Of a DNA stretch of 64,000 nt, positions 1-64,000 are shown piece after piece. The translations under genes were made by a program, and so were the position numbers. The stretch is taken from assembly GCA_937873695.1 (NCBI GenBank), contig CALMYL010000023.1, positions 62,001-126,000 on the forward strand, given 5' to 3'. Position 1 is the stretch's first letter. Each line of letters starts with the position of its first letter. This DNA is from an uncultured Ignavibacteria bacterium. GTDB lineage: Bacteria; Bacteroidota; Ignavibacteria; Tepidaquicellales; OLB5. The notes below the pieces were generated by a model. It was not told where the DNA came from, did not search any database, and saw only the letters and a program-made list of their open reading frames with translations.

Positions 1-18
1 CAGCGAAGGAGAATGTAA

Positions 19-483
19 ATGAACTCAAAATGGCATAAAGCGGTCTTTGGTTTATTGCTTGCCGTAATGGGATTTACGAATTCAGCATGCAGTACTGATC
101 CAGAAGAGATAAACTTTGGTACCGATCAGTGTTCATTATGCAGGATGAATATTTCGGAGCACCGCTTTGGTGCTGAAATTGTTACAAAAAAAGGAAAGAT
201 ATTCAAGTATGATGCGGCTGAATGTATGTTCAACGCATTGAGTTTAGGAAACATAAACTATAATGATGCAGCAGGATTCTATGTTATTGATGCATCGAAT
301 CCCAAACAATTAATTGACGGCGTTACAGCATCGTATTTGATTAGTGAAAAGCTGCCAAGTCCCATGGGCGCGAACCTATCGGCATACAGCAAAAAAAGCG
401 ATGCAGAGGGAAATCAGAAGCAGCATGGCGGTGAATTGAAAACATGGGAAGATTTGCTTGTTATGTTTAAGGTGGGTAAGTAG
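19..483 (+). CDS. nosL: NosL copper chaperone lipoprotein for nitrous oxide reductase
   Basis: NosL is a membrane-anchored periplasmic lipoprotein that delivers Cu(I) for assembly of the NosZ copper centres. The 154-residue protein begins with a hydrophobic leader that ends in a lipobox-like NSAC, so Cys24 is the likely lipidated residue. It then carries the metal-binding motif CSLCRMNISEHRFGAEI; the family more often has CxxCGM, so Arg replaces Gly here. A good ribosome site (aaggaga) lies just before the ATG. It is the first visible gene of a nosL-D-F-Y order typical of clade II nos clusters; nosZ should lie upstream of the window. Family assignment rests on the motif and on the neighbours. 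Confidence 0.9.
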   Translation: MNSKWHKAVFGLLLAVMGFTNSACSTDPEEINFGTDQCSLCRMNISEHRFGAEIVTKKGKIFKYDAAECMFNALSLGNINYNDAAGFYVIDASNPKQLIDGVTASYLISEKLPSPMGANLSAYSKKSDAEGNQKQHGGELKTWEDLLVMFKVGK

Positions 484-552
484 AGTGTATAGAGTGTGTT
501 GAGTGTGTAGAGTGTGTTGAGTGTGTAGAGTGTGTTGAGTAGGTTGAGTAGA
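481..552 (+). repeat. Short tandem repeat, purine-rich, nosL-nosD spacer
   Basis: Directly after the nosL stop, an 18-base unit of the form agagtgtgttgagtgtgt recurs about three times and decays into gttgagtag units. Similar degenerate tracts lie at 7190-7235, 28556-28585 and 32802-32862, each just after a stop codon on the same strand. No function is visible. It is not a CRISPR array, because the units are contiguous and have no spacers. Confidence 0.75.
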
Positions 553-601
553 AAAGAGTTTAATGTTTAATAAGAAGTTTGGGTTTCACAAATAAAGAAA
601 A

Positions 602-1828
602 TTGAATAAGATAAAATACATACTGATAATCCTTGCAATAATTAATTTAAACGTAATTGGTAAAGATATTATTGTTAACCCGGGCGAAAGCATTAAGAGC
701 GCCGTACAGCAATCTGTAAAAGGTGATAGGGTTATTGTAAAAGAGGGTTTGTATAAGGAAACTGAAATACTCATCGATAAATCAATTGAGCTTATCGGTG
801 AAGGATATCCCACGATTGACGGATTTTCGAAAGGTGAAATTATTATTATCCGCAGTGACAGCGTTACGGTGAAAGGATTTTATGTTAACAATTCAGGTTT
901 CAGCGGAATGCGTGATTATGCCGCAATAAGAATAGAGGATTCAAAACACTGCAATATACTTTCCAATAAGCTTATCAATAATTACTTTGGCATTTACCTT
1001 GCCGGCAGCGATTCATGCAATGTGATGTACAATGAAGCGGCAAGCAACGCAGTTACCGAGAGTTCTTCGGGTAACGGCATTCATTTATGGAAATGCAGTT
1101 ACATTCTGGTTAAAAATAATACCATTACGGGTCACAGGGACGGCATTTATTTTGAATTCGCTACTTTCAGCCGCGCTGAAAATAATTCAAGCTTTAATAA
1201 TGTAAGGTACGGTCTGCATTTTATGTTTTCACACAACGATGAATACGTGAACAACGTTTTTGCAAACAATGGTGCGGGCGTAGCGGTTATGTACACCAAA
1301 AACGTTAAGATGATCAACAACCGGTTTGAATTTAATAACGGTTCAAATTCATACGGCCTGCTGCTAAAGGAAATTACCGACAGCTACATTGAAAACAACA
1401 ATTTTACCGGTAACACAGTCGGCATTTACTCCGAAGGCGGAACTCGCCTGCTTATAGCGGGTAATGAATTCAATTCAAACGGCTATGCATTAAAGATACT
1501 TGGCAACTGCACTGATGATACTATCAGAGGAAACAATTTCAGCTCCAATACATTTGATGTGACTACTAACAGTTCACGTAACAGCAATTTATTTATGGGC
1601 AATTACTGGGATAAATACAAAGGGTACGACCTTGATAAGAACGGTACGGGCGATGTGCCTTACAGGCCGGTAAGTTTGTTCAGCAAGATAGTTGAAGAAA
1701 CACCCGAGGCGGTTTTTCTGCTGAGGAGTTTTGTGGCTGACCTGCTTGATATGGCTGAAAGGGTTGTGCCGGTGTTTACGCCGGAGTCGCTGATTGATGA
1801 GACTCCTAAAATGGAAAGGGTGCATTGA
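602..1828 (+). CDS. nosD: NosD periplasmic copper-processing protein
   Basis: NosD is a periplasmic right-handed beta-helix protein that works with the NosFY transporter in maturing the CuZ site of nitrous oxide reductase. The 408-residue product starts at a TTG (no in-frame ATG fits) with a signal peptide of about 20 residues. Residues 25-350 are a run of beta-helix (CASH/PbH1) rungs, seen as repeating N-N, G-I-Y and N-x-F patterns such as GIYLAGSDSC, GIYFEF and GVAVMY. No convincing Shine-Dalgarno precedes the start. It is followed by nosF, but only after a 300-bp spacer that holds a structured repeat, which is odd inside an operon. Confidence 0.9.
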   Translation: MNKIKYILIILAIINLNVIGKDIIVNPGESIKSAVQQSVKGDRVIVKEGLYKETEILIDKSIELIGEGYPTIDGFSKGEIIIIRSDSVTVKGFYVNNSGFSGMRDYAAIRIEDSKHCNILSNKLINNYFGIYLAGSDSCNVMYNEAASNAVTESSSGNGIHLWKCSYILVKNNTITGHRDGIYFEFATFSRAENNSSFNNVRYGLHFMFSHNDEYVNNVFANNGAGVAVMYTKNVKMINNRFEFNNGSNSYGLLLKEITDSYIENNNFTGNTVGIYSEGGTRLLIAGNEFNSNGYALKILGNCTDDTIRGNNFSSNTFDVTTNSSRNSNLFMGNYWDKYKGYDLDKNGTGDVPYRPVSLFSKIVEETPEAVFLLRSFVADLLDMAERVVPVFTPESLIDETPKMERVH

Positions 1829-1896
1829 TTTGTCGGTATATACTTTAATACAAAATGCAACGTTAAATAATTCCAATATTCTAAATTTATTATTAT

Positions 1897-2087
1897 GTAC
1901 TTTTTGTCTTGATACAAAAAGTACCAAAAAAATCAAGGCTGATGAAAAACAGCTAAAACTTTTCGAACGCATTAGCCGCAAAAAAAACTCGTCCGGCTTG
2001 TTGCGCACCATAGGTGCGATTTACCGGACTCAAACAGTTTTTTGCTTCTATATTTGCGTTCTCAAGTTTTTTAACGCTGTTTTTCAT
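1897..2087 (+). repeat. Structured palindromic repeat, family 1, copy A
   Basis: This element fills the nosD-nosF spacer. It has a perfect 11-bp hairpin GTACTTTTTGT/ACAAAAAGTAC (1897-1907 with 1914-1924, 6-base loop). Outer arms ATGAAAAACAGC (1942-1953) and GCTGTTTTTCAT (2076-2087) are complementary, as are GAACGC (1965-1970) and GCGTTC (2056-2061). In the centre, GTCCGG (1991-1996) pairs with CCGGAC (2024-2029) around CGCACC-ATA-GGTGCG (2004-2018). Copy B at 12619-12877 has the same layout and the same central CGCACC hairpin, but different, internally complementary arms. Open frames across it on either strand are by-products of the repeat. Confidence 0.85.
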
Positions 2088-2130
2088 AGGCCGTTTGAAA
2101 AGCGCTTTAATATGATGGCGGTGAAGTGAA

Positions 2131-2853
2131 ATGATTAAGATAGAGAATTTAAAGAAGAAGTTCGATAAGAATGAAGCATTGAAAGGTATATCGCTTACAT
2201 TGGGAGAAGGTACTGTTGCTGCTGTGATGGGTCCGAATGGCAGCGGCAAGACCACAATGCTTAAATGTATATTGGGACTTGTTAAGGCTGATTCAGGCAG
2301 CATTTACGTAAATGATTGCCACGTAAACGGTGAATGCGAATACCGAAAACACATAGGCTATATGCCGCAGTATTCATGCTTCCCCGAAAACCTGAAGGTT
2401 AAGGAAGTTATGGCGATGATAAAGGATATCCGCGGGAATAACTGCGTGTATGATGAAGAGCTGATAGAAAAGCTTAAAATATCCGAAATGAATGACAAAC
2501 AAATAGGGCAGCTATCGGGGGGGATGAAGCAGCGCGTAAGCAGCGCGGCTGCCTTTTTGTTTGGCGGCGATATTATCATTCTTGATGAACCGACCGCGGG
2601 GCTTGACCCGGTATCGAGTGAAATTGTGAAGAATAAAATTCTTGAAGAAAAAGCAAAAGGCAAGCTGATAATCATTACTTCGCACATTGTGAGTGAAGTT
2701 GAAGCAATGGCCGATAGAATTATTTACATGCTTGAAGGTAAAATATATTTTGATAATACCAAGGATGAATTGTACAGCTCAACCGGTAAGGCTAACCTGA
2801 ACCAGGCAATAGCATCATTGATAGAGACAGCAGAAAGTGAAGGTAAAAAATAA
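2131..2853 (+). CDS. nosF: NosF ABC-transporter ATPase for NosZ maturation
   Basis: Cytoplasmic ATPase that, with NosY, drives the NosD-dependent step of nitrous oxide reductase copper-site assembly. All ABC motifs are present in 240 residues: Walker A GPNGSGKTT, signature LSGGMKQR, Walker B IIILDEPTAGLD and the switch histidine in TSHIVSEVE. Start is the ATG at 2131. It is spaced only 2 bp from nosY, so the two should be co-translated. The specific name rests on its place between nosD and nosY; on sequence alone it is an ABC-2-type ATPase. Confidence 0.9.
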   Translation: MIKIENLKKKFDKNEALKGISLTLGEGTVAAVMGPNGSGKTTMLKCILGLVKADSGSIYVNDCHVNGECEYRKHIGYMPQYSCFPENLKVKEVMAMIKDIRGNNCVYDEELIEKLKISEMNDKQIGQLSGGMKQRVSSAAAFLFGGDIIILDEPTAGLDPVSSEIVKNKILEEKAKGKLIIITSHIVSEVEAMADRIIYMLEGKIYFDNTKDELYSSTGKANLNQAIASLIETAESEGKK

Positions 2854-2855
2854 TC

Positions 2856-3632
2856 ATGACAACTCTTAAGATATTAAAGTATGTATTGTATGATGTACTG
2901 AGAAGCAAAATGATAATAATATATACGCTGCTTTTATTCGCAATATCGTTCGGTATAATTTACACGGGCAAGGATGTATCAAAGGCTGTAATAAGTTTGC
3001 TTAATATTGTTCTGCTTGTTGTTCCGCTGGTAAGTATAATTTTCGGGACGATACATTTTTACAATTCAAAGGAATTCATGGAAATGCTGCTTGCGATGCC
3101 CGTAAAAAGGAAAAATATTTTCTGGGCTGAGTATGCGGGGCTTTCAATAGCTTTGGCAGCGGGATTCGCACTTGGAACGGGACTGCCTTTACTCATCTAC
3201 GGCGGTGGTGCAGCAGGTTCGTTTTATCTTTTACTCAGTGGGATATTTTTGACATTCATTTTTACAGCACTTGCTTTTCTGGCATCGGTGGTGAATAAAG
3301 ATAAAGCAAAAGGTATAGGCATATCACTGGTTATATGGTTCTACATGTCGGTGATATTTGACGCGTTGGTACTTGTGCTTTATTTTGTGTTCAGTTCATA
3401 CCCGCTTGAAAAGGCTACTATAATAGTATCAGCTTTAAATCCGGTTGATCTTGCCAGAATACTCATATTATTAAAGCTTGATGTAAGCGCGCTTATGGGT
3501 TATACGGGCGCTACGCTGCAGCATTTCTTTGGTTCAGCTTTTGGCATGCTGTTTTCTATGGGCTTCCTGCTAGTTTGGGCTGTAATGCCTACACTGCTTG
3601 CTTTAAGGGTATTTAACAGGAAGAATTTTTGA
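2856..3632 (+). CDS. nosY: NosY ABC-2 membrane permease for NosZ maturation
   Basis: Integral membrane partner of NosF. The 258-residue protein has about six hydrophobic segments (around residues 20-40, 52-68, 95-112, 123-145, 155-180 and 230-250). After the second segment comes the short EFMEMLLAMPVKRKNIFWAE stretch, a common cytoplasmic feature of ABC-2/NosY permeases that contacts the ATPase. It sits 2 bp after nosF and closes the nos cluster; no further nos gene follows. No clear terminator is seen after the stop. Confidence 0.88.
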   Translation: MTTLKILKYVLYDVLRSKMIIIYTLLLFAISFGIIYTGKDVSKAVISLLNIVLLVVPLVSIIFGTIHFYNSKEFMEMLLAMPVKRKNIFWAEYAGLSIALAAGFALGTGLPLLIYGGGAAGSFYLLLSGIFLTFIFTALAFLASVVNKDKAKGIGISLVIWFYMSVIFDALVLVLYFVFSSYPLEKATIIVSALNPVDLARILILLKLDVSALMGYTGATLQHFFGSAFGMLFSMGFLLVWAVMPTLLALRVFNRKNF

Positions 3633-3989
3633 GTACTGAGGGATCAAAGCATTGATATATAATAGTATATTAAAGTATTCATATTAGTATTTTATTTTTT
3701 GCGGTCACATTATTATATTGCGGTCTATTCCAAAATTTGTTATGATCAGGTTTTATTAAAGTAAGGTTAAGCCCGCTTCAGCCGCAAAAGGATAAAAAAA
3801 TAATGAATTAAAGTTCATGGAGTATATTACTCACCATAGTAAAGAGAACATGGTGTGACTGCTTCAGAGGTAAAATATATTCTTAATTCCATTTCCCTTA
3901 ACAAATAATTATTCTTTCGCTGTTTTCCGGCTGCCCGGTTCATAAACTTCTGCCTGACACTAAAAACGGAATTTTAATTTATTATCATC
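3633..3989. other. AT-rich intergenic stretch, no gene found
   Basis: This 357-bp spacer between nosY and the next gene holds no plausible open frame. It is AT-rich, with a repeated gcggtc (about 3701 and 3720) and a weak hairpin CACCAT...ATGGTG near 3833-3855. It presumably holds the promoter of the downstream secreted protein, but no convincing element can be picked out. Confidence 0.6.
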
Positions 3990-5567
3990 ATGAAAAAAAT
4001 TTATACAGCTGTTATAATTATTCTTGTAAACACATTTGTTATTTTCGCGCAGCCTTTCAGCGTTGAAATAGAACAGGTACTAATGCCTAATGCACCCAAG
4101 CTGCATTCGTTCGCGTTTGCGCAATCAGGCGGCAAATGGTTCTTTATCGGCGGAAGGTTCAACGGGCTGCATGGCTTTACATTCGGGCTGAGTTTCCAGC
4201 CTAAATACCAGAACCGCTACGCATGGGTTGTTGATCCTTCCACGGGTCAAACATGGTCTGTAAATATTTACAGCTCATTATCGATCGCAAAAGCTGACCC
4301 GCTCCGCTCGATGAACACACAGTATTACCAGGAAGGCGATAAGCTGTATATTACAGGCGGGTACGGACTTGACAGCCTTAAAGATTCACTTGTTACTTTC
4401 CCTGTTATGAGTGTAATTGATGTAAGTGCGGCAATACAGGCGGTTATAAACAACACAAGCCTGAATCCGCATATAAGGCAGATAACTGATGAACGCTTCA
4501 GGGTTTGCGGCGCGGGAATGGAAAAACTGGGTGAGTATACTTATATACCCGGGGGGCATAATTTCTGGGGTGAATATACACGTACCATAAACAACCAGAT
4601 ATATACAAATACTCTGAAAAAATTTAAAGTATCAGATAACGGGATAAACATTACTATATCAGATTATTCAGAAGTTTATGATACAAACGCTTTTCACAGG
4701 CGCGACTATAATCTTGTGCATGCAATCAGACCCAACGGTACGCCCGCTTTAACTCTATATGGCGGAGTTTTTAAAACATATATCGATCTGCCGTACCAGG
4801 ACCCTGTTTATATTGAGGAATCAGGTTACACTATTGATAATTCATTCATGCAGAAGATGATGCAGTACACAAGCTCAAATTTCCTGATGTTTGATTCAAC
4901 ATCCGGTAAAATGCATACCACTTATCTTGGAGGCACAAGCCTTTATTATCATGATGAGGGCTCAAATACGCTTGTCAGGGATTCGCTGGTTCCTTTTGTA
5001 CGTGATATCTCAACTTTAACGCGCGCCTCAGACGGCAGTTCTTCGGAATACATTCACTCATTAAAACTGCCATCACTTATCGGCACAAATACAATATTCA
5101 TTCTTAACCCTGCAGTCCCGCATTATTCTAACGGGGTTATAAAACTTGCATCACTTACAGGCAGAACGTTGATAGGTTATATCTTTGGCGGAATCAGGGC
5201 ATTGTTCCCCAACAACGGCCAGACATATCCCAATGACAGGATTTATAAAATTTACACCGAGCGCAGCCCGTTCGGAATCCAGACTATTGGTACTGAAATT
5301 CCCACAAATTATTCATTGTATCAGAACTATCCCAATCCGTTCAATCCACGGACAATAATTCAGTTTGATATCCCGCGGAGGGAATATGTTAAGCTTGAAA
5401 TTATTGATGTATTGGGCAGGGTTGTAAATACCCAGGTTAACGGAGAGCTTGCAGCGGGTAAGTATAAAGCGGAAGTGGATATGTCTAAATCACCAAGCGG
5501 GATATATTTTTACAAATTAACGGCAGGCAGTTACAATGAAACAAAAAAACTGCTTCTTATAAAATAA
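3990..5567 (+). CDS. T9SS-secreted Kelch-like protein
   Basis: Predicted secreted or cell-surface protein of 525 residues. Residues 1-20 are a signal peptide ending at FAQ. The body has Kelch-like blades with GG turns: WFFIGGRFNG, LYITGGYGLDS, YIPGGHN and LTLYGGVF. The last 80 residues or so are a type IX secretion type A sorting domain: NYPNPFNPRT, then a LEIIDVLGRVV strand and the closing GIYFYKL...KKLLLIK. That domain directs export through T9SS and cleavage or attachment at the surface. No enzyme motif is visible. A hairpin terminator follows at 5600-5647. Confidence 0.85.
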   Translation: MKKIYTAVIIILVNTFVIFAQPFSVEIEQVLMPNAPKLHSFAFAQSGGKWFFIGGRFNGLHGFTFGLSFQPKYQNRYAWVVDPSTGQTWSVNIYSSLSIAKADPLRSMNTQYYQEGDKLYITGGYGLDSLKDSLVTFPVMSVIDVSAAIQAVINNTSLNPHIRQITDERFRVCGAGMEKLGEYTYIPGGHNFWGEYTRTINNQIYTNTLKKFKVSDNGINITISDYSEVYDTNAFHRRDYNLVHAIRPNGTPALTLYGGVFKTYIDLPYQDPVYIEESGYTIDNSFMQKMMQYTSSNFLMFDSTSGKMHTTYLGGTSLYYHDEGSNTLVRDSLVPFVRDISTLTRASDGSSSEYIHSLKLPSLIGTNTIFILNPAVPHYSNGVIKLASLTGRTLIGYIFGGIRALFPNNGQTYPNDRIYKIYTERSPFGIQTIGTEIPTNYSLYQNYPNPFNPRTIIQFDIPRREYVKLEIIDVLGRVVNTQVNGELAAGKYKAEVDMSKSPSGIYFYKLTAGSYNETKKLLLIK

Positions 5568-5599
5568 GAATATAAGGTAAAATTCCGGAAACTGAAATT

Positions 5600-5647
5600 A
5601 ACCGGTTATTGTAATTAAAACAGAATTAATTGCAGTAACCGGTTTTT
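5600..5647 (+). terminator. Hairpin terminator after the Kelch-like gene
   Basis: AACCGGTTA (5600-5608) pairs with TAACCGGTT (5636-5644), with a partly self-complementary loop and a T-run directly after the stem. Confidence 0.65.
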
Positions 5648-5688
5648 AGTTAGCAGTCTATTAAATTGTTTCGTATTTTTGTATAAAA

Positions 5689-5740
5689 GACCCCACCCAT
5701 CACGCCGCTGGCGTGATTGCCCTCCCCAAAGGAGAGGGCA
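5689..5740. repeat. Palindromic repeat, family 2 (CCCCTCTCC type)
   Basis: Begins GACCCCACCC and ends with a CCCTCCCC/GGAGAGGG palindrome. A second palindrome ATCACGCC-gct-GGCGTGAT (5699-5717) is nested in it. It overlaps a spurious TTG-initiated N-terminal extension of the following hydrolase. Confidence 0.75.
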
Positions 5741-5779
5741 AATTTAATTTGGGAAATAGCTGTTGAACTAAATAAATTT

Positions 5780-7189
5780 ATGAATACTCTCAAATATTTT
5801 CTGCTTGTTTTATCCGTAATTGTTACCCCTTTATTTTACGCACAATCCGAAATTGATACATCATGGAACGGCGCCATAGATATTATGGGCACGAAAATCG
5901 GAATTGGAGTTAAGTTCACAACAACGGGCAAGACCGTTAAGGCTGTGATGGATATCCCCGAGCAAAGTGCAATGGGTTTAGAGCTTGAAAAGGTATCGTT
6001 CAGTAACCCCAAAATTCATTTCGAGCTTCCCGCATCAAACGGTACCGCAGTATTTGAAGGTCTGTATTACGGTGATTCAATCGGCGGAACATTCCTGCAA
6101 TCAGGCATTAACGGCAGGTTTAACCTTGTAAAAGGTGAGCTTGTTGGGGGAACGACGCAAATTGATACTGTTGAAAAAACATTCAATACAGAAGAAGTAA
6201 CGTTCTTTAACGATGGAAATACTTTTGCAGGTACAATTACATATCCCAAAGGCGAAGGCAAGTATCCCGCAGTGGTTTTAATAACCGGCAGCGGGGCGCA
6301 AAACCGGGATGAAGAAATTTACGGGTTTAAGATATTTAAGATAATCGCCGAGCATCTTGCAAATAAAGATATTGCAGTTTTAAGATATGATGATAGAGGT
6401 GTAGGAGGTTCTAAAGGGAAAACGGTTAACGAATCAACCACCATGGATTTTGCGGGTGATGTGGTTGCCGCAGTCGAGCTGTTGAAGACTAAGGAGTATG
6501 TAAATCCAATGGGCATTGGACTGCTTGGTCACAGTGAAGGCGGAATTGTCGCCCCGATAGTTGCGGGTAAAACGAATGTTGCATTTATGATACTCATGGC
6601 AGGTACGGGTGTAAAGGGTATTGATATCATAAAAGAGCAGTCTAAGCTTATCATGAAATCAGAAAATGCCACCGAGGATGAAATTTCGGGGTACATTGTT
6701 ATGATGAACCTGATATATGAAACACTTGTAAAAGACGGCAATATTAAAGAGCTTGAAGAACAGCTTGAAAAAAATGTAAGCGATAGCTACGATAAAATGA
6801 CTGCAGAAGAAAAAGCAGCCATAAAGGATAAGGATGAATATATTAAACAGACAGCCAAAGACGCCATAAAACAGTTCAGCAGCAAATGGATGAAATACTT
6901 CCTGAGCTATGACCCCTCATACGCGCTTGAAAAAACTACAATTCCCGTTTTAATGCTCTTTGGCGGCAAGGACCTGCAGGTACCGGTGGGGCAGAATCAG
7001 AAGCCGATGGAAGACGCGCTGAAGAAAGCCGGCAACAGTAATTATACTACCCGGATTTATCCCGACGCGAATCATTTGTTCCAGGAAGCAGGCACAGGGA
7101 GTCCGGGTGAATACCCGCAGTTACCAAAACAATTTGTGCCCGGGTTTTTGGATGATATAACGGAGTGGATAAAGCTTCAGAATCAGTGA
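5780..7189 (+). CDS. Secreted alpha/beta hydrolase
   Basis: Exported serine hydrolase, substrate unknown. The ATG at 5780 gives 469 residues with a clean signal peptide (MNTLKYFLLV...FYAQ). An in-frame TTG at 5717 would add residues encoded by a palindromic repeat and is rejected. After an N-terminal beta-rich region (about 25-140), the hydrolase fold shows the strand and oxyanion region VLITGSGAQNRDE, RYDDRGVGGSKG, nucleophile elbow GLLGHSEGG (Ser), acid MLFGGKDLQVP (Asp) and base PDANHLF (His). A lid-like helical insertion lies between the elbow and the acid. Bacteroidota have many such S9-like or acyl-esterase paralogues; a peptidase or esterase role cannot be separated from sequence. Confidence 0.85.
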   Translation: MNTLKYFLLVLSVIVTPLFYAQSEIDTSWNGAIDIMGTKIGIGVKFTTTGKTVKAVMDIPEQSAMGLELEKVSFSNPKIHFELPASNGTAVFEGLYYGDSIGGTFLQSGINGRFNLVKGELVGGTTQIDTVEKTFNTEEVTFFNDGNTFAGTITYPKGEGKYPAVVLITGSGAQNRDEEIYGFKIFKIIAEHLANKDIAVLRYDDRGVGGSKGKTVNESTTMDFAGDVVAAVELLKTKEYVNPMGIGLLGHSEGGIVAPIVAGKTNVAFMILMAGTGVKGIDIIKEQSKLIMKSENATEDEISGYIVMMNLIYETLVKDGNIKELEEQLEKNVSDSYDKMTAEEKAAIKDKDEYIKQTAKDAIKQFSSKWMKYFLSYDPSYALEKTTIPVLMLFGGKDLQVPVGQNQKPMEDALKKAGNSNYTTRIYPDANHLFQEAGTGSPGEYPQLPKQFVPGFLDDITEWIKLQNQ

Positions 7190-7285
7190 AATGCGAAATA
7201 GTTAGATAGTGAAGTGGTGAAATAGTTAAGTATAGAAACGTCTAAATTCATAGAAATAACACAAAGATTTGATTATTTTACTATA

Positions 7286-7594
7286 ATGAAAGAAAAGATC
7301 AGAAATATTATTGAGAAGAATCTGAATGGGTACACTCTTGAGAAGATAATATTGTTTGGCTCAAGGGCAAGGGGTGACTTTGATATTAATAGTGACTATG
7401 ATCTATATTTGGTTTTAAAAGAGAAGCTTAGCAGAGACCAAAAAATAGAACTGATGGACTTACTTTCCGGTAAACTGGCAGAAGCAGAAATATGCTCAGA
7501 TATTGTAATTGGAAATGAAGAAAACCTGCAGCAGAATTCAGAAAATAGTGACAGCATTTTAAAGTTTGTTGCTGAAGAAGGTCAGTTAATATGA
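7286..7594 (+). CDS. MNT-domain nucleotidyltransferase (orphan MntA-like antitoxin)
   Basis: Minimal nucleotidyltransferase of 102 residues. The active-site pattern GSx10DxD is complete: GSRARGDFDINSDYD, so two metal-binding Asp are kept. Such proteins pair with a HEPN partner and, in the HepT/MntA type, inactivate it by adding AMP. Here the partner is missing: an ATGA overlap leads into a 17-codon open frame that stops at once. It precedes ppx/gppA closely. The role is inferred from the family; without its partner the gene may be a remnant. Confidence 0.8.
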   Translation: MKEKIRNIIEKNLNGYTLEKIILFGSRARGDFDINSDYDLYLVLKEKLSRDQKIELMDLLSGKLAEAEICSDIVIGNEENLQQNSENSDSILKFVAEEGQLI

Positions 7595-7644
7595 CTGATG
7601 ATTATATCACAAAATCCTTATTCATTAATTTATTTCATTTATAA
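7591..7644 (+). pseudogene. 17-codon stub at the position of a HEPN partner gene
   Basis: ATG overlaps the MNT stop by four bases (ATGA), the usual junction between MNT and HEPN genes. The frame reads MTDDYITKSLFINLFHL and ends in TAA immediately before the ATG of ppx. The first residues look like the start of a HEPN-type partner, but this is too short to be sure. A deletion that removed the rest of the gene is the simplest reading. Confidence 0.35.
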
Positions 7645-9192
7645 ATGATAAAGCCCCGCTTAGCGGCAATTGATATAGGAACAAATTCATTTCATCTTGT
7701 GATAGTTGAAGTGGATACCAATACCGGCAAGTTTAATATACTTGGCCGTGAGAAGGAGAGCGTGCGGCTTGGTTCAGGCTCAGCTGATATGAAGCACCTT
7801 GGCAAGGACGCTATGGACCGCGGGATTGCAGCGCTAAAAAAATTTACCGCACTGGCTGATTCAGCCGGCGCGCAGGTGCGCGCCATTGCCACAAGCGCCG
7901 TAAGGGAAGCGAAAAACCAGCATGAGTTCATAATGCGCACAAGACTCGAAGCGGGCATCCGTGTTGAAGTCGCCTCCGGCATTGAAGAGGCGCGCTATAT
8001 TTATCTCGGCATACTGCAATCGGTACCCGTGTTTGATAAAACCATTTTGATGATAGATATCGGCGGCGGCAGCACTGAATTCCTGATAGGCAAAGGCAGG
8101 GATATTTATTACGATAACAGCTTAAAGCTTGGCGCCATAAGGCTGACCGAAAGATTTTTTGGCGGGAAGGATACTGATTCAAAATCGGTGAAGGCTTGCA
8201 GGGAATATATAAAAGGATTTATGACCTCGGTAACCCGTGAGAGCAAACAGCACAAGTATGATATTGCCGTGGGTTCCTCGGGTACAATAATGAACCTTGC
8301 CAATATAATAAACATCAAACGCGGCGGCGAAGCGGATGCGAGGCTGAACAATTTTATTTTTACCAGGGATGAGCTTGGCGGAGCAGTAAATGATATCATA
8401 GAAGCAGGCACAATAAAACAAAAGCTTAAAATTCCGGGACTTGATCCCGCAAGGGCGGATATTATCACAGCGGGCGCAATTTTGCTGGAACAGATATTCA
8501 AAGAGCTGAAGATAAAGGAAATGATGATATCAGAGTACGCGCTGCGTGAGGGAATTGTGCTTGATACCATTGAAAAGGAATTTATGCTTAAGGATGAAGA
8601 TCACTTAAGCAATATAAGGTATAACAGCGTGATGCATCTTGCGGAAAATTTCAGGATTGAGAAGGAACACTCTGCCCACGTAACAAAGCTTGCGCTTAAG
8701 ATATTTGACCTGACAAAAAAGCTGCATAAACTGGGCAATACTGAGCGTGAATACCTTGAAGCGGCAACCATACTGCATGAAGTAGGCGGATTTGTATCGC
8801 ACTCACAGCATCACAGGCATTCATATTACATTATCCGCAACGCGGAAATGCTTGGCTTCACCGAAAATGAAAAGGAAATTGTGGCGAATGTCGCCAGGTA
8901 CCACCGGAAGAGTCACCCTAAGCTTAAACACCCGGATTACGCCAAGCTTACATCTGATGAGCAGCTTGTGATACGTAAGCTTGCGGCAATACTGCGTATT
9001 GCAGACGGGCTGGATAGAAGCCATACGTCGTCAATCAGTGATATTGATATGTTAAATAATGATGGTAAGATTACTTTTGTAATAAAAGGTAACGCCGAAA
9101 ATATTGAGTTAGAAATATGGGGAGCATCAAGCAAGAAGAAATTGTTTGAGGAGGTTTTTGGGGTAGAGGCGGAGTTTAAAACGGCATATTGA
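7645..9192 (+). CDS. Ppx/GppA-type phosphatase with C-terminal HD-like domain
   Basis: Exopolyphosphatase or guanosine pentaphosphate phosphatase of 515 residues. Residues 1-305 form the ASKHA-type catalytic module, with AAIDIGTNSFHLV and the second phosphate loop IDIGGGSTEF. Residues 330-490 are an HD-type helical domain (AATILHEVGG, followed by a His-rich HSQHHRHS). It would hydrolyse polyphosphate and/or pppGpp in the cytoplasm, linking to the stringent response. Length fits the long two-domain form. Ppx and GppA activity cannot be told apart here. It is flanked by MNT genes on both sides. Confidence 0.88.
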   Translation: MIKPRLAAIDIGTNSFHLVIVEVDTNTGKFNILGREKESVRLGSGSADMKHLGKDAMDRGIAALKKFTALADSAGAQVRAIATSAVREAKNQHEFIMRTRLEAGIRVEVASGIEEARYIYLGILQSVPVFDKTILMIDIGGGSTEFLIGKGRDIYYDNSLKLGAIRLTERFFGGKDTDSKSVKACREYIKGFMTSVTRESKQHKYDIAVGSSGTIMNLANIINIKRGGEADARLNNFIFTRDELGGAVNDIIEAGTIKQKLKIPGLDPARADIITAGAILLEQIFKELKIKEMMISEYALREGIVLDTIEKEFMLKDEDHLSNIRYNSVMHLAENFRIEKEHSAHVTKLALKIFDLTKKLHKLGNTEREYLEAATILHEVGGFVSHSQHHRHSYYIIRNAEMLGFTENEKEIVANVARYHRKSHPKLKHPDYAKLTSDEQLVIRKLAAILRIADGLDRSHTSSISDIDMLNNDGKITFVIKGNAENIELEIWGASSKKKLFEEVFGVEAEFKTAY

Positions 9193-9221
9193 GTTTATCA
9201 GTTTAGAATTTTAGAAAGCAA

Positions 9222-9557
9222 TTACATATTATCTAAAATGGACCTTATTTGTAATTCAAGCTTAGGCAATTCTTCTACCGCTGCTTTCCATGCAAGTTCT
9301 GCATCAATTCCAAAATAATTATGAATCAAAACGTCTCTCATGCCTGCAATCTTTTTCCAGTTTATTTCAGGGTGTAGTATTTTGAAGTCGGTTGACAGGT
9401 TTTTAACGGCCTCGCCAATAATTTCCAGCCGCCTGTATACCATATCCTGTGTTGGGATGCTGTTGTAAAAATCATTCATAGAGACATTTTCCAGATATTC
9501 TTTAACCAGATCTGTGCTTTCAATTATGTGCGACAGAAAAAACTTTTCTTTACTCAA
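9222..9557 (-). CDS. hepT: HepT-like HEPN ribonuclease toxin
   Basis: Toxin of the HEPN/MNT type II-related class (DUF86), 111 residues, all alpha. The catalytic and modification motif Rx4HxY is intact: RDVLIHNY. Arg and His form the RNase site; the Tyr is the residue that the cognate MntA adenylylates in studied pairs. Starts with TTG overlapping the stop of mntA (TTGA), so the two are translationally coupled, antitoxin first. Nothing suggests decay. Confidence 0.85.
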   Translation of the reverse strand: MSKEKFFLSHIIESTDLVKEYLENVSMNDFYNSIPTQDMVYRRLEIIGEAVKNLSTDFKILHPEINWKKIAGMRDVLIHNYFGIDAELAWKAAVEELPKLELQIRSILDNM

Positions 9558-9835
9558 AAGAGGACTTCCTGATCTTTCAATATTTCTTCTTTAATATGAG
9601 GATTTATTGAACTATATGTAAGGACATCTACTTTTTTGTGGAATTTTTCTTCTAACTCAACTTTAATTTCCGCAAGATCAAACAGATTTTTATCACCGGA
9701 AAGCTGTATAATCAGATCAATATCACTGCCTTCAGTATTATCGCCCCTTGCAAATGAACCGAAAATTGATGCTTTCAGAACACCTTTTTCCTTTAAGAAA
9801 TTCGTAATGTATTTTTTTATTTCCTGATTACTCAT
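9554..9835 (-). CDS. mntA: MntA-like nucleotidyltransferase antitoxin
   Basis: 93-residue minimal nucleotidyltransferase with GSx10DxD complete (GSFARGDNTEGSDID). In characterised pairs MntA transfers AMP to the HepT toxin and so neutralises it. It is upstream of, and overlaps, hepT on the minus strand. It differs clearly from the orphan MNT at 7286, so the two are not a recent duplication. Confidence 0.85.
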   Translation of the reverse strand: MSNQEIKKYITNFLKEKGVLKASIFGSFARGDNTEGSDIDLIIQLSGDKNLFDLAEIKVELEEKFHKKVDVLTYSSINPHIKEEILKDQEVLF

Positions 9836-9883
9836 ATTTAAAAATAAGAAAGTTATTCTAAATAATTAAGACAATTAGCAATG

Positions 9884-9943
9884 TTAATACACAATTTTTT
9901 CAAGGAAGAGCCCGGATGGCGGGGCAGTGAATTCAGCGATGTT
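9884..9943 (-). pseudogene. Second, detached copy of the truA 3' end
   Basis: On the minus strand this encodes IAEFTAPPSGLFLEKIVY and a TAA stop, identical in protein to the last 18 residues of truA, whose own copy lies 134 bp away (10018-10074). The two DNA copies differ at five positions in this stretch, and all five are silent third-base changes. It is cut off upstream by a family 2 palindromic repeat (9947-9992) and has no start. Confidence 0.85.
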
Positions 9944-9946
9944 TTT

Positions 9947-9992
9947 GACCCCACCCCCGGCCCCTCCCCGAAGGGGAGGGGAGAAGTAAACC
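9947..9992. repeat. Palindromic repeat, family 2
   Basis: GACCCCACCCCCGG followed by CCCCTCCCC-gaa-GGGGAGGGG and the flank AGAAGTAAACCT. The same left and right flanks recur at 34168-34216. It abuts the detached truA tail. Confidence 0.8.
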
Positions 9993-10017
9993 TGCGATTT
10001 TCTGCTTACCTGATAAT

Positions 10018-10833
10018 TTAGTACACAATTTTTTCGAGGAAGAGCCCTGATGGCGGTGCAGTGAACTCAGCGATACTACCGCGACTCTTGATGCCGGTCC
10101 CGCTTGCAGCGGGACTTCGAAAACCGCCAGCGGTTTTCTTGAGCGGAGGGGAGGAAAGCAGGTAAGATATCTCTTCGTTTTTCATTTTGCCCCTGCCAAC
10201 TTCAACAAGCGCACCAACGATACGCCTTACCATCTTCCACAAAAAATGCGAAGCTTTTATGCGTATGTAGATCTTATTTGCGTCTTCGGTAATTTCAAGT
10301 GATTCAACAAGGCATTTGGTTGATTTATCATCGGGTGACTTATCCGAAAACGCTTTGAAATCGTGCATGCCAACAAAAAGTTTTGAGGCATCCTTCATTT
10401 TTTTTACATCAAGCTTATCCTTAACCCACCACACATAGCGTTTTTCAAACGCCGTACGGCGTTTTGAAATTACATATAAATACTGCCGTGATTTTGCGCT
10501 GTGGCGAGCGTGGAAATCAGGCCGTGCCTTTTCAATTTCGAGGATATTTATATCGCCGGGCAGTTCATCATTAATTTTCATTTTCAGTATCTCGGGTCCA
10601 AGCATTGTTTCGCAGTCTAAATGCGCCACCTGTTCGATAGCGTGAACGCCCGCATCGGTTCTGCCGGATCCTTGGAGGTCGATAAATTTATTGACACCCT
10701 TGTTCTTCCTGAAAACGGTATCAATGGCTTTCATTAACGTGCCCTGCACGGTTTTAACCGCTGATTCTTTCGGCTGTTTCTGCCAGCCGGAGTAATTTGC
10801 GCCGGTGTATTCGAGGTATATTTTAAATTTCAT
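10018..10833 (-). CDS. truA: tRNA pseudouridine(38-40) synthase TruA with a repeat-derived insertion
   Basis: Converts uridines 38-40 of the tRNA anticodon arm to pseudouridine. The 271-residue protein has the N-terminal YTGANYSGWQKQP and the catalytic Asp in GSGRTDAGVH, and the usual C-terminal TAPPSGLFLEKIVY. Between LLSSP and SIAEF, where family members normally have a few residues, there are 23 extra residues (codons 10078-10146) encoded by a palindromic repeat. The frame stays open, so the enzyme is probably functional with a low-complexity loop near its C-terminus. A second copy of the 3' end lies downstream at 9884-9943. Confidence 0.92.
   Translation of the reverse strand: MKFKIYLEYTGANYSGWQKQPKESAVKTVQGTLMKAIDTVFRKNKGVNKFIDLQGSGRTDAGVHAIEQVAHLDCETMLGPEILKMKINDELPGDINILEIEKARPDFHARHSAKSRQYLYVISKRRTAFEKRYVWWVKDKLDVKKMKDASKLFVGMHDFKAFSDKSPDDKSTKCLVESLEITEDANKIYIRIKASHFLWKMVRRIVGALVEVGRGKMKNEEISYLLSSPPLKKTAGGFRSPAASGTGIKSRGSIAEFTAPPSGLFLEKIVY
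10097..10138. repeat. Palindromic repeat, family 3, inside truA
   Basis: GTCCCGC (10097-10103) pairs with GCGGGAC (10109-10115), followed by GAAAACCGC-ca-GCGGTTTTC (10119-10138). The same two-hairpin plan with other arm sequences occurs at 57436-57475, 24063-24100 and 14575-14612. It lies in the coding frame of truA. Confidence 0.8.
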
Positions 10834-10842
10834 ATAATATTA

Positions 10843-10881
10843 GTTGTTGGTGATCCTGAAGGGACAAGCAACACCAACAAC
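10843..10881. repeat. Inverted repeat between truA and its upstream neighbour
   Basis: GTTGTTGGTG (10843-10852) is perfectly complementary to CACCAACAAC (10872-10881). It lies just upstream of the truA start and has no T-run, so it is more likely another dispersed palindrome than a terminator. Confidence 0.6.
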
Positions 10882-10934
10882 GGGAGATTTTAAAATTTTA
10901 TATTACAAAGATACTTAAACAGATCTATAAAGAA

Positions 10935-10962
10935 AAAGCACAGATAGTAATATCTGTGCTTT
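10935..10962 (-). terminator. Terminator of the 473-residue secreted protein gene
   Basis: Perfect 12-bp stem AAAGCACAGATA/TATCTGTGCTTT with a 4-base loop, flanked by an A-run on the plus strand that gives a T-run for transcription on the minus strand. Confidence 0.85.
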
Positions 10963-10990
10963 AAAAAAATTTGACCGATCAATGAAAAAA

Positions 10991-12412
10991 CTACTCACCC
11001 CACTTGCGCAAGCTTGGCGCTATGCGCTGACCTTTTGTGTTGCCGGGTGCAGCGGTTTTTTTGTTTGGATTGGGTTTACGCGGTGTATCATCGTTATCAC
11101 ATGAACCGCCCGCGAGTGAGTTTGAAGCGCAGTTCCACCAGTCTTTTACGTAATCAAGATGTTTATCTATCCAGTCGCGTTTATCTTTAATTTCGGTAGG
11201 ATCCTTTACAGCATCCAGTCCGTCTTTCATATGTTTATCGGCGTTGAACTCATCCATATTACCCGGTTCGCTGCCTTTGCCGGGATTGTTGGAATCCTTG
11301 CGGTACTTGGCAATTTTCTTGAAGAAATCATTGGCGGTTACCAGCCTTGCTTTGTATAAAGCCGAAGTGGGGTCCTGCGGATATGATTTGAATTCAGTGA
11401 CATTTTTTAATTCTTTACCGTCTCCGCGTATCATCCATCCAAAGTTCTCTATCAATTCTTCTTCACCGGGATTTGAGCCGATAAACTTTACAGATTTGAA
11501 TCTATATATGGGATAGAATTTTCCGTCATCACCTTTCATTACATCACTTCCCGGTTCATCAACATAGCTGATCTCTATCTTATCGCCATTCTTTTCGAAC
11601 AACGTAATTCTTCCTTTGGCATCGCGGGTTAAATTGACAGATTGCGGGCGGTAAAGCTCGAGTACGGAATGTGTATAAGTGATCGGCATCATTCTCATAT
11701 AAAATCCATCACCAATGTAAGCCCAGTTGCCGGGATCAATTTGTTTCTTAAGCATATTTGAGGGGGCATCGCCCGGAATTACCGCCATACTTTCAATTTC
11801 TTCAAAGCTGCTGGAGGGGTCAGTAATTTTGCCGCGGAGATCTTTGTAGAATTTAGCGGTTGATCTTACTTCATCCGGCAGAAGGTCAAGGGGTATATCG
11901 CTGATGCCAATACTCATTTCTGCAATTTCAGCGGGAGTTAGAAGCGGTTTTACGCGCATTTGCAGCTCAGGCTGCAGATCGGTGAATTTTGCACCGTAAA
12001 TAATTGACCAAAGCAGAAGCTGTATATCCCTTTGCGCGATCTCGGGATGTTCTGCGGAGCGGTTAAGTATGTTTGTAACAAGATTATCAAGTTTTCCTTT
12101 TATCGGGGCTATCAAGTGTCCCGAGCCTTTTGTGGGGCCGTGTGTGCCGGCTTTAAGGCAGTAGCTTTGTACTGTCATGCGGTAATACCCCGGGCCCAGC
12201 GGCGCGTTATAGTCAGCCGGTTCCACGGGAACGTAATATTTATCAATATCATTTATCCAGAAAGATACAGGGAGGGCGTCATCGATCGAGGTTGTAATAT
12301 TTTTATCTTCGAGGATATCAGGGACAACAGTTTTTTTGATGATATCTTCAAACTGAGCGTTTGCAATTAATGGTGTAAATAAAACCATTAAGAAAAATAG
12401 TTTTTTCAACAT
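10991..12412 (-). CDS. Secreted protein of unknown function
   Basis: 473 residues with a signal peptide (MLKKLFFLMVLFTPLIANAQ), so exported. I do not recognise a domain. Around residues 75-135 is a segment with GYYRMTVQSYCLKAG, GSGHLIAPIKG, then AEHPEIAQRDIQLLLWSIIYG, a Cys...Gln-x5-Trp arrangement that looks like a conserved core. The C-terminal 90 residues are charged and Asn/Lys/Asp-rich (PGKGSEPGNMDEF, CDNDDTPRKPNPNKK), and no T9SS sorting domain is seen. Monocistronic, with its own terminator at 10935-10962. Either a periplasmic or an outer-surface role is possible. Confidence 0.7.
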   Translation of the reverse strand: MLKKLFFLMVLFTPLIANAQFEDIIKKTVVPDILEDKNITTSIDDALPVSFWINDIDKYYVPVEPADYNAPLGPGYYRMTVQSYCLKAGTHGPTKGSGHLIAPIKGKLDNLVTNILNRSAEHPEIAQRDIQLLLWSIIYGAKFTDLQPELQMRVKPLLTPAEIAEMSIGISDIPLDLLPDEVRSTAKFYKDLRGKITDPSSSFEEIESMAVIPGDAPSNMLKKQIDPGNWAYIGDGFYMRMMPITYTHSVLELYRPQSVNLTRDAKGRITLFEKNGDKIEISYVDEPGSDVMKGDDGKFYPIYRFKSVKFIGSNPGEEELIENFGWMIRGDGKELKNVTEFKSYPQDPTSALYKARLVTANDFFKKIAKYRKDSNNPGKGSEPGNMDEFNADKHMKDGLDAVKDPTEIKDKRDWIDKHLDYVKDWWNCASNSLAGGSCDNDDTPRKPNPNKKTAAPGNTKGQRIAPSLRKWGE

Positions 12413-13052
12413 GATGTTTCGAGTTATTTATTTGATTAATATGCAAAAATAAGCAGAAAATATTAATTATCTATTAACAAAATAGGTGACTTGATAGTGA
12501 AGGAAACTTGCAGAACGGAATAAGGGGGATAGTTATTTCATACGTTCCCAAGCGGGAGTTTGTCAAAAGAATTCTTTAAGGACTTCATTTGTTTCATTTA
12601 TGAACGAGCGAAAAATCTGTTACTTTCTTTTGAACGATCAAAAGAAAGTAACCAAAGAAAAATCGCCCGCTGCAGAAAATTTCCTAAAATTATCTTCGCT
12701 TTGCAGGAAAATAAACTTCCTCCCTGCCTGAACTGCCGTTACGGCAGGCAGGCGCTAAAGCGTTTTAAGTCCTAAGGGCTCGTCACGCTTTGATACGCAC
12801 CATGGGTGCGATTTGCGTGACTCAAACAAATTTTCCTGTGTTTATTCTGCGAAGCTAATTTTTTTACGGAAATTTTCAAAGGCGGGTTTATTTGTGAGTA
12901 AAAGGCTGAATTTGGAACTGCTTCAAAATCGTTCCAATCAGAATCTAAAAAGGGGCTTAATAGCCCCTTCAATCTAAAAAATAGCTGCACCCGGAATCTA
13001 TTTCATACAATCAGAATGGAGGTCTGTTTAGAGTACCATTTAAAAAAACTTA
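12413..13052. other. 640-bp intergenic region, mostly a structured repeat
   Basis: No gene is supported here. 12619-12877 is copy B of the family 1 repeat. The flanks (12413-12600 and 12880-13050) are AT-rich and show nothing I can name. Open frames across the repeat on both strands are short and lack plausible starts. Confidence 0.7.
12619..12877 (+). repeat. Structured palindromic repeat, family 1, copy B
   Basis: Same plan as copy A (1897-2087) with different arms. The first hairpin is GTTACTTTCTTTTG/CAAAAGAAAGTAAC (12619-12632 with 12639-12652, again a 6-base loop). Outer arms are GAAAATTTCC (12675-12684) with GGAAATTTTC (12868-12877), CTTCGC (12694-12699) with GCGAAG (12849-12854), and CAGGAAAA (12704-12711) with TTTTCCTG (12831-12838). 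The centre has GTCACGC (12782-12788) with GCGTGAC (12815-12821) around CGCACC-ATG-GGTGCG (12796-12810), then the shared ACTCAAACA. An extra hairpin (about 12723-12752) is inserted on one side. Confidence 0.85.
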
Positions 13053-13478
13053 TTATTTCTTTTTAGATATCAGCGCGTCAATGCTGTATTTGCCGGCGCC
13101 GATAAATAAAAGGGCCATGAATACCGCGAACATTTCCATTGGGTAGATAGCGCGGTTCCACGGGTCAAGTTTTGATGTATGCTGCATAAATGCTACAAGC
13201 ATTGTAAATGCCATAAATGCCGAAGCGGGGCGTGTGAAGAGTCCGAGCAGTATCAGGATACCGCCGCCGAATTCAGAAATGGATGCCATAAATCCCCAGA
13301 AAACCGGGGCGAAGGTAATACCCAAATTAGCCATGGAGCCGCCGATCTTGCCCCAAAGTTCGGGTCCACCCATAATTTTACCCCAGCCGTGAACGAAAAT
13401 GAACGAAAATCCGATTCCTATTCGCAAAAAAAGAATTCCGGCATCGCTGTACTTATTGAGAAAGTTTTTAATAATCAT
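13053..13478 (-). CDS. DoxX family membrane protein
   Basis: 141-residue protein with four hydrophobic segments. The family core is visible: LFLRIGIGFSFIFVHGWGK at the N-terminus, EFGGGILILLGLFTRPAS in the second and third helices, and MLVAFMQHTSKLDPWNRA before the last. DoxX/YphA-type proteins are inner-membrane proteins of mostly unknown function, some linked to redox or sulfur metabolism. It stands alone between repeat-rich spacers, so context adds nothing. Confidence 0.85.
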   Translation of the reverse strand: MIIKNFLNKYSDAGILFLRIGIGFSFIFVHGWGKIMGGPELWGKIGGSMANLGITFAPVFWGFMASISEFGGGILILLGLFTRPASAFMAFTMLVAFMQHTSKLDPWNRAIYPMEMFAVFMALLFIGAGKYSIDALISKKK

Positions 13479-13568
13479 AATAATTTACAGTTAGTTAGTG
13501 GTTAGTTATGTGTTGTAACAACAATATAGGGGTATTAAGTTTCAGGGAAATGTGAGAGAAAAACCTTT

Positions 13569-13680
13569 TATTTTTACCCCTACTTCGCCCACCCAAGGCG
13601 GGCTCTTCTCCCACGTGCCATAGGCAGTCCTACGGCCTGTTAGGGGGAACTGCTAGGGCAGTCAGGAATATAGAGGGGGT
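13569..13680. repeat. Composite palindromic repeat, family 2-like
   Basis: A C-rich left part (TTTTTACCCCTACTTCGCCC) and a G-rich right part (GAGGGGGTA near 13670-13680) enclose smaller palindromes, including gggcagt/actgcc-like arms around 13620-13660. It looks like a family 2 repeat that has taken inserts. The boundaries are approximate. Confidence 0.5.
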
Positions 13681-13693
13681 ACTCATGTAAATT

Positions 13694-14461
13694 CTACTTT
13701 AAAAATTCATGTTTAAGGGAATCATTCTGCCATTTTAGAAACAATCCTTTTGTGCTGTCGGCATTTATCTTCACTGTGTTGTAGGATTTGCCGATGGTTA
13801 TTGATGCATTATGCCAGCCGGGTGAGAGCCTTACAATTTTTTGTATCACACTTTCCTGATCGCTTTCGCTCATTAGCATACTTTTGGGAACAACAACATC
13901 ACGGTTTATCTGCATATAAATTTCTTTTCCCAAAAGAGATCCATCAAACGTTATAATGTAATCTTTCTTTTGTTTTTCCATTTGTTCTTTACCGATCTTC
14001 TCTATTGCATTACTGCATGCACTCCACTCCTTTTGCCAGGAATCTTTTATGAAATTCATACCGGAATTACTGACGCTTGAGTGTTTTCCCGGTTTCCAGT
14101 TGAGCGAAATACTCTCGCCGCCGCGATCATATACTTTTTCTTCATATGAATCAATTTCATCAAAATCGTTATCTTTGAATATTTCATATAGTTTATCAAG
14201 CTCAGCATCCGAAAGTCTAAAATCAACGCGCGTAACAGATCCGCCATCGTTTATTTTATAGTAGCAGGAATCCTTTGAGATAAAAATATTTTCGCTGTAA
14301 TATAACATGCCGCCGTTTTGTGAATAGCTGAACCGGATATCATCCGGGCGTTTATCTGGCAGAGGAGAGCTATCACCGGAGCTTTTTGCGCAGATAAATC
14401 CGCTGAATATGAACGCTATATTAAATATTGCTATGGTTAAATACTTCATTTTCAATTTCAT
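13694..14461 (-). CDS. Exported protein of unknown function
   Basis: 255 residues beginning with a hydrophobic leader (KYLTIAIFNIAFIFSGFICA) that may be a signal peptide or a weak lipobox at SGFIC. A second in-frame ATG at 14449 would also fit. The body is polar with beta-strand character (RFSYSQNGGMLYYSENIFIS, DRGGESISLNW); residues 75-100 (LSDAELDKLYEIFKDNDFDEI) look helical. No enzymatic motif or known family is recognised. It is monocistronic and points away from the cupin gene. Confidence 0.65.
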   Translation of the reverse strand: MKLKMKYLTIAIFNIAFIFSGFICAKSSGDSSPLPDKRPDDIRFSYSQNGGMLYYSENIFISKDSCYYKINDGGSVTRVDFRLSDAELDKLYEIFKDNDFDEIDSYEEKVYDRGGESISLNWKPGKHSSVSNSGMNFIKDSWQKEWSACSNAIEKIGKEQMEKQKKDYIITFDGSLLGKEIYMQINRDVVVPKSMLMSESDQESVIQKIVRLSPGWHNASITIGKSYNTVKINADSTKGLFLKWQNDSLKHEFLK

Positions 14462-14540
14462 AATATTTTTCAGTTAGTTATGTTACTGAAATTGCGGAGG
14501 AATTGTTCCGTTGATACAAAATTAGGGAAAAATGTACTAT

Positions 14541-14629
14541 TAACCTCACCCCCCAGCCCCTCTCCTGCTTATGATCCCGCTAAGCAGAAGCGCGGGACGG
14601 CAAAAAGCGCCGGAGGGGAGCAAAGAAAG
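14541..14629. repeat. Nested palindromic repeat: family 3 inside family 2
   Basis: The family 2 arms (AACCTCACCCCCCAGCCCC TCTCC and GGAGGGGAGCAAAG) are split by a family 3 unit: TCCCGC (14575-14580) with GCGGGA (14592-14597), then CGGC...GCCG (14598-14612). CTGCTTA (14565-14571) can also pair with TAAGCAG (14581-14587). This is direct evidence that one repeat family inserts into the loop of another. Confidence 0.75.
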
Positions 14630-14637
14630 ATTAGTTT

Positions 14638-15135
14638 ATGAATGCAGAGAATTACATAAAAAAACTTGGACTTGAAAAGCATCCCGAAGGCGGGTGGTTT
14701 AAGGAAGTGTACAGGTCTGATGAAGAAATTGCGGGAGAGCACTTACCCGATAGGTATACGGGCAGCAGACATCACTCGACATCGATTTATTTTCTGCTTA
14801 CGTCTGATACATTTTCTGCATTTCACAGGATAAAAAGTGATGAGCTTTGGCATTTTTATGACGGCACAGCCGTAACCATTTATATGATTGATGAAACAGG
14901 AAATTACAATGAAATCATACTTGGCAGGAATATTGAAAAAGGTGAAGTACTGCAGTGTGTTATACCGCACGGAGTGTGGTTTGGCGCGAGGGTAATTTCA
15001 CCTGATTCATTCTGCCTTGTCGGCTGCACGGTCGCGCCGGGTTTCCATTTTGACGATTTTGAACTTGGTGAAAGAAATGAATTAGTTCAGAAATATCCTC
15101 AACACAAAGATATCATAGGTAAGCTTACAAGATAA
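14638..15135 (+). CDS. DUF985 cupin-superfamily protein
   Basis: 165-residue protein matching the DUF985 (Cupin_5) family across its length. It has KHPEGGWFKEVYRS at the start, the strand STSIYFLL, the metal-site-like region FHRIKSDELWHFYDG, and VIPHGVWFGA and CTVAPGFHFDDFEL in the second half. His and Glu are placed as in single-domain cupins that bind a divalent metal. The reaction of the family is not established. It starts at the ATG after a nested repeat, and a hairpin follows at 15141-15192. Confidence 0.88.
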   Translation: MNAENYIKKLGLEKHPEGGWFKEVYRSDEEIAGEHLPDRYTGSRHHSTSIYFLLTSDTFSAFHRIKSDELWHFYDGTAVTIYMIDETGNYNEIILGRNIEKGEVLQCVIPHGVWFGARVISPDSFCLVGCTVAPGFHFDDFELGERNELVQKYPQHKDIIGKLTR

Positions 15136-15140
15136 AAAGC

Positions 15141-15193
15141 AAAGGTTTGATGCGATTGAGTAATAAACATACCTTTATCCCATCAAACCTTTT
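15141..15193. terminator. Bidirectional hairpin between convergent genes
   Basis: AAAGGTTTGATG (15141-15152) pairs perfectly with CATCAAACCTTT (15181-15192) over a 28-base loop, with a T-run on one side and an A-run on the other. It can serve both the cupin gene and the minus-strand GNAT-nitrilase operon. Confidence 0.6.
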
Positions 15194-15206
15194 ATGGAGG
15201 AAAAGA

Positions 15207-16766
15207 TCATAATTCCAGGCTGTCATCGCCTTCCTTAACATGAATAGAGTATAAATCCTTTCGTCTATCCTGCCAGTTAAGAACGCTTCCGATCTTGCGC
15301 TGGCGTTTAATCAGATTAACGTCCAGATCGTGAAATATCAGGGTTTCAATATTCGGTGAGCATTCAGCTGCGATGCCGTCTCTTTCAAACGGTATATCAG
15401 AAGGGGTTAGAATTGCAGATTGAGCATAATGAATATCAAGATTTTCCACTGAAGGAAGATTGCCGACGCAGCCCGCTATTACAGTATAAACCTGATTTTC
15501 TACGCAGCGCGCGTGAGAGCAGTACCTCACTCTGAGGTAAGCGCTTCTTTCATCGGTATTGAACGGGACAAAAATAATATTGGCTCCTTTTTCAACCGCA
15601 ATTCTTGCAAGTTCCGGAAACTCGATATCATAACATATAAGTATCGCTATTTTTCCTTTATCTGTATCAAACACTTCTACTTTATTACCCGGTTTAACAC
15701 CCCACCATTTTTTTTCGCTGGGGGTAATGTGAATTTTATATTGTTTACCCAAAGTGCCGTCTCTTCTGAATAAATAAGAAATATTGTAAAGTTCATTATT
15801 TTCCAGTGTAAAATGAGACCCGCCAATAATATTTATGTTATACTTGATGGCCATATTTGTGAAAGCTTTCAGATATTTAGGAGTATAATCCGAGAGCTTT
15901 CTCATAGCAAGTCCGGGACGCTCAGGACGCATGAAAGATAAAAGCTGAGTAGTAAACATTTCAGGAAATAAAATAAAATCACATTTATAATCAGAGGCAA
16001 TATCGACAAAGTATTCACAATATTTGGCAAAGTCCCTGAAATCCTTAACCATTCTCATCAAATACTGAATTGCGCATACTCTTACGTATTCAGGCTGATT
16101 TTTATATCCTGTTGCGGTTAAAGGGTTGTAATCAATGTTAGTCCACTCCAGAAACGTAGCATACCCGACAGATTCTTTGTCAGAGGGAAGATATTCAGGA
16201 ATGAGCCTGATTAGCACAAAATTATTGGCAAGCTGTGGAGTTAGTACAGGGTCTATTAATTCCTTTGAAATAACTTTCTCAATATATTCACCCGCCGCCA
16301 TTTTTTTTAAATGCTTATAATAACCCGGAATTCTTCCTCCGATAACTATTCTTTTCAGATTATTCTTCTTTACAATATCTTTTCTGGCAGAATACAGCCG
16401 CCGGGACAGCTTAAGTCCCCTGTAATTGGGGTCAGTCATTATTTCTATTCCATAGAGTGTATCTCCCAGTACATCGTGATTTGTGATGAAGCCGCCGTTG
16501 GTAATTTCGCTCCAGCTGTGTTTATTCGAGTATTCATCAAAGTTAAGAATCAAACTGGACGAGGAAGCAATGATCTTCCCTTCAAATTCAATACAGAATT
16601 GACCTTCGGGAAATATAGCAACAAGACTGTGAAATTGCTCTTTAGTCCATGGTTTCATTTTCGGGAAACATTTTAGCTGCAGCTTCACAATCTGCTCAAA
16701 ATCATTATCTTTTAATGTTCTGAGCTTTATCTTTTTTTCAAATTGTTTCAGATCAATGACAGACAT
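15207..16766 (-). CDS. GNAT acetyltransferase fused to a carbon-nitrogen hydrolase
   Basis: Two-domain enzyme of about 520 residues. Residues 14-200 are a GNAT fold; the acetyl-CoA loop is around [15 protein letters not shown]. Residues 225-510 are a nitrilase-family amidase with the full catalytic triad: Glu270 in LFPEM, Lys345 in [11 protein letters not shown] and Cys379 in [11 protein letters not shown]. This architecture is known (YhcX-like proteins), but its substrate is not. Two adjacent ATG codons compete as start; a strong AGGAGGT site supports them. The gene begins 12 bp after the stop of the eRF1-like gene, so the two form an operon. Confidence 0.88.
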
Positions 16767-16780
16767 CATTACCTCCTGTT

Positions 16781-17860
16781 TTAATATCTGAGAATCATAG
16801 CAATTCTGCCGTAATTTTCAAGTGAACCGTTATCAAAAAAAATAATATTTCCGCCTTTTGAAATTACGAGTTCAATCAATTCATCAACAATATCTTCAGA
16901 ACCTCCATTTAATAGTTTTTCTGTGATCTCAACATGGTTATCCTTAATTATTCCGGTAACAGCAAAATTAATTTCAACCAGTAAAATCAATCCTCTGCCT
17001 TCATTTGCCAGATTCCATATTTCCTGAATTCCGGTAACAAATTTTTTAGCGCTAACAGCGGGATCTATTTTTTTAATTATATCATTTCTTATTTCTGCAA
17101 ATCCCTTTTTTGCTTCGGGCCAGATCAATTTGGAAAGTTCTGAAGCCGATGCAGACCCGTAGTTTCCTGTGATCTCGGCAATTACACTGATATTTGAAGT
17201 GCAAATATCCTTAAAAAATGATATTTGTTTTTGAGTGCCGCAAATAACTACAGATACCTGGCAGCCACCGCTTAGTTCCTTTAAGATCTTTTCAGTATCA
17301 CGAAGGTGATTTTTAAGCCGCTCTTCATTTTCCCGGATTCTGTCGTTAAACGAAGCATCAGGAAAATTTCCTTTCTTAATATCATGTACAATATTTTTAA
17401 GTGGAAGCATAGCATGAACAGCTTCCTGACACTTTTCTCTTTCGCAATTAAAAATACGGGTATTTTTATCGTCAATAATAACCGCATAATATGGCTGAGA
17501 GCGGTTCAGTCCAAAAACCAGGTCCCGCGTTATGAAATTATCGTCAATAATTAATCTTTCTTTAACCGGAAAGCTGAAAGTAAATTTGTAAAAATTATCA
17601 TTACTTATAAAAACAGCAAGCCCGTCTTCAAGATGATTAACATCAATATCATCAGTCAGGTTATTAAGTTTATTAAGAATATTTGTAATATAAAAATTAC
17701 TGAATTCATTTTTTAATCTGTCAATTGCCGCATTAGCCAGGTTTTTAAGCCTGATCTTATCCTGCTGATTATCGGGAAAGCTGCGGTGAGTTGGCATTAA
17801 CAATGAAATACTGGGAGTAGATTTTAAGGATTGTATATTTTTTAAAAGAATTCTGTTCAT
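16781..17860 (-). CDS. Bacterial eRF1-like protein (baeRF family 3; Balon-type hibernation factor candidate)
   Basis: 359-residue cytoplasmic protein. The opening [17 protein letters not shown] followed by [10 protein letters not shown] is the hallmark of the baeRF3 group, bacterial relatives of eukaryotic/archaeal release factor 1 and Pelota. Balon, a member of this wider group, binds the A site of idle ribosomes during cold or stress. There is no GGQ motif, so peptide release is not expected. The C-terminal part ([39 protein letters not shown]) resembles the L7Ae-like end domain of eRF1. It is transcribed with the GNAT-nitrilase and divergently from a UspA protein, which supports a stress role. 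Family is fairly sure; the hibernation role is inference. Confidence 0.8.
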
Positions 17861-17987
17861 TTTACCATCCTTCTTGGAATTACAGCAAAATAAAAACAGG
17901 GTGAATAATTATTCTTCTAGGTTTTTATTATGCTTAAATTCAATATTTTTTTAATTATTTTTATAATCAAATTACGTGCTTTTTAAC
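17861..17987. promoter_or_regulatory. Divergent promoter region between the eRF1-like and UspA genes
   Basis: A very AT-rich 127-bp spacer separates two divergently transcribed stress-type genes, so both promoters must lie here. I cannot define the elements with confidence. Shared control of the two units is a reasonable inference. Confidence 0.4.
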
Positions 17988-18851
17988 ATGAAAAAAATAA
18001 AGACAATAATTGTTCCGGTAGATTTTTCATATACATCATTTGAAGCAGTAAAGTATGCTTCTTTTTTAGCAGAAGCGCATAAATCCAGGATTTACTTAAT
18101 TAATATTATACCCGGTTTAAATTATTTTTATGCTTATCCTGATGCCGGTGTTACTTCCGCTCATGTAATAAGTATGCACAGGAAAATGAATGATGAGTTA
18201 AAGCAAAATAGCCTTAAAAGATTATATTATATTGAAAATACGAAATATTTAAAATTTCTTCAAGTCAAATGCGCAGTGATAATGGGTACAAATGTGTATG
18301 CTGATATAATAAACTACGCTGAAAGCAAAAATGCTGATCTTATTGTTATGGGAACAAAAGGGACTTCGTCATTTAAGAAAGCTATACTGGGCTCTAAAAT
18401 TGAACGGGTAATAAGATTTACAAATATACCGGTTATAGCAATCAGGGGGAAAGTTAGAACACCGAAAGTAAAGAATGTGGTTTTTGCGTCAGATTTTAAA
18501 ACCGAAAGTTATTCGGTTTACCCTACCCTTAATAACATAATAAAACAGTTCAATCCTGTAATTCACTTATTAAAAATAAACACAAAAAAACAATTCAGAC
18601 CGTTTATACAGAATAAGAGTGATTTGGATAAATTTTCCAAAAGATTTTCAGGAAGATTTGTACCGCATGTCAGGTCCAATTATGAAATTGATGAAGGAAT
18701 AGTAAATTTTGCACGAATTAATAAAGTAGATTTAATAGCTATAGGCTTAAGAAGAAAAAAAGGCGCAGGAAGAATACTGGGTAACCAAATTGCTGAAAGT
18801 ATTATCAGAAAAACTGACATACCTGTACTGGCTATAGATGTTCCCAAATAA
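17988..18851 (+). CDS. Universal stress protein with two UspA domains
   Basis: Tandem UspA protein of 287 residues from the ATG at 17988; an in-frame GTG four codons earlier is less likely. Domain 1 (about 1-145) keeps the ATP-binding signature Gx2Gx9GS as MGTKGTSSFKKAILGS, and begins IIVPVDFSYTS. Domain 2 (about 155-287) has a degenerate loop (IGLRRKKGAGRILGN) and probably does not bind nucleotide in the same way. One nucleotide-binding and one degenerate half is common in tandem Usp proteins. It is divergent from the eRF1-like gene. Confidence 0.88.
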   Translation: MKKIKTIIVPVDFSYTSFEAVKYASFLAEAHKSRIYLINIIPGLNYFYAYPDAGVTSAHVISMHRKMNDELKQNSLKRLYYIENTKYLKFLQVKCAVIMGTNVYADIINYAESKNADLIVMGTKGTSSFKKAILGSKIERVIRFTNIPVIAIRGKVRTPKVKNVVFASDFKTESYSVYPTLNNIIKQFNPVIHLLKINTKKQFRPFIQNKSDLDKFSKRFSGRFVPHVRSNYEIDEGIVNFARINKVDLIAIGLRRKKGAGRILGNQIAESIIRKTDIPVLAIDVPK

Positions 18852-18988
18852 CAGCAAAAAAATTTTTCTATTCTGTAAAATATCAGCGCGGGATTTTTCA
18901 GGAATATCACCAGTATAATTTTTTATTTAAAACATCAGTTTAACACCGGAACTAAACATTTATATTTGTATAACTAACCAACACTAAA

Positions 18989-19261
18989 ATGATAGAAACA
19001 TGGATATTAGTTGTAACTTTGGTTTTACCAAGAATTGCACTGATAATTGCTTACTTCGGTCATCAGATACCAGCCAATAATATTCCGTTCATTGGCGATG
19101 TATTATTGTTTGCTTTTCTGCCAAGACTACTGATGATAATTTATATATACGATAATATGGGCTGGGAGAATCCCTGGTTCTGGATACATATTGCTGTTGC
19201 GATACTTGTGTATATTAAGGGTTCACACGAAACTTATAAGAGGAAGTTCAGGAGAAGGTAG
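18989..19261 (+). CDS. Small membrane protein of unknown function
   Basis: 90 residues with three hydrophobic segments (about 5-24, 33-52 and 64-80) and a basic C-terminus (KRKFRRR). No family is recognised. It starts with ATG in an AT-rich leader and is followed by a strong terminator at 19317-19343, which supports a real transcript. Confidence 0.65.
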   Translation: MIETWILVVTLVLPRIALIIAYFGHQIPANNIPFIGDVLLFAFLPRLLMIIYIYDNMGWENPWFWIHIAVAILVYIKGSHETYKRKFRRR

Positions 19262-19316
19262 AATTGAAAGTTCAGATGTCAAAGCTCCAATGACAAAAGA
19301 TTATTTTCACTTATTG

Positions 19317-19343
19317 AGACAGGTCAATGACCTGTCTTTTTTT
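19317..19343 (+). terminator. Rho-independent terminator
   Basis: AGACAGGTCA-a-TGACCTGTCT hairpin followed by a run of seven or more T. It ends the small membrane protein transcript. Confidence 0.85.
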
Positions 19344-19552
19344 AGACTTATTGAAGTCCGGTTATGCCAAAAAAATAAAGGCGAGATGTATTCTGTTACA
19401 TTTAATTACAAATTAAACCGTAATTTAATTTAAATTTGCTGGAACTTTAGACGGGGATAGAATAGTTAAACTGTAAAATAGCTGATTACAAACTACCTCC
19501 GTAAACACTATTTACTATGTCATGATCATTCAGTTGTGGCATTATAATACAG
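19344..19552 (+). other. Gene-free interval between two terminators
   Basis: About 210 bp without a plausible open frame, lying between the terminator at 19317-19343 and a second strong terminator at 19553-19578. The second terminator has no protein gene to serve on the plus strand, so a small RNA transcribed from within this interval is possible. No known RNA family is recognised. Confidence 0.3.
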
Positions 19553-19578
19553 AAAAAAGGGCATTTATGCCCTTTTTT
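19553..19578. terminator. Strong hairpin terminator without an assigned gene
   Basis: AAAAAAGGGCAT-tt-ATGCCCTTTTTT: a near-perfect stem with A and T runs on both sides, able to act in either direction. Confidence 0.8.
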
Positions 19579-19801
19579 TATTGTACCCAGAAGAAATTTC
19601 AATATCTCACCCGGTATTATTTCATCAATACATTCCGGAATCCAAAACGACCCGTTCGAGGAAAATGCATTTGATGCATTTAATATTCTGCCCTTGCTTG
19701 AAATGAAAATGAATAGTACAAGATTTTAGTGCAAAAATTTTTCTCTATATATGGCGAAATGTCATTGTCTCTTATGCCTCATATCCTTTTAAAATACCTG
19801 T
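19579..19801. other. Leader region upstream of the respiratory operon, no gene
   Basis: AT-rich sequence without a credible open frame. A small palindrome AAATGCATTTGATGCATTT lies near 19662-19681. It precedes the inverted repeat and promoter-like site of the ACIII operon. Confidence 0.5.
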
Positions 19802-19890
19802 TTATGAATTAAAATTGCCAAAAAAGTACAGATTAAATATGTCGGCTAAAAATTTTATATGGCAATTTTAATTATAAATTCATAATTTTG
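19802..19890 (+). promoter_or_regulatory. Inverted repeat and Bacteroidota-type -7 box upstream of actA
   Basis: TTATGAATTAAAATTGCCA (19802-19820) is complementary to TGGCAATTTTAATT (19860-19873) and, after a 7-base insertion, to the ATTCATAA that follows (19878-19884). TAATTTTG (19883-19890) fits the Bacteroidota -7 consensus TAnnTTTG, 24 bp before the actA ATG; no good -33 TTTG is seen. One arm reaches the -7 box, so the repeat could be an operator or, if transcription starts upstream, an RNA hairpin. Confidence 0.45.
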
Positions 19891-19913
19891 CGTTCTGTAT
19901 TATAAAAAACTGA

Positions 19914-20507
19914 ATGAAAAAATTTCTACTTGACTACGGCATCAAGGTACGGCTGCCGATAATTCTATTTGTAGCTGCCGCTTCATTTGCATTAACCTAC
20001 TATATTACTTACGCAGAACGCACGGGTATAGGGTACCAGCCCGAGCAGCCAATCGCATATTCGCACAAGCTGCATGCCGGTGATATGGGCATGGATTGCC
20101 AATATTGCCACGTAGGTGTCGAAAAATCAAGGGTCGCCAGCGTTCCTTCGGTGAATGTATGCATGGGCTGCCATGCTATCGCAAGGAAAGATCAGCCGGA
20201 GATCCAGAAACTTACCCAATATTACAACGAAAATAAGCCGCTTCCGTGGAAAAGGATCCACAGAGTGCCTGATTTTGCATATTTTAATCACAGTGTTCAT
20301 GTAAACAAAGGTATTATCTGTCAGGATTGCCACGGGCAGGTCCAGGCTATGGATACCCTTATAAATAATAAATTTAAATCAACCGGACAGGTTAACTCGT
20401 TTACAATGGGTGCCTGCCTGGATTGCCACCGCACAGCGCATGATAAATTTCCGAACCTGCCTGACCTGAAAAAGGGTCCGGATAACTGTTCGGCTTGTCA
20501 TAGGTAG
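19914..20507 (+). CDS. actA: ACIII subunit ActA, pentahaem cytochrome c
   Basis: Membrane-anchored multihaem electron-transfer subunit of alternative complex III, the quinol:cytochrome c/oxidase oxidoreductase that replaces bc1. The 197-residue protein has one N-terminal membrane helix (LPIILFVAAASFALTYYI) and five CxxCH sites: CQYCH, CMGCH, CQDCH, CLDCH and CSACH. Conserved context includes IAYSHKLHAGDMGMDC. It opens an ordered act operon that continues through 29568. Haems face the periplasm. Confidence 0.93.
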   Translation: MKKFLLDYGIKVRLPIILFVAAASFALTYYITYAERTGIGYQPEQPIAYSHKLHAGDMGMDCQYCHVGVEKSRVASVPSVNVCMGCHAIARKDQPEIQKLTQYYNENKPLPWKRIHRVPDFAYFNHSVHVNKGIICQDCHGQVQAMDTLINNKFKSTGQVNSFTMGACLDCHRTAHDKFPNLPDLKKGPDNCSACHR

Positions 20508-20615
20508 TTTTGGGGCGATACGGCAAAAAGAGTTTTTTGAGTGAAATCGCTTATTCGTTTCACTCTTCGTAAATAAAAAAAGAACGACTATATTATAGTA
20601 TAGATATTATACAAA

Positions 20616-20843
20616 ATGAATTCAAATAATTCCGGTAACAACAATTCAGTAAAAATAAAACGCAGGAACTTCTTCGTTTATCTTGGCGCAGGTGCTGTTG
20701 CTGCAGCTGCCATAACGAAGCTTCCGTTCAAATTGTTCGGTCAGAAATTAAAAGCCGAAACAAGCGTTAAGGTTAAAGCAAATCCGTATGCGGTTAAAAG
20801 AGATATGAGCAGTAAAGGACCGAAAGGCGAGGTGAGAGGATAG
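20616..20843 (+). CDS. Small Tat-leader protein in the ACIII operon
   Basis: 75 residues: a polar N-terminus, a twin-arginine-like KRRNFFVYLGAGAVAAAA segment, then a short basic tail (KANPYAVKRDMSSKGPKGEV). Its stop is one base before the actB ATG, so it is translationally linked. It has no cofactor motif and is too short to be an enzyme. It resembles the leader of a Rieske or iron-sulfur protein without the body, or it may be a small accessory subunit. Family unknown. Confidence 0.6.
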   Translation: MNSNNSGNNNSVKIKRRNFFVYLGAGAVAAAAITKLPFKLFGQKLKAETSVKVKANPYAVKRDMSSKGPKGEVRG

Positions 20844-20844
20844 T

Positions 20845-23800
20845 ATGAAAGAAATGGATGAACTGAATAAACCATTGGATAACAGCTCAGAAGAAAACCA
20901 GCCCAAAGAAACCGGTTACTGGCGGAGCTTTAAGGAATTATATAACGACCCTTCATTTGACAAGACTTTAAAAAATGAATTTTCACCGGAGGCTTTGCAG
21001 AAGCCCGATGTTGCAAACATGTCAGCGGTTACAAGGAGAAGGTTCCTTGCTCTGATGGGCGCATCTGCGGCATTTGCCGCGGCAGGCTGCGGAAATTACC
21101 AGGATAAGGGAACAATTGTTCCCTACAACCAGAAGCCTGAAGAAGTAACACTTGGTTTACCGAACTATTACGCTTCAACATGTACAGGCTGTACAAGCGC
21201 CTGCGGTATATTGGTTAAAACCCGTGAAGGCAGACCCATTAAAGTTGACGGCAATCCTGACCATCCTGTAAACAAAGGCAAGATTTGCACCAAAGGCCAG
21301 GCTAGCGTTATGAATCTGTATAACCCTGAACGCCTTAGAGAGCCTATGATGAACAAGGCGCAGACCAACTGGAACGATGTTAACAAAAATGTAACAGCAG
21401 CTTTAAGTTCTGCGGCAGGTTCAGGAAAAGAAATAGCTATAGTTACGCATACAATACTTTCACCCACGGTAAAAAGATTACTTGATGAGTTTAAGTTAAC
21501 ATTCCCGACTGCAAAAATATATTCATACGAAGTGTTTAATGATTCAGCCCGCATAAATGCATGGCAGAAATCATACGGCAAACGCAGTTTGCCCGCGCTG
21601 CAGCTTGATAAAGCTAAAGTAATTGTCGCGCTTGAGTCAGACTTCCTCGGTAACGATCACAACATGCTTGAATACACAAGAATGTTTTCAGCGAACCGTG
21701 ATGTTATGAGCAAGAATGAATTCAACAGGCTGTACGCTGTTGAAGGCGCAGTAACAAATACAGGTATGAACGCTGATTACAGGCTCCGTTTAAGAACAGA
21801 CGCTATTGAAGAGTTTGTAATGTGTTTACTTAACGAGCTTGTTGGAAAGAAAAAACTTTCAGGCTACGCGATGGATTCACGGGTAACAAGTGTATTTGCC
21901 GCAAATGATATAAAGCAGTTCGCAGCAAAATATAAGCTTGATGAAAAAGTTGTAGATCATATTGTAAACGATCTTGCAAAGTTCCAGGGTGAAGCAATTG
22001 TACTCGGCGGTGATAAACTTCCGGAATCAACACACATTGCTATTAACCTGCTGAACGAAGCGCTTGGCAATAATAAATTATACTCCGCAGAAGCCGATAA
22101 CACAGAGCTTATGCCGCTTTCAACTTCCGCTGAAATGGATAATCTTGTACAGGATATGCAGCAGGGAAGAGTTGGGGTTGTGGTTCATTTTGATACGAAC
22201 CCGGTTTACAATTTATCACCGGAGTATAAATACGAAGAGGCTGTAAAAAAAGTTCCTATGAGCATAACGCTCACAGAGCTTGTTAATGAAACATCGGAAG
22301 TTTCAAATTACGTTCTTCCGATTCATAACCAGCTAGAAGCGTGGAATGATTTTAAAACACGCACAGGCTTCTACAGTATGCAGCAGCCTATAATTGCGCC
22401 GTTATACAATACCAGGCAGAAAGAAGCAATTCTGCTGAACTGGAAAGAACCGAAAGAATTTACTGAAACATTATATAAAGATTATTTATCAGCCAACTGG
22501 GAAAAAGTAATTTATCCCACTATGGGCGCAGCGGCACCATTCAAAAAATTCTGGAATTCAGTGCTGCACGATGGTGTAGTATTCCTGAATGAAAAACCGG
22601 AGCTGGCAGGCGGCGCATTCGCAGTAGATGCATTCGCGTCGGCTCCAAAAATGAAGGCGTCAAATGATTTTACAATTCTGCTGCAGGGTAACAATAACGT
22701 TGGAGACGGACGCTTTGCATCCAACGGATGGCTGCAGGAATTACCAAACCCCGTAACAAAAATTGTATGGGATAATTACGCGGCTATTTCGGTACAATCA
22801 GCCGCTGAGCTTGGCGTTGATACCAACGGCACAGTTGATATCACGATCGGCTCACGCAAGCAGACCTTCCCCGTATTTGTTCAGCCGGGTATGGCGGATA
22901 AAACAATTGAAATTTCGCTTGGCTACGGCAGAACTGCCGCAGGCGCAATCGGCACAGGCATTGGCGTAAACGCCAATATGCTTATCGCAAAAAACGCTCC
23001 GCTTAATGACAGGCTTTATAACAATGCGCAGGTAACATCCGCCGGCGGAAAGTATGAGTTAATTTCAACACAGGAACACTACCCGATCGATAGCGACCCG
23101 TTATTAAAAGATATTCAGTTCAGAAGAGGTATAATAAGACAGGGTACTGTTGAAGAATATAAAAAGAACCCCAAATTCTTGCAGGAAGGTATGCATCACA
23201 TGGACCTGCAGCCGATAAACACTCCGCCCGTTTACGACAGGGAAGGATTTACCGGCTACAAATGGGGAATGGCAATAGACCTGAACAAATGTACAGGATG
23301 CGGCGCATGCGTAACGGCATGTAATGTTGAGAATAATATTCCTATTGTAGGCAAAGACCAGGTTAAAGCTAACCGCGAAATGATGTGGCTGAGAATTGAC
23401 CGTTATTACTATGGTACCCCTGATGCGCCCTCTGCAAACTTCCAGCCGATGCTGTGCCAGCACTGCGATTACGCGCCGTGCGAAAACGTTTGCCCGGTTG
23501 CGGCAACCACTCACAGCGAAGACGGATTGAACGGAATGGCTTATAACAGGTGTGTTGGTACAAGGTATTGCTCAAACAACTGTCCGTACAAAGTAAGAAG
23601 GTTTAATTATTTTGACTGGAGAGACAGAGTAGGTGACGGCATTCAGTACGCTGAGCCCATGAACCTGATGGCAAACCCCGAAGTTACAGTACGCTCACGC
23701 GGTGTGATGGAAAAATGTACTTTCTGCGTGCAGAGAATTATGAAGGAAAGACAGGACGCAATCCAGGAAGCGCGCGGTGTGATTGGTTCAAATGTAAAGA

Positions 23801-24051
23801 CCGCATGCCAGGATGCATGTCCCGCTTACGCAATTGAGTTTGGCAATGTTAATGATAAAGAGTCAACAATAGCTAAATACCGCACACATGAATTAGGTTA
23901 CAGTGTGCTTGAAGAGATTAAGGTTTTGCCTAACGTAACATATATGGCTAAGCTGAGAAATATTTACGAGCCGATGCATACAGGTGATAAGAAAGAACAT
24001 AAAACTGAAGAGAAGAAGAGCGAAGAGAAAAAGACGGAAGAGCATAAGTAA
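20845..24051 (+). CDS. actB: ACIII subunit ActB, molybdopterin-like and iron-sulfur fusion
   Basis: Large peripheral subunit (1068 residues) holding the iron-sulfur wire of ACIII. A variant Tat signal with lipobox (RRRFLALMGASAAFAAAGC) lies unusually deep, about residue 65, as is normal for this family. Residues 105-750 resemble molybdopterin oxidoreductases, starting CTGCTSACG and KGKICTKGQASV. In characterised ACIII this domain carries no molybdenum; whether its four Cys bind a cluster here is open. The C-terminal part has four cluster motifs: CTGCGACVTACNVEN, CQHCDYAPCENVCPV, CVGTRYCSNNCPYK and CTFCVQRI...CQDACPAYA. It ends in a Lys/Glu-rich tail. Confidence 0.93.
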   Translation: MKEMDELNKPLDNSSEENQPKETGYWRSFKELYNDPSFDKTLKNEFSPEALQKPDVANMSAVTRRRFLALMGASAAFAAAGCGNYQDKGTIVPYNQKPEEVTLGLPNYYASTCTGCTSACGILVKTREGRPIKVDGNPDHPVNKGKICTKGQASVMNLYNPERLREPMMNKAQTNWNDVNKNVTAALSSAAGSGKEIAIVTHTILSPTVKRLLDEFKLTFPTAKIYSYEVFNDSARINAWQKSYGKRSLPALQLDKAKVIVALESDFLGNDHNMLEYTRMFSANRDVMSKNEFNRLYAVEGAVTNTGMNADYRLRLRTDAIEEFVMCLLNELVGKKKLSGYAMDSRVTSVFAANDIKQFAAKYKLDEKVVDHIVNDLAKFQGEAIVLGGDKLPESTHIAINLLNEALGNNKLYSAEADNTELMPLSTSAEMDNLVQDMQQGRVGVVVHFDTNPVYNLSPEYKYEEAVKKVPMSITLTELVNETSEVSNYVLPIHNQLEAWNDFKTRTGFYSMQQPIIAPLYNTRQKEAILLNWKEPKEFTETLYKDYLSANWEKVIYPTMGAAAPFKKFWNSVLHDGVVFLNEKPELAGGAFAVDAFASAPKMKASNDFTILLQGNNNVGDGRFASNGWLQELPNPVTKIVWDNYAAISVQSAAELGVDTNGTVDITIGSRKQTFPVFVQPGMADKTIEISLGYGRTAAGAIGTGIGVNANMLIAKNAPLNDRLYNNAQVTSAGGKYELISTQEHYPIDSDPLLKDIQFRRGIIRQGTVEEYKKNPKFLQEGMHHMDLQPINTPPVYDREGFTGYKWGMAIDLNKCTGCGACVTACNVENNIPIVGKDQVKANREMMWLRIDRYYYGTPDAPSANFQPMLCQHCDYAPCENVCPVAATTHSEDGLNGMAYNRCVGTRYCSNNCPYKVRRFNYFDWRDRVGDGIQYAEPMNLMANPEVTVRSRGVMEKCTFCVQRIMKERQDAIQEARGVIGSNVKTACQDACPAYAIEFGNVNDKESTIAKYRTHELGYSVLEEIKVLPNVTYMAKLRNIYEPMHTGDKKEHKTEEKKSEEKKTEEHK

Positions 24052-24062
24052 GTAAAAAGTCA

Positions 24063-24100
24063 TCCCGCTAAACAGAAGCGCGGGACTGCGAAAGGCGCAG
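24063..24100. repeat. Palindromic repeat, family 3, after actB
   Basis: TCCCGC (24063-24068) with GCGGGA (24080-24085), then CTGCG (24086-24090) with CGCAG (24096-24100). The first hairpin matches the one at 14575-14597 almost exactly; the second has different but complementary arms. Confidence 0.75.
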
Positions 24101-24121
24101 AAAGGCACAAAGACCTTGAAT

Positions 24122-24562
24122 ATGAAAATTTTCGGAATATGTTTGTTCTTTTTGTTTTCAATAAGCATAAATTCGCAGTTGCTTTCTAAAAAAGAAAACA
24201 GACTGGGAAATTTAGAAAAATCGTTCTCATTAAATACAGAAACACTGGAGCAGACTAAAATATTTGCTCAGATAAAATCTGAAAAAGATCCGTTCCTTGC
24301 CGGGACACTTTCATTTATTGTTCCTGGTGCCGCATTAGGGCAGTTATACAACGGGCAATATCTGAATTGGGGAATTAGATTAGGGATATCAGCAGCATGC
24401 TTTGGTATTTCATATGCTTTAAGCAATTCCAAGAAAGCACCTGGTATAATAGCTGTAGCTTTATTGGTGTATGCTGTTAATTGGGTTAGCTCAATTTTTG
24501 ATGCAAGTAATTCAGCGGAAAAAATGAATTTAAGAGAAAGATACAGAGTCAGAAAAAAATAG
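24122..24562 (+). CDS. Small membrane protein inserted in the ACIII operon (DUF5683-like)
   Basis: 146 residues from the ATG at 24122 (an in-frame TTG lies two codons before). It has a signal peptide (KIFGICLFFLFSISINSQ), a polar linker, then two or three hydrophobic helices beginning DPFLAGTLSFIVPGAALGQLYNGQY. That pattern resembles DUF5683-type proteins, which carry a P-x-A...S-x-x-xPG...GQ-x-YN motif. Nothing links it to electron transfer, yet it lies between actB and actC on the same strand, just after a repeat. Either an accessory protein or an insertion. Confidence 0.6.
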   Translation: MKIFGICLFFLFSISINSQLLSKKENRLGNLEKSFSLNTETLEQTKIFAQIKSEKDPFLAGTLSFIVPGAALGQLYNGQYLNWGIRLGISAACFGISYALSNSKKAPGIIAVALLVYAVNWVSSIFDASNSAEKMNLRERYRVRKK

Positions 24563-24624
24563 CTTCACAAGTTTAAGAAGTAACAGAAAATTCGATTTTT
24601 TAATTATAGAAATAATTTAATATA

Positions 24625-26001
24625 ATGAGTCTTGACGCAACATATACACGGGAGATTCCTTTAGTTGAAGGAAAAACTTCGTTCAAGGAAATTGATGATG
24701 TAATTGCCAGGCCGACTGAGACCAAGCCCAATATCAAGTGGTTCATTGCCATTGGTATCAGCTCAACCGCGCTGCTTACTGGCGCTGTATGTTTAGGGTT
24801 AACATTCTGGTACGGTATTGGCTTATGGGGCAACAACCAGCCTGTAGGCTGGGCTTTTGATATTATCAACTTTGTGTTCTGGATCGGTATCGGCCATGCG
24901 GGTACGCTTATATCAGCAATACTTTTCCTTTTCCGCCAGAAATGGAGAACGGGTATTGCGCGTTTTGCCGAAGGTATGACGATATTTGCGGTTATGACGG
25001 CGGGTATTTTCCCGGCTATTCACACAGGCCGCCCGTGGCTGGATGGTTATCTTGTACCTTATCCTAACCAGCATGGTTTGTGGGTTAACTTCACATCACC
25101 CCTGCTTTGGGATGTATTTGCGGTTTCAACATATTTCACAGTGTCATTCGTTTTCTGGTTCATTGGTTTGATACCTGACTTCGCGACACTTCGCGACAGG
25201 ACGACAAGCGGAATTAAAAAAGCTATCTACACTGCTCTAAGCTTAGGGTGGAGAGGCTCAAACCGCCACTGGCAGCATTATGAAAGAGTTTATTTGATAC
25301 TTGCGGGACTTTCAACTCCGCTGGTACTTTCAGTACATACAATTGTGAGCTTTGACTTCGCCGTATCGGTAATACCGGGATGGCATACAACCATATTCCC
25401 GCCATACTTTGTTGCGGGCGCTATTTTCTCCGGGTTCGGTATGGTATCAACCGTGCTTATAATAGTGCGCAAGGTGTTTGATATGGAGCATATCATTACC
25501 GTTAATACCCTCGAGAAGATGAATAAGATTCTTCTTGCTACGGGTACTATGGTTGGTTACGCATACGCAATGGAGTTTTTTATAGCATGGTACAGCGGAA
25601 ACCCGATAGAGCAGTTCACTTTTATTAACCGCGCATTCGGTCCATATTCATGGGCTTACTGGATAATGTTCAGCTGCAACGTATTTTTCCCGCAGCTGTT
25701 CTGGTTCAAAAAAATAAGAAGGAATATTCCTTTAACATTTGTGCTTGTACTGCTGGTTAATGTTGGTATGTGGTTTGAAAGATATGTTATTATAGTAACA
25801 TCATTAACCCGTGATTACCTGCCTTCAAGCTGGGGTATGTACTTCCCGACGATGTATGATTTTGGTATATTACTGGGAAGCTTTGGATTGTTTTTTACGC
25901 TGGTGCTGCTGTTTGCCAAGACAATGCCTGTAGTTGCTATGAGTGAGATAAAGGCAGTTACAGAAGGCGCGCAGCCGAGCCATAAGCATAAACATGAGTA
26001 A
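24625..26001 (+). CDS. actC: ACIII subunit ActC, NrfD/PsrC-type quinol-binding membrane protein
   Basis: Integral membrane subunit (458 residues, about ten helices) of the NrfD/PsrC superfamily; with ActB it forms the quinol oxidation site. Family features include the long N-terminal cytoplasmic stretch, [43 protein letters not shown] and [29 protein letters not shown]. The His residues in GHAGT and GWHTT lie in the region thought to line the quinol pocket. The C-terminus is His/Lys-rich. It is separated from actB by a small extra gene. Confidence 0.93.
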
Positions 26002-26009
26002 GTAAGTTG

Positions 26010-26046
26010 GTTTCCCAAACTGGTCCGCCCAGGCGGATTGGGAAAC
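26010..26046. repeat. Nested palindrome between actC and actDE
   Basis: Outer arms GTTTCCCAA (26010-26018) and TTGGGAAAC (26038-26046) enclose TCCGCC-ca-GGCGGA (26024-26037). A related palindrome with the same CCCAAACT arm is at 46848-46873. No T-run follows, so it is not a terminator. Confidence 0.75.
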
Positions 26047-26144
26047 AGATATAAAATGTTTTTTTGATGTAACGCAACAATTTTAAACAAGGGGTTGTAA
26101 CCCTTTGCAGGTAAGAAATAAAAGAAGTTACCAATTTAATAAGC

Positions 26145-27344
26145 ATGATAGGTAAAATATTAAAGAAGTTTGATGAAAGATTCCTGAAGAGCGAACCGCG
26201 CACAGGTGAACTGTACGCTGTTGCCGCTTTGTTTGATACACCGGATCAGATAATCCATGCGGCTGAAAAAGTATCAGGCGAGGGTTATAAGAAGTTTGAT
26301 GTGCTGACTCCGTATCCCGTTCACGGGATGGATGGCGCAATGAACCTGAAACCCACCGGTATTGGATGGGTTGGTTTAATTGCGGGTATGAGCGGAACAT
26401 TCCTTGCGTTTTTAATGATATGGTGGATGGTTGGAATCAACTATCCCAACATTTTTGGCGGCAAACCGTATTTTAACCTGCCGGCATCTATCCCCATTAT
26501 GTTTGAGCTTACCGTGCTTCTTTCGGCATTAACGCTGGTTGGCTCCTTGATAGCTTTGTTTATGAAACTGCCGAATAACGCGAATCCTTTGATGGATACC
26601 GATTTTATCAAGCGCGTTACCAGCGATAAGTTTGGAATATACATTGAAGCAAAAGACCCGAAGTTTAAACTTGAAGAAGTAAGAGCGATGTTTGAAATCC
26701 TTGGTTCAACTACGGTAAGTAATATACACGAAGCTGAATATGACCTTGGCGATACAAAGAATCCATTGCTTAATGGTAAGTTCATAGGCGCGCTGCTTGG
26801 AACAAGCGTGGCTGTTGTTGGAATAACATATTTTGTACTGAATGTACTATTATTCCTTCCGCCGTTTGACTGGATGCACCGTCAGCCAAAAGTATTACCG
26901 CAGACTGAGAGCAAATTCTTTAAGGATGGCTTTTCGATGCGTAAACCTGTTGAAGGTACAGTTGCAAGAGGATTTATGCCTTATGAATTCAAAGGAATGC
27001 CCGATAGTATGGTTGTAATTACCCCGAATCCATTGCCTGTAACACAAAAGGTGCTGGATTTAGGAAAGAAAAGATTTGATACATACTGCTCGCCATGCCA
27101 CGGTTATTACGGCAAGGGTGATAGCAGGTTAAGGGGGCAGTTCCCGGTACCTCCAACACTGCACTCCCAGAAAGTTACAAACTGGAAAGACGCGAACATT
27201 TACCATGTAATAACCAACGGGCAGAACACTATGCCAAGTTACGCGAGCTCAATTTCGCGGGATGACCGCTGGGCGATAATTCATTATTTACGCGTTCTGC
27301 AAAGATCAGCAAACGCGCCTGACAGCGATTTGGAAACAAAGTAA
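26145..27344 (+). CDS. Fusion of ACIII subunits ActD and ActE
   Basis: 399 residues joining two subunits that are separate genes in the studied complexes. Residues 1-205 are ActD (DUF3341): an N-terminal cytoplasmic domain with LYAVAALFDTPDQIIHAAE and two helices (GLIAGMSGTFLAFLMIWWMV and MFELTVLLSALTLVGSLIAL). Residues 210-399 are ActE: a membrane helix (LLGTSVAVVGITYFVLNVLL), then a monohaem cytochrome c with CSPCHGYYGKGD and an axial Met in NTMPSYAS. The join is inside one open frame without a stop or internal start. Fusion would fix the two subunits at equal amounts. Confidence 0.9.
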   Translation: MIGKILKKFDERFLKSEPRTGELYAVAALFDTPDQIIHAAEKVSGEGYKKFDVLTPYPVHGMDGAMNLKPTGIGWVGLIAGMSGTFLAFLMIWWMVGINYPNIFGGKPYFNLPASIPIMFELTVLLSALTLVGSLIALFMKLPNNANPLMDTDFIKRVTSDKFGIYIEAKDPKFKLEEVRAMFEILGSTTVSNIHEAEYDLGDTKNPLLNGKFIGALLGTSVAVVGITYFVLNVLLFLPPFDWMHRQPKVLPQTESKFFKDGFSMRKPVEGTVARGFMPYEFKGMPDSMVVITPNPLPVTQKVLDLGKKRFDTYCSPCHGYYGKGDSRLRGQFPVPPTLHSQKVTNWKDANIYHVITNGQNTMPSYASSISRDDRWAIIHYLRVLQRSANAPDSDLETK

Positions 27345-27387
27345 TACTTAATTTCAGATAATAAGAATTCTATATAAAGTTTTATAA

Positions 27388-28557
27388 ATGGATTATATTA
27401 AAAAACAATTACCGGATTCACTTACAAAAACAGGGGGCATAATGCTTGCTGTTGGCGTATTGATTTTAATAATGGCATTTATATTCACGCCGCAGCGCGC
27501 GTTTTTTGATTACCTGTGGATATACCTGTTTTTGGTATCAATAGGCGTCGGCTCACTTGCGCTTGTGGCATTGGAGTATCTTGTAGGCGCCACATGGAGC
27601 ACACCGTTCCGCCGCATTACGGAAATTCTCGCATCCATGACGCCGGTATTGATAATCCTGGCTATTCCTTTATTTTTCGGGATGCATGACCTGTTTCACT
27701 GGACACATGCGGAAGTTGTTGAAAATGACGCGATACTTACGGCTAAATCACCATACCTGAATGTTGAGTTCTTCATCGCAAGAACTGCTTTCTGCCTGCT
27801 TTTGTGGGTTATGTTTTATTTCCTGTTGACAAGGAATTCTGAAAAGCAGGATCTTGACGGTGACCCAAAATTCACAAAAAGAAATGTGACACTTTCAACC
27901 ATATTTGCCCCGCTGTTTGTGGTAACTATCACAATAGCCGCAATTGACTGGGCAATGAGCTTAGAGCCGCATTGGTTCAGTACAATATTCGGTGTATATT
28001 ATTTTGCAGGCACAATAGTCGCAGCGCTTGCAGCTACAACTTACGCAAGCGTTAAGCTTAAAGAAGGCGGCTACCTTGATAAAGCACTTGGTAACGATAG
28101 TTTTTATTCGCTGGGTACGCTTATGTTCGGCTTTAATGTTTTCTGGGCTTACATAGCATTCTCGCAGTTCATACTTATCTGGTATGCTGATCTTCCCGAG
28201 GAAACATTCTGGCTTATTCACCGCTGGGAAGGAAGCTGGAAGTTCGTATCACTTGCGCTGTTGTTCTTCCATTTTGTATTCCCGTTCCTTATACTTGTGG
28301 GCAGGAATATAAAAACAAATATCCAGGCTTTAAAATGGATGGCGCCGTGGATGCTGGTTGCGCATGCGCTTGATCTGTACTGGCTGATATTCCCAACCCT
28401 TTTCCGGGGCAATGCTTCTTTTGGCTGGCAGGAATTAAGTTTCCCGCTGATAGTAATAGGCCTGACAATGGTGGTATTCAAAATGAGCGCCAATAAAAAG
28501 AACCTGATGGCGATAAAAGATCCGAAAATGGAAATGGGATTGGATTTTCATTTATAG
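27388..28557 (+). CDS. actF: ACIII subunit ActF, second NrfD-like membrane protein
   Basis: 389-residue integral membrane protein with about ten helices, distantly related to ActC. ActF packs against ActC in the complex and is thought to provide a proton path. Recognisable stretches are FFDYLWIYLFLVSIGVGSLALVALEYLVGA, IPLFFGMHDLFHWTHAE, TIAAIDWAMSLEPHWFSTIFGVYYFAG and FSQFILIWYADLPEETFWLIHR. Order after the D-E fusion matches other act operons. Confidence 0.92.
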   Translation: MDYIKKQLPDSLTKTGGIMLAVGVLILIMAFIFTPQRAFFDYLWIYLFLVSIGVGSLALVALEYLVGATWSTPFRRITEILASMTPVLIILAIPLFFGMHDLFHWTHAEVVENDAILTAKSPYLNVEFFIARTAFCLLLWVMFYFLLTRNSEKQDLDGDPKFTKRNVTLSTIFAPLFVVTITIAAIDWAMSLEPHWFSTIFGVYYFAGTIVAALAATTYASVKLKEGGYLDKALGNDSFYSLGTLMFGFNVFWAYIAFSQFILIWYADLPEETFWLIHRWEGSWKFVSLALLFFHFVFPFLILVGRNIKTNIQALKWMAPWMLVAHALDLYWLIFPTLFRGNASFGWQELSFPLIVIGLTMVVFKMSANKKNLMAIKDPKMEMGLDFHL

Positions 28558-28650
28558 TTGAAGTAGTTGAGTAGGTAAGTAGGTGCGGAAAAAAGTTATT
28601 GAAGTGTTTATAGATTCTTTAAGAAAGATTAAAGTTTATTTTATATAATA

Positions 28651-29568
28651 ATGAAAGATTATTTTAAATTTTACGGTGCGGTTTACATTATTTTCATAAT
28701 GGCAATTATTGTTATGGGAACAATGTATATTAACGATCTGCCTAACGTTACAAAAGAGAGGATTGGCGGCTTTCCTGTGGTTGCGAAAGATACAACCAAA
28801 GATTCCACGGGACAGACGGCTGACCTTCCGATGATAAAAGGTACTCTATCACCGCCCACTGAAGTAATGAAGTATATCAGCTCAACCCCCGAAATGGTGG
28901 AAAAGGGCAAATCAATTTTTACAATGAACTGCGTAAGCTGTCACGGTGAGCAGGGCAAGGGCGATGGCGTCGCGGGTGCGAGTCTGAACCCCAAGCCAAG
29001 GAATTTTCACGACTTAAACGGCTGGACAAACGGTCCTTCTATAACAATGATGTATAAAACGCTTCAGGAAGGTATTACAAGCAGGGGAATGGCATCATAT
29101 GCTAACCTGCCGCCTGAAGACAGGCTGAATTTAATTATGTATATAAGGACATTTCTGCCTGATTACCCGCCGGTAACACAGGTACAGCTTGATTCAATAG
29201 ATGTAACTTACAGTCTTACCAAAGGCGTTAAGATGCCTAACCAGATTCCGGTTAAGCTTGCAATGGAAAAGATACTGAAGCAGAATGCGGCAATTGACCA
29301 GAAAGTTGCGGCAATGGTGAAGCAGATTAATGAGAGCAAGACTGATACTGCAGCGGTAATTTTTAAAGGCATTACTTCAAATATGACAAAAGCATTGACG
29401 GTTCTGGCGCAGGATTCATCATGGAATACCAATGAAATGGGGCTGATAAAGATATTTGATAATAATCCCGTGCAGAACGGGTTTAAAGCAAGAGCTTCGT
29501 ATATGCTTACGCAGGCTCAGTTAACGCAGCTTTATGCGTATTTGAGAAGATTGTTCGCAGGAGCATAA
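28651..29568 (+). CDS. Membrane-anchored monohaem cytochrome c
   Basis: 305 residues: an N-terminal helix (YGAVYIIFIMAIIVMGTMYI), a class I cytochrome domain with CVSCHGEQGKGDG and a Met ligand in SRGMASYANL, and a C-terminal region of about 130 residues with no recognised fold (KLAMEKILKQNAAIDQKVAAM). It sits between actF and SCO1. It may carry electrons from ACIII to the oxidase, whose subunit II has no cytochrome domain. A second ActE-like subunit is the alternative. Confidence 0.85.
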   Translation: MKDYFKFYGAVYIIFIMAIIVMGTMYINDLPNVTKERIGGFPVVAKDTTKDSTGQTADLPMIKGTLSPPTEVMKYISSTPEMVEKGKSIFTMNCVSCHGEQGKGDGVAGASLNPKPRNFHDLNGWTNGPSITMMYKTLQEGITSRGMASYANLPPEDRLNLIMYIRTFLPDYPPVTQVQLDSIDVTYSLTKGVKMPNQIPVKLAMEKILKQNAAIDQKVAAMVKQINESKTDTAAVIFKGITSNMTKALTVLAQDSSWNTNEMGLIKIFDNNPVQNGFKARASYMLTQAQLTQLYAYLRRLFAGA

Positions 29569-29655
29569 GTTTTACAGAGTTTATTGTGGCATTAGTTGAA
29601 CACCTGGCACCACAACAGCAGAATAACAAAGTTATAAGGAAAGTTAAAAAATAAA

Positions 29656-30468
29656 TTGTTTAAAATCACAAAAATAGGAGCCCTTCTATTTTTTCTGATG
29701 CTCGGATTATTCCGGGGATCAAGTATTGCCGATACCACCCAGCTGCAGGTTGGTATTGATGAGAAACTGGGTGAAACTATACCGCTTGATCTTTCATTTC
29801 TTGATGAGAATGGTAAACCGGTATCATTAAGAAGCCTTGTAAATAAGCCAACTCTGCTGACTTTGGTTTATTACAGATGTCCCGGGATATGCTCGCCGTT
29901 AATGAACGGTGTATCAAGCGTAGTCGATAAGCTTGATATGGAAGCGGGCAAAGATTTTAACATAGTTACAATAAGTTTTAACCCCAGGGAAGATTACTTA
30001 ATGGCGCAGGGTAAAAAAAGAAATTACCTTGATAACATGAAGAAAAAAATTCCCGAAGACAGCTGGAAATTTTTAACCGGTGACAGCGTTTCAATTGCAA
30101 GAATAACCGACGCAGTCGGTTTCCGTTACCAGCAGCAGGGTGAAGATTACATGCATGGCGCGGTATTAACGGTTCTTTCACCGGAAGGTAAAATAGCCCG
30201 TTATTTATACGGCACTGATTTTCTGCCGCTTGATATAAAGCTGGCATTGAATGAAGCTTCTGAGGGGAAATCATCCCCGGCAATTAATAAGCTCTTAAAG
30301 ATATGCTACAGCTATGACCCGGCAGGCAGAACATACGTTCTGAATGTAACCAGGATCGCCGGAGGCGGTATGCTGATCTTGATAGCGGGATTTGTACTGA
30401 TATTAACACTGAAAAAGAAAAAAAATAAAAAAATACCCGTAAATTCTCAAACGGGAAAGGAAGTATAA
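29656..30468 (+). CDS. SCO1/SenC copper chaperone for cytochrome oxidase
   Basis: Thioredoxin-fold protein that loads copper into the CuA site of subunit II. The copper-binding CxxxC is CPGIC and the third ligand His is in MHGAVLTVLS. A signal sequence leads at the N-terminus and there is one more hydrophobic helix at the C-terminus (GGGMLILIAGFVLILTL) followed by a Lys-rich tail, so it is doubly hydrophobic and membrane-bound. TTG start. It ends 3 bp before coxA. Confidence 0.9.
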   Translation: MFKITKIGALLFFLMLGLFRGSSIADTTQLQVGIDEKLGETIPLDLSFLDENGKPVSLRSLVNKPTLLTLVYYRCPGICSPLMNGVSSVVDKLDMEAGKDFNIVTISFNPREDYLMAQGKKRNYLDNMKKKIPEDSWKFLTGDSVSIARITDAVGFRYQQQGEDYMHGAVLTVLSPEGKIARYLYGTDFLPLDIKLALNEASEGKSSPAINKLLKICYSYDPAGRTYVLNVTRIAGGGMLILIAGFVLILTLKKKKNKKIPVNSQTGKEV

Positions 30469-30471
30469 ACA

Positions 30472-32163
30472 ATGGCTAATGGATCATTAGCAAATGAAGT
30501 AAGTTACTTAGAATACCAGGGTAAGCATAAGGGTATCATGGGATGGCTGCTATCTGTTGACCACAAGCGCATAGGCTTAATGTACCTTATGGCTATCATG
30601 ATATTCTTTTTTGTGGCAATGACACTTGGTGTTTTAATGAGGCTGGAAATGCTCACGCCGGGTGAAACCATCATGAAACCGCAGACGTATAATTCTGTTT
30701 TCACTCTGCACGGCGTTATTATGGTATTTCTGTTTATCATACCTGCTATACCTGCAGTGTTTGGTAATTTTATGCTGCCGATTCAAATTGGGGCAAAAGA
30801 TGTTGCATTCCCCAGGCTGAACCTTTTTTCATGGTATTTGTATATGGTAGGCGCAATTCTTGCGATCGTATCACTCTTTATAGGCGATGGTCCTGCAGAT
30901 ACCGGCTGGACTTTCTACGTGCCGTACAGTATACGCTCCGCGCAGAATGTTTCAATTACCACACTGGCGGCATTTGTGCTTGGGTTCTCATCAATTTTGA
31001 CGGGTTTGAATTTTGTTGTTACAATTCACCGTTTAAGGGCGCCGGGTATGACATGGTTCCGCATGCCTTTGTTTGTTTGGGGTCTTTATGCCACAAGCTG
31101 GATCCAGGTTCTTGCTACACCGGTAATTGGCATAACACTTGCGCTGATTATGCTTGAAAGATTAATGGGTGTCGGAGTATTTGATCCGGCTCTTGGGGGA
31201 GACCCTATATTATACCAGCATTTATTCTGGATATATTCACATCCGGCGGTTTATATTATGATCCTTCCGGCGATGGGTGTTGTTTCTGAGATCCTGCCTA
31301 CATTTTCAAGGAAGGATATTTTCGGGTATAAACAGATCGCGATTTCATCGCTTGGTATAGCATTGATAGGTTACCTTGTTTGGGGTCACCACATGTTCGT
31401 AAGCGGTATGAGCGATACATCAAGGATAGTATTTTCTCTGTTAACATTCCTTGTGGCTATACCAACAGGCGTTAAAATATTTAACTGGGTGGCTACCCTG
31501 TACAAGGCATCTATTAAATTCAGCGCGCCGCTTTATTACGTGCTTGGATTTATTTTTATATTCTCTATTGGCGGTCTTACGGGGCTTGTCCTTGGAGCGC
31601 TTGCCACTGATATTCATGTTACAGATACATACTTTGTAGTAGCGCATTTTCATTACGTGATGTTTGGCGGAATGGGTATTATGTTCTTTGCCACCATGCA
31701 TTACTGGTTCCCCAAGGTGTTTGGTAAAATGTACAATGAAAAACTTGCCGTTATAGCATGTACAGTAATAATTGTTGGTTTTAATGTATTATATTTCCCC
31801 TTCTTTATAATGGGATATATGGGAATGCCGAGAAGGTACTATGATTACCTGCCGCAGTTCCAGGGATGGCATATTCTTTCAACGGTTGGTTCATGGATAC
31901 TTGTGAGCGGAATAGTGTTTATGTTCGGCAACCTGTTTTATGCATTATTAAAAGGACCCAAGGCTTCAATGAATCCATGGGGCGGTACTACACTTGAGTG
32001 GAAAGTTCCTTCACCTCCGCCGCTGGAAAATTTTGATGAAATACCGGTCGTTACAGGCGGCCCGTATGTACACGATAAAGCAACTTATATTATGCATCCA
32101 AGTAAAGAAGGTATCAAAGCGAACGGCGGCGTGAAAACAGTTAACCAGGAGGCAGCTTTATGA
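30472..32163 (+). CDS. Cytochrome c oxidase subunit I (caa3-like, YSHPAV type)
   Basis: Catalytic haem-copper subunit (563 residues, 12 helices). Haem a and a3/CuB ligands are present: [15 protein letters not shown] (His-Tyr pair), WGHHMF and [11 protein letters not shown]. Helix VI reads YSHPAVYIM rather than the usual HPEVY. The YS pair in place of Glu is the mark of A2-type oxidases such as Rhodothermus caa3, and indicates an altered D-type proton path. The stop overlaps the subunit III start (ATGA). Confidence 0.93.
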
Positions 32164-32801
32164 CAGAACATAGCGAGGTAATGCACGAAGAATCGCATGG
32201 CGGCGCGCATGTGCACCGTGATGATGAAGGCTCTAAAATGGCGATGTGGCTTTTCCTTTTTACGGAATTGCTTCTGTTCGGCGGTCTTTTCCTGTTGTAT
32301 GGCGCGTACAGGTTTGAATACGCTGACGGCTTTAAAGTAGCCGCGGCGGACATGAATTCTTTTATAGGAGCGGTAAATACTATTATACTTTTAACAAGCT
32401 CCCTTTCTGTAGCGCTATCAATAGCGGCTATACAGCGAAGCCAGAAAAGACTTGCACTGGGAATGCTGTGGTTTACTATTGTTTGCGGCCTGGCGTTCCT
32501 TGTAAACAAATATTTTGAGTGGAGCCACGAAATACATAACGGCATTTATCCCGGCGGTCCGGCTTTAGAAAACATGAGTAACGGCGAAGTAATATACTTT
32601 GGCCTCTATTATGTTATGACAGGTCTTCACGGACTGCACGTTATTGTAGGTTTAATATTTATAGGTTTCATAATGGTATTTATAGCGCGCGATAAAATTA
32701 CAAGCACAAATTTCCAGAAGCTTGAAAATGCAGGATTATACTGGCATTTGGTTGACGTGATATGGATATTTTTGTTCCCGCTGTTCTATTTGCTGCATTG
32801 A
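32160..32801 (+). CDS. Cytochrome c oxidase subunit III
   Basis: 213 residues with five hydrophobic helices, the short bacterial form lacking the first two helices of seven-helix subunits. Typical stretches are [41 protein letters not shown] and [19 protein letters not shown]. It stabilises subunit I and its proton uptake. The ATG overlaps the coxA stop. Confidence 0.92.
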
Positions 32802-32866
32802 GTTTGAGTGTATAGAGTGGTGAGTAGTTGATTAGGTAAGCAGGCAAGTAGTTGAGTAGATGGTAT

Positions 32867-32923
32867 TTGTTTCGCTGAGAAGGATTTTAAACGCATCGAC
32901 ACAGTCGATGCACTCCAAAAGAA
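32867..32923. repeat. Palindromic repeat, family 4, subunit III-IV spacer
   Basis: GCATCGAC (32893-32900) pairs with GTCGATGC (32904-32911), followed directly by ACTCCAAAAGAA. The preceding TTGTTTC...AGAAGG...AACG stretch also recurs in the copy at 48767-48880, whose hairpin arms are different. Confidence 0.7.
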
Positions 32924-32953
32924 GTAGAGTTTAATAATATAGATCATTAAATA

Positions 32954-33316
32954 ATGAGTGAACAGACACAAACGGGAGAGTTAGCTGCGGCACAGGCGCA
33001 TGCTGCTCATGCTGATGAACATTCACAGGGGCATGCCGAAGGGCATGGACATAACGTAAGCTACGGTACTTACTTTATGGTATGGCTTGGACTGGTTGCG
33101 TTAACGGCAGTTACCGTAACTATTGCAGGTATACACCTTGGAAGCCTGACATTAATAACAGCAATGCTTATAGCCGCGGTCAAAACATCGCTGGTAGGTT
33201 ATCATTTTATGCACCTTAAGTATGATAATGTTATCATTAAAGTATTTGTGCTGGTATGTCTTGTAATATTTTTAACTTTCTGGATCTTAACATTCAGTGA
33301 TCTATCATTCAGGTAA
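32954..33316 (+). CDS. Cytochrome c oxidase subunit IV
   Basis: 120-residue small subunit with a His-rich N-terminal tail (AHADEHSQGHAEGHGHNV) and three helices, including VGYHFMHLKYDNVIIKVF, the conserved core of prokaryotic subunit IV. The His-rich tail could hold copper, but that is inference. It lies between subunits III and II. Confidence 0.88.
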   Translation: MSEQTQTGELAAAQAHAAHADEHSQGHAEGHGHNVSYGTYFMVWLGLVALTAVTVTIAGIHLGSLTLITAMLIAAVKTSLVGYHFMHLKYDNVIIKVFVLVCLVIFLTFWILTFSDLSFR

Positions 33317-33322
33317 TAAAAA

Positions 33323-34093
33323 ATGAATCCAATAGTAGAACTAGTAGACAATTCGTTTATTTTCATTATAGCAATTTCGGTACTCCTTCTTGTTGGCGTA
33401 ACGGCGGCGATGATATATTTCGTTTTCAGGTACAGCGAGAAGAACAATCCCAAGCCTGACCAGTCAATTACAGGAAGCACCACGCTTGAAATATTGTGGA
33501 CAGTTATTCCTTTGATACTTGTGCTTGCAATGTTCTTTTACGGGTATGAAGGCTTCAGGGAAATGAGAAATATCCCGCCTAACGCAATGCTCGTTAAGGT
33601 CACCGGAAAAATGTGGTTTTGGCACTTTGAATATGACAACAAAAAAACAAGCGATACGCTGCTTGTGCTGCCGCAGGGCAGGGATGTAAGATTTGAGCTT
33701 ATGTCAGCTGATGTGAACCACAGTTTCTATGTCCCGGCTTTCAGGGTAAAAGAAGACTGCGTTCCCGGCAGAACGAACCACATGTGGTTTCATACAACTA
33801 ATGTAGGTGAGTATGATATAGAATGCGCGGAATACTGCGGTATGAACCATTCCTACATGCTTGGCAAAGTAAGGGTAGTGCCTGAAAAGGAATATCTTGA
33901 ATGGGTGAATAAAGTTGATACAGTTAAGAAGACCGATTCATTAACAGCGCCAACAGGAACTGTACCCGGAACGGTTAAAACTGACTCGGTAAAAATAACA
34001 CAGCCTAAGGTTGATTCAACCAAAACAACAGGAAACAAAAAAGATACTCTGAAGGTGAATCCGAAAGATAGCCTGAAGAAGAAAGAAAAATAG
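33323..34093 (+). CDS. Cytochrome c oxidase subunit II with CuA site
   Basis: 256 residues: two N-terminal helices, then a cupredoxin domain. CuA ligands are complete: the His in DVNHSFYVPAF and CAEYCGMNHSYM (Cys, Glu, Cys, His, Met). The domain begins KMWFWHFEYDN. Unlike typical caa3 oxidases there is no C-terminal cytochrome c. Instead a tail of about 55 residues rich in Thr, Lys, Asp and Ser (KKTDSLTAP, DSVKITQPKVDSTKTTG) follows. Electrons must come from a separate cytochrome. Confidence 0.92.
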   Translation: MNPIVELVDNSFIFIIAISVLLLVGVTAAMIYFVFRYSEKNNPKPDQSITGSTTLEILWTVIPLILVLAMFFYGYEGFREMRNIPPNAMLVKVTGKMWFWHFEYDNKKTSDTLLVLPQGRDVRFELMSADVNHSFYVPAFRVKEDCVPGRTNHMWFHTTNVGEYDIECAEYCGMNHSYMLGKVRVVPEKEYLEWVNKVDTVKKTDSLTAPTGTVPGTVKTDSVKITQPKVDSTKTTGNKKDTLKVNPKDSLKKKEK

Positions 34094-34097
34094 TTTC

Positions 34098-34216
34098 GTG
34101 AAACCTTCCTCCCGCTTCGTGGGATTAAGGCAGGTGTGAAACGTGAAATAAAGAAGAGAATTAAGGAAGTAAACCTCACCCCCAGCCCCTCTCCTAAAAG
34201 GAGAGGGGAGCAAAGT
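34098..34216. repeat. Two palindromic repeats before ctaB
   Basis: 34098-34135 is a nested palindrome with a TCCC-gcttcgt-GGGA core and GTTTC/GAAAC arms. 34168-34216 is a family 2 repeat: AAACCTCACCCCCAGCCCC, then CTCTCC-taaaa-GGAGAG and GGGAGCAAAG. They fill the spacer between subunit II and ctaB. Confidence 0.75.
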
Positions 34217-34254
34217 GGGGATAATATTGTAAGATATAAAAATTTAGAATCCAT

Positions 34255-35190
34255 TTGAAGAGAAGCAGCGCAAATACAGGTATGGCAATAAGAGCGGGTG
34301 AAAATAATTTCACGGGCTCTTTAACGGGAATATTAAAAGTGTTCAGCGAGCTTACTAAATTCAGAATTACGGCGCTTGTCTCATTTACAACCGGACTTGG
34401 CTATATATTATCAGCAGATACTTTGAGCTTCACTATGTTTTATGCAATAGCGGGAATATTCCTGCTTGCTGCTGCATCATCTTCGCTGAATCACTGGCAG
34501 GAAAAGGATACCGATGCACTTATGGACAGAACAAAATTCCGCCCGATACCTTCAGGCAGAATTCAGCCGGCTATGGCACTTTATGTTTCGCTTGGACTGA
34601 TGATAAGCGGTTCTGTTTTACTGCTTTTTACAACGAATTTTACCACTTTTTTGGTGGGTATATTTACATTTTTCTGGTATAACGGTGTTTACACTCCTTT
34701 AAAGCGTAAGACAGCATTTGCTATCATACCCGGCGCGCTTGTTGGCGCATTGCCCCCGGTAGCGGGATGGACAGCCGCGGGCGGCAGCCTGCTTGATGGC
34801 AGGATAATCATGATTGCCGCATACTTTTTTATATGGCAGATACCGCACTTCTGGCTTTTGTTAATGCTATACGGCAATGATTATGAAAAGGGCGGTTTCC
34901 CAACGCTTAACAGGATATTTTCGCCTGAACAGTTAAAGAGGATAACTTTTATTTGGCTGGTTGGCAACGTAATGACTGCTATGATGATACCACTGTTTTT
35001 ATATGTTAATTTCATTGCAAGTTTTATTGGTCTTTGCGCTATTTCCGCCTGGATGATGTATGTTTCAATAAAATTCCTGCGGGCAGAAACTGAAAGGAAA
35101 AGCATAAGGAACACATTTATTGCAATAAATTTTTTTACTTTGCTTTTAATAACAATCTTATCAATTGATAAATTAATTAAAGTATTCTAA
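34255..35190 (+). CDS. ctaB: Protoheme IX farnesyltransferase (haem O synthase)
   Basis: Polytopic UbiA-family prenyltransferase that adds farnesyl to haem b, giving haem O for the oxidase. The first Asp-rich motif is SLNHWQEKDTDALMDRTK, with RPIPSG after it; the second region is YGNDYEKGGFP. About nine helices in 311 residues. TTG start at 34255; an ATG nine codons later is the alternative. The gene overlaps the next one by a base (TAATG). Confidence 0.92.
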   Translation: MKRSSANTGMAIRAGENNFTGSLTGILKVFSELTKFRITALVSFTTGLGYILSADTLSFTMFYAIAGIFLLAAASSSLNHWQEKDTDALMDRTKFRPIPSGRIQPAMALYVSLGLMISGSVLLLFTTNFTTFLVGIFTFFWYNGVYTPLKRKTAFAIIPGALVGALPPVAGWTAAGGSLLDGRIIMIAAYFFIWQIPHFWLLLMLYGNDYEKGGFPTLNRIFSPEQLKRITFIWLVGNVMTAMMIPLFLYVNFIASFIGLCAISAWMMYVSIKFLRAETERKSIRNTFIAINFFTLLLITILSIDKLIKVF

Positions 35191-36551
35191 TGAATTTTTT
35201 CGACGAATTGGTAATTCCGGCATCAGAAAATCACATTATGCTGCTGAAGTATATGCTGACGATATCGCTGCTGCTTTTTATTCCTTATATCAGCATGATG
35301 CTTGGCGCGACATTTATTTCAACGCACTTCAGCAAAAAAGGTAAAAACGAAGGCAACAGACTTTACCTGCGTTTTGCCAAAGATATTGTAGAAAAGCTGA
35401 CAATAACAAAAAGCGCTGAGCTTGCACTTGGTACAATTCCAGTGCTTTCAACATTTTTTGCTTATGCACAGCTGCTTTATACAGCTAAAACAATTTCAGT
35501 CGGGATGCTTGCCCTTTCAGTAGTGCTGTTCATTATTTCGTTTGTGTTTATATACAAGTACCGGAACACCTTCAAACTTGAAGGCATTATGAACGCGTTC
35601 AAGAGCATTTCCGGCAAAGACGCACTTAAAAGTGAAAACGATAGTGTTGCAGAGATCAAAGATTTTGAACAGAGTGTAATCAGTACAAATTCACTTTCAG
35701 GAACAGTAGGTAAATGGCTGCTGCTTACAGCATCATATATATTTGCCGGTTCAATGGCACTTGCATCAAGTCCGGATAAATGGGCTCACGTGGGCAATGT
35801 GCTGCAGATAATATTTTCGTGGCAAACCCTGTTCAATTTCGGCGCGCTTATATCGCTGGCGGGAATCATAACCGGCGGAGCGATAATGTTCTATTTCTTT
35901 ACATGGGATGGCGGCCTGAAGAATATGACCGAGGAGTATGCGGCAATTGTTAAGAATACAGCCGGAAAGATCGCTCTTGGTTCCGGGATATTGTTCCCGT
36001 TAATGCTGATGATAAGTTATGCTTACCTTCCTATGGAGTCTCAGTCGCCAACTGTATTCTATTATACAGTTCTGGTACTGATAATTTTTCTGATAGCGGG
36101 CAATTATATTTACGCGATGTTCAAAAATTCAGATACCGGCAGCGCGACTGCAGTATTTGTGCTCGTGTTCCTTCTGGTATTCTTTAATGTAATAAAAGAT
36201 CAGCTTGCTTTTGCCAATGCAATACACGAAAACACAAAAGAGATCACTAAAATAGCCATTGAGGAAGAGAAGATAGTAAAAAGCAAAACAATGCAATCAA
36301 CAGGCATTGATGCTGAGGCTATATTCAACCAGAAATGTTCAGCATGTCATAAATTTGACCAGAAGCTTGTGGGTCCGCCATATAACGAAACAGTGTTAAA
36401 ATATAACGGAGACGTTCAGAAGCTGGCTGATTATATATTCAACCCGCAGAAAATCGATCCTGCTTACCCGCCAATGCCTAACCAGGGCTTAAAGAAGAAA
36501 GAAGCCAACGCTATGGCCCAATGGCTGATAAATAAAGTTACAAAAAAGTAA
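35190..36551 (+). CDS. Eight-helix membrane protein with C-terminal cytochrome c domain
   Basis: 453 residues. About eight hydrophobic helices occupy residues 18-345; a C-terminal cytochrome c domain follows with CSACHKFDQKLVGPPY (Cys383-His387) and a Met ligand near 429 (PPMPNQG). The membrane part starts ENHIMLLKYMLTISLLL and contains FSWQTLFNFGALISLAG; I do not recognise its family. It is coupled to ctaB by a TAATG overlap and closes the respiratory operon before a terminator. It may feed electrons to the oxidase, or be a quinol- or haem-b-binding protein; neither is shown. Confidence 0.75.
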   Translation: MNFFDELVIPASENHIMLLKYMLTISLLLFIPYISMMLGATFISTHFSKKGKNEGNRLYLRFAKDIVEKLTITKSAELALGTIPVLSTFFAYAQLLYTAKTISVGMLALSVVLFIISFVFIYKYRNTFKLEGIMNAFKSISGKDALKSENDSVAEIKDFEQSVISTNSLSGTVGKWLLLTASYIFAGSMALASSPDKWAHVGNVLQIIFSWQTLFNFGALISLAGIITGGAIMFYFFTWDGGLKNMTEEYAAIVKNTAGKIALGSGILFPLMLMISYAYLPMESQSPTVFYYTVLVLIIFLIAGNYIYAMFKNSDTGSATAVFVLVFLLVFFNVIKDQLAFANAIHENTKEITKIAIEEEKIVKSKTMQSTGIDAEAIFNQKCSACHKFDQKLVGPPYNETVLKYNGDVQKLADYIFNPQKIDPAYPPMPNQGLKKKEANAMAQWLINKVTKK

Positions 36552-36576
36552 GTTAGAAGTTTATATTGAAACTCTT

Positions 36577-36601
36577 AAAGCCCGGTGTAAGCCGGGCTTT
36601 T
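36577..36601 (+). terminator. Terminator of the respiratory operon
   Basis: AAAGCCCGG (36577-36585) with CCGGGCTTT (36592-36600) over a 6-base loop, then T-rich sequence. Confidence 0.85.
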
Positions 36602-36671
36602 CGTTTGATGATGCGTGTTATCACCGGTTTTGCTGTCAATTGAGCAGGTTATTGCAAAAGGCTGGCCAAGA

Positions 36672-37274
36672 TCACTGATCATACTCCTGCAGAAGAGCGT
36701 TAATCCGTTCTTCTATAGGCCTGTATACTTTTTCATACCTTCTTTTTTCTTTTTTTGAGGCAATATAGCTGACAGCTAAAATAAAGACAACTACTAATAA
36801 ATGGATCAGCACGCGAAGATACATCTCCAGGGGCGATAGAACTTCAATGTACACCAAAGTAATTCCTGCAGTAATTGCGGCGAGGTAAACCGGGATGATG
36901 ACCTTTCGAATCATTTTTCTGCGTTCAAATTTCTTTTTTATTCCCTTCAGGAATTCGATGCTGGGATTGGAAATATTATTTTTCCTGAAAATTATTGCGG
37001 TGCTCCAAACTACAAATAATACAGCTATCATTGCTGTAAAGAGCAGGTAAAATCCCGCATAAGAAAGATCATTAAAAGTATTATTGCGCAAAATCACATT
37101 GCCAAGAAAATAGAACGTAATCAGCATAAAAAATGATATCAACCCATACCTAAAAAGAACTTTCCTTTCTGCTTTTTTAAGTACATCCATTACGGATTCA
37201 TACATTCCTTTATCAGGCGCTGATTTTGCGGGTTTATTTTCTTTCCAGATGTTTTTCAGTTCATCAATTTCCAT
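36672..37274 (-). CDS. Membrane protein, putative anti-sigma factor
   Basis: 200 residues: a short polar N-terminal part (MEIDELKNIWKENKP), four hydrophobic helices in two pairs (about 44-62, 72-95, 124-140 and 150-168) and a charged C-terminal helix. It overlaps the ECF sigma factor by 11 bp and is downstream, the usual place for an anti-sigma factor. The N-terminal ELKNIWKE could be the sigma-binding part. No zinc-binding anti-sigma motif is present, so the role is inferred from position. Confidence 0.6.
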   Translation of the reverse strand: MEIDELKNIWKENKPAKSAPDKGMYESVMDVLKKAERKVLFRYGLISFFMLITFYFLGNVILRNNTFNDLSYAGFYLLFTAMIAVLFVVWSTAIIFRKNNISNPSIEFLKGIKKKFERRKMIRKVIIPVYLAAITAGITLVYIEVLSPLEMYLRVLIHLLVVVFILAVSYIASKKEKRRYEKVYRPIEERINALLQEYDQ

Positions 37275-37785
37275 TTGTTCGTTCCTCCATGAGCCTGAAG
37301 AGCTCCTTTTTAATACGGTTAATGCGTACGCCGGTGTTATTGACGCTTAAACCGGTCACTTCTGCAATTTCTTTGTAAGAAAGATCTTCAAGCACCATAG
37401 ATATTATCAGCCTGTCAAGAGCGCTCAATTCATTTATGCATTCATACAGTGTTTCAATTCTTTTTCCGGTCTCTATCTTTTCTTCCCTGTCTTCATTTGG
37501 CGGCTCAGCCAGGTTAAGCGAGTTTTCGTCCAGTTCGGAAGTGACGCTGTTTCTTTTGCTTTCTTTTTTAACATGCATAAGGGAAGTATTTACCGCAATT
37601 CTGTATACCCAGGTACTTATGGCAGAACGGCCTTCAAATTTATCAAGATTTTTCCATATGTTTATAATTATTTCCTGGTAAAGGTCATCCCGGTCAATGG
37701 CATTGCGTTCATATGCGCAGCAAATGCGGTATATCCGGTCCTTGTTCTCTTCCAAAACCTGCTTGAATAAGGTATCTTTATCCAT
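37264..37785 (-). CDS. ECF-type RNA polymerase sigma factor
   Basis: 173-residue sigma-70 family protein of the extracytoplasmic function class. Region 2 (about 10-80) contains AIDRDDLYQEIIINIWKNL and STWVYRIAVNTS. Region 4 (about 110-165) contains LSALDRLIISMVLEDLSYKEIAEVTGLS and a helix-turn-helix. A Ser/Glu-rich linker separates them. It is followed by the putative anti-sigma gene. The target promoters are unknown. Confidence 0.9.
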   Translation of the reverse strand: MDKDTLFKQVLEENKDRIYRICCAYERNAIDRDDLYQEIIINIWKNLDKFEGRSAISTWVYRIAVNTSLMHVKKESKRNSVTSELDENSLNLAEPPNEDREEKIETGKRIETLYECINELSALDRLIISMVLEDLSYKEIAEVTGLSVNNTGVRINRIKKELFRLMEERTNGN

Positions 37786-37966
37786 TAAATATACTGATAT
37801 TCATATACAAAGATATTTATAAATATATAATTTTGCTGTATTAGTTAGATAGTGAAGGCAATGTTTTATTACATGATAAAGAAACTATTATACCGGTTTA
37901 AGTCCGGGTACTATAAACTAACTCAGACCACCGCTGCGTATAATACCGGAAGGTATTTGATGCTTT

Positions 37967-38011
37967 CCCCTCTTTAAGAAAGTCGCAGACCTGACTTTTA
38001 CACGGGAGAGG
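37967..38011. repeat. Nested palindromic repeat, degraded family 2
   Basis: CCTCT (37969-37973) with AGAGG (38007-38011) encloses AAAGTC (37979-37984) with GACTTT (37993-37998). Lies in the spacer between the sigma factor and DUF423 genes. Confidence 0.55.
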
Positions 38012-38036
38012 AGCTTATTGTAAACAAGTAAATTTT

Positions 38037-38396
38037 TTAGACCTTTTTTAGTGATGCGATAATTATCATCAGCCAGCCTATCAGGAAACTGACTCCACCA
38101 AACGGGGTGATAATTGCAAGCGGCCTAAATCCGGTTAACGTATATGAATATAACGAAAACGAGAACAGGACTATACCAATTGAAAGAAACATCGCGGCTT
38201 TAAAATATTTGGGATTGGAGTGTAAACCGATGGCCGTTATCATAACGGCATGGATAATGTGATAAAGCACACCGGTTCTGTATATATCCATCATTTCCGG
38301 TGAAAGAACATCTTTAAGCTGGTGGGCGCCAAAAGCGCCGAGTGCTACTGCGAGGAAGCCGAAAACGGCTCCCGTGGTGACCCAGTAATTTTTCAT
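38037..38396 (-). CDS. DUF423 small membrane protein
   Basis: Four-helix inner-membrane protein of the DUF423 family (YgdD/YwdK-like), 119 residues from the ATG at 38396; an upstream in-frame TTG at 38411 overlaps the protease stop. Family signature: GFLAVALGAFGAHQLK near the N-terminus, and RTGVLYHIIHAVMITAIGLH in the second helix. Function in the family is not established. Probably co-transcribed with the protease. Confidence 0.88.
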   Translation of the reverse strand: MKNYWVTTGAVFGFLAVALGAFGAHQLKDVLSPEMMDIYRTGVLYHIIHAVMITAIGLHSNPKYFKAAMFLSIGIVLFSFSLYSYTLTGFRPLAIITPFGGVSFLIGWLMIIIASLKKV

Positions 38397-38407
38397 TTGA
38401 GTATAGA

Positions 38408-39343
38408 TCAATAATAATTATTGCGCTTAACGGGAGTCCTTACGGTTCTGAACGCCGTTAAGTATACAATTATCATTATTATTCCGAAGAATATAAATGC
38501 AAAATAAAGTGCTCCAAGTGATACAAAAATGTATGAGTACAGTTCAATTATTTCGCCCTGTCTTTCAAAAACAAACTCAATCCGTTCACCCAAAGTTCTT
38601 GAGCGGTTCTTTTCCTTTTTGGTGAGTATCTTTTCGCTTACGGATTTGTTGTAAGCAATATCATTTGCATCCAGAATGGATTTCAGTTCATTTACGTGAA
38701 TAGCATAGTTAAGAGAGTCACCATAGAAGAAAGTATTAACGCCCACAACTTCTCCGCGGATATTGAGCAGGGGTCCGCCGCTGTTGCCGGGTTTTATCAT
38801 TGCTGTATGCTGAATTACGTATGCCTCGTGAGTGTAATCTTCATCCTGATCATAGAACCAGGAATCATCGTCAATTTTCTTGATCCTGCCCTTGGTTAAA
38901 TGGAAGTAATCAACATTCATATCTTCATCGGTAGGGTTGCCCAATGAGTATACATCATCCAGGTAGTTAATGCCGCTTTCATCTGCCAGCGGAAGAACAT
39001 CATCACACTCACTTGAAATTTCAACTATTGCAAGATCGCAGAGCTTTACTTCTTTCACGATGCGTTTAACCTTGTAAACCCTGTCGTCTTTCATTTCTAT
39101 CTTGGCGGTTTTCATATCAAGATCCTCGGTGACATGGTGATTGGTTACGAATATCCTGGAATTCACAAAGAAACCGCTAGCGACAGCGCCTGAGCGGTCC
39201 GTTATCAATCCAACTGACGCTACTGTATTCCTGTATACCTCAGATTTATCCTGCGCTGTGGTATAGCTAATAAGTATAAACAGCAATAAAGCAGCCAGTA
39301 GCTTGTTTGCTGCAGAAGCGTAATGTGATGATCTATAGTTCAT
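38408..39343 (-). CDS. Trypsin-like serine protease, membrane-anchored
   Basis: 311 residues with an N-terminal signal or anchor (KLLAALLLFILISYTTAQ) and a trypsin-like domain of the S1C/DegP type without PDZ domains. The catalytic triad is complete: His in VTNHHV, Asp in LCDLAIVEIS and Ser in KPGNSGGPLL. A C-terminal helix (YIFVSLGALYFAFIFFGIIM) follows, so the protease faces the periplasm tethered to the membrane. Lack of PDZ suggests a narrow substrate range. Confidence 0.85.
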   Translation of the reverse strand: MNYRSSHYASAANKLLAALLLFILISYTTAQDKSEVYRNTVASVGLITDRSGAVASGFFVNSRIFVTNHHVTEDLDMKTAKIEMKDDRVYKVKRIVKEVKLCDLAIVEISSECDDVLPLADESGINYLDDVYSLGNPTDEDMNVDYFHLTKGRIKKIDDDSWFYDQDEDYTHEAYVIQHTAMIKPGNSGGPLLNIRGEVVGVNTFFYGDSLNYAIHVNELKSILDANDIAYNKSVSEKILTKKEKNRSRTLGERIEFVFERQGEIIELYSYIFVSLGALYFAFIFFGIIMIIVYLTAFRTVRTPVKRNNYY

Positions 39344-39373
39344 ATTTTTCGGGGCTGTAATATATAAATTTAA

Positions 39374-39413
39374 AAAGGGTCACATCAATGCAAATACACC
39401 GGTATGACCCTTT
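39374..39413 (-). terminator. Terminator of the arylsulfotransferase-like gene
   Basis: AAAGGGTCA (39374-39382) pairs with TGACCCTTT (39405-39413); the A-rich plus-strand flank gives a T-rich tail on the minus strand. Confidence 0.6.
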
Positions 39414-39523
39414 AAATATATATATTCTTACCGTTTAGAAATTAAACCTGCCCGTATAAGAAATTGTTCCATTAAAAAGAACGAAAAAACGATGAAATTT
39501 GAGCTTAAAACGCAAAATAGCAG

Positions 39524-41314
39524 TTATTTTACAATTACCATTTTCCTGGTTTCGGTGAAGCTTTCTGTAGACAGTCTGTAAAAATACACACCTGAGGATA
39601 ACTTATTTGAGGTAAATTCCACATTATATGGACCAAAATTAAGTTCTTTATCAACCAGAGTGGTTACCAGTCTGCCCAGGTAATCATATATACTGAGATT
39701 AACTTTTGTGTAAGCCGGGATTTCAAAGTTTATTGTTGTTTTGGGATTGAATGGATTCGGGTAATTTTGAGATAACTGGTACTTCAAAGGCAGAATATTT
39801 TTGAGTGTATCAATATATACAGGGGAGCCTTCCCAATCATACTTGAAAGTGCGGTAAGAGAACACGCCTGCGGGAAGCGAAATTTCCTGTACTATATTAC
39901 CATCCGGTGTTACTTCTGTAGCACTGGGATTTGTTGAGCCCCAGGATATGAAAGTATTTCCATTGCTCAGCCTTTGGGCGAAGCCCATCGCAAAACCAAA
40001 AATATCCGGATTATTCCTGTACTGCCACACCATAGTTGCTATTTTGTTAGTTTCATCCAATGAGTATTCAACTGCCCGGGAATGAGGAGGCGTATGGAAA
40101 TTACCGTTATCAAAAAGAATTATGTTACCATTTGTAAGCCTTCTGATTCCATGCTGGTAGTTAAATTTTCCGGGATCATTCGGAAAGCTGAACTGATTCT
40201 GTGTTCCTCCAAGTCTCCAGATAATATCGCCAGTTGTTCGGCTGATCTTGGTTATTTCATCTAAATGCCTTGATGATATAAGTATGTTCCCGTCGTTATC
40301 ATGCTCTATAGCATTGCCATGCACATAATCTATTGCCGCGGAAGTCAGATCCTGGTGGCGGGCATCTGTAATAGGTATATGGTCCCAACTTCTCCACTGA
40401 AACACTACATTCTTATTTTCGTCAATTTCCTGAATTATCAGACCAATTACCCTTGCATTGGGATTGCCACCGGTGACTATCGCAGACATATCAACCAACT
40501 GCGCGTCATAGCTCATTAACAGTGCATGCGAGTTACTAAGCAGCACTAATTCGTGGATATCCGTTGAATATCCGTTTCCACAATAGAAACTATCTATTAT
40601 GTTATAGTTAACATCCATTTCGAAAAACTTCTCTGCTTCATCGCTGAAGTATGTTAAGTGACCCCTATCGGATTTTTTGAAGTCGGCGGCGTTATCTCGC
40701 ATCCTTATTGCAGTGTAAACACTTCCATTGTTGTTCAGCATCAGCAGGAACGGTGTATTGGGAATATTGGAAAACGGAAAATTTGACATAAAAATCTTAC
40801 CATCAGTTGGATTATTGTTTGTCACAGTTATTTCCGGAATACTTCCAAACTGAAACGGTACAGGCGGAAAATCATTCTTAAAAAGATATGAACTGCTGTT
40901 CTTATCAGCGATGAGATCTTTATTGAATTTAATGACTGACCTCTGAGTATGAAATGACAGCTCAGTTTTCGCGATCCGAAACTCTCCCCGGAAGTGCTTC
41001 TCAATATCAATGATTACAGTCACTCTTTCATCAATTTCAAACAAACGGTCAGGCTTGAAAATTAGTTTTCTTCCATTTTCAGCAAGAATTATTTTCCCTG
41101 TGTGTGTACCGCTTTTGCTGCCGGTAACAATAACTGAAGAATTATCATTCTTTACGGACGGATTGATCTGCCTATCAAGCCCGATAATTATACTGTTATT
41201 TATACTTACATATTTTGCATTATCGAGGGGATCGGTGTAAATTATCTCCGAAAAAAGGGTAGAAAAATGTGCCAAAACGAGCAAAAACAATACAAATCTG
41301 AAGAGCTTTATCAT
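39524..41314 (-). CDS. T9SS-secreted arylsulfotransferase-like protein
   Basis: 596 residues with a signal peptide. Residues 25-125 look like an Ig-like domain (YTDPLDNAKYVSINNSIIIG). Residues 180-490 match the arylsulfotransferase (ASST) beta-propeller family: VFQWRSWDHIP, DYVHGNAIEHDNDGNILIS, GDIIWRLGG, FNYQHGIRRLTNGNIILFDNG and WQYRN. His residues in YVHGNA and YQHGI are at places expected for the active site, but activity is untested. The end is a T9SS type A sorting domain (NYPNPFNPKTTINFEIP ... RKMVIVK). Likely displayed at the cell surface. Confidence 0.85.
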   Translation of the reverse strand: MIKLFRFVLFLLVLAHFSTLFSEIIYTDPLDNAKYVSINNSIIIGLDRQINPSVKNDNSSVIVTGSKSGTHTGKIILAENGRKLIFKPDRLFEIDERVTVIIDIEKHFRGEFRIAKTELSFHTQRSVIKFNKDLIADKNSSSYLFKNDFPPVPFQFGSIPEITVTNNNPTDGKIFMSNFPFSNIPNTPFLLMLNNNGSVYTAIRMRDNAADFKKSDRGHLTYFSDEAEKFFEMDVNYNIIDSFYCGNGYSTDIHELVLLSNSHALLMSYDAQLVDMSAIVTGGNPNARVIGLIIQEIDENKNVVFQWRSWDHIPITDARHQDLTSAAIDYVHGNAIEHDNDGNILISSRHLDEITKISRTTGDIIWRLGGTQNQFSFPNDPGKFNYQHGIRRLTNGNIILFDNGNFHTPPHSRAVEYSLDETNKIATMVWQYRNNPDIFGFAMGFAQRLSNGNTFISWGSTNPSATEVTPDGNIVQEISLPAGVFSYRTFKYDWEGSPVYIDTLKNILPLKYQLSQNYPNPFNPKTTINFEIPAYTKVNLSIYDYLGRLVTTLVDKELNFGPYNVEFTSNKLSSGVYFYRLSTESFTETRKMVIVK

Positions 41315-41469
41315 AACTTTTTCTTTGATTGATGAAAATATATTGTAATTTATTAATTTCTTAACTGAAAAGAAATATAAGAGCTTAGGTAATAACTAAT
41401 GTAAAACCCTATATCATATAATGCTTGCAGGTAATTGAATACACTATGCGGGATTTTTATCAATAAAAA

Positions 41470-41493
41470 GGCCGGTTCATAATTGAACCGGCC
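41470..41493 (-). terminator. Terminator of serS
   Basis: GGCCGGTTCA (41470-41479) pairs with TGAACCGGCC (41484-41493), 4-base loop; the A-run at 41462-41469 gives a T-run on the minus strand. Confidence 0.85.
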
Positions 41494-41518
41494 GGAAAAA
41501 AACTAATTATTGAGTTTT

Positions 41519-42781
41519 TCAACCAATGGTATCAAAGCCTGTATATGGCTGTAATACTTTTGGAATAATGATCTTGCCTTCCGGTGTTTGGTTAGATTCA
41601 ATAAGCGATACATACAGCCTTGAGGTTGCAAGACCTGAACCGTTAAGGATATGCACGTATTCAGTTTTTTTATCGCGCTTAAAACGTATCATAGCTCTTC
41701 TGGATTGAAAATCAGTGCAGTTGCTTACGCTTGATGCTTCAAGCCACTTGTTTTCAGCGGGTGACCATACTTCGATATCATACTGCTTGCTGGCGGCAAA
41801 ACCCATATCACCCGTGCATACATTCACCACACGGTAATGAATATTCAGCGCTTCAAGAATGCCGCAGGCATGGCTGAGCATTTCTTCCATTTGTGCATAG
41901 GATTCTTCAGGCAGGCAGAAATTAATGAGCTCAACTTTATTGAATTGGTGAACCCTGAGGAAACCCTTGGTATCCTTGCCGTAACTTCCGGCTTCCCTGC
42001 GGAAGCATGCGGTGTAACCGCAGTATTTCACGGGGAAAGTCTTTGCATCCATAACTTCATCCCTGTGAATATTAACGATCGGAACTTCAGCAGTCGGAAT
42101 CGCAAACAGGTCATCGGGCACGGTGCGGTACATATCTTCTTCAAACTTGGGTACTTTTTCTGCAGCCTCCATTGATTCACGGTTGACCAGAAACGGCATA
42201 CCGACTTCTGTGTAGCCGTTGCTCTTGTGAGTATCCAGCATGAAGTTTATTAGCGCCCTTTCAAGTATTGCGCCTTTACCTTTGTAGAAAGGAAATCCGC
42301 TGCCTGAAATTTTTGCGCCTATCCCGAAATCGAGGATATCGAGTTTTTTGCCAAGCTCAACATGATCAAGAAACTTAAAATCACCCAAAGCTTTTTCTCC
42401 GTGAATTTTGAACTGCACGTTATCATCACTGGTTTTGCCAAGTGGAACAGAATCCTCAGCAATATTCGGTATATCACGCAGAATATTATCTATGTTCTTT
42501 TCAGTTTCGGCAAGCTTATCATCAATAGCTTTTATGTCATCTGATACTTTCTTCATATCAGCAATTTTATCATCGGCATTTGCGCCTCCTTTTTTCATTT
42601 TTGCAATTTCCTGAGATACGGTATTGCGGAGGCTTTTGAGCTTTTCAACTTCGCCGATATACTCTCTGCGCTTCATATCCAATGCCAGGATTTTTTCAAC
42701 GCTATCGGCTGACATGTTCCTTGCTTCGAGTTTCTGCTTAATGAGTTCGGGATTTTCTCTGATTAATTTAAGATCTAACAT
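41519..42781 (-). CDS. serS: Seryl-tRNA synthetase
   Basis: Class II aminoacyl-tRNA synthetase charging tRNA-Ser. 420 residues: an N-terminal coiled-coil arm (about 1-100; MLDLKLIRENPELIKQKLEARN) that grips the long variable arm of tRNA-Ser, then the catalytic domain with motif 2 (CFRREAGSYGKDTKGFLRVHQFNKVE) and motif 3 (LNGSGLATSRL). ATG start at 42781. A nested palindrome precedes it at 42799-42833. Confidence 0.95.
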   Translation of the reverse strand: MLDLKLIRENPELIKQKLEARNMSADSVEKILALDMKRREYIGEVEKLKSLRNTVSQEIAKMKKGGANADDKIADMKKVSDDIKAIDDKLAETEKNIDNILRDIPNIAEDSVPLGKTSDDNVQFKIHGEKALGDFKFLDHVELGKKLDILDFGIGAKISGSGFPFYKGKGAILERALINFMLDTHKSNGYTEVGMPFLVNRESMEAAEKVPKFEEDMYRTVPDDLFAIPTAEVPIVNIHRDEVMDAKTFPVKYCGYTACFRREAGSYGKDTKGFLRVHQFNKVELINFCLPEESYAQMEEMLSHACGILEALNIHYRVVNVCTGDMGFAASKQYDIEVWSPAENKWLEASSVSNCTDFQSRRAMIRFKRDKKTEYVHILNGSGLATSRLYVSLIESNQTPEGKIIIPKVLQPYTGFDTIG

Positions 42782-42798
42782 ATATTATATTTTTTGTG

Positions 42799-42833
42799 GC
42801 GTCAGTTCGCCGCGGCGAATTATTACCTGACGC
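42799..42833. repeat. Nested palindrome upstream of serS
   Basis: GCGTCAG (42799-42805) with CTGACGC (42827-42833) enclosing TTCGCC-gc-GGCGAA (42806-42819). It would lie in the serS 5' leader if transcription starts upstream, but its build matches the other dispersed palindromes. Confidence 0.7.
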
Positions 42834-42851
42834 GGTTAAGTTTACGAATTT

Positions 42852-43757
42852 TTACAGCCCCAACTGAACTTTCAGGAGATTCAGGCCTTCGGTTACATTA
42901 AGTGTTTTAATTCCAAGGTCCGTTTCAGCTTTAAGCAGAATGAAGCTTGAGTTCATCGGCCGCTCTGCGGCCTGGTTTAGATCAGAAGTTTTTATGGGCA
43001 TTATGAGGTTTTCATTAAAACCAAATATGCCGGCAAGTTTTACGGCGAATTCATACCGGCTGCAGTATTCGCTGCCGCAAACATTGTATATGCCTGATTT
43101 GTTCAGATCAACCATTTTTACCAAAGCCCAGCCAAGATCATCAACCATTGTTGGCATCCCAAACTGGTCATCAACAATTGTAACAGTGTTCTTTTCTGAA
43201 AGCATGTTTATAAGCCAGATAGCGAAATTTGGTCTCAGGTTTTTGCCTGTACCGTATATGATCATGGTTCTCACTATCGAAAACTCAATTCCGCTGGTAA
43301 TCAGAGCATTTTCGGCTGCAAGTTTGCTTTTGCCGTAGTAGCTCAGCGGATTTGGTTTTGAGCTCTCGCTGTAATTGCCCGTTTTGCCGTCAAAAATATA
43401 ATCAGTAGAAATATGAATTATTTTTGATGAATTTGCCCTGCAGGCAATAATAAAATTTTTTACCGCGTCAACATTTACTTTCCAGCTCAGTTCACGCTCA
43501 GTTTCGCAGCCATCCACATTTGTAAAAGCCGCTGTATTTATGATAAGCCCGGGCTGGTATTTCTTCACGGCTTCCTTAACCTCTTCCTTTTTGGTAATAT
43601 CCATGGGGAAGTAGTCGAATCCTTTTGAATCGAATGCGTTATCATGCAGGTCAGTGAGTATCAGCTCATGTTGAGTCTCATGCCTGAAAATCTCAGCTGT
43701 TTTCTGTCCAAGCAGGCCGTTAGCGCCGGTTATTAATATTTTTTTTGGTTTATTCAA
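42852..43757 (-). CDS. RmlD-like SDR sugar nucleotide reductase
   Basis: 301-residue short-chain dehydrogenase of the dTDP-4-dehydrorhamnose reductase group. NAD(P)-binding GxxGxxG is TGANGLLGQK; the active-site Tyr and Lys are in LSYYGKSKLAAE; the catalytic Thr region is HISTDYIFDG. Would reduce a 4-keto sugar nucleotide in deoxysugar synthesis. No other rml genes are nearby, so a related reductase (or a MAT2B-like role) is possible. TTG start. Confidence 0.82.
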   Translation of the reverse strand: MNKPKKILITGANGLLGQKTAEIFRHETQHELILTDLHDNAFDSKGFDYFPMDITKKEEVKEAVKKYQPGLIINTAAFTNVDGCETERELSWKVNVDAVKNFIIACRANSSKIIHISTDYIFDGKTGNYSESSKPNPLSYYGKSKLAAENALITSGIEFSIVRTMIIYGTGKNLRPNFAIWLINMLSEKNTVTIVDDQFGMPTMVDDLGWALVKMVDLNKSGIYNVCGSEYCSRYEFAVKLAGIFGFNENLIMPIKTSDLNQAAERPMNSSFILLKAETDLGIKTLNVTEGLNLLKVQLGL

Positions 43758-43763
43758 ATTATT

Positions 43764-43829
43764 AACCTTACCCCCAGCCCCTCTCCTACTCCAAAGGAGT
43801 CCCTTTGGGAAAAGGAGAGGGGAGAGGTA
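43764..43829. repeat. Family 2 palindromic repeat with inserts
   Basis: AACCTTACCCCCAGCCCC and CTCTCC on the left, GGAGAGGGGAGAGG on the right; the loop holds two small palindromes, ACTCC-aaa-GGAGT and CCC-ttt-GGG. Confidence 0.75.
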
Positions 43830-43832
43830 TTT

Positions 43833-44789
43833 TCAAATTTCAGTTAATTTTGGCAAATCTTCTACTCCGTGAAGCGAAGCATTCAGACTTGCCATTTTAT
43901 TCGCAAAAGCAAGAGCTGAATTCATATCGCTGAGTTTTTGCACAGCGTTTTGGTAAAAATAGCTTGATGCGAAAACATCGCCGCAGCCGGTTGAATCGAT
44001 GAATTGCGGGCTGTCAATCCTTGGAACATCTGATTTATCAAGTTCCGTATTTTCCGCCCCATCTTTTTTATGCATACTAAACAGGCTTACACCTGATCTG
44101 CCGCGGGTTACTACAAGTGATCTTACCTCACCGCTTTTGAGTATCTTTCCTGCAGTTTCGTATTCAGTAACATTATCTCCCGTTAATATATTTAACTCAG
44201 ATTCATTCATTTGCAGTGTATCAGGCTGCGAAACCCAGTTCTTCCAGTCCTTAACAGGCATTTGTTTCCGCGTTCCGTCAGGGAAGGTCTGCATCACAAG
44301 GTTATGGAGATCCATGTGAATGTAGCCGGTAAAGTTCTTTCTAATTTCCTGCAAAGAGCTTAAAGTAACATCAACCCCAGATACAAGATTTATAAGTATC
44401 CCGTCAAGTTCAGGCAGCAGGTTCTTTATCTGTTCATTCTCTACCGGCAGAGTCGGTTCAGTGGAATTTTCTTCCCTGTCATACGTTTTTTTTGTTGATA
44501 CGTTAAGTACAGAATCCTTATCCTTATAAAAAAGATTTACCACTCTTGTTTTGTGCGGTGTTTTTTTTATATATGAAAGATCGATGTTGCCTATTGTTTT
44601 CAGGAACCCGGTAACATTATCGTACTCATCTTCGCCAAGATTCATAACCGGGTAAACAACCGCTTTGCCTTTTGAAATTACAGCCAGGGAGACAAGTGAG
44701 TAGAGTATACCCCCCAACTGTTTTGAAGTAGTTTCATCTCCCCTGTGAATATAATCCATGCAAGGCTCACCAATTACCGCAAGTTTCAA
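43833..44789 (-). CDS. PfkB-family carbohydrate kinase
   Basis: 318-residue ribokinase-fold kinase. The C-terminal PfkB signature with the catalytic Asp is DSTGCGDVFASSY; the N-terminal part has VMNLGEDEYDNV. The first glycine motif is weak (QLGGILYSL). It phosphorylates a sugar or nucleoside of unknown identity. TTG start one base after the TAA of the aldo/keto reductase, so the two are tightly coupled and may act on the same sugar. Confidence 0.82.
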   Translation of the reverse strand: MKLAVIGEPCMDYIHRGDETTSKQLGGILYSLVSLAVISKGKAVVYPVMNLGEDEYDNVTGFLKTIGNIDLSYIKKTPHKTRVVNLFYKDKDSVLNVSTKKTYDREENSTEPTLPVENEQIKNLLPELDGILINLVSGVDVTLSSLQEIRKNFTGYIHMDLHNLVMQTFPDGTRKQMPVKDWKNWVSQPDTLQMNESELNILTGDNVTEYETAGKILKSGEVRSLVVTRGRSGVSLFSMHKKDGAENTELDKSDVPRIDSPQFIDSTGCGDVFASSYFYQNAVQKLSDMNSALAFANKMASLNASLHGVEDLPKLTEI

Positions 44790-44790
44790 T

Positions 44791-45750
44791 TTAACCGAAT
44801 ATCTCCCTGATCTGCTGCTCCAGCGCAGGAGAAAAATCTATTTCCGCCGCGCCGCAGTTTTCTATTACCTGTTCAGGTTTTGATGCGCTAGTAATAGCGC
44901 TTGTAATATTATCCCTGCGCAGGCACCAAGCCAGCGCCAGCTGCGCAGGTGTGGCGTTAATGCTGCGGGCAAGTTCAGTGAATTTATCAACCTGTGACAG
45001 AAGTTCTGAATTACTTACACTATCTTTGATGAAATGATTTACTTTTTCGTTTGCGGCGCGCGAATCTTTTGGGATTTTTCCGCCGGAATACTTGCCGCTC
45101 AAAAGACCCTGTGCAAGCGGCGACCACACCACTTCACCCATACCGTATTTTTCGCAGGCTGCCATTACGCCGTTAGTTTCAATTTGTGACCGAATGATAT
45201 TATACTGCGGCTGATTACTTACAGGTCTGTGCAGGTTATACTTTTCACAAACTGCCGCCGCTTCATTTATATTTTCGGCTGACCACTCACTTACACCCCA
45301 GTACAATAGCTTACCCTGCAGGATAAGATCATTAAACGAGCGGCATATTTCTTCCATAGGAGTATTCGGGTCATGCCTGTGGCACTGGTAAAGATCAATA
45401 TAATCAGTCTTCAATCTTTTGAGTGATTTATGTACTGATTCAAATACATGTTTACGTGATAGTCCCTGGTCATTTGGATTCTGTGACATTGGCCAGAAGC
45501 ATTTGGAGGCAATTACAACATCTTCGCGGGTAATTTTGAGTTCATCAAAAAATATGCGGCCCAGTGAAAGTTCCGCTTCGCCTTTATTATAGATATCGGC
45601 TGTATCAAAGAAAATAATACCGTTCTCAATTGCTGTTTTTATGCAATTTAGCGCGGTTTTATCGTTAATAGACATTCCGTAAGTAAGCCAGCTTCCAATC
45701 CCAATGGCTGAAAGCCTGATGCCGTATTTTCCAAGCTGCCTGTATTTCAT
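44791..45750 (-). CDS. Aldo/keto reductase
   Basis: 319-residue NAD(P)H-dependent oxidoreductase of the TIM-barrel AKR family. Catalytic tetrad residues are visible: Asp in FFDTADIY, the Tyr following it (IYNKGE), Lys in VIASKCFWP and His in LYQCHRHDPN. The C-terminal cofactor site is SAITSASKPEQVIENC. Sequence style resembles the voltage-gated-channel beta / YghZ group, which reduces aldehydes. It leads an operon with the PfkB kinase. Confidence 0.88.
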   Translation of the reverse strand: MKYRQLGKYGIRLSAIGIGSWLTYGMSINDKTALNCIKTAIENGIIFFDTADIYNKGEAELSLGRIFFDELKITREDVVIASKCFWPMSQNPNDQGLSRKHVFESVHKSLKRLKTDYIDLYQCHRHDPNTPMEEICRSFNDLILQGKLLYWGVSEWSAENINEAAAVCEKYNLHRPVSNQPQYNIIRSQIETNGVMAACEKYGMGEVVWSPLAQGLLSGKYSGGKIPKDSRAANEKVNHFIKDSVSNSELLSQVDKFTELARSINATPAQLALAWCLRRDNITSAITSASKPEQVIENCGAAEIDFSPALEQQIREIFG

Positions 45751-45940
45751 GTTATATAGTTATATATTCAGCAAATATACAAAATAGCAAATGCTTAATA
45801 TAGTCATTTTTTGTAATGACCTGATGATACAAAGCCAACGGATAATGATGTTTTGCAGGAAAGGTATAATAAATTGCTATATGTATGATTTTTGGTTAGT
45901 TTTGTTGTTGATACTTTGAACATTTTATACTGAATATATA

Positions 45941-46813
45941 ATGAATTTCCTGCTTTACATATTGTTTGAATTGCTTAAGGTTACGATACCTTTGTTTCCG
46001 TTGGGGTTCATTCAGTTTGCTGCCCGGCTGAAGGGAAAAATGTTCTATTATATACTGCCGATCCGAAAACAAACCGCAATAAGTAATTTGAAACGGGCAT
46101 TTCCGGATAAAAGCGCTAAAGAGTTAAATGAAATAGTAAAAGGATGTTATGTAAACGTTCTTACTGTTATAGCCGAATTTTTTTATATGAGGAAACTTTC
46201 TGTTGATAAACTGAAAAATCTTCTAAAGGTGGAAAATCCGGGGCTGATAAATGAAAAACTTGAACATGGAAAGGGCGTGATATTGATAAGCGCTCATTTC
46301 GGTAACTGGGAATTAACCGCCTATGGCGTAAGCAAAATGATAAATATTCCGTTTAACGTTATTGTAAAAGAACAAACGAACAAAAGAGTGAATGAAGGAA
46401 TAAACAGTATCAGGACTTCAGGCGGAAACAGGATGATAGATATGAAAAATTCACTGCGTGAAATATTGACAGTACTGAAAAGCAACGGGATTGTTGCAAT
46501 GCTTGGCGACCAGTCCGCCCCGAAGGAAAATGTTAAGGTGAAGTTTTTTCTTGATGGAGTGCCTACATATGAAGGTACGGCGCGTATTGCCATTAAAACA
46601 GGAGCAGATGTATTGTTCGGTGTATCAACAAGGAATCCTGACGGGACGTACTCGCTGAAGCTGCATGAAATTGATACATCAAAGTATAAGGAATCTACAG
46701 AAGATAATGTGAAAGCATTAACGCAGGCGCATGTTGACCTCCTGGTTGAGTATATTGAGCGCAAACCCGATCACTGGCTGTGGTTCCACAGAAGATTTAA
46801 GAATGTTGGATGA
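45941..46813 (+). CDS. LpxL/HtrB-like lipid A acyltransferase
   Basis: 290-residue inner-membrane acyltransferase of the lysophospholipid acyltransferase superfamily. It has an N-terminal hydrophobic segment, the catalytic HxxxxE as SAHFGNWE, and MLGDQSAPKE further on. These enzymes add secondary acyl chains to lipid A. It lies before a heptosyltransferase-like gene, supporting a role in outer-membrane glycolipid synthesis. Confidence 0.87.
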   Translation: MNFLLYILFELLKVTIPLFPLGFIQFAARLKGKMFYYILPIRKQTAISNLKRAFPDKSAKELNEIVKGCYVNVLTVIAEFFYMRKLSVDKLKNLLKVENPGLINEKLEHGKGVILISAHFGNWELTAYGVSKMINIPFNVIVKEQTNKRVNEGINSIRTSGGNRMIDMKNSLREILTVLKSNGIVAMLGDQSAPKENVKVKFFLDGVPTYEGTARIAIKTGADVLFGVSTRNPDGTYSLKLHEIDTSKYKESTEDNVKALTQAHVDLLVEYIERKPDHWLWFHRRFKNVG

Positions 46814-46847
46814 GGCTTTTTTGCAGCAATAACTACTCAATTTCTCT

Positions 46848-46873
46848 CTTTCCCAAACTCCAGTTTGGGAAAG
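46848..46873. repeat. Perfect palindrome CTTTCCCAAACT/AGTTTGGGAAAG
   Basis: 12-bp perfect arms (46848-46859 and 46862-46873) around two bases, 14 bp before the heptosyltransferase start. It shares its CCCAAACT arm with the nested palindrome at 26010-26046. Confidence 0.8.
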
Positions 46874-46886
46874 TTAATATGCTATT

Positions 46887-47909
46887 TTGAAGAATAAAAA
46901 AATACTGATAATACAAACAGCTTTTTTAGGTGACGTGATACTTGCATTGCCGATGGTACAGACTATTAAAGCGCACCTGCCGGATGCGCAGGTAGATTTT
47001 TTGTGTATTCCTTCAACTGAGAGTGTTCTGCAGAATCATCCCGGCATAAACAAAGTTATACCTTATGATAAAAAGGGTGGCGATAAGCTGGATAAATTTA
47101 TAGAAGTGCTGAATGAAATACGCGAAGTGGAGTATGATATTGTAATTTCACCGCACAGATTTTTGCGTAGTTCACTGCTTACGTATTACAGTGAAAGCAA
47201 AGTAAGGATCGGTTTTGAAGAAAACTCGCTTGCATTTTTACTTACCAAAAAGGTTAAGTACGTTAAGGATAAACATGAAATTTACCGTAACCTTGAGCTG
47301 GTAAAACAAATCCCGGGGCTGGAATACGATGAAAACAAAGTTTCACTCAGGCCTGAATTGTATCCTTCAATTGAACAGAAAGAAAATGTCAGACATCTGC
47401 TAAAACATAAATCAAACCTCATTAGTTTTGCGCCATGCTCAAAGTGGTTTACTAAACAGCTTCCCATCGAAAAAGCTGCGGAAATCGCAAAAATACTGTT
47501 GTTTAAGGGCTACAATGTTGCTTTAGTGGGCGGCGAAGCCGATACAGCATACTGCAGTGAACTTGAGGCAAAGCTTAATGATGAATCAATTATGAATTTA
47601 TGCGGGAAGCTGAGTCCGCTTGAGTCATACGAAGTAATGACGCAATCCAAAGCTCTTATTACTGTTGATTCAGCAGCTCAGCATTTGGGTTCGGCAAGCG
47701 GAATTCCAATTGTTTTAATATACGGCTCTACAGATATATCCTTCGGATTCTACCCGCTTACATCAAATTATAAAATTGCTGAAATTGATTTACTTGAGTG
47801 CAGGCCCTGTACCGACCACGGGAGGGATAAATGTCCTTTGGGACATTTTAAATGCATGATTGATCTTAGTGGTGAGAAGATTGTTGATTTGATGGAGGAA
47901 ATGATATAG
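46887..47909 (+). CDS. Glycosyltransferase family 9, heptosyltransferase-like
   Basis: 340 residues of the ADP-heptose:LPS heptosyltransferase family. N-terminal KILIIQTAFLGDVILALPMV, and a donor-binding region SFAPCSKWFTKQLPIEKAAE, VALVGGEAD and TVDSAAQHLGSASGIPIVLIYGSTD. A late CRPCTDHGRDKCPLGHFKCM contains four Cys often seen in this family. Transfers a heptose-like sugar during core synthesis; the exact acceptor is unknown. TTG start. Confidence 0.87.
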   Translation: MKNKKILIIQTAFLGDVILALPMVQTIKAHLPDAQVDFLCIPSTESVLQNHPGINKVIPYDKKGGDKLDKFIEVLNEIREVEYDIVISPHRFLRSSLLTYYSESKVRIGFEENSLAFLLTKKVKYVKDKHEIYRNLELVKQIPGLEYDENKVSLRPELYPSIEQKENVRHLLKHKSNLISFAPCSKWFTKQLPIEKAAEIAKILLFKGYNVALVGGEADTAYCSELEAKLNDESIMNLCGKLSPLESYEVMTQSKALITVDSAAQHLGSASGIPIVLIYGSTDISFGFYPLTSNYKIAEIDLLECRPCTDHGRDKCPLGHFKCMIDLSGEKIVDLMEEMI

Positions 47910-48061
47910 AAGAGAAATGTCAAAGTCCAAAATCCAAATGTCAAATCAATATTCAATTTTCGGTAGTTATGGGGTTTCAAAATAAAAAAGAATTAGCTGT
48001 TAAAGCCCAGTTATAAGTCGATAATTATCCGCGACCTAAAGATCTTAACAATAATATAACC

Positions 48062-48077
48062 CCGCTCTTTAGAGCGG
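48062..48077. repeat. Short hairpin CCGCTCT/AGAGCGG before mazE
   Basis: A 7-bp perfect stem with a 2-base loop in the 244-bp spacer upstream of the MazEF pair. No T-run follows. Nothing else stands out in the spacer. Confidence 0.5.
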
Positions 48078-48153
48078 AGGATACAGTAAGACAGGAGAAA
48101 AATTCATAATTTTGTCTCTTGAATTTATTCTAAGATGTAATTACATTGTAATT

Positions 48154-48408
48154 ATGAAAGCACAATTAATAAAAATAGGAAACTCCAGGGGTATAAGGCT
48201 CCCGAAATCGGTAATTGAAGAGTGTGATCTTGGTGATACTGTTGAGATCAAAGTCAAAGATAAAAAGATCATGATCACAAGTTCCAAAAAGCCAAGAGAT
48301 GGATGGGAAGATAGCTTTAAAAAATTAACCAATAATGGCAAAGAGCAAGATGATCTGTTAATGGGTGATTTTGAAAATGAATTTGATAAAGAGGATTGGA
48401 AATGGTAG
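48154..48408 (+). CDS. mazE: MazE/AbrB-type antitoxin
   Basis: 84-residue DNA-binding antitoxin from the ATG at 48154; an upstream in-frame start at 48112 would add a non-conserved leader. The AbrB/MazE swapped-hairpin domain is KAQLIKIGNSRGIRLPKSV...LGDTVEIKVKDKKIMI. The acidic C-terminus (DDLLMGDFENEFDKEDW) is the usual toxin-binding tail. It overlaps mazF by 7 bp, the classic antitoxin-toxin order, and should autoregulate the pair. Confidence 0.9.
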   Translation: MKAQLIKIGNSRGIRLPKSVIEECDLGDTVEIKVKDKKIMITSSKKPRDGWEDSFKKLTNNGKEQDDLLMGDFENEFDKEDWKW

Positions 48409-48725
48409 TTTCCAGATTTGAAGTCTATTTTGTTAACCTTGATCCGACAAAGAGAAGTGAAATTAACAAAGGAAGACCCTGTGTTGTAGTTTCACCCAAC
48501 GAAATGAATAAATATCTAAGAACTGTTATCGTTGCTCCTATGACATCGACACTGAAAGGCTATGCAAGCAGAGTAGAATGCAAATTTAAAAGAAAAAAAG
48601 GCGAAATAGCATTAGATCAGATCAGGACGGTTGATAAGGAGAGACTTACAAATAAACTGGGATCAATCAACGAAGATACAGCAAATGAAGTAATTAATCG
48701 TTTACAGGAAATTTTTTCCTGGTAA
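48402..48725 (+). CDS. mazF: MazF/PemK-type endoribonuclease toxin
   Basis: 107 residues from the ATG at 48402 (a TTG two codons before is possible). PemK/MazF fold: RFEVYFVNLDPTKRSEINKGRPCVVVSP, then VIVAPMTSTLK and IALDQIRTVDKERL. Arg in KGRP and the Thr/Ser in PMTST are the usual catalytic region for sequence-specific mRNA cleavage. It looks intact. Confidence 0.9.
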   Translation: MVVSRFEVYFVNLDPTKRSEINKGRPCVVVSPNEMNKYLRTVIVAPMTSTLKGYASRVECKFKRKKGEIALDQIRTVDKERLTNKLGSINEDTANEVINRLQEIFSW

Positions 48726-48766
48726 AGAAGCAATCCAGGATTATTTAAAACTGTCTCTTCGGAGAA

Positions 48767-48880
48767 GTTGTTTCTCAACAGAAGTTTTTCCAACGGACTC
48801 TTTATGGGGGAAACAGGGATAGCAACCCCGTGACTGTAATCCCCGTTACCGCACTGATGCAGTCAGTGCACTCCAAAGAA
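48767..48880. repeat. Palindromic repeat, family 4, with an inserted hairpin
   Basis: GCACTGA (48851-48857) pairs with TCAGTGC (48863-48869), followed by ACTCCAAAGAA as in the copy at 32867-32923. Upstream TTGTTTC...AGAAG...AACG is also shared. Between them this copy carries an extra structured insert (AACGG...CCGTT and GGGG...CCCC arms). It lies between the converging mazF and uvrA. Confidence 0.65.
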
Positions 48881-48884
48881 AAGC

Positions 48885-51725
48885 TTACTTCAGTTCCGGT
48901 TTCAGGAATTTTGCGGTAACGGATTGCTTCAGGTAGTTCTTAACAATATCTTCAGGGGTACCTTCGGCAATTATCTTGCCTCCCGCATCGCCGCCTTCGG
49001 GACCCAGATCGATAACCCAGTCAGCCGTTTTTATTACATCAAGATTATGTTCAATTACAATAACTGAGTTGCCTTTATCAACAAGCTGGTTCAATACTTT
49101 AAGCAGCATACTAATATCCTCAAAATGCAGTCCTGTAGTAGGTTCATCAAGAATATAAATTGTTTTGCCTGTCTGAATTTTTGAAAGCTCGGTTGAAAGC
49201 TTTACTCTTTGCGCCTCGCCGCCTGACAATGTTACCGCCGATTGACCAAGCCTGATATAACCTAAGCCAACATCATAGAGAGTCTGCAATTTGCGCTTTA
49301 GTGAAGGAATCGCATCAAAGAAACTTACGGCTTCTTCAACCGTCATTTCCAGCACATCAGAAATGTTTTTGCCTTTGTAACGCACTTCAAGAGTTTCGCG
49401 GTTATATCGTTTCCCGCGGCAAACATCACATGTTACGTATACATCAGGCAGGAAGTTCATTTCGATTTTTTTCTGTCCGCCGCCTTCACAGGCTTCGCAT
49501 CTGCCGCCCTTTACGTTGAAACTGAATCTGCCAACCTTATAGCCGCGAATTTTTGCTTCAGGCAGGGTTGCAAACAGATCACGTATGAACGTAAACAAAC
49601 CCGTATAGGTCGCGGGATTGCTGCGCGGCGTTCTGCCAATGGGCGACTGGTCAACTTCAATTACCTTGTTAACGTTCTTAAGCCCTTCAATTGTATCATA
49701 TGGCAGTGGAGGTTCAGGCGTTTTGAAAAATTTCCTCGATAGCACACGGTACAAGGTTTCATTGATAAGTGATGATTTGCCTGAACCGCTGACACCCGTT
49801 ATACATATAAATTTGCCAAGCGGAACTTTTAAGTTCACTTTTTTAAGATTATTGCCCGATGCGCCTTTCAGAACCAGTGATTGACCGTTGCCTATTCTGC
49901 GTTTTTTGGGGACCTCAATGCTTTTCTTACCAGAAATATACAGCGATGTAAGCGAGTTTCCGTTCAAAGAACCGGGTTCACCGAAAGCTACTATTTTACC
50001 GCCGTGCTCACCTGCACCGGGACCCAGATCGACAACAAAATCAGCTTCTTCCATCATCTGCTTATCATGCTCAACAACAATAACAGTGTTGCCAATATCT
50101 CGCAGGTTCTTTAATGATCTTATCAATAGCTCATTATCCCGCTGATGCAAACCAATGCTGGGCTCATCAAGTATATATAACACTCCGCGAAGCTGTGAAC
50201 CTATCTGTGTTGCAAGCTTAATTCTCTGCGCTTCGCCGCCAGAAAGTGTACGTGCATTCCTATCAAGCGATAAATAATCGAGCCCAACGTTAAGCATGAA
50301 CTCAAGGCGCATTTTTATTTCCTTCAGTATCTGTTTCGCGATTATCTGCTGGCGTTCATTTAATATAAGTGTATCAAAGTAGTCACGAGCTTTTTTTATC
50401 GATAGCAGTGAAACTTCATAAATATTTTTTTTGCCTGCGGTTGAATCAACAAGCACAGCAAGACTTGAAGCTTTCAGCTTGCCGCCTTTGCATGTATCGC
50501 AGGTGTTGGAAGTCATAAAACTTTCCGCCCAATTGGAAATGTATTCCGAGGTCTGGTTGCGGTAATAATCCAGAATAATTTTTTTGACTCCCTGGAATTT
50601 ATGGGAATATTCGCGCTGAATACCGCGTGAATCTACATACTTGTAATTACGTTTCTGGCTGTCGCCATTCATGATAATTTCAAGCTCATCTTTGGTAAGT
50701 TTTTTAAGCGGAGTGTCGAAATCGTATCCCCATGATTCAATCAGCTGCTTAAGTACAGTGAAGGTCCAGTTGGTGCGCGGTTTACCAAGCGGCGCAATTG
50801 CGCCTTCTGCAATTGAGAGTTCATAATCTGTGATAATGAGTCTTTCGTCAAGCTCTTTACGCGCGCCAAGCCCAAGGCAATCAGGGCACCAGCCGTAGGG
50901 TGAGTTGAACGAAAATGAATTAGGGGCAGGTTCATCAAAACCAATGCCGCAGGTTGGACAGGCAAGTTTTTCGCTGAAGAGCTTATCCTTTGAGCCGTCG
51001 CTGTCGGATTCCGTAATGATTACGATTCCCCCGCCAAAACGCAGTGCTGTTTCAACTGAATCGGTGAGCCTTAGTGAAGTGGCCTTTGTGACCATGATCC
51101 TATCCACAACAATTTCAATATCGTGTATCTTATAACGGTCAAGCTTCATTTTCGGGGTGATATCTTTTATAACTTTATCAACCCTTACCTTGGTAAAGCC
51201 GTCTTTTTCTATCTGTTCAAATAATTCGCGGTAGTGACCCTTTCTGCCTTTTACAACTGGAGCGAGAATATTGATTCGTTTTGTATCAAGGTTATCCCTT
51301 ATGTGATCAATTATCTGCTGAACGCTTTGCCTTTGCACAGGCTGCCCGCAGTTTGTACAGTGCTGTGTGCCGCATTTTGAATACAGCAGCCTGAGGAAAT
51401 CATAGATTTCTGTTACGGTGCCAACGGTTGAGCGCGGATTATGTGATATTGTTTTCTGCTCAATAGAAATTGAGGGAGAAAGTCCTTCGATCTTATCAAC
51501 GTCAGGGCGCTCGATACCGCCGATGAACTGCCTGGCATAGGCGGAGAGTGTTTCAACGAACCTGCGCTGACCTTCGGCGTAAATTGTATCAAACGCGAGA
51601 GATGATTTTCCCGAGCCTGATATTCCCGTAATTACTACGAACCGGTCGCGTGGAATATCGATATCGATGTTCTTTAAATTGTGAACCCTCGCGCCCTGTA
51701 TGGATATTTTATCTAAGAATGACAA
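48885..51725 (-). CDS. uvrA: Excinuclease ABC subunit A
   Basis: Damage-recognition ATPase of nucleotide excision repair; full length at 946 residues. Two ABC modules: Walker [10 protein letters not shown] (near residue 35) and GVSGSGKSS (near 645), signatures [12 protein letters not shown] and [12 protein letters not shown], Walker [11 protein letters not shown] and [10 protein letters not shown]. Zinc modules CTNCGQ..., CPTCG...CPDC and CEACEGGG...CDVCRGK. TTG start (protein [20 protein letters not shown]). It begins 2 bp after the ORF6N gene. Confidence 0.96.
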
Positions 51726-51727
51726 AT

Positions 51728-52240
51728 TTATTTTACCTTAAATCCTATTCTTGGTTTATTATCTTTTTCGGGAAGCATTAGATCTTTTATCACCTCAAAT
51801 ATTGTTTTGATCTTAAGATCATGTGTATCAAATTTCTTTTCCAACGCTTCCAGTTTTTTTGATAATTCTTTATTACTGTTAACCATTTCTCTCAATTTTA
51901 CAAAGGTCCTCATGATAGCAATATTAACCTGTATGGCGCGTTTACTTTTTAATACACCAGAAAGCATAGCAACACCCTGTTCAGTAAAAACATATGGTAA
52001 TTTTCTTGTTCCGCCCCAACTTGATGTTCCAAACTGGAACTTCAAAATTTCAAATTCCTTTTTGCTCAATTGAAACATAAAATCTGATGGGAATCTCTCA
52101 ATATTTCTGTTAACAGCTTTATTAAGGTTTGAGGTGGATACACCATATAATTTTGCCAAATCTCTGTCAAACATGACCTTATTTTCACGGAGAAAAAATA
52201 TATTTTTCTCAATTACTTCATACGGAATTAGATTTGCCAT
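51728..52240 (-). CDS. ORF6N domain protein
   Basis: 170 residues with the ORF6N domain (about 1-90): IPYEVIEKNIFFLRENKVMFDRDLAKLYGVST, NKAVNRNIERFPSDFMFQL and TRKLPYVFTEQGVAMLSGVL. Then comes a coiled coil (REMVNSNKELSKKLEALEKKFD). ORF6N proteins occur in phages and, singly, in bacterial chromosomes; they are thought to bind DNA and regulate. It is directly upstream of uvrA with a 2-bp gap, so both are probably on one transcript. Confidence 0.88.
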   Translation of the reverse strand: MANLIPYEVIEKNIFFLRENKVMFDRDLAKLYGVSTSNLNKAVNRNIERFPSDFMFQLSKKEFEILKFQFGTSSWGGTRKLPYVFTEQGVAMLSGVLKSKRAIQVNIAIMRTFVKLREMVNSNKELSKKLEALEKKFDTHDLKIKTIFEVIKDLMLPEKDNKPRIGFKVK

Positions 52241-52375
52241 ACTGTTGAAATTTAAATTAAGAGGGTAAGTTAACGGAAATTGTTTGAAGAAAAAATGAAT
52301 GAATTTGGTGAGTGGGGCAGGTGAAATGCATATAATTTACTTGTTTAAGTATTATTTTACGCATATTTTTGAATT

Positions 52376-53158
52376 ATGGAATTTATATTAAACTGGCATC
52401 CTGTAATTGCGGTAACTATCCTTTGCGTGGTTACAGTATCAATATCTTACGCGGGACTGAAGCTCGTTAGAAAGTACTTCACTGAAGATGTTTTAAGGCA
52501 GAACCATGAAGTAGGCGGTTTTATTTTTAATGCTTTCGGGCTAATATATGCCGTGCTGATTGCTTTTGTGGTTTTTGCTACATGGACGGAATTTGATAAC
52601 TCAAAAAAAAATGTAGACCGCGAGTCAATTGAGCTGACCGATATTTATCACAATTCAAAAGCTCTCCCTGAGCCCTTCAGAAAACAGGTGGCTCCTCTGC
52701 TTAAAGCGTATACAAATGATGTCATAAACGATGAATGGCAAAAACTGGAGCATGGTGAACCCAGCGAAAAAGCCCGGGAAAGTTTCAATAATTTGTGGAC
52801 TTTTTTTACTACAATTGACCGCTCACTTATAAAGAATGAAATTGCATACCAGGAAACATTAAAGCATCTGAATGACGCGGGTGAGAGCAGAAGGATGCGT
52901 TTGTTTGACAGTACAAATAACATTCCCGGAATAATTTGGGTTGTACTGCTGTTTGGAGCCGTAGTTACGGTAATTTATACTTATTTCTTCTATGCAAAAA
53001 ATATAAGGCACCAATTTGTGATGACATCAGCGCTTACGGTACTGAACACCTTAATATTGTATATGATTCTGCTGCTTGATAACCCATTTTCGGGGTACAC
53101 TAAGGTTGATACCAAGCCGTTTGAGTACGTGCTGCAGCTGCTGAATGCGGGGATGTAA
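52376..53158 (+). CDS. DUF4239 membrane protein (bestrophin-like)
   Basis: 260 residues with four hydrophobic helices: about 7-29, 47-70, 186-207 and 216-236. Between the second and third helices is a soluble helical region. The segment GGFIFNAFGLIYAVLIAFVVFATWTEFDNS is characteristic of DUF4239, which is distantly linked to bestrophin channels. Function is unproven. Single gene. Confidence 0.78.
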   Translation: MEFILNWHPVIAVTILCVVTVSISYAGLKLVRKYFTEDVLRQNHEVGGFIFNAFGLIYAVLIAFVVFATWTEFDNSKKNVDRESIELTDIYHNSKALPEPFRKQVAPLLKAYTNDVINDEWQKLEHGEPSEKARESFNNLWTFFTTIDRSLIKNEIAYQETLKHLNDAGESRRMRLFDSTNNIPGIIWVVLLFGAVVTVIYTYFFYAKNIRHQFVMTSALTVLNTLILYMILLLDNPFSGYTKVDTKPFEYVLQLLNAGM

Positions 53159-53189
53159 ATTATCCCATTTCTGTGAGCGGAACTTAGTC

Positions 53190-54158
53190 TTACCAGGGAG
53201 CCTTTAAGCCCAGTCCCTCGAGCTTATCTTCAAACTCTGCGCGCTCGCGGTTCTTTTTAGGTTCACCTGCATCATTTAGCCAGTGAAATGATTTTCCCAA
53301 AGCAATTGCTTTATCTTTATCACCCTGCGTCATAGCGGTTAATACTTCCATTTCAAGTCTTGTGAAGCTATTTGAATTTACCCTGTAATCCATGAATGCC
53401 TCCCATACAGCAGGGCACCATTTGGCTACTATTTCCTGACCCATAATTTCAGCGTAGCGGCGTATTTCATACTGCGCATGCGCATCCATCCTTAAATAGA
53501 GGAAGTGAAGCAGGTTATGCAGGTCAACTTTCCAGTATGCCTCGGTGTATGTCGATAGCGGCAGATCTTTTCTTGCCTGCTCACGTGCTATCCCCATTTT
53601 CAACCTTTCGTCATAAATTTCGCGGGCAAGTGACTGCAGGTAGCGCTCTTTTTCGGTGAGCGTTTTGCCATCGGCATCGCCTGCGAATCCCGCAGAGCCC
53701 TGGCGGTTGCCTGAAGCCTGTATACGCCACTCAGCTTCGCCGGTGGTTTGGGCGGAATCAATTGCTACGCTGTAGCGGGTGGAATACTCATTTACATTTG
53801 CCATACGGTGGCGTATCCACTGCCTCCAGCAATCCATAGGCACACGTACGTGAAATTTTATCTCGCACATTTCAAACGGAGTGGTGTGATGATGACGCAT
53901 CAAATATCTTATCAGCCCGCGGTCTTCATGAACTTTTTTTGTGCCCTTTCCGTATGAAACACGGGCAGCCTGTACAATGGATTCATCAGAGCCCATGTAA
54001 TCTATCACGCGGATGAAGCCGTCATCAAGCACTTTGAACGGTTTACCCAGAATTTCATCAAGCGCTGCTACTTTGGGGCGCTCGAGTGATTCCATTACAG
54101 GATTAGCCTCGGGTGCTTCGGTGTATTCTTTATTATCGCTTTGGTTATTTTCTGCCAT
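53190..54158 (-). CDS. thyX: Flavin-dependent thymidylate synthase
   Basis: Makes dTMP from dUMP using FADH2 and methylenetetrahydrofolate. The ThyX signature RHRx7S is RHRMANVNEYS, followed by TRYS. 322 residues from the ATG at 54158 (a TTG at 54176 is also in frame), longer than the common 220-250 residue form, with a polar N-terminal extension of about 35 residues. The C-terminal part (FLYLRMDAHAQYEIRRYAEIM) is typical of the longer group. Monocistronic. Confidence 0.92.
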   Translation of the reverse strand: MAENNQSDNKEYTEAPEANPVMESLERPKVAALDEILGKPFKVLDDGFIRVIDYMGSDESIVQAARVSYGKGTKKVHEDRGLIRYLMRHHHTTPFEMCEIKFHVRVPMDCWRQWIRHRMANVNEYSTRYSVAIDSAQTTGEAEWRIQASGNRQGSAGFAGDADGKTLTEKERYLQSLAREIYDERLKMGIAREQARKDLPLSTYTEAYWKVDLHNLLHFLYLRMDAHAQYEIRRYAEIMGQEIVAKWCPAVWEAFMDYRVNSNSFTRLEMEVLTAMTQGDKDKAIALGKSFHWLNDAGEPKKNRERAEFEDKLEGLGLKAPW

Positions 54159-54314
54159 TATTTTATTGTTAAACAATACTTTAAGCTAATGTGGTTTTTT
54201 TGCCGGCTGTATTGTGATGTAAAATTTATTGATTAAATGCAAAATAACTAAATTATCGGAATGATTAAAGGATTTAAATATATTATGCCGAAAACATCAA
54301 ATTAGCTCAAAATT

Positions 54315-55586
54315 TTAAGCGGACTTTTGCCTGAACTTCTGCCACACGGCTTCAGCTATAAATGATAGAATAAGTAATGCTATCATAGTATAAACAGCCT
54401 CGGGAGCTTTGCGGTATGTGTAGACTTCGAGTATAACGAACATAATTATACACAGCACTAATGATACAACAACAACCCAGGCTTTTGCTCCGGTTTGATT
54501 GAGTATCCGCAAATGTCCTGCGTTAACGGCTGCGTACACAAGAAGGAAAGCTCCGGAACCCATCATCGCAATTCCCGCAAGATCAAAAAACAAAATAAAA
54601 CAGATCACCAGAAGTGATGTAATAAGCAAACCGCCTGTTGATCCTTTAATTTCATCGCGCGCGAATACAGCGGGAAGCTCGCCATCTTTTGCTACCATGT
54701 AACTTACGTTTGAACCGCCAAAGAGTGTAGCATTAATTGCTGATGCAGTTGAAAACAGCGCTGCAATCGCGATCAACTTGAATCCAAGCATACCCAAAAA
54801 TGGTTTTGCGGCTTCGGCAAGCGCGAAGTCACGCGCTGCAGCGATCTGCCCTGTAGTTAAGTTACCCGTCACAGTAATTGATACTGCAAGGTATATCAGT
54901 ATTACAATAAACACAGCCAGGTATAACGCTTTGGGCAGTGATTTTGCAGGGTTAACCATATTCCCTGCGGCATTGGTGATCAATCCGAAACCTTCGTATC
55001 CTATAAATAAAACTCCGGCCCCAAAGAAGATATATTCAGTTGAATTCCAGTGAACAGGTTCTAAATTTGCGGGGTGAATAAAAAAGAGTCCCGCCCCCGC
55101 AAAAAGAATCAGGATAGAGACTTTAACGGCAACTATGAATGTTTCGGCTTTGCCAACATCGCCGGCGCCAAGCATGTTGAGCAATGTAAAAAGTATCACT
55201 GCTCCCGCTGCAACAGCTTTGATCAAAAGGGGAGATGGATTATCAGTAATGAATGTCATAGCATAAGAAGAAAATCCCTGGGCATATAATGCAATGGCTA
55301 TAACGTAACCTACCCACATGAAGAGATTGAGTCCCCCTGAAGCTGTACCTTTTCCCCATCCCTGCACAAGGAATTCAACCGCGCCGCCTGCAGTTGGAAA
55401 CTTAGCGCCAAGCTTAGCGTAGGAGTAGGTGGAAAACAGCGCAACTATTCCGCCTATCAGGAATGAAAGCCACATAGCGGCACCGGAGGCTTCGGCGACA
55501 ACTCCTAATATAGAGAATATACCCGCGCCTATCATGCCGCCGATTCCTATTGAAATTGCTGCAACAAGCGAGATCCTGTTTTTCAT
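54315..55586 (-). CDS. APC-family amino acid permease
   Basis: 423-residue transporter with about twelve helices. Helix I carries GIGGMIGAGIFSILG, the substrate-binding GxG turn of the APC superfamily; helix VI reads FIGYEGFGLITNAAGNM. It would move an amino acid or related amine across the inner membrane with protons. Substrate cannot be read from sequence. Single gene. Confidence 0.88.
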   Translation of the reverse strand: MKNRISLVAAISIGIGGMIGAGIFSILGVVAEASGAAMWLSFLIGGIVALFSTYSYAKLGAKFPTAGGAVEFLVQGWGKGTASGGLNLFMWVGYVIAIALYAQGFSSYAMTFITDNPSPLLIKAVAAGAVILFTLLNMLGAGDVGKAETFIVAVKVSILILFAGAGLFFIHPANLEPVHWNSTEYIFFGAGVLFIGYEGFGLITNAAGNMVNPAKSLPKALYLAVFIVILIYLAVSITVTGNLTTGQIAAARDFALAEAAKPFLGMLGFKLIAIAALFSTASAINATLFGGSNVSYMVAKDGELPAVFARDEIKGSTGGLLITSLLVICFILFFDLAGIAMMGSGAFLLVYAAVNAGHLRILNQTGAKAWVVVVSLVLCIIMFVILEVYTYRKAPEAVYTMIALLILSFIAEAVWQKFRQKSA

Positions 55587-55726
55587 ATCAGCTAATTTAG
55601 TTTAATATTTACATTTATTTAAGTATTAAATTTGTGTTCACAAAAATAGAGAATAATTTATCAATACTATTTTGCACGCAAAATTTTTAAGTTAAAATAA
55701 ATTTTTACCAAGAAAAGGAGCTTTAA

Positions 55727-57229
55727 ATGAAAAAGACATTCTTATTAGTATTCATGTTCTTTATTTTTATAGTATCCGTAAATTCCAAACCCCGCATTAG
55801 TTTTGAACAATTGCTGATAGATGCAGAACAGAACAGAAATCTGCAGTTTGGAGCAATGGAACTGGCGATAAAGAACGGGCAGCCTATAAGCATAATCACA
55901 ATTGCGGGAATACTTATCGACTCCAAGACAATTGAAGACGGTAAAGTTGTGTATTCTGTGATAACAAACGCAGCGGATATATATAATGGCGGTTACGCGG
56001 CATATTTTGAAGAGATAACATCATTGTACAACAATACCAACTCGAAGATCTATTACGGGAACGGTATGATTGTTGATAATACCGGGGGAAAATTTGATCC
56101 GGTAATAACAAGCAGTGTTACCCCTGATAGATTTGTTGCCATACCTGAATGGACAGATGATAAAGTTTATCTGTTTGATGCCCAGACAGGCGACCTGATT
56201 GATCCTAATTTTATACCGACAACTGCGCCGCAGCTTCAGAGTCCCAAGGACGTGCAGCAGCATTTTTCCGGCAGGTACATACTTGTAGCAGACCAGTTGA
56301 GCGATGTAGTGCAAAAATTTGATACCAACGGAACATATATCGGCTTTTACGCCCCATCTTCAGGTGTAAATAATTCTATCCTGGATAATATTCGCGGTAT
56401 CTGCTACAGGCCAAACGGTAATATGCTTGTAACAGTTGGTTCAAGTGCAAGTGCAAATACAGTTCAGCAGTTCGATACCGGCGGAGTAAGTATAGGCGGA
56501 TTTATTACCTCCGGGTTAAGCTCTCCGTTTGATGTGTTTATCCGTACTAACGATATACTTGTTACAAATTCGTCAGGAGCCAACAAGATCACCAGGTATG
56601 ACCTGACGGGTACATTTCTGAGTAACTTCTATTCAACGGCAGATGTAAACTTTCCTCAGCAGCTGCTCAGGCTGCCCGGAGGCAGGATAGGAGTATGCGC
56701 GTTCAGCACGCCTAATTCAGGATACACAATACTTGATTCAACCGGAACGTACGTGAGAACACTGACGGTTGTTACAGGATTGAGGGGCAGTTATCTGCTG
56801 GGGAACGGTCACTATCTGGTGACAAATGCAGCTGGAGTGCATGAAATAGATTCTGTAAACGGTACATTGATAAGAACAGTCACATCTGCTTCGAATTTTC
56901 AGTATATAAGTCCGTATAATCCCGGTGCGCTTCTTTCTAACGGAAACACCGGAACTTCTGTCCCCGGAGATTATCTGCTTGAACAGAATTATCCTAACCC
57001 GTTCAATCCATCAACCGGCATACGGTACAGCATACCTGCAGGCGGAAATGTTGTTTTGAAAGTATACGATATTACAGGACGGGCAGTAAAAACATTGGTG
57101 GATGAATTCAAACCGGCAGGAAGTTACGAAGTAACATTTGATGCTTCCGGTCTTGCCAGCGGCGTTTATTATTACAGCATTGATAGCGGCGAATTCAGCA
57201 AAACCATGAAAATGGTTTTAGTAAAATAG
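55727..57229 (+). CDS. T9SS-secreted beta-propeller protein
   Basis: 500 residues; a strong ribosome site (aaggag) supports the ATG at 55727. Signal peptide MKKTFLLVFMFFIFIVSVNS. Residues 120-400 have NHL-like blades: YILVADQLSDVVQKFDTNG, RGICYRPNGNMLVTVG, DVFIRTNDILVTNSSG and LLRLPGGRIGVCAF. Residues 420-500 are a T9SS type A sorting domain (NYPNPFNPSTGIRYSIP ... SKTMKMVLVK). Likely a surface binding protein. A terminator follows. Confidence 0.85.
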   Translation: MKKTFLLVFMFFIFIVSVNSKPRISFEQLLIDAEQNRNLQFGAMELAIKNGQPISIITIAGILIDSKTIEDGKVVYSVITNAADIYNGGYAAYFEEITSLYNNTNSKIYYGNGMIVDNTGGKFDPVITSSVTPDRFVAIPEWTDDKVYLFDAQTGDLIDPNFIPTTAPQLQSPKDVQQHFSGRYILVADQLSDVVQKFDTNGTYIGFYAPSSGVNNSILDNIRGICYRPNGNMLVTVGSSASANTVQQFDTGGVSIGGFITSGLSSPFDVFIRTNDILVTNSSGANKITRYDLTGTFLSNFYSTADVNFPQQLLRLPGGRIGVCAFSTPNSGYTILDSTGTYVRTLTVVTGLRGSYLLGNGHYLVTNAAGVHEIDSVNGTLIRTVTSASNFQYISPYNPGALLSNGNTGTSVPGDYLLEQNYPNPFNPSTGIRYSIPAGGNVVLKVYDITGRAVKTLVDEFKPAGSYEVTFDASGLASGVYYYSIDSGEFSKTMKMVLVK

Positions 57230-57253
57230 TCCGGTTCGTTCAGATCTTAAATT

Positions 57254-57282
57254 AAAGGACTCCCCGCGGGAGTCCTTTTTTT
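57254..57282 (+). terminator. Terminator of the beta-propeller gene
   Basis: AAAGGACTCCC with GGGAGTCCTTT around a 3-base loop, followed by a T-run. Confidence 0.88.
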
Positions 57283-57435
57283 ACGTTCCAGGCGCGTAGT
57301 CAGTATTTTATTGCGGAGTTTCTTCCGGCAAACAACAGAACCATTTAAGAGAACTATTTAAGAGAACTATTTTACAAGTATCAGTTTTTTAATTCAGTAA
57401 ATGAACAGGCTGTTATACGGTAAATATATGTGCCG

Positions 57436-57475
57436 TCCCGCATAGCGGGATTTCGAAAAGAGTTGCACTCTTTTC
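57436..57475. repeat. Palindromic repeat, family 3
   Basis: TCCCGC (57436-57441) with GCGGGA (57445-57450), then GAAAAGAG (57455-57462) with CTCTTTTC (57468-57475). The TTCGAAAA joint and the trailing CTCAAC match the copy inside truA (10097-10138), but the second stem has different arms. Confidence 0.78.
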
Positions 57476-57483
57476 TCAACTCA

Positions 57484-58239
57484 CTATTTTACCAGCAGCA
57501 TTTTTTTTGTTTTACTAAAGTTTTCTGCATTTATCCGGTAAAAATACACTCCTGATGTAAGATTGCTTCCGTCAAACTCTATGGTATAGATTCCGGCATC
57601 TTTTTCTTCGTTAATAAGTGTTGATACAAGCTGCCCGAGCAAATTGTAAACACTGATATTTACCAAGGTTCTTTCGGGCAGCTGGAAATCAATATTACTT
57701 TTGGGGTTGGAAGGATTTGGGTAGCTTTGACCCAGGGCAAAATCAGTTGGTTTAGAAATTACTACGGGTAATGCAAGATCAAAATATTCATAATTACCGT
57801 TATAATCAATTTGTTTCAGCCTGTAAAAATATTTTCCTGACTGAAGTTTTTTGTCTTCGTAAGTATATTCAACCGGCTGGTTAGTTGTTCCTGAACCGGC
57901 AATGAAAGCAAGCATAAGCCAGCTTCCGCCATCAGGTTTTCTTTCAATCTCAAATCCTGAATTGTTAATTTCCGCTTCGGTCTTCCAGTACAATTTCACG
58001 TTATTCTTAACAGATAGCGCATTAAAAAGTGAAAGCGTCACCGGAAGCGCGCCTGTGCAAATTGAACCCCCGCCTGAATATGTGCCGTTTATGGTAATCA
58101 CATCTGCGCAAACATCCGCTCCGAGCTGTATATCAACCGAAGAACCGTTATAAAATGTAATATCGCTTTGCTGAGAAAAGATATAAGTGCAGCAAAGCAA
58201 AGAGCATAAAATTATGAACAGAATAATCACACTTTTCAT
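57484..58239 (-). CDS. T9SS-secreted protein paired with the S74 protein
   Basis: 251 residues with a signal peptide (IILFIILCSLLCCTYIFSQ). Residues 65-155 look like a fibronectin-like beta domain (LYWKTEAEINNSGFEIERKPDGGSW, YTYEDKKLQSGKYFYRLKQID). The end is a T9SS sorting domain with a slightly altered signature, SYPNPSNPKSNIDFQLP. Its ATG overlaps the stop of the S74 gene (ATGA), so the two are co-translated; it may anchor or present that protein. Confidence 0.8.
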   Translation of the reverse strand: MKSVIILFIILCSLLCCTYIFSQQSDITFYNGSSVDIQLGADVCADVITINGTYSGGGSICTGALPVTLSLFNALSVKNNVKLYWKTEAEINNSGFEIERKPDGGSWLMLAFIAGSGTTNQPVEYTYEDKKLQSGKYFYRLKQIDYNGNYEYFDLALPVVISKPTDFALGQSYPNPSNPKSNIDFQLPERTLVNISVYNLLGQLVSTLINEEKDAGIYTIEFDGSNLTSGVYFYRINAENFSKTKKMLLVK

Positions 58240-59591
58240 TTGCCGGCGTTCTTAATTTCTTTTGTATCTTCGGTTTTGCTCAGTTTGTATTCCAGTTTTG
58301 CAAGCCTTTCTTCCATGTTCTTTAGACTTTCAATTTCCCGGGCAAGAACAGTATTTTCTTCCTTCAGCCTGTCATTTTCGATTTTCAGTTCCTGTACAGC
58401 CTTTACAACCACAGGCAATAAATTGCCGTAGGTAGCTTCCCATTTATCAGGGTTATCTTTCAGCACAAGGTTCAGCCACTCAGCATCAAATTTATTCTGG
58501 GCTGAATCAAGCTCCTGAGCAATAAAACCCGCTGTAGGTTCGCTTTCCATTTTACTGCCATCGGATGTATTGTTTTCGTACCAGTCCCGCCTATCCCAGT
58601 TGAACTGGCGGGGTTTAAGATGCATAATAAAATCAAGTCCAAGAGAGAGCTGAACAATATTTTTTTTATCACGTAGGTCTGAAAGTGAAGTTATTGTCTG
58701 CACATTGCACCTTAAAGAAGTAACTGAATTATTGCCAAGTGTTACCTGGTTTTGAGTTGTCCCCGATGACGGCTCGGAATTGTTTCCTATCAGAGTAAGG
58801 TTTGTGCCGGTAGTAACATTTGTACCGGCGTCATATCCCAGGGCCGTATTATATGCCCCGAGACTATTAGATAACGAAGAAGTCCCCACTGCAGTATTCC
58901 TGAAACCTGTCTCGTTTAAATTCAAAGTACTTTTGCCAATTGCCACATTATCTGACCCGGAAGTGTTATTTTCAAGAGCATTGGTTCCAAGCGCCGTGTT
59001 GCTGCCTCCTGTTATGTTGTTAAGGAGAGCATAATATCCAACACCTACGTTTGCCACACCGCTGATATTGTTGTACAGGGTTTGCCCTCCAATGGCAAGA
59101 TTAAAACTGCCTGTAGTATTAAAACTCATAACAAAATGACCGATCGCAGTGTTATAGTTACCGCTGGTATTGGCGTTGAGGCAATTGTAACCTAATGCCG
59201 TGTTCCAGCTGCCTGTAGTTAAAGAGCTGAGCGTGTTGGCACCGAAACCCGAATTCATTGAGCCGCCGGTGTACGAACCTCCCCCCAGTGTAAAATTGCC
59301 GGAGTTAATTCCTACAAACGTATTGTTTCCCATATTGGAAGCGTTCTTGTAGTTATGGATGAATGATGAAGAGCCCTTGTAGATAACGCCGGTATTCAGG
59401 TTGGTTGTTTCCTGCAGTTTAAGACTTTTTGAAAGTTCGATATACCCGTTATTTTGGGTTAAAGTGAAGTATGTACCGGCCGCATCTTTTATTTTAAATT
59501 CGCCAAAACTGCCAAGTGTATTTGTAATATGCTGCGCTGCTGCTGCTGCAGGCAGCAACAGCAAAAGTATAATTATTTTCCTGAAATCCAT
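58236..59591 (-). CDS. Surface protein with S74 intramolecular chaperone domain
   Basis: 451 residues: signal peptide, then at about 115-260 roughly eight 17-residue repeats of the form TSGxxNxAxGxxxLxxN (TTGSWNTALGYNCLNAN, ITGGSNTALGTNALENN), as in trimeric fibre heads. Residues 302-395 are a peptidase S74 / endosialidase chaperone domain. The self-cleavage site is present: Ser304 and Asp305 in SLSDLRDKKN with the downstream Lys. It ends in a coiled coil (395-440). Such domains fold a trimeric fibre and then cut themselves off. A good ribosome site precedes the ATG. Confidence 0.85.
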   Translation of the reverse strand: MDFRKIIILLLLLPAAAAAQHITNTLGSFGEFKIKDAAGTYFTLTQNNGYIELSKSLKLQETTNLNTGVIYKGSSSFIHNYKNASNMGNNTFVGINSGNFTLGGGSYTGGSMNSGFGANTLSSLTTGSWNTALGYNCLNANTSGNYNTAIGHFVMSFNTTGSFNLAIGGQTLYNNISGVANVGVGYYALLNNITGGSNTALGTNALENNTSGSDNVAIGKSTLNLNETGFRNTAVGTSSLSNSLGAYNTALGYDAGTNVTTGTNLTLIGNNSEPSSGTTQNQVTLGNNSVTSLRCNVQTITSLSDLRDKKNIVQLSLGLDFIMHLKPRQFNWDRRDWYENNTSDGSKMESEPTAGFIAQELDSAQNKFDAEWLNLVLKDNPDKWEATYGNLLPVVVKAVQELKIENDRLKEENTVLAREIESLKNMEERLAKLEYKLSKTEDTKEIKNAGK

Positions 59592-59615
59592 TTGAAGTTT
59601 CTCCTTACTTTTCAG

Positions 59616-59825
59616 TTACATTGCTTTAAAAACAAAAAACACTACCATCAAAATTATAAATAAAGCGACGGCAGAAAATACAAGGAAGAATATGGCCGAA
59701 AACAGAAGTCTTCCTTTAAAGCGCGTCATGATATTTTCAAAAAAGCTTCCGCCGGTGGTATTCAGCGGGTCCTGTATGCCGTCGCTTACGGCTTCTTTTA
59801 CTGATCTGGTTAGATCGTCTAACAT
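59616..59825 (-). CDS. Small single-pass membrane protein
   Basis: 69 residues from the ATG at 59825, chosen because AAAGGAG lies nine bases before it; a longer frame starts at 59858. A polar helix (LDDLTRSVKEAVSDGIQD) precedes one long hydrophobic helix (LLFSAIFFLVFSAVALFIILMVV cut at the C-terminus). Family unknown. It lies 24 bp upstream of the S74 gene on the same strand, so it belongs to that operon. Confidence 0.65.
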   Translation of the reverse strand: MLDDLTRSVKEAVSDGIQDPLNTTGGSFFENIMTRFKGRLLFSAIFFLVFSAVALFIILMVVFFVFKAM

Positions 59826-60219
59826 TTTGTGTTCTCCTTTACATAGATTAAGACTCACCCGATATCCCGAAGTTATCAGATAAGTATAAGATTTTTTACT
59901 GTATCTTTTTTATACAGATTTGAGGATAATTATTCCTGCCACAAAGATAGCCCCGCATTAACCCGATGTTCAAAGAAACTTATTTTGTGTTTTTAGCTTT
60001 AACAGAATATGATTGTTTTGAATTTATGCTTAAACGGCGTTTTTTTTACGCAAAATTTAAGAAGGTTTTTTTTGATTGTTGCGCAAATCACCTTACGGAA
60101 TATTATGCTGCAATGTTTCTGTGATTGCTGAAGCCGGGGTAATTGGATATGGAAAATGTTTAAAAAATCGCTATTTTTGCATAAATCCAGAGGATCTTAA
60201 ATACTGAAAGTTTTAAATA
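59826..60219. other. Divergent intergenic region, no gene
   Basis: AT-rich, with several T-runs and no credible open frame. TATTTTTG at 60172-60179 fits the TAnnTTTG -7 consensus, 40 bp before the next gene, but no -33 element is clear. The S74 operon promoter must lie in the left half. Confidence 0.4.
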
Positions 60220-61680
60220 ATGAAAAAAACCTATCTTATTGAATTACTTTCCAGGTTTTCATCCAGGCAAATGAGAGAGTTGAGTGATTTTGTCAGGTCT
60301 CCATTTTTCAATAAGAATGAAAGCGTGGAAAAACTTTTTGAATACCTGAGAGTAAACCATCCGGAATTCAGGGCCGCAAAGATCGAAAAAGAGTTTGTTT
60401 ACAAAAAGCTTTTTTCGCCTTCCGTATATACTGACAGTTTTATGCGGATGGTCATATTCAAACTGACAGAACTTTCAGAGAAGTATTTGGCGTATTCAGA
60501 TATGACCTCCCGGATAGCGGATGAAAGCATTTATCTTGCAGGCAGTCTGCTTGAACTTGGACTTGATAAAAACGCGCAGCGGGTCATTAATCACACAGAA
60601 AAAGAACTGAAGCAGCTTAAGATAAAAGCCGGAAAATATTTTCTGAAGAAGTTTGAGCTGGAAACCCTGAAGGATATTATTTACTCACGGACATATAAGG
60701 CAACAACAGTTAAAGATAAACCGGATGAATCTCTTCTTGAGGAATCAAAGAATCTTACAGGGTTCTTTCTTGTAAAGATCCTTCAAAGATACAGGTACTT
60801 ACTTAACAAAGGGCATACGGTCAACTCTCAATTTGAGCTTGATTTCCTTCCGCATGTTATGAAGTTCCTGCAGAACGAAGGGAAACACTATCTTAAAAAC
60901 ACCACAATATCGCTGCTGTACAGGCAGATAAGCCTTCAGCTGGATCCTTCTGATGAAAAACTCTTATACGAGATCAAAAATGAATTGTGCAGCGATGCCA
61001 CTCTGATAGAAGATGAAGACAGGAGGGATGGCGCTACCGTACTTGTTAATATTTGCATAGAAAAGAGCTATAAAGGTAAGGAAGAATTTCACGCACTTGT
61101 TCTTGAAATTGATGAATATCTTATTGAAAGAAATTTATATAACCGGGTTAAGGGCGGATATTTTGATTCTGAAATGTTCATGAATATAGCTACACTGGCG
61201 CTTTTGCTTAACAGGGTTGAGTGGACAAAGGAGTTCATAGATAACAATTACAGAAAGCTTGCCCCTGAGATAATGGAGAACATCAGGAACTTCACCTACG
61301 CAAGGCTGTACTTTAAGACCCGTGAGCTTGATAAGGCGCTACAATATATATCAAAGGTCACTTACACAGATCTTCATATGAAGATAAACGCGAGAATAAC
61401 TTCAATAACGATCCATTATGAATTGGGAAATATAGAAGAAGTGCTGATGCAGATCGAGAATTTCAGAAAGTATGTGCAGAACGACAAGCTTCTCAGCGCG
61501 GGTCACCGGAAAATATCATCCAACTTCGTCAGATTCATAAGTTCCATTTGCAAGGCGCGTTACTCAACCCGGGTTAATCTTGCTGAGCTGAAGCGCAGTA
61601 TTGAAGATTGTGAGATGGTAAATAACCGCCAATGGCTGATCAACAAAGTAACTGAACTGATGCAAAGGAAACAGTTTTGA
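60220..61680 (+). CDS. Conserved helical protein of unknown function
   Basis: 486 residues, almost entirely helical, with no signal peptide or membrane segment. The N-terminus (LLSRFSSRQMRELSDFVRSPFFNKNESVEKLFEYL) is the most distinctive part and matches a protein type I recall as common, often in several copies, in this phylum. The rest resembles irregular TPR-like repeats. Cytoplasmic scaffold or regulator is a guess. Single gene. Confidence 0.7.
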   Translation: MKKTYLIELLSRFSSRQMRELSDFVRSPFFNKNESVEKLFEYLRVNHPEFRAAKIEKEFVYKKLFSPSVYTDSFMRMVIFKLTELSEKYLAYSDMTSRIADESIYLAGSLLELGLDKNAQRVINHTEKELKQLKIKAGKYFLKKFELETLKDIIYSRTYKATTVKDKPDESLLEESKNLTGFFLVKILQRYRYLLNKGHTVNSQFELDFLPHVMKFLQNEGKHYLKNTTISLLYRQISLQLDPSDEKLLYEIKNELCSDATLIEDEDRRDGATVLVNICIEKSYKGKEEFHALVLEIDEYLIERNLYNRVKGGYFDSEMFMNIATLALLLNRVEWTKEFIDNNYRKLAPEIMENIRNFTYARLYFKTRELDKALQYISKVTYTDLHMKINARITSITIHYELGNIEEVLMQIENFRKYVQNDKLLSAGHRKISSNFVRFISSICKARYSTRVNLAELKRSIEDCEMVNNRQWLINKVTELMQRKQF

Positions 61681-61695
61681 GGATTATTTTGCCCG

Positions 61696-63573
61696 CTATT
61701 TAAAAAACCAGTAATTGTTCGTGGTATCCGCATCCGGAATATACTGGCTGCCAAGCTCTATTGATTGCGGCTTACTGCCGGTTTCCATTTCTATCCATAC
61801 TGACTCGTCATCTTCATTTTTCCATACAGAAGCAGTTCTGTAAGCCCTTTTAACGCCTCCATCCCTGAACTTCACCGTTAATGAAATAGGTACGGGCAGA
61901 TCACCTTCTTTTGAGACAGCTATTTTAAGAATGTCATCTTTGTATATAACCGAATCGATCGCAGCATCTGGAAATCCCTGTTTAAAGAACCAAGGTTCAT
62001 AAAACCAGCCCAGGTCATCATCTGTAACATCTTCAAATGTGAAAAAGAAATCATAAGGAGTTGGGTGCTTGCCGTTCCAGCGTTTCATGTATTCCTGCAG
62101 AGCCTTTTTAAAAGCGGTTTCGCCGATAAAATCTCGCATTATGTTATAAGCATTTGCAGGGCGAAAGTAAGCGTGATTGCCGTACATTTCACCGCGTATC
62201 ATATAACTTGGGTACATCATCGGGAACTCATCAAACTGTCCCGCGTAATCAAGGTAGCGTTTCACATTCCTTGCCCTGAAGTCAATTGTTTTATCAAGCT
62301 CATACTGGATATATTCAGAAAGCATTTGTGTCCAGCCTTCATCCATCCACGCATATTTGCGTTCATTTATTCCCATATAGAAAGGGAAATAAGCGTGCAT
62401 TACTTCGTGAACAACTGTGTGCACGGTCCATATGCGCTGTTCGCCGGTGTTCATGTTAACCATCATGGGTGATTCCATCCCGCCCCTGCCGTCAAACACT
62501 GTGATCCTGGGATACGGGAATGCAATACCCGGAAGATCTTTTGAAGCAAGCTCAACTGTTTTTGCGGCAATATCACACACTTCGTAAAACGATAGCGAGG
62601 AGGGCTTGTAAGCTGAGCCTACAAAAACTTTTTTTCCTCCGGCATCTGCAAGTCTTCCATCCCAAAGATAGTTTGCTGCTGTACCAAATGTAAAATCAGG
62701 AATTCCTTTTGCTGTGAAATGCCATGTGTTTGTATCTGCGGCGTTGCTGAAAATAATTATGCCGGGTTCATAGTCCTGAGCTGTAATTATATTTATTGTA
62801 TTAAATGAAGTATTTGCTTCAGCATATTTTGAAAGTATCTGCGGTGCAAAAAGTTCTTCAGGATTCTGCAGCTCACCCGTGCCCCAAACACAGTAGTTAT
62901 TTGGTACCGTAATTTTTACATCATAATTATTAAAATCATTATAAAACTCAGTGTTGCCCGTATATTCGGTCATATCCCATCCGTCAATATCATCATATAC
63001 TGCTATTTGCGGATACCAGTAAGCAATAAAAAATACAGCGGAGTCGTACCGGCCCATTCTGAGCCCGTTCTCGCGGGGAATTTTAAATTCCCAGCTTAAA
63101 TTTATGGTGGTCTGTTTTCGGGGATTAATTGTAATATCCTTAATTACAAGGTTAGTGCCCGTATTTTCAAGTGAAGTATCTGTTTTGGGGTCGATGAACT
63201 TTTTACCCACTGAAATTGTCTGAAGCACCATTCCCGCCTGGTCATCATCTGTCTTTAAGGGAAAGTCACGCATTGCATCACGTTTAAAAATATTGGGATA
63301 TAGTCTGAGCACCAGTTTATCCAGAGTATCCGGACTTGAGTTGTAATAAATTATATTAGCGGAACCTTTCAAAATTCCTGTAAGAGGATCAAGCCTTGCC
63401 GATATTTTATAATCAGAGTGATTCTGCCAGTATTCTGTCCCGGGTTTTCCGTCAAGTGAGCGGGTACCTTCTTCATATGCAGCCTGGAATTCCAATGGAA
63501 CATATATAGATTGGGAATAAACCCCTGCATTAAGTAAGAAAAGAAGAAAAAGTATGTTTTTTTTGCTGAACAT
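61696..63573 (-). CDS. M1-family (gluzincin) metallopeptidase, exported
   Basis: 625 residues with a signal peptide. Zinc site HExxH is HEVMH (389-393), and the third ligand is Glu412 in WMDEGW, 19 residues on, the M1 spacing. The exopeptidase motif GxMEN appears as GGMES. Residues 25-260 form the usual N-terminal beta saddle (SARLDPLTGILKGSANIIYYN). It would trim peptides in the periplasm or outside. The substituted motif may change N-terminal recognition. Confidence 0.88.
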   Translation of the reverse strand: MFSKKNILFLLFLLNAGVYSQSIYVPLEFQAAYEEGTRSLDGKPGTEYWQNHSDYKISARLDPLTGILKGSANIIYYNSSPDTLDKLVLRLYPNIFKRDAMRDFPLKTDDDQAGMVLQTISVGKKFIDPKTDTSLENTGTNLVIKDITINPRKQTTINLSWEFKIPRENGLRMGRYDSAVFFIAYWYPQIAVYDDIDGWDMTEYTGNTEFYNDFNNYDVKITVPNNYCVWGTGELQNPEELFAPQILSKYAEANTSFNTINIITAQDYEPGIIIFSNAADTNTWHFTAKGIPDFTFGTAANYLWDGRLADAGGKKVFVGSAYKPSSLSFYEVCDIAAKTVELASKDLPGIAFPYPRITVFDGRGGMESPMMVNMNTGEQRIWTVHTVVHEVMHAYFPFYMGINERKYAWMDEGWTQMLSEYIQYELDKTIDFRARNVKRYLDYAGQFDEFPMMYPSYMIRGEMYGNHAYFRPANAYNIMRDFIGETAFKKALQEYMKRWNGKHPTPYDFFFTFEDVTDDDLGWFYEPWFFKQGFPDAAIDSVIYKDDILKIAVSKEGDLPVPISLTVKFRDGGVKRAYRTASVWKNEDDESVWIEMETGSKPQSIELGSQYIPDADTTNNYWFFK

Positions 63574-63653
63574 TATTATAAGATATTTAATAACAAAATC
63601 ATATAAAAGGTTCTTTTTAAGCTAAAGTCTAAATTGTTCAAATCTGATCTGAA

Positions 63654-64000
63654 TTATCTTGTATAAAAGCCAAACCCTACACCTAAAGAAATTTCAAAAG
63701 CTCCAGAGAAGTCATCTTTGATAACAATTTTGCGAAATTTTATGTTCGGGTGAATGGAAATATTATCACTGAAGCCTGTTGAAGCCCACAAACCTATTGC
63801 CACCTGTGCAAATAGACCTTTGTGTGTGAAGTCTGTGTAATACCCGCCGCCGGGTGATATCATGAATAGTGAGGGCTGAGAGAAATTTCCGTTCATAGGG
63901 ATATCTAAATTATATGAAATATGCAGAGCGCTGGTGCGCTCACTGCGGAAAATATATGTGTAATCAAGTTCTGCTCTGCCGTATGGAAATTTGCCTATGG
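63654..64000 (-). CDS. Outer-membrane beta-barrel-like protein, 5' end beyond the window
   Basis: The frame stays open from the stop at 63654 to the window edge, so the gene is partial. The visible 115 residues alternate polar and hydrophobic residues (YGRAELDYTYIFRSERTSA, LFAQVAIGLWASTGFSD) and end in an aromatic-rich strand FEISLGVGFGFYTR, as outer-membrane barrels do. A Met at 63896 is internal, not the start. Family cannot be given. Confidence 0.6.
   Translation of the reverse strand, partial: IGKFPYGRAELDYTYIFRSERTSALHISYNLDIPMNGNFSQPSLFMISPGGGYYTDFTHKGLFAQVAIGLWASTGFSDNISIHPNIKFRKIVIKDDFSGAFEISLGVGFGFYTR

Follow-up and report, generated by a model that had tools for sequence, protein, structure and literature searches.

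The window, the whole 64,000-nt stretch of DNA analysed here, contains an intact truA gene followed by a second, detached copy of its 3′ end. Judged from its sequence, the detached piece was once the 3′ end of an older truA allele; it is now dead and out of frame. The best explanation, to which we assigned a probability of roughly 0.6, is recombination with a diverged homologue that ended at a dispersed palindrome and left the resident tail behind. Hereafter, G000 denotes the genome holding the window and G002–G012 its relatives in the same genus (13 genus genomes), with one genome per species, mostly metagenome-assembled genomes (MAGs). Coordinates of the locus and the further genes with repeated tails are listed in Table 1.

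Table 1. Features of the truA locus in the window, and other genes whose tails are repeated downstream
Genome	Feature	Position	Strand	Remarks
G000	truA, tRNA pseudouridine synthase, 271 aa, intact	10018..10833	-	PF01416, E 4e-33
G000	Variable truA linker with nested double-hairpin repeat REP A, in frame	10075..10155	-	Hairpins 10097-10115 and 10119-10138
G000	Live tail (tail 1): IAEFTAPPSGLFLEKIVY plus stop	10018..10074	-	Kept to the protein end in relatives
G000	Remnant of older truA codons (GKQKIAGLL)	9984..10010	-	Alignable to live truA of G008 (KQRIAGLL)
G000	REP B palindrome	9944..9983	-	Hairpin arms 9961-9969 and 9973-9981; GGGGGTGGGGTCAAA arm
G000	Detached tail (tail 2); its frame differs from that of the upstream remnant, and it is not translated as truA	9884..9940	-	Counterparts in G011 and G002
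G000	420-aa gene; 427-aa gene			Tail repeats
G002	ppx; glycosyltransferase-like gene; 492-aa gene; 253-aa gene			Tail repeats; ppx adjoins truA and has N gaps
G002	Radical-SAM-like gene; 282-aa gene			Three tails each
G009	Nucleoside deaminase; RsfS			Tail repeats

A search of 59 genomes found a truA match in 58. As originally predicted, the 3′ end of truA in the window was doubled, forming 57-nt direct repeats (18 codons plus stop) that were 91% identical and lay 134 bp apart, start to start; the predicted span (9884–10146) also takes in the palindromes of both tails. Codon comparison confirmed that the five differences between the tails (GAG/GAA, GCA/GCC, TCA/TCC, CTC/CTT, and TAC/TAT) were all synonymous changes at third positions. 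The probability of all five being silent by chance was approximately 0.001–0.002 if all five are treated as random changes, a figure that is too strong because selection keeps changes in the live copy silent. Judged by the relatives, GAG looked like the derived state in the live tail, and TCC, CTT, and TAT looked derived in the detached tail; the chance of silence for these three detached-tail changes was approximately 0.02.

The sequence upstream of the detached tail identified its source. In both G000 and G011, the tail was preceded by REP B (CCCCTCCCC/GGGGAGGGG at 9961–9981 in the window), a palindrome differing from the hairpins of the live linker, and then by AAGCAGAAAATCGCAGGTTTACTT, which aligned with the codons of the live G008 truA located just before its in-frame REP B (KQRIAGLL vs QKIAGLL). 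The alignment score of the remnant with these codons was 19, against a maximum of 5 for shuffled sequences, and the left flank of the remnant together with REP B had no match to the codons of the live G000 truA. The homology of the detached piece thus continued upstream through REP B into truA linker codons. Because the remnant combines older linker codons with a REP B of the in-gene type, an arrangement that the live G008 truA also shows, the detached piece was assigned to an older truA allele as its 3′ end, in agreement with the prediction that it came from a different allele. The same prediction had looked for relatives in which the detached tail is the only end; this held in the sense that the working truA of G008 ends with the same type of linker. 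No function of the remnant is indicated, and the sequence between the two tails contained no ORF of 60 aa or more.

The detached tail was shared with relatives. G011, a separate MAG of a related species, had both the detached tail and its left junction in common with G000, and a tail was also present in G002; a tail absent from relatives, with differences that arose recently and at random, is therefore not what was found. The tails of the three genomes have common ancestry, and the detached tail is old and real. In G002, its right flank was that of G011 (stop, GGGGC...GCCCC terminator, and the same next gene), and its left flank was unlike that of G011 and common to G003, which would place an exchange at REP B. 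G008 retained a decayed counterpart of the detached tail, and none was found in G005, G009, or G012. Around REP B, the left (L1, L2) and right (R1, other) flanks occurred in four combinations: L1-R1 in G011, L1-other in G000, L2-R1 in G002, and L2-other in G003. These four combinations indicate that exchange probably took place at the repeat. The proposal that repeats provided the junctions accordingly stands for at least one of them, REP B, with the reservation that the palindromes are also dispersed repeats lying in frame within truA. The spacer after the stop was identical at 39 of 40 nt between G000 and G011, despite a divergence of 30% or more at silent sites between these genomes; this identity needs either further recent exchange or an unrecognised constraint. 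In most pairs of G000, G002, G005, and G011, fourfold-site divergence was lower in truA than in five neighbouring genes, which fits a recent spread of truA alleles.

We compared the silent sites of both tails among G000, G002, and G011, defining a site as concerted when the two tails of a genome have one state in common that is found in neither tail of the other genome compared. The three comparisons gave 12 concerted silent sites versus 0 paralogue-specific sites. The shared junctions make the duplication older than the split of G000, G011, and G002, and the 12 to 0 ratio means that the tails kept exchanging sequence; on the evidence of these sites, the truA tails evolve in concert within each genome. 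Tail 2 of G002 was a mosaic, its middle corresponding to its own tail 1 and its end (GAG TAC TGA) to that of G008. The silent-only pattern had been predicted to reflect divergence of the two tails under protein selection. It is indeed a pattern of exchange among coding tails, but it stems at least partly from later homogenisation, dates no event by itself, and is not by itself the trace of one clean import. An outgroup comparison aimed at the native truA tail was mixed, as expected if the tails were homogenised.

Palindromes have accumulated in this genus between the protein core and the tail of truA, and the gene has not been lost. A clear or decayed palindrome was found in the linker of 7 of the 11 genus members with a full truA. 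REP A occupied the linker of G000, G002, and G003, often nested in another palindrome, and REP B lay in frame inside the live truA of G004, G007, G008, and G010. The linkers of G009 and G012 were without a palindrome; those of G005 and G011 were short and may be deletion derivatives. Both repeats were also found elsewhere in the genomes: the REP A core pattern was dispersed in 8 of the 13 genus genomes, and REP B had matches in all 13, a strict REP B pattern search giving no matches because the repeat varies. We considered whether REP A and REP B had been swapped between the live and detached ends of G008 and G000; the arrangement may be independent, because insertion of REP A inside other palindromes recurs. 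In G002, one locus (L147, C13:662000-664300) contained several regularly spaced copies of REP A in what looks like a repeat array.

The same arrangement of tail, palindrome, and tail was found at ten genes besides truA. The survey covered sampled stretches of G000, G002, and G009 (2.46 Mb; 2070 ORFs of 100 aa or more) and scored ORFs whose 3′ tail recurred downstream, outside other ORFs. Tandem paralogues and secretion-type C-terminal repeats inside ORFs were left out of the count, as were L180 (the C-terminal end is itself a palindrome), L251 (a repetitive short ORF), L167 (weak and gapped), and L188 7288-7600 in G002, where a tRNA-like 3′ end was repeated approximately 31 bp downstream and the ORF probably does not encode a protein. 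A palindrome lay between the copies in every readable case, and the survey yielded one comparable case at a 5′ end (L201 in G002). Nine of the 11 spacers tested, which include one from the tRNA-like case later excluded, belonged to multi-copy repeat families with further members in the sampled genome, compared with 20–29% of ordinary 3′ flanks. We relied on this membership rather than on hairpin strength, for which the contrast was weak: with a Fisher p of 0.03, spacer hairpins were only slightly stronger than those of other 3′ flanks. No tail repeats were found in 250 kb of E. coli K-12 (211 ORFs), used as a control, or in loci from other taxa (184 kb, 171 ORFs); at the genus rate, approximately two would be expected there, and controls of this size do not suffice to demonstrate a genus-specific excess. 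Two genes 5 kb apart in G002 (L187 17300-18032 and 12239-12522, C1) each had three tail copies with palindromes between them.

Pooled codon differences between live and detached tails comprised 34 silent and 16 replacing changes (p = 2e-4), or 29 silent and 7 replacing after removal of the most diverged pair (p = 3e-6), both against a silent fraction of 0.42 that we estimated ourselves for a pair made up of a live and a free (pseudogene) copy. At the radical-SAM gene, the most distal tail matched the G000 orthologue at three of four sites, compared with none of four for the live tail, and had silent states and the stop codon in common with that orthologue. Recurrent leftover gene ends of this kind beside repeats suggest that related strains have repeatedly exchanged the ends of their genes.

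The course of events that we favour for truA would begin with a diverged functional allele from a related strain or species replacing the resident gene. The incoming allele would recombine upstream by ordinary homology, and the right-hand exchange would occur at or next to a dispersed palindrome rather than in unique flanking DNA, so that the resident linker, REP B, and tail would stay downstream of the new stop; the gene would never be interrupted. Later, the 57-nt tails would exchange sequence, by gene conversion or repeated import, and would thereby become alike within each genome, with differences that are mostly silent. A crossover between the REP B of a G008-type truA and the REP B of a G003-type downstream spacer would yield the exact structure of G002. 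We infer three elements of this course, namely the import from other lineages, the use of the palindrome as a crossover or template-switch point, and the frequency of such use.

The main rival is a local tandem duplication, in which slippage or a template switch at a hairpin copies the truA 3′ end together with its palindrome and conversion follows, no foreign allele being involved. Hairpins promote slippage, and the concerted truA sites demonstrate that the tails do exchange sequence. Moreover, the tails of the 420-aa gene of G000 were identical, and at L203 a unit of tail, flank, and palindrome was repeated head to tail; tandem duplication with conversion probably accounts for some loci, such as the 420-aa gene. 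Overall, we consider it rather unlikely, because the linker codons in the truA remnant do not resemble those of the live gene and two other loci behaved differently from local copies. At L187c, 14 codons distinguished the live tail from the detached one, 9 with an amino-acid replacement, a difference of the kind seen between species, and the live tail of the G009 deaminase was nearer to another species than to its own neighbour copy (93% identical to that of G002 versus 86% to its detached copy). The whole deaminase protein of G009 was 96% identical to that of G002, against a G002–G009 median of 84%.

Palindromes, some of them driven by RAYT transposases, may also have spread among relatives together with the adjacent 3′ end, replacing the resident end in frame and leaving the gene working. 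Only two observations point in this direction, namely the RsfS locus of G009 and, in G007 and G010, the RAYT genes directly downstream of truA; we regard such spread as unlikely. At RsfS (L263; C1, approximately 97000-98120), a RAYT-type Y1_Tnp gene and palindromes lay between two copies of a tail-flank-palindrome unit; this was the one locus with a mobility gene between tails, and truA had none. A RAYT-type Y1_Tnp gene started approximately 0–2 bp past the truA stop at L044 (G007, C104) and L047 (G010, C76), and a decayed one was likewise placed at L042 in G004. We considered the genes in G007 and G010 as the source of REP B and rejected them, since they carry a different palindrome, GACGACCTGCGTGTCGTCC.

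The corresponding general alternative, that a mobile REP palindrome with or without a RAYT travels with a gene tail and, on entering that gene elsewhere, replaces the tail in frame, draws on these Y1_Tnp genes and on the palindrome found between tails in every case read. It is nevertheless decidedly unlikely: the palindrome families differed between genes, the truA spacer was without a transposase, the RAYT palindromes near truA were not REP B, and no constant target site for insertion was observed. Attachment of an integrative element at the truA 3′ end, followed by restoration of that end and loss of the element body, is largely refuted and highly improbable. Such insertions typically restore the 3′ end with silent changes, but the sequence between the truA tails held no integrase or element genes in G000, G002, or G011, the homology extended beyond a core into the upstream linker and REP B, and the same pattern recurred at many unrelated genes. 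Finally, misassembly, which the original prediction had named as a possible refutation, is very unlikely to the point of being negligible, even for genomes that are mostly metagenome assemblies and with N runs at the G002 ppx tails, because the same left junction was assembled independently in G011, the silent states differed from genome to genome, and the reading frames were consistent.

Among described systems, C-terminal gene duplications by mORF insertions in fungal mitochondria (Allomyces atp6; Glomus atp6, atp9, cox2, and nad3; PMC3630166) appear to be the closest parallel in outcome. As proposed for truA, a foreign tail is joined in frame and the native tail lies downstream; as observed here, the protein is largely kept while the DNA differs. 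Likewise, several genes of one genome are affected, a displaced second C-terminal copy downstream of the functional one being found here for truA in three genomes and for ten further genes. The systems differ in that the fungal tails are separated by a homing endonuclease ORF and those of the genus studied here by a palindrome measuring some tens of bases and, at one locus, by a Y1 transposase gene, and in that the fungal native tail clusters clearly with relatives, whereas at truA this signal is blurred by homogenisation. Should palindromes indeed spread together with tails, they would be a bacterial counterpart of these fungal tail-swapping elements.

The palindromes themselves resemble other known repeats. 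As portrayed in the available part of a review (PMC10969869), the Rickettsia palindromic elements inside protein genes (Ogata and co-workers) are dispersed and lie in frame within ordinary enzyme genes like the truA linker palindromes, a likeness of placement and not of RPE sequence; that part of the review describes no tail duplication, which the truA case has. REP/REPIN sequences with RAYT transposases are small dispersed palindromes (PMC3116915, PMC8266576). Small palindromes are similarly dispersed in many copies in this genus, and Y1_Tnp (PF01797) genes were present in 12 of the 13 genus genomes; those read carried palindromes other than REP A and REP B, and no cognate RAYT for either was identified in the genus genomes. 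To our knowledge, copies of gene tails are not part of the described REP/RAYT system.

In natural transformation, unequal crossing-over at repeats gives merodiploids, which in pneumococcus span approximately 100–900 kb and involve IS-derived repeats (PMC3784515). The reading favoured here shares with merodiploids and with homology-facilitated illegitimate recombination a donor and a host repeat that pair out of register and thereby produce a duplication joined by a hybrid repeat; in contrast to the pneumococcal spans, the duplicated piece here is 33–90 bp, and the repeat is a small palindrome. In a limited, partial literature search, no account of gene ends displaced at small palindromes in bacteria was found. 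Displaced ends that lie beside palindromes would be fossils of single recombination events, recording both the prior allele and the end point of the exchange. If the pattern is genome-wide, gene exchange in natural populations would be shown to end at dispersed palindromes, and allele replacements could be counted from one genome. Short 3′ duplications with silent changes should also be treated with caution, as they are not necessarily assembly errors.

Several further features were noted around truA and its family. G000 encodes a second truA-family protein (C20:17782-18432, 37% identical), and similar proteins occur in many relatives. A HepT-like/nucleotidyltransferase pair lies between truA and ppx in the window (9222-9835) and was absent at this position in the relatives read; another nucleotidyltransferase is located at 7286-7594. 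In G002, ppx, which faces truA, had extra partial 3′ tails between N gaps (L185 13886-14147, C1). Upstream of truA in the window (10843-10881), we found the palindrome GTTGTTGGTG...CACCAACAAC, the arms of which also occur between the deaminase tails of G009.
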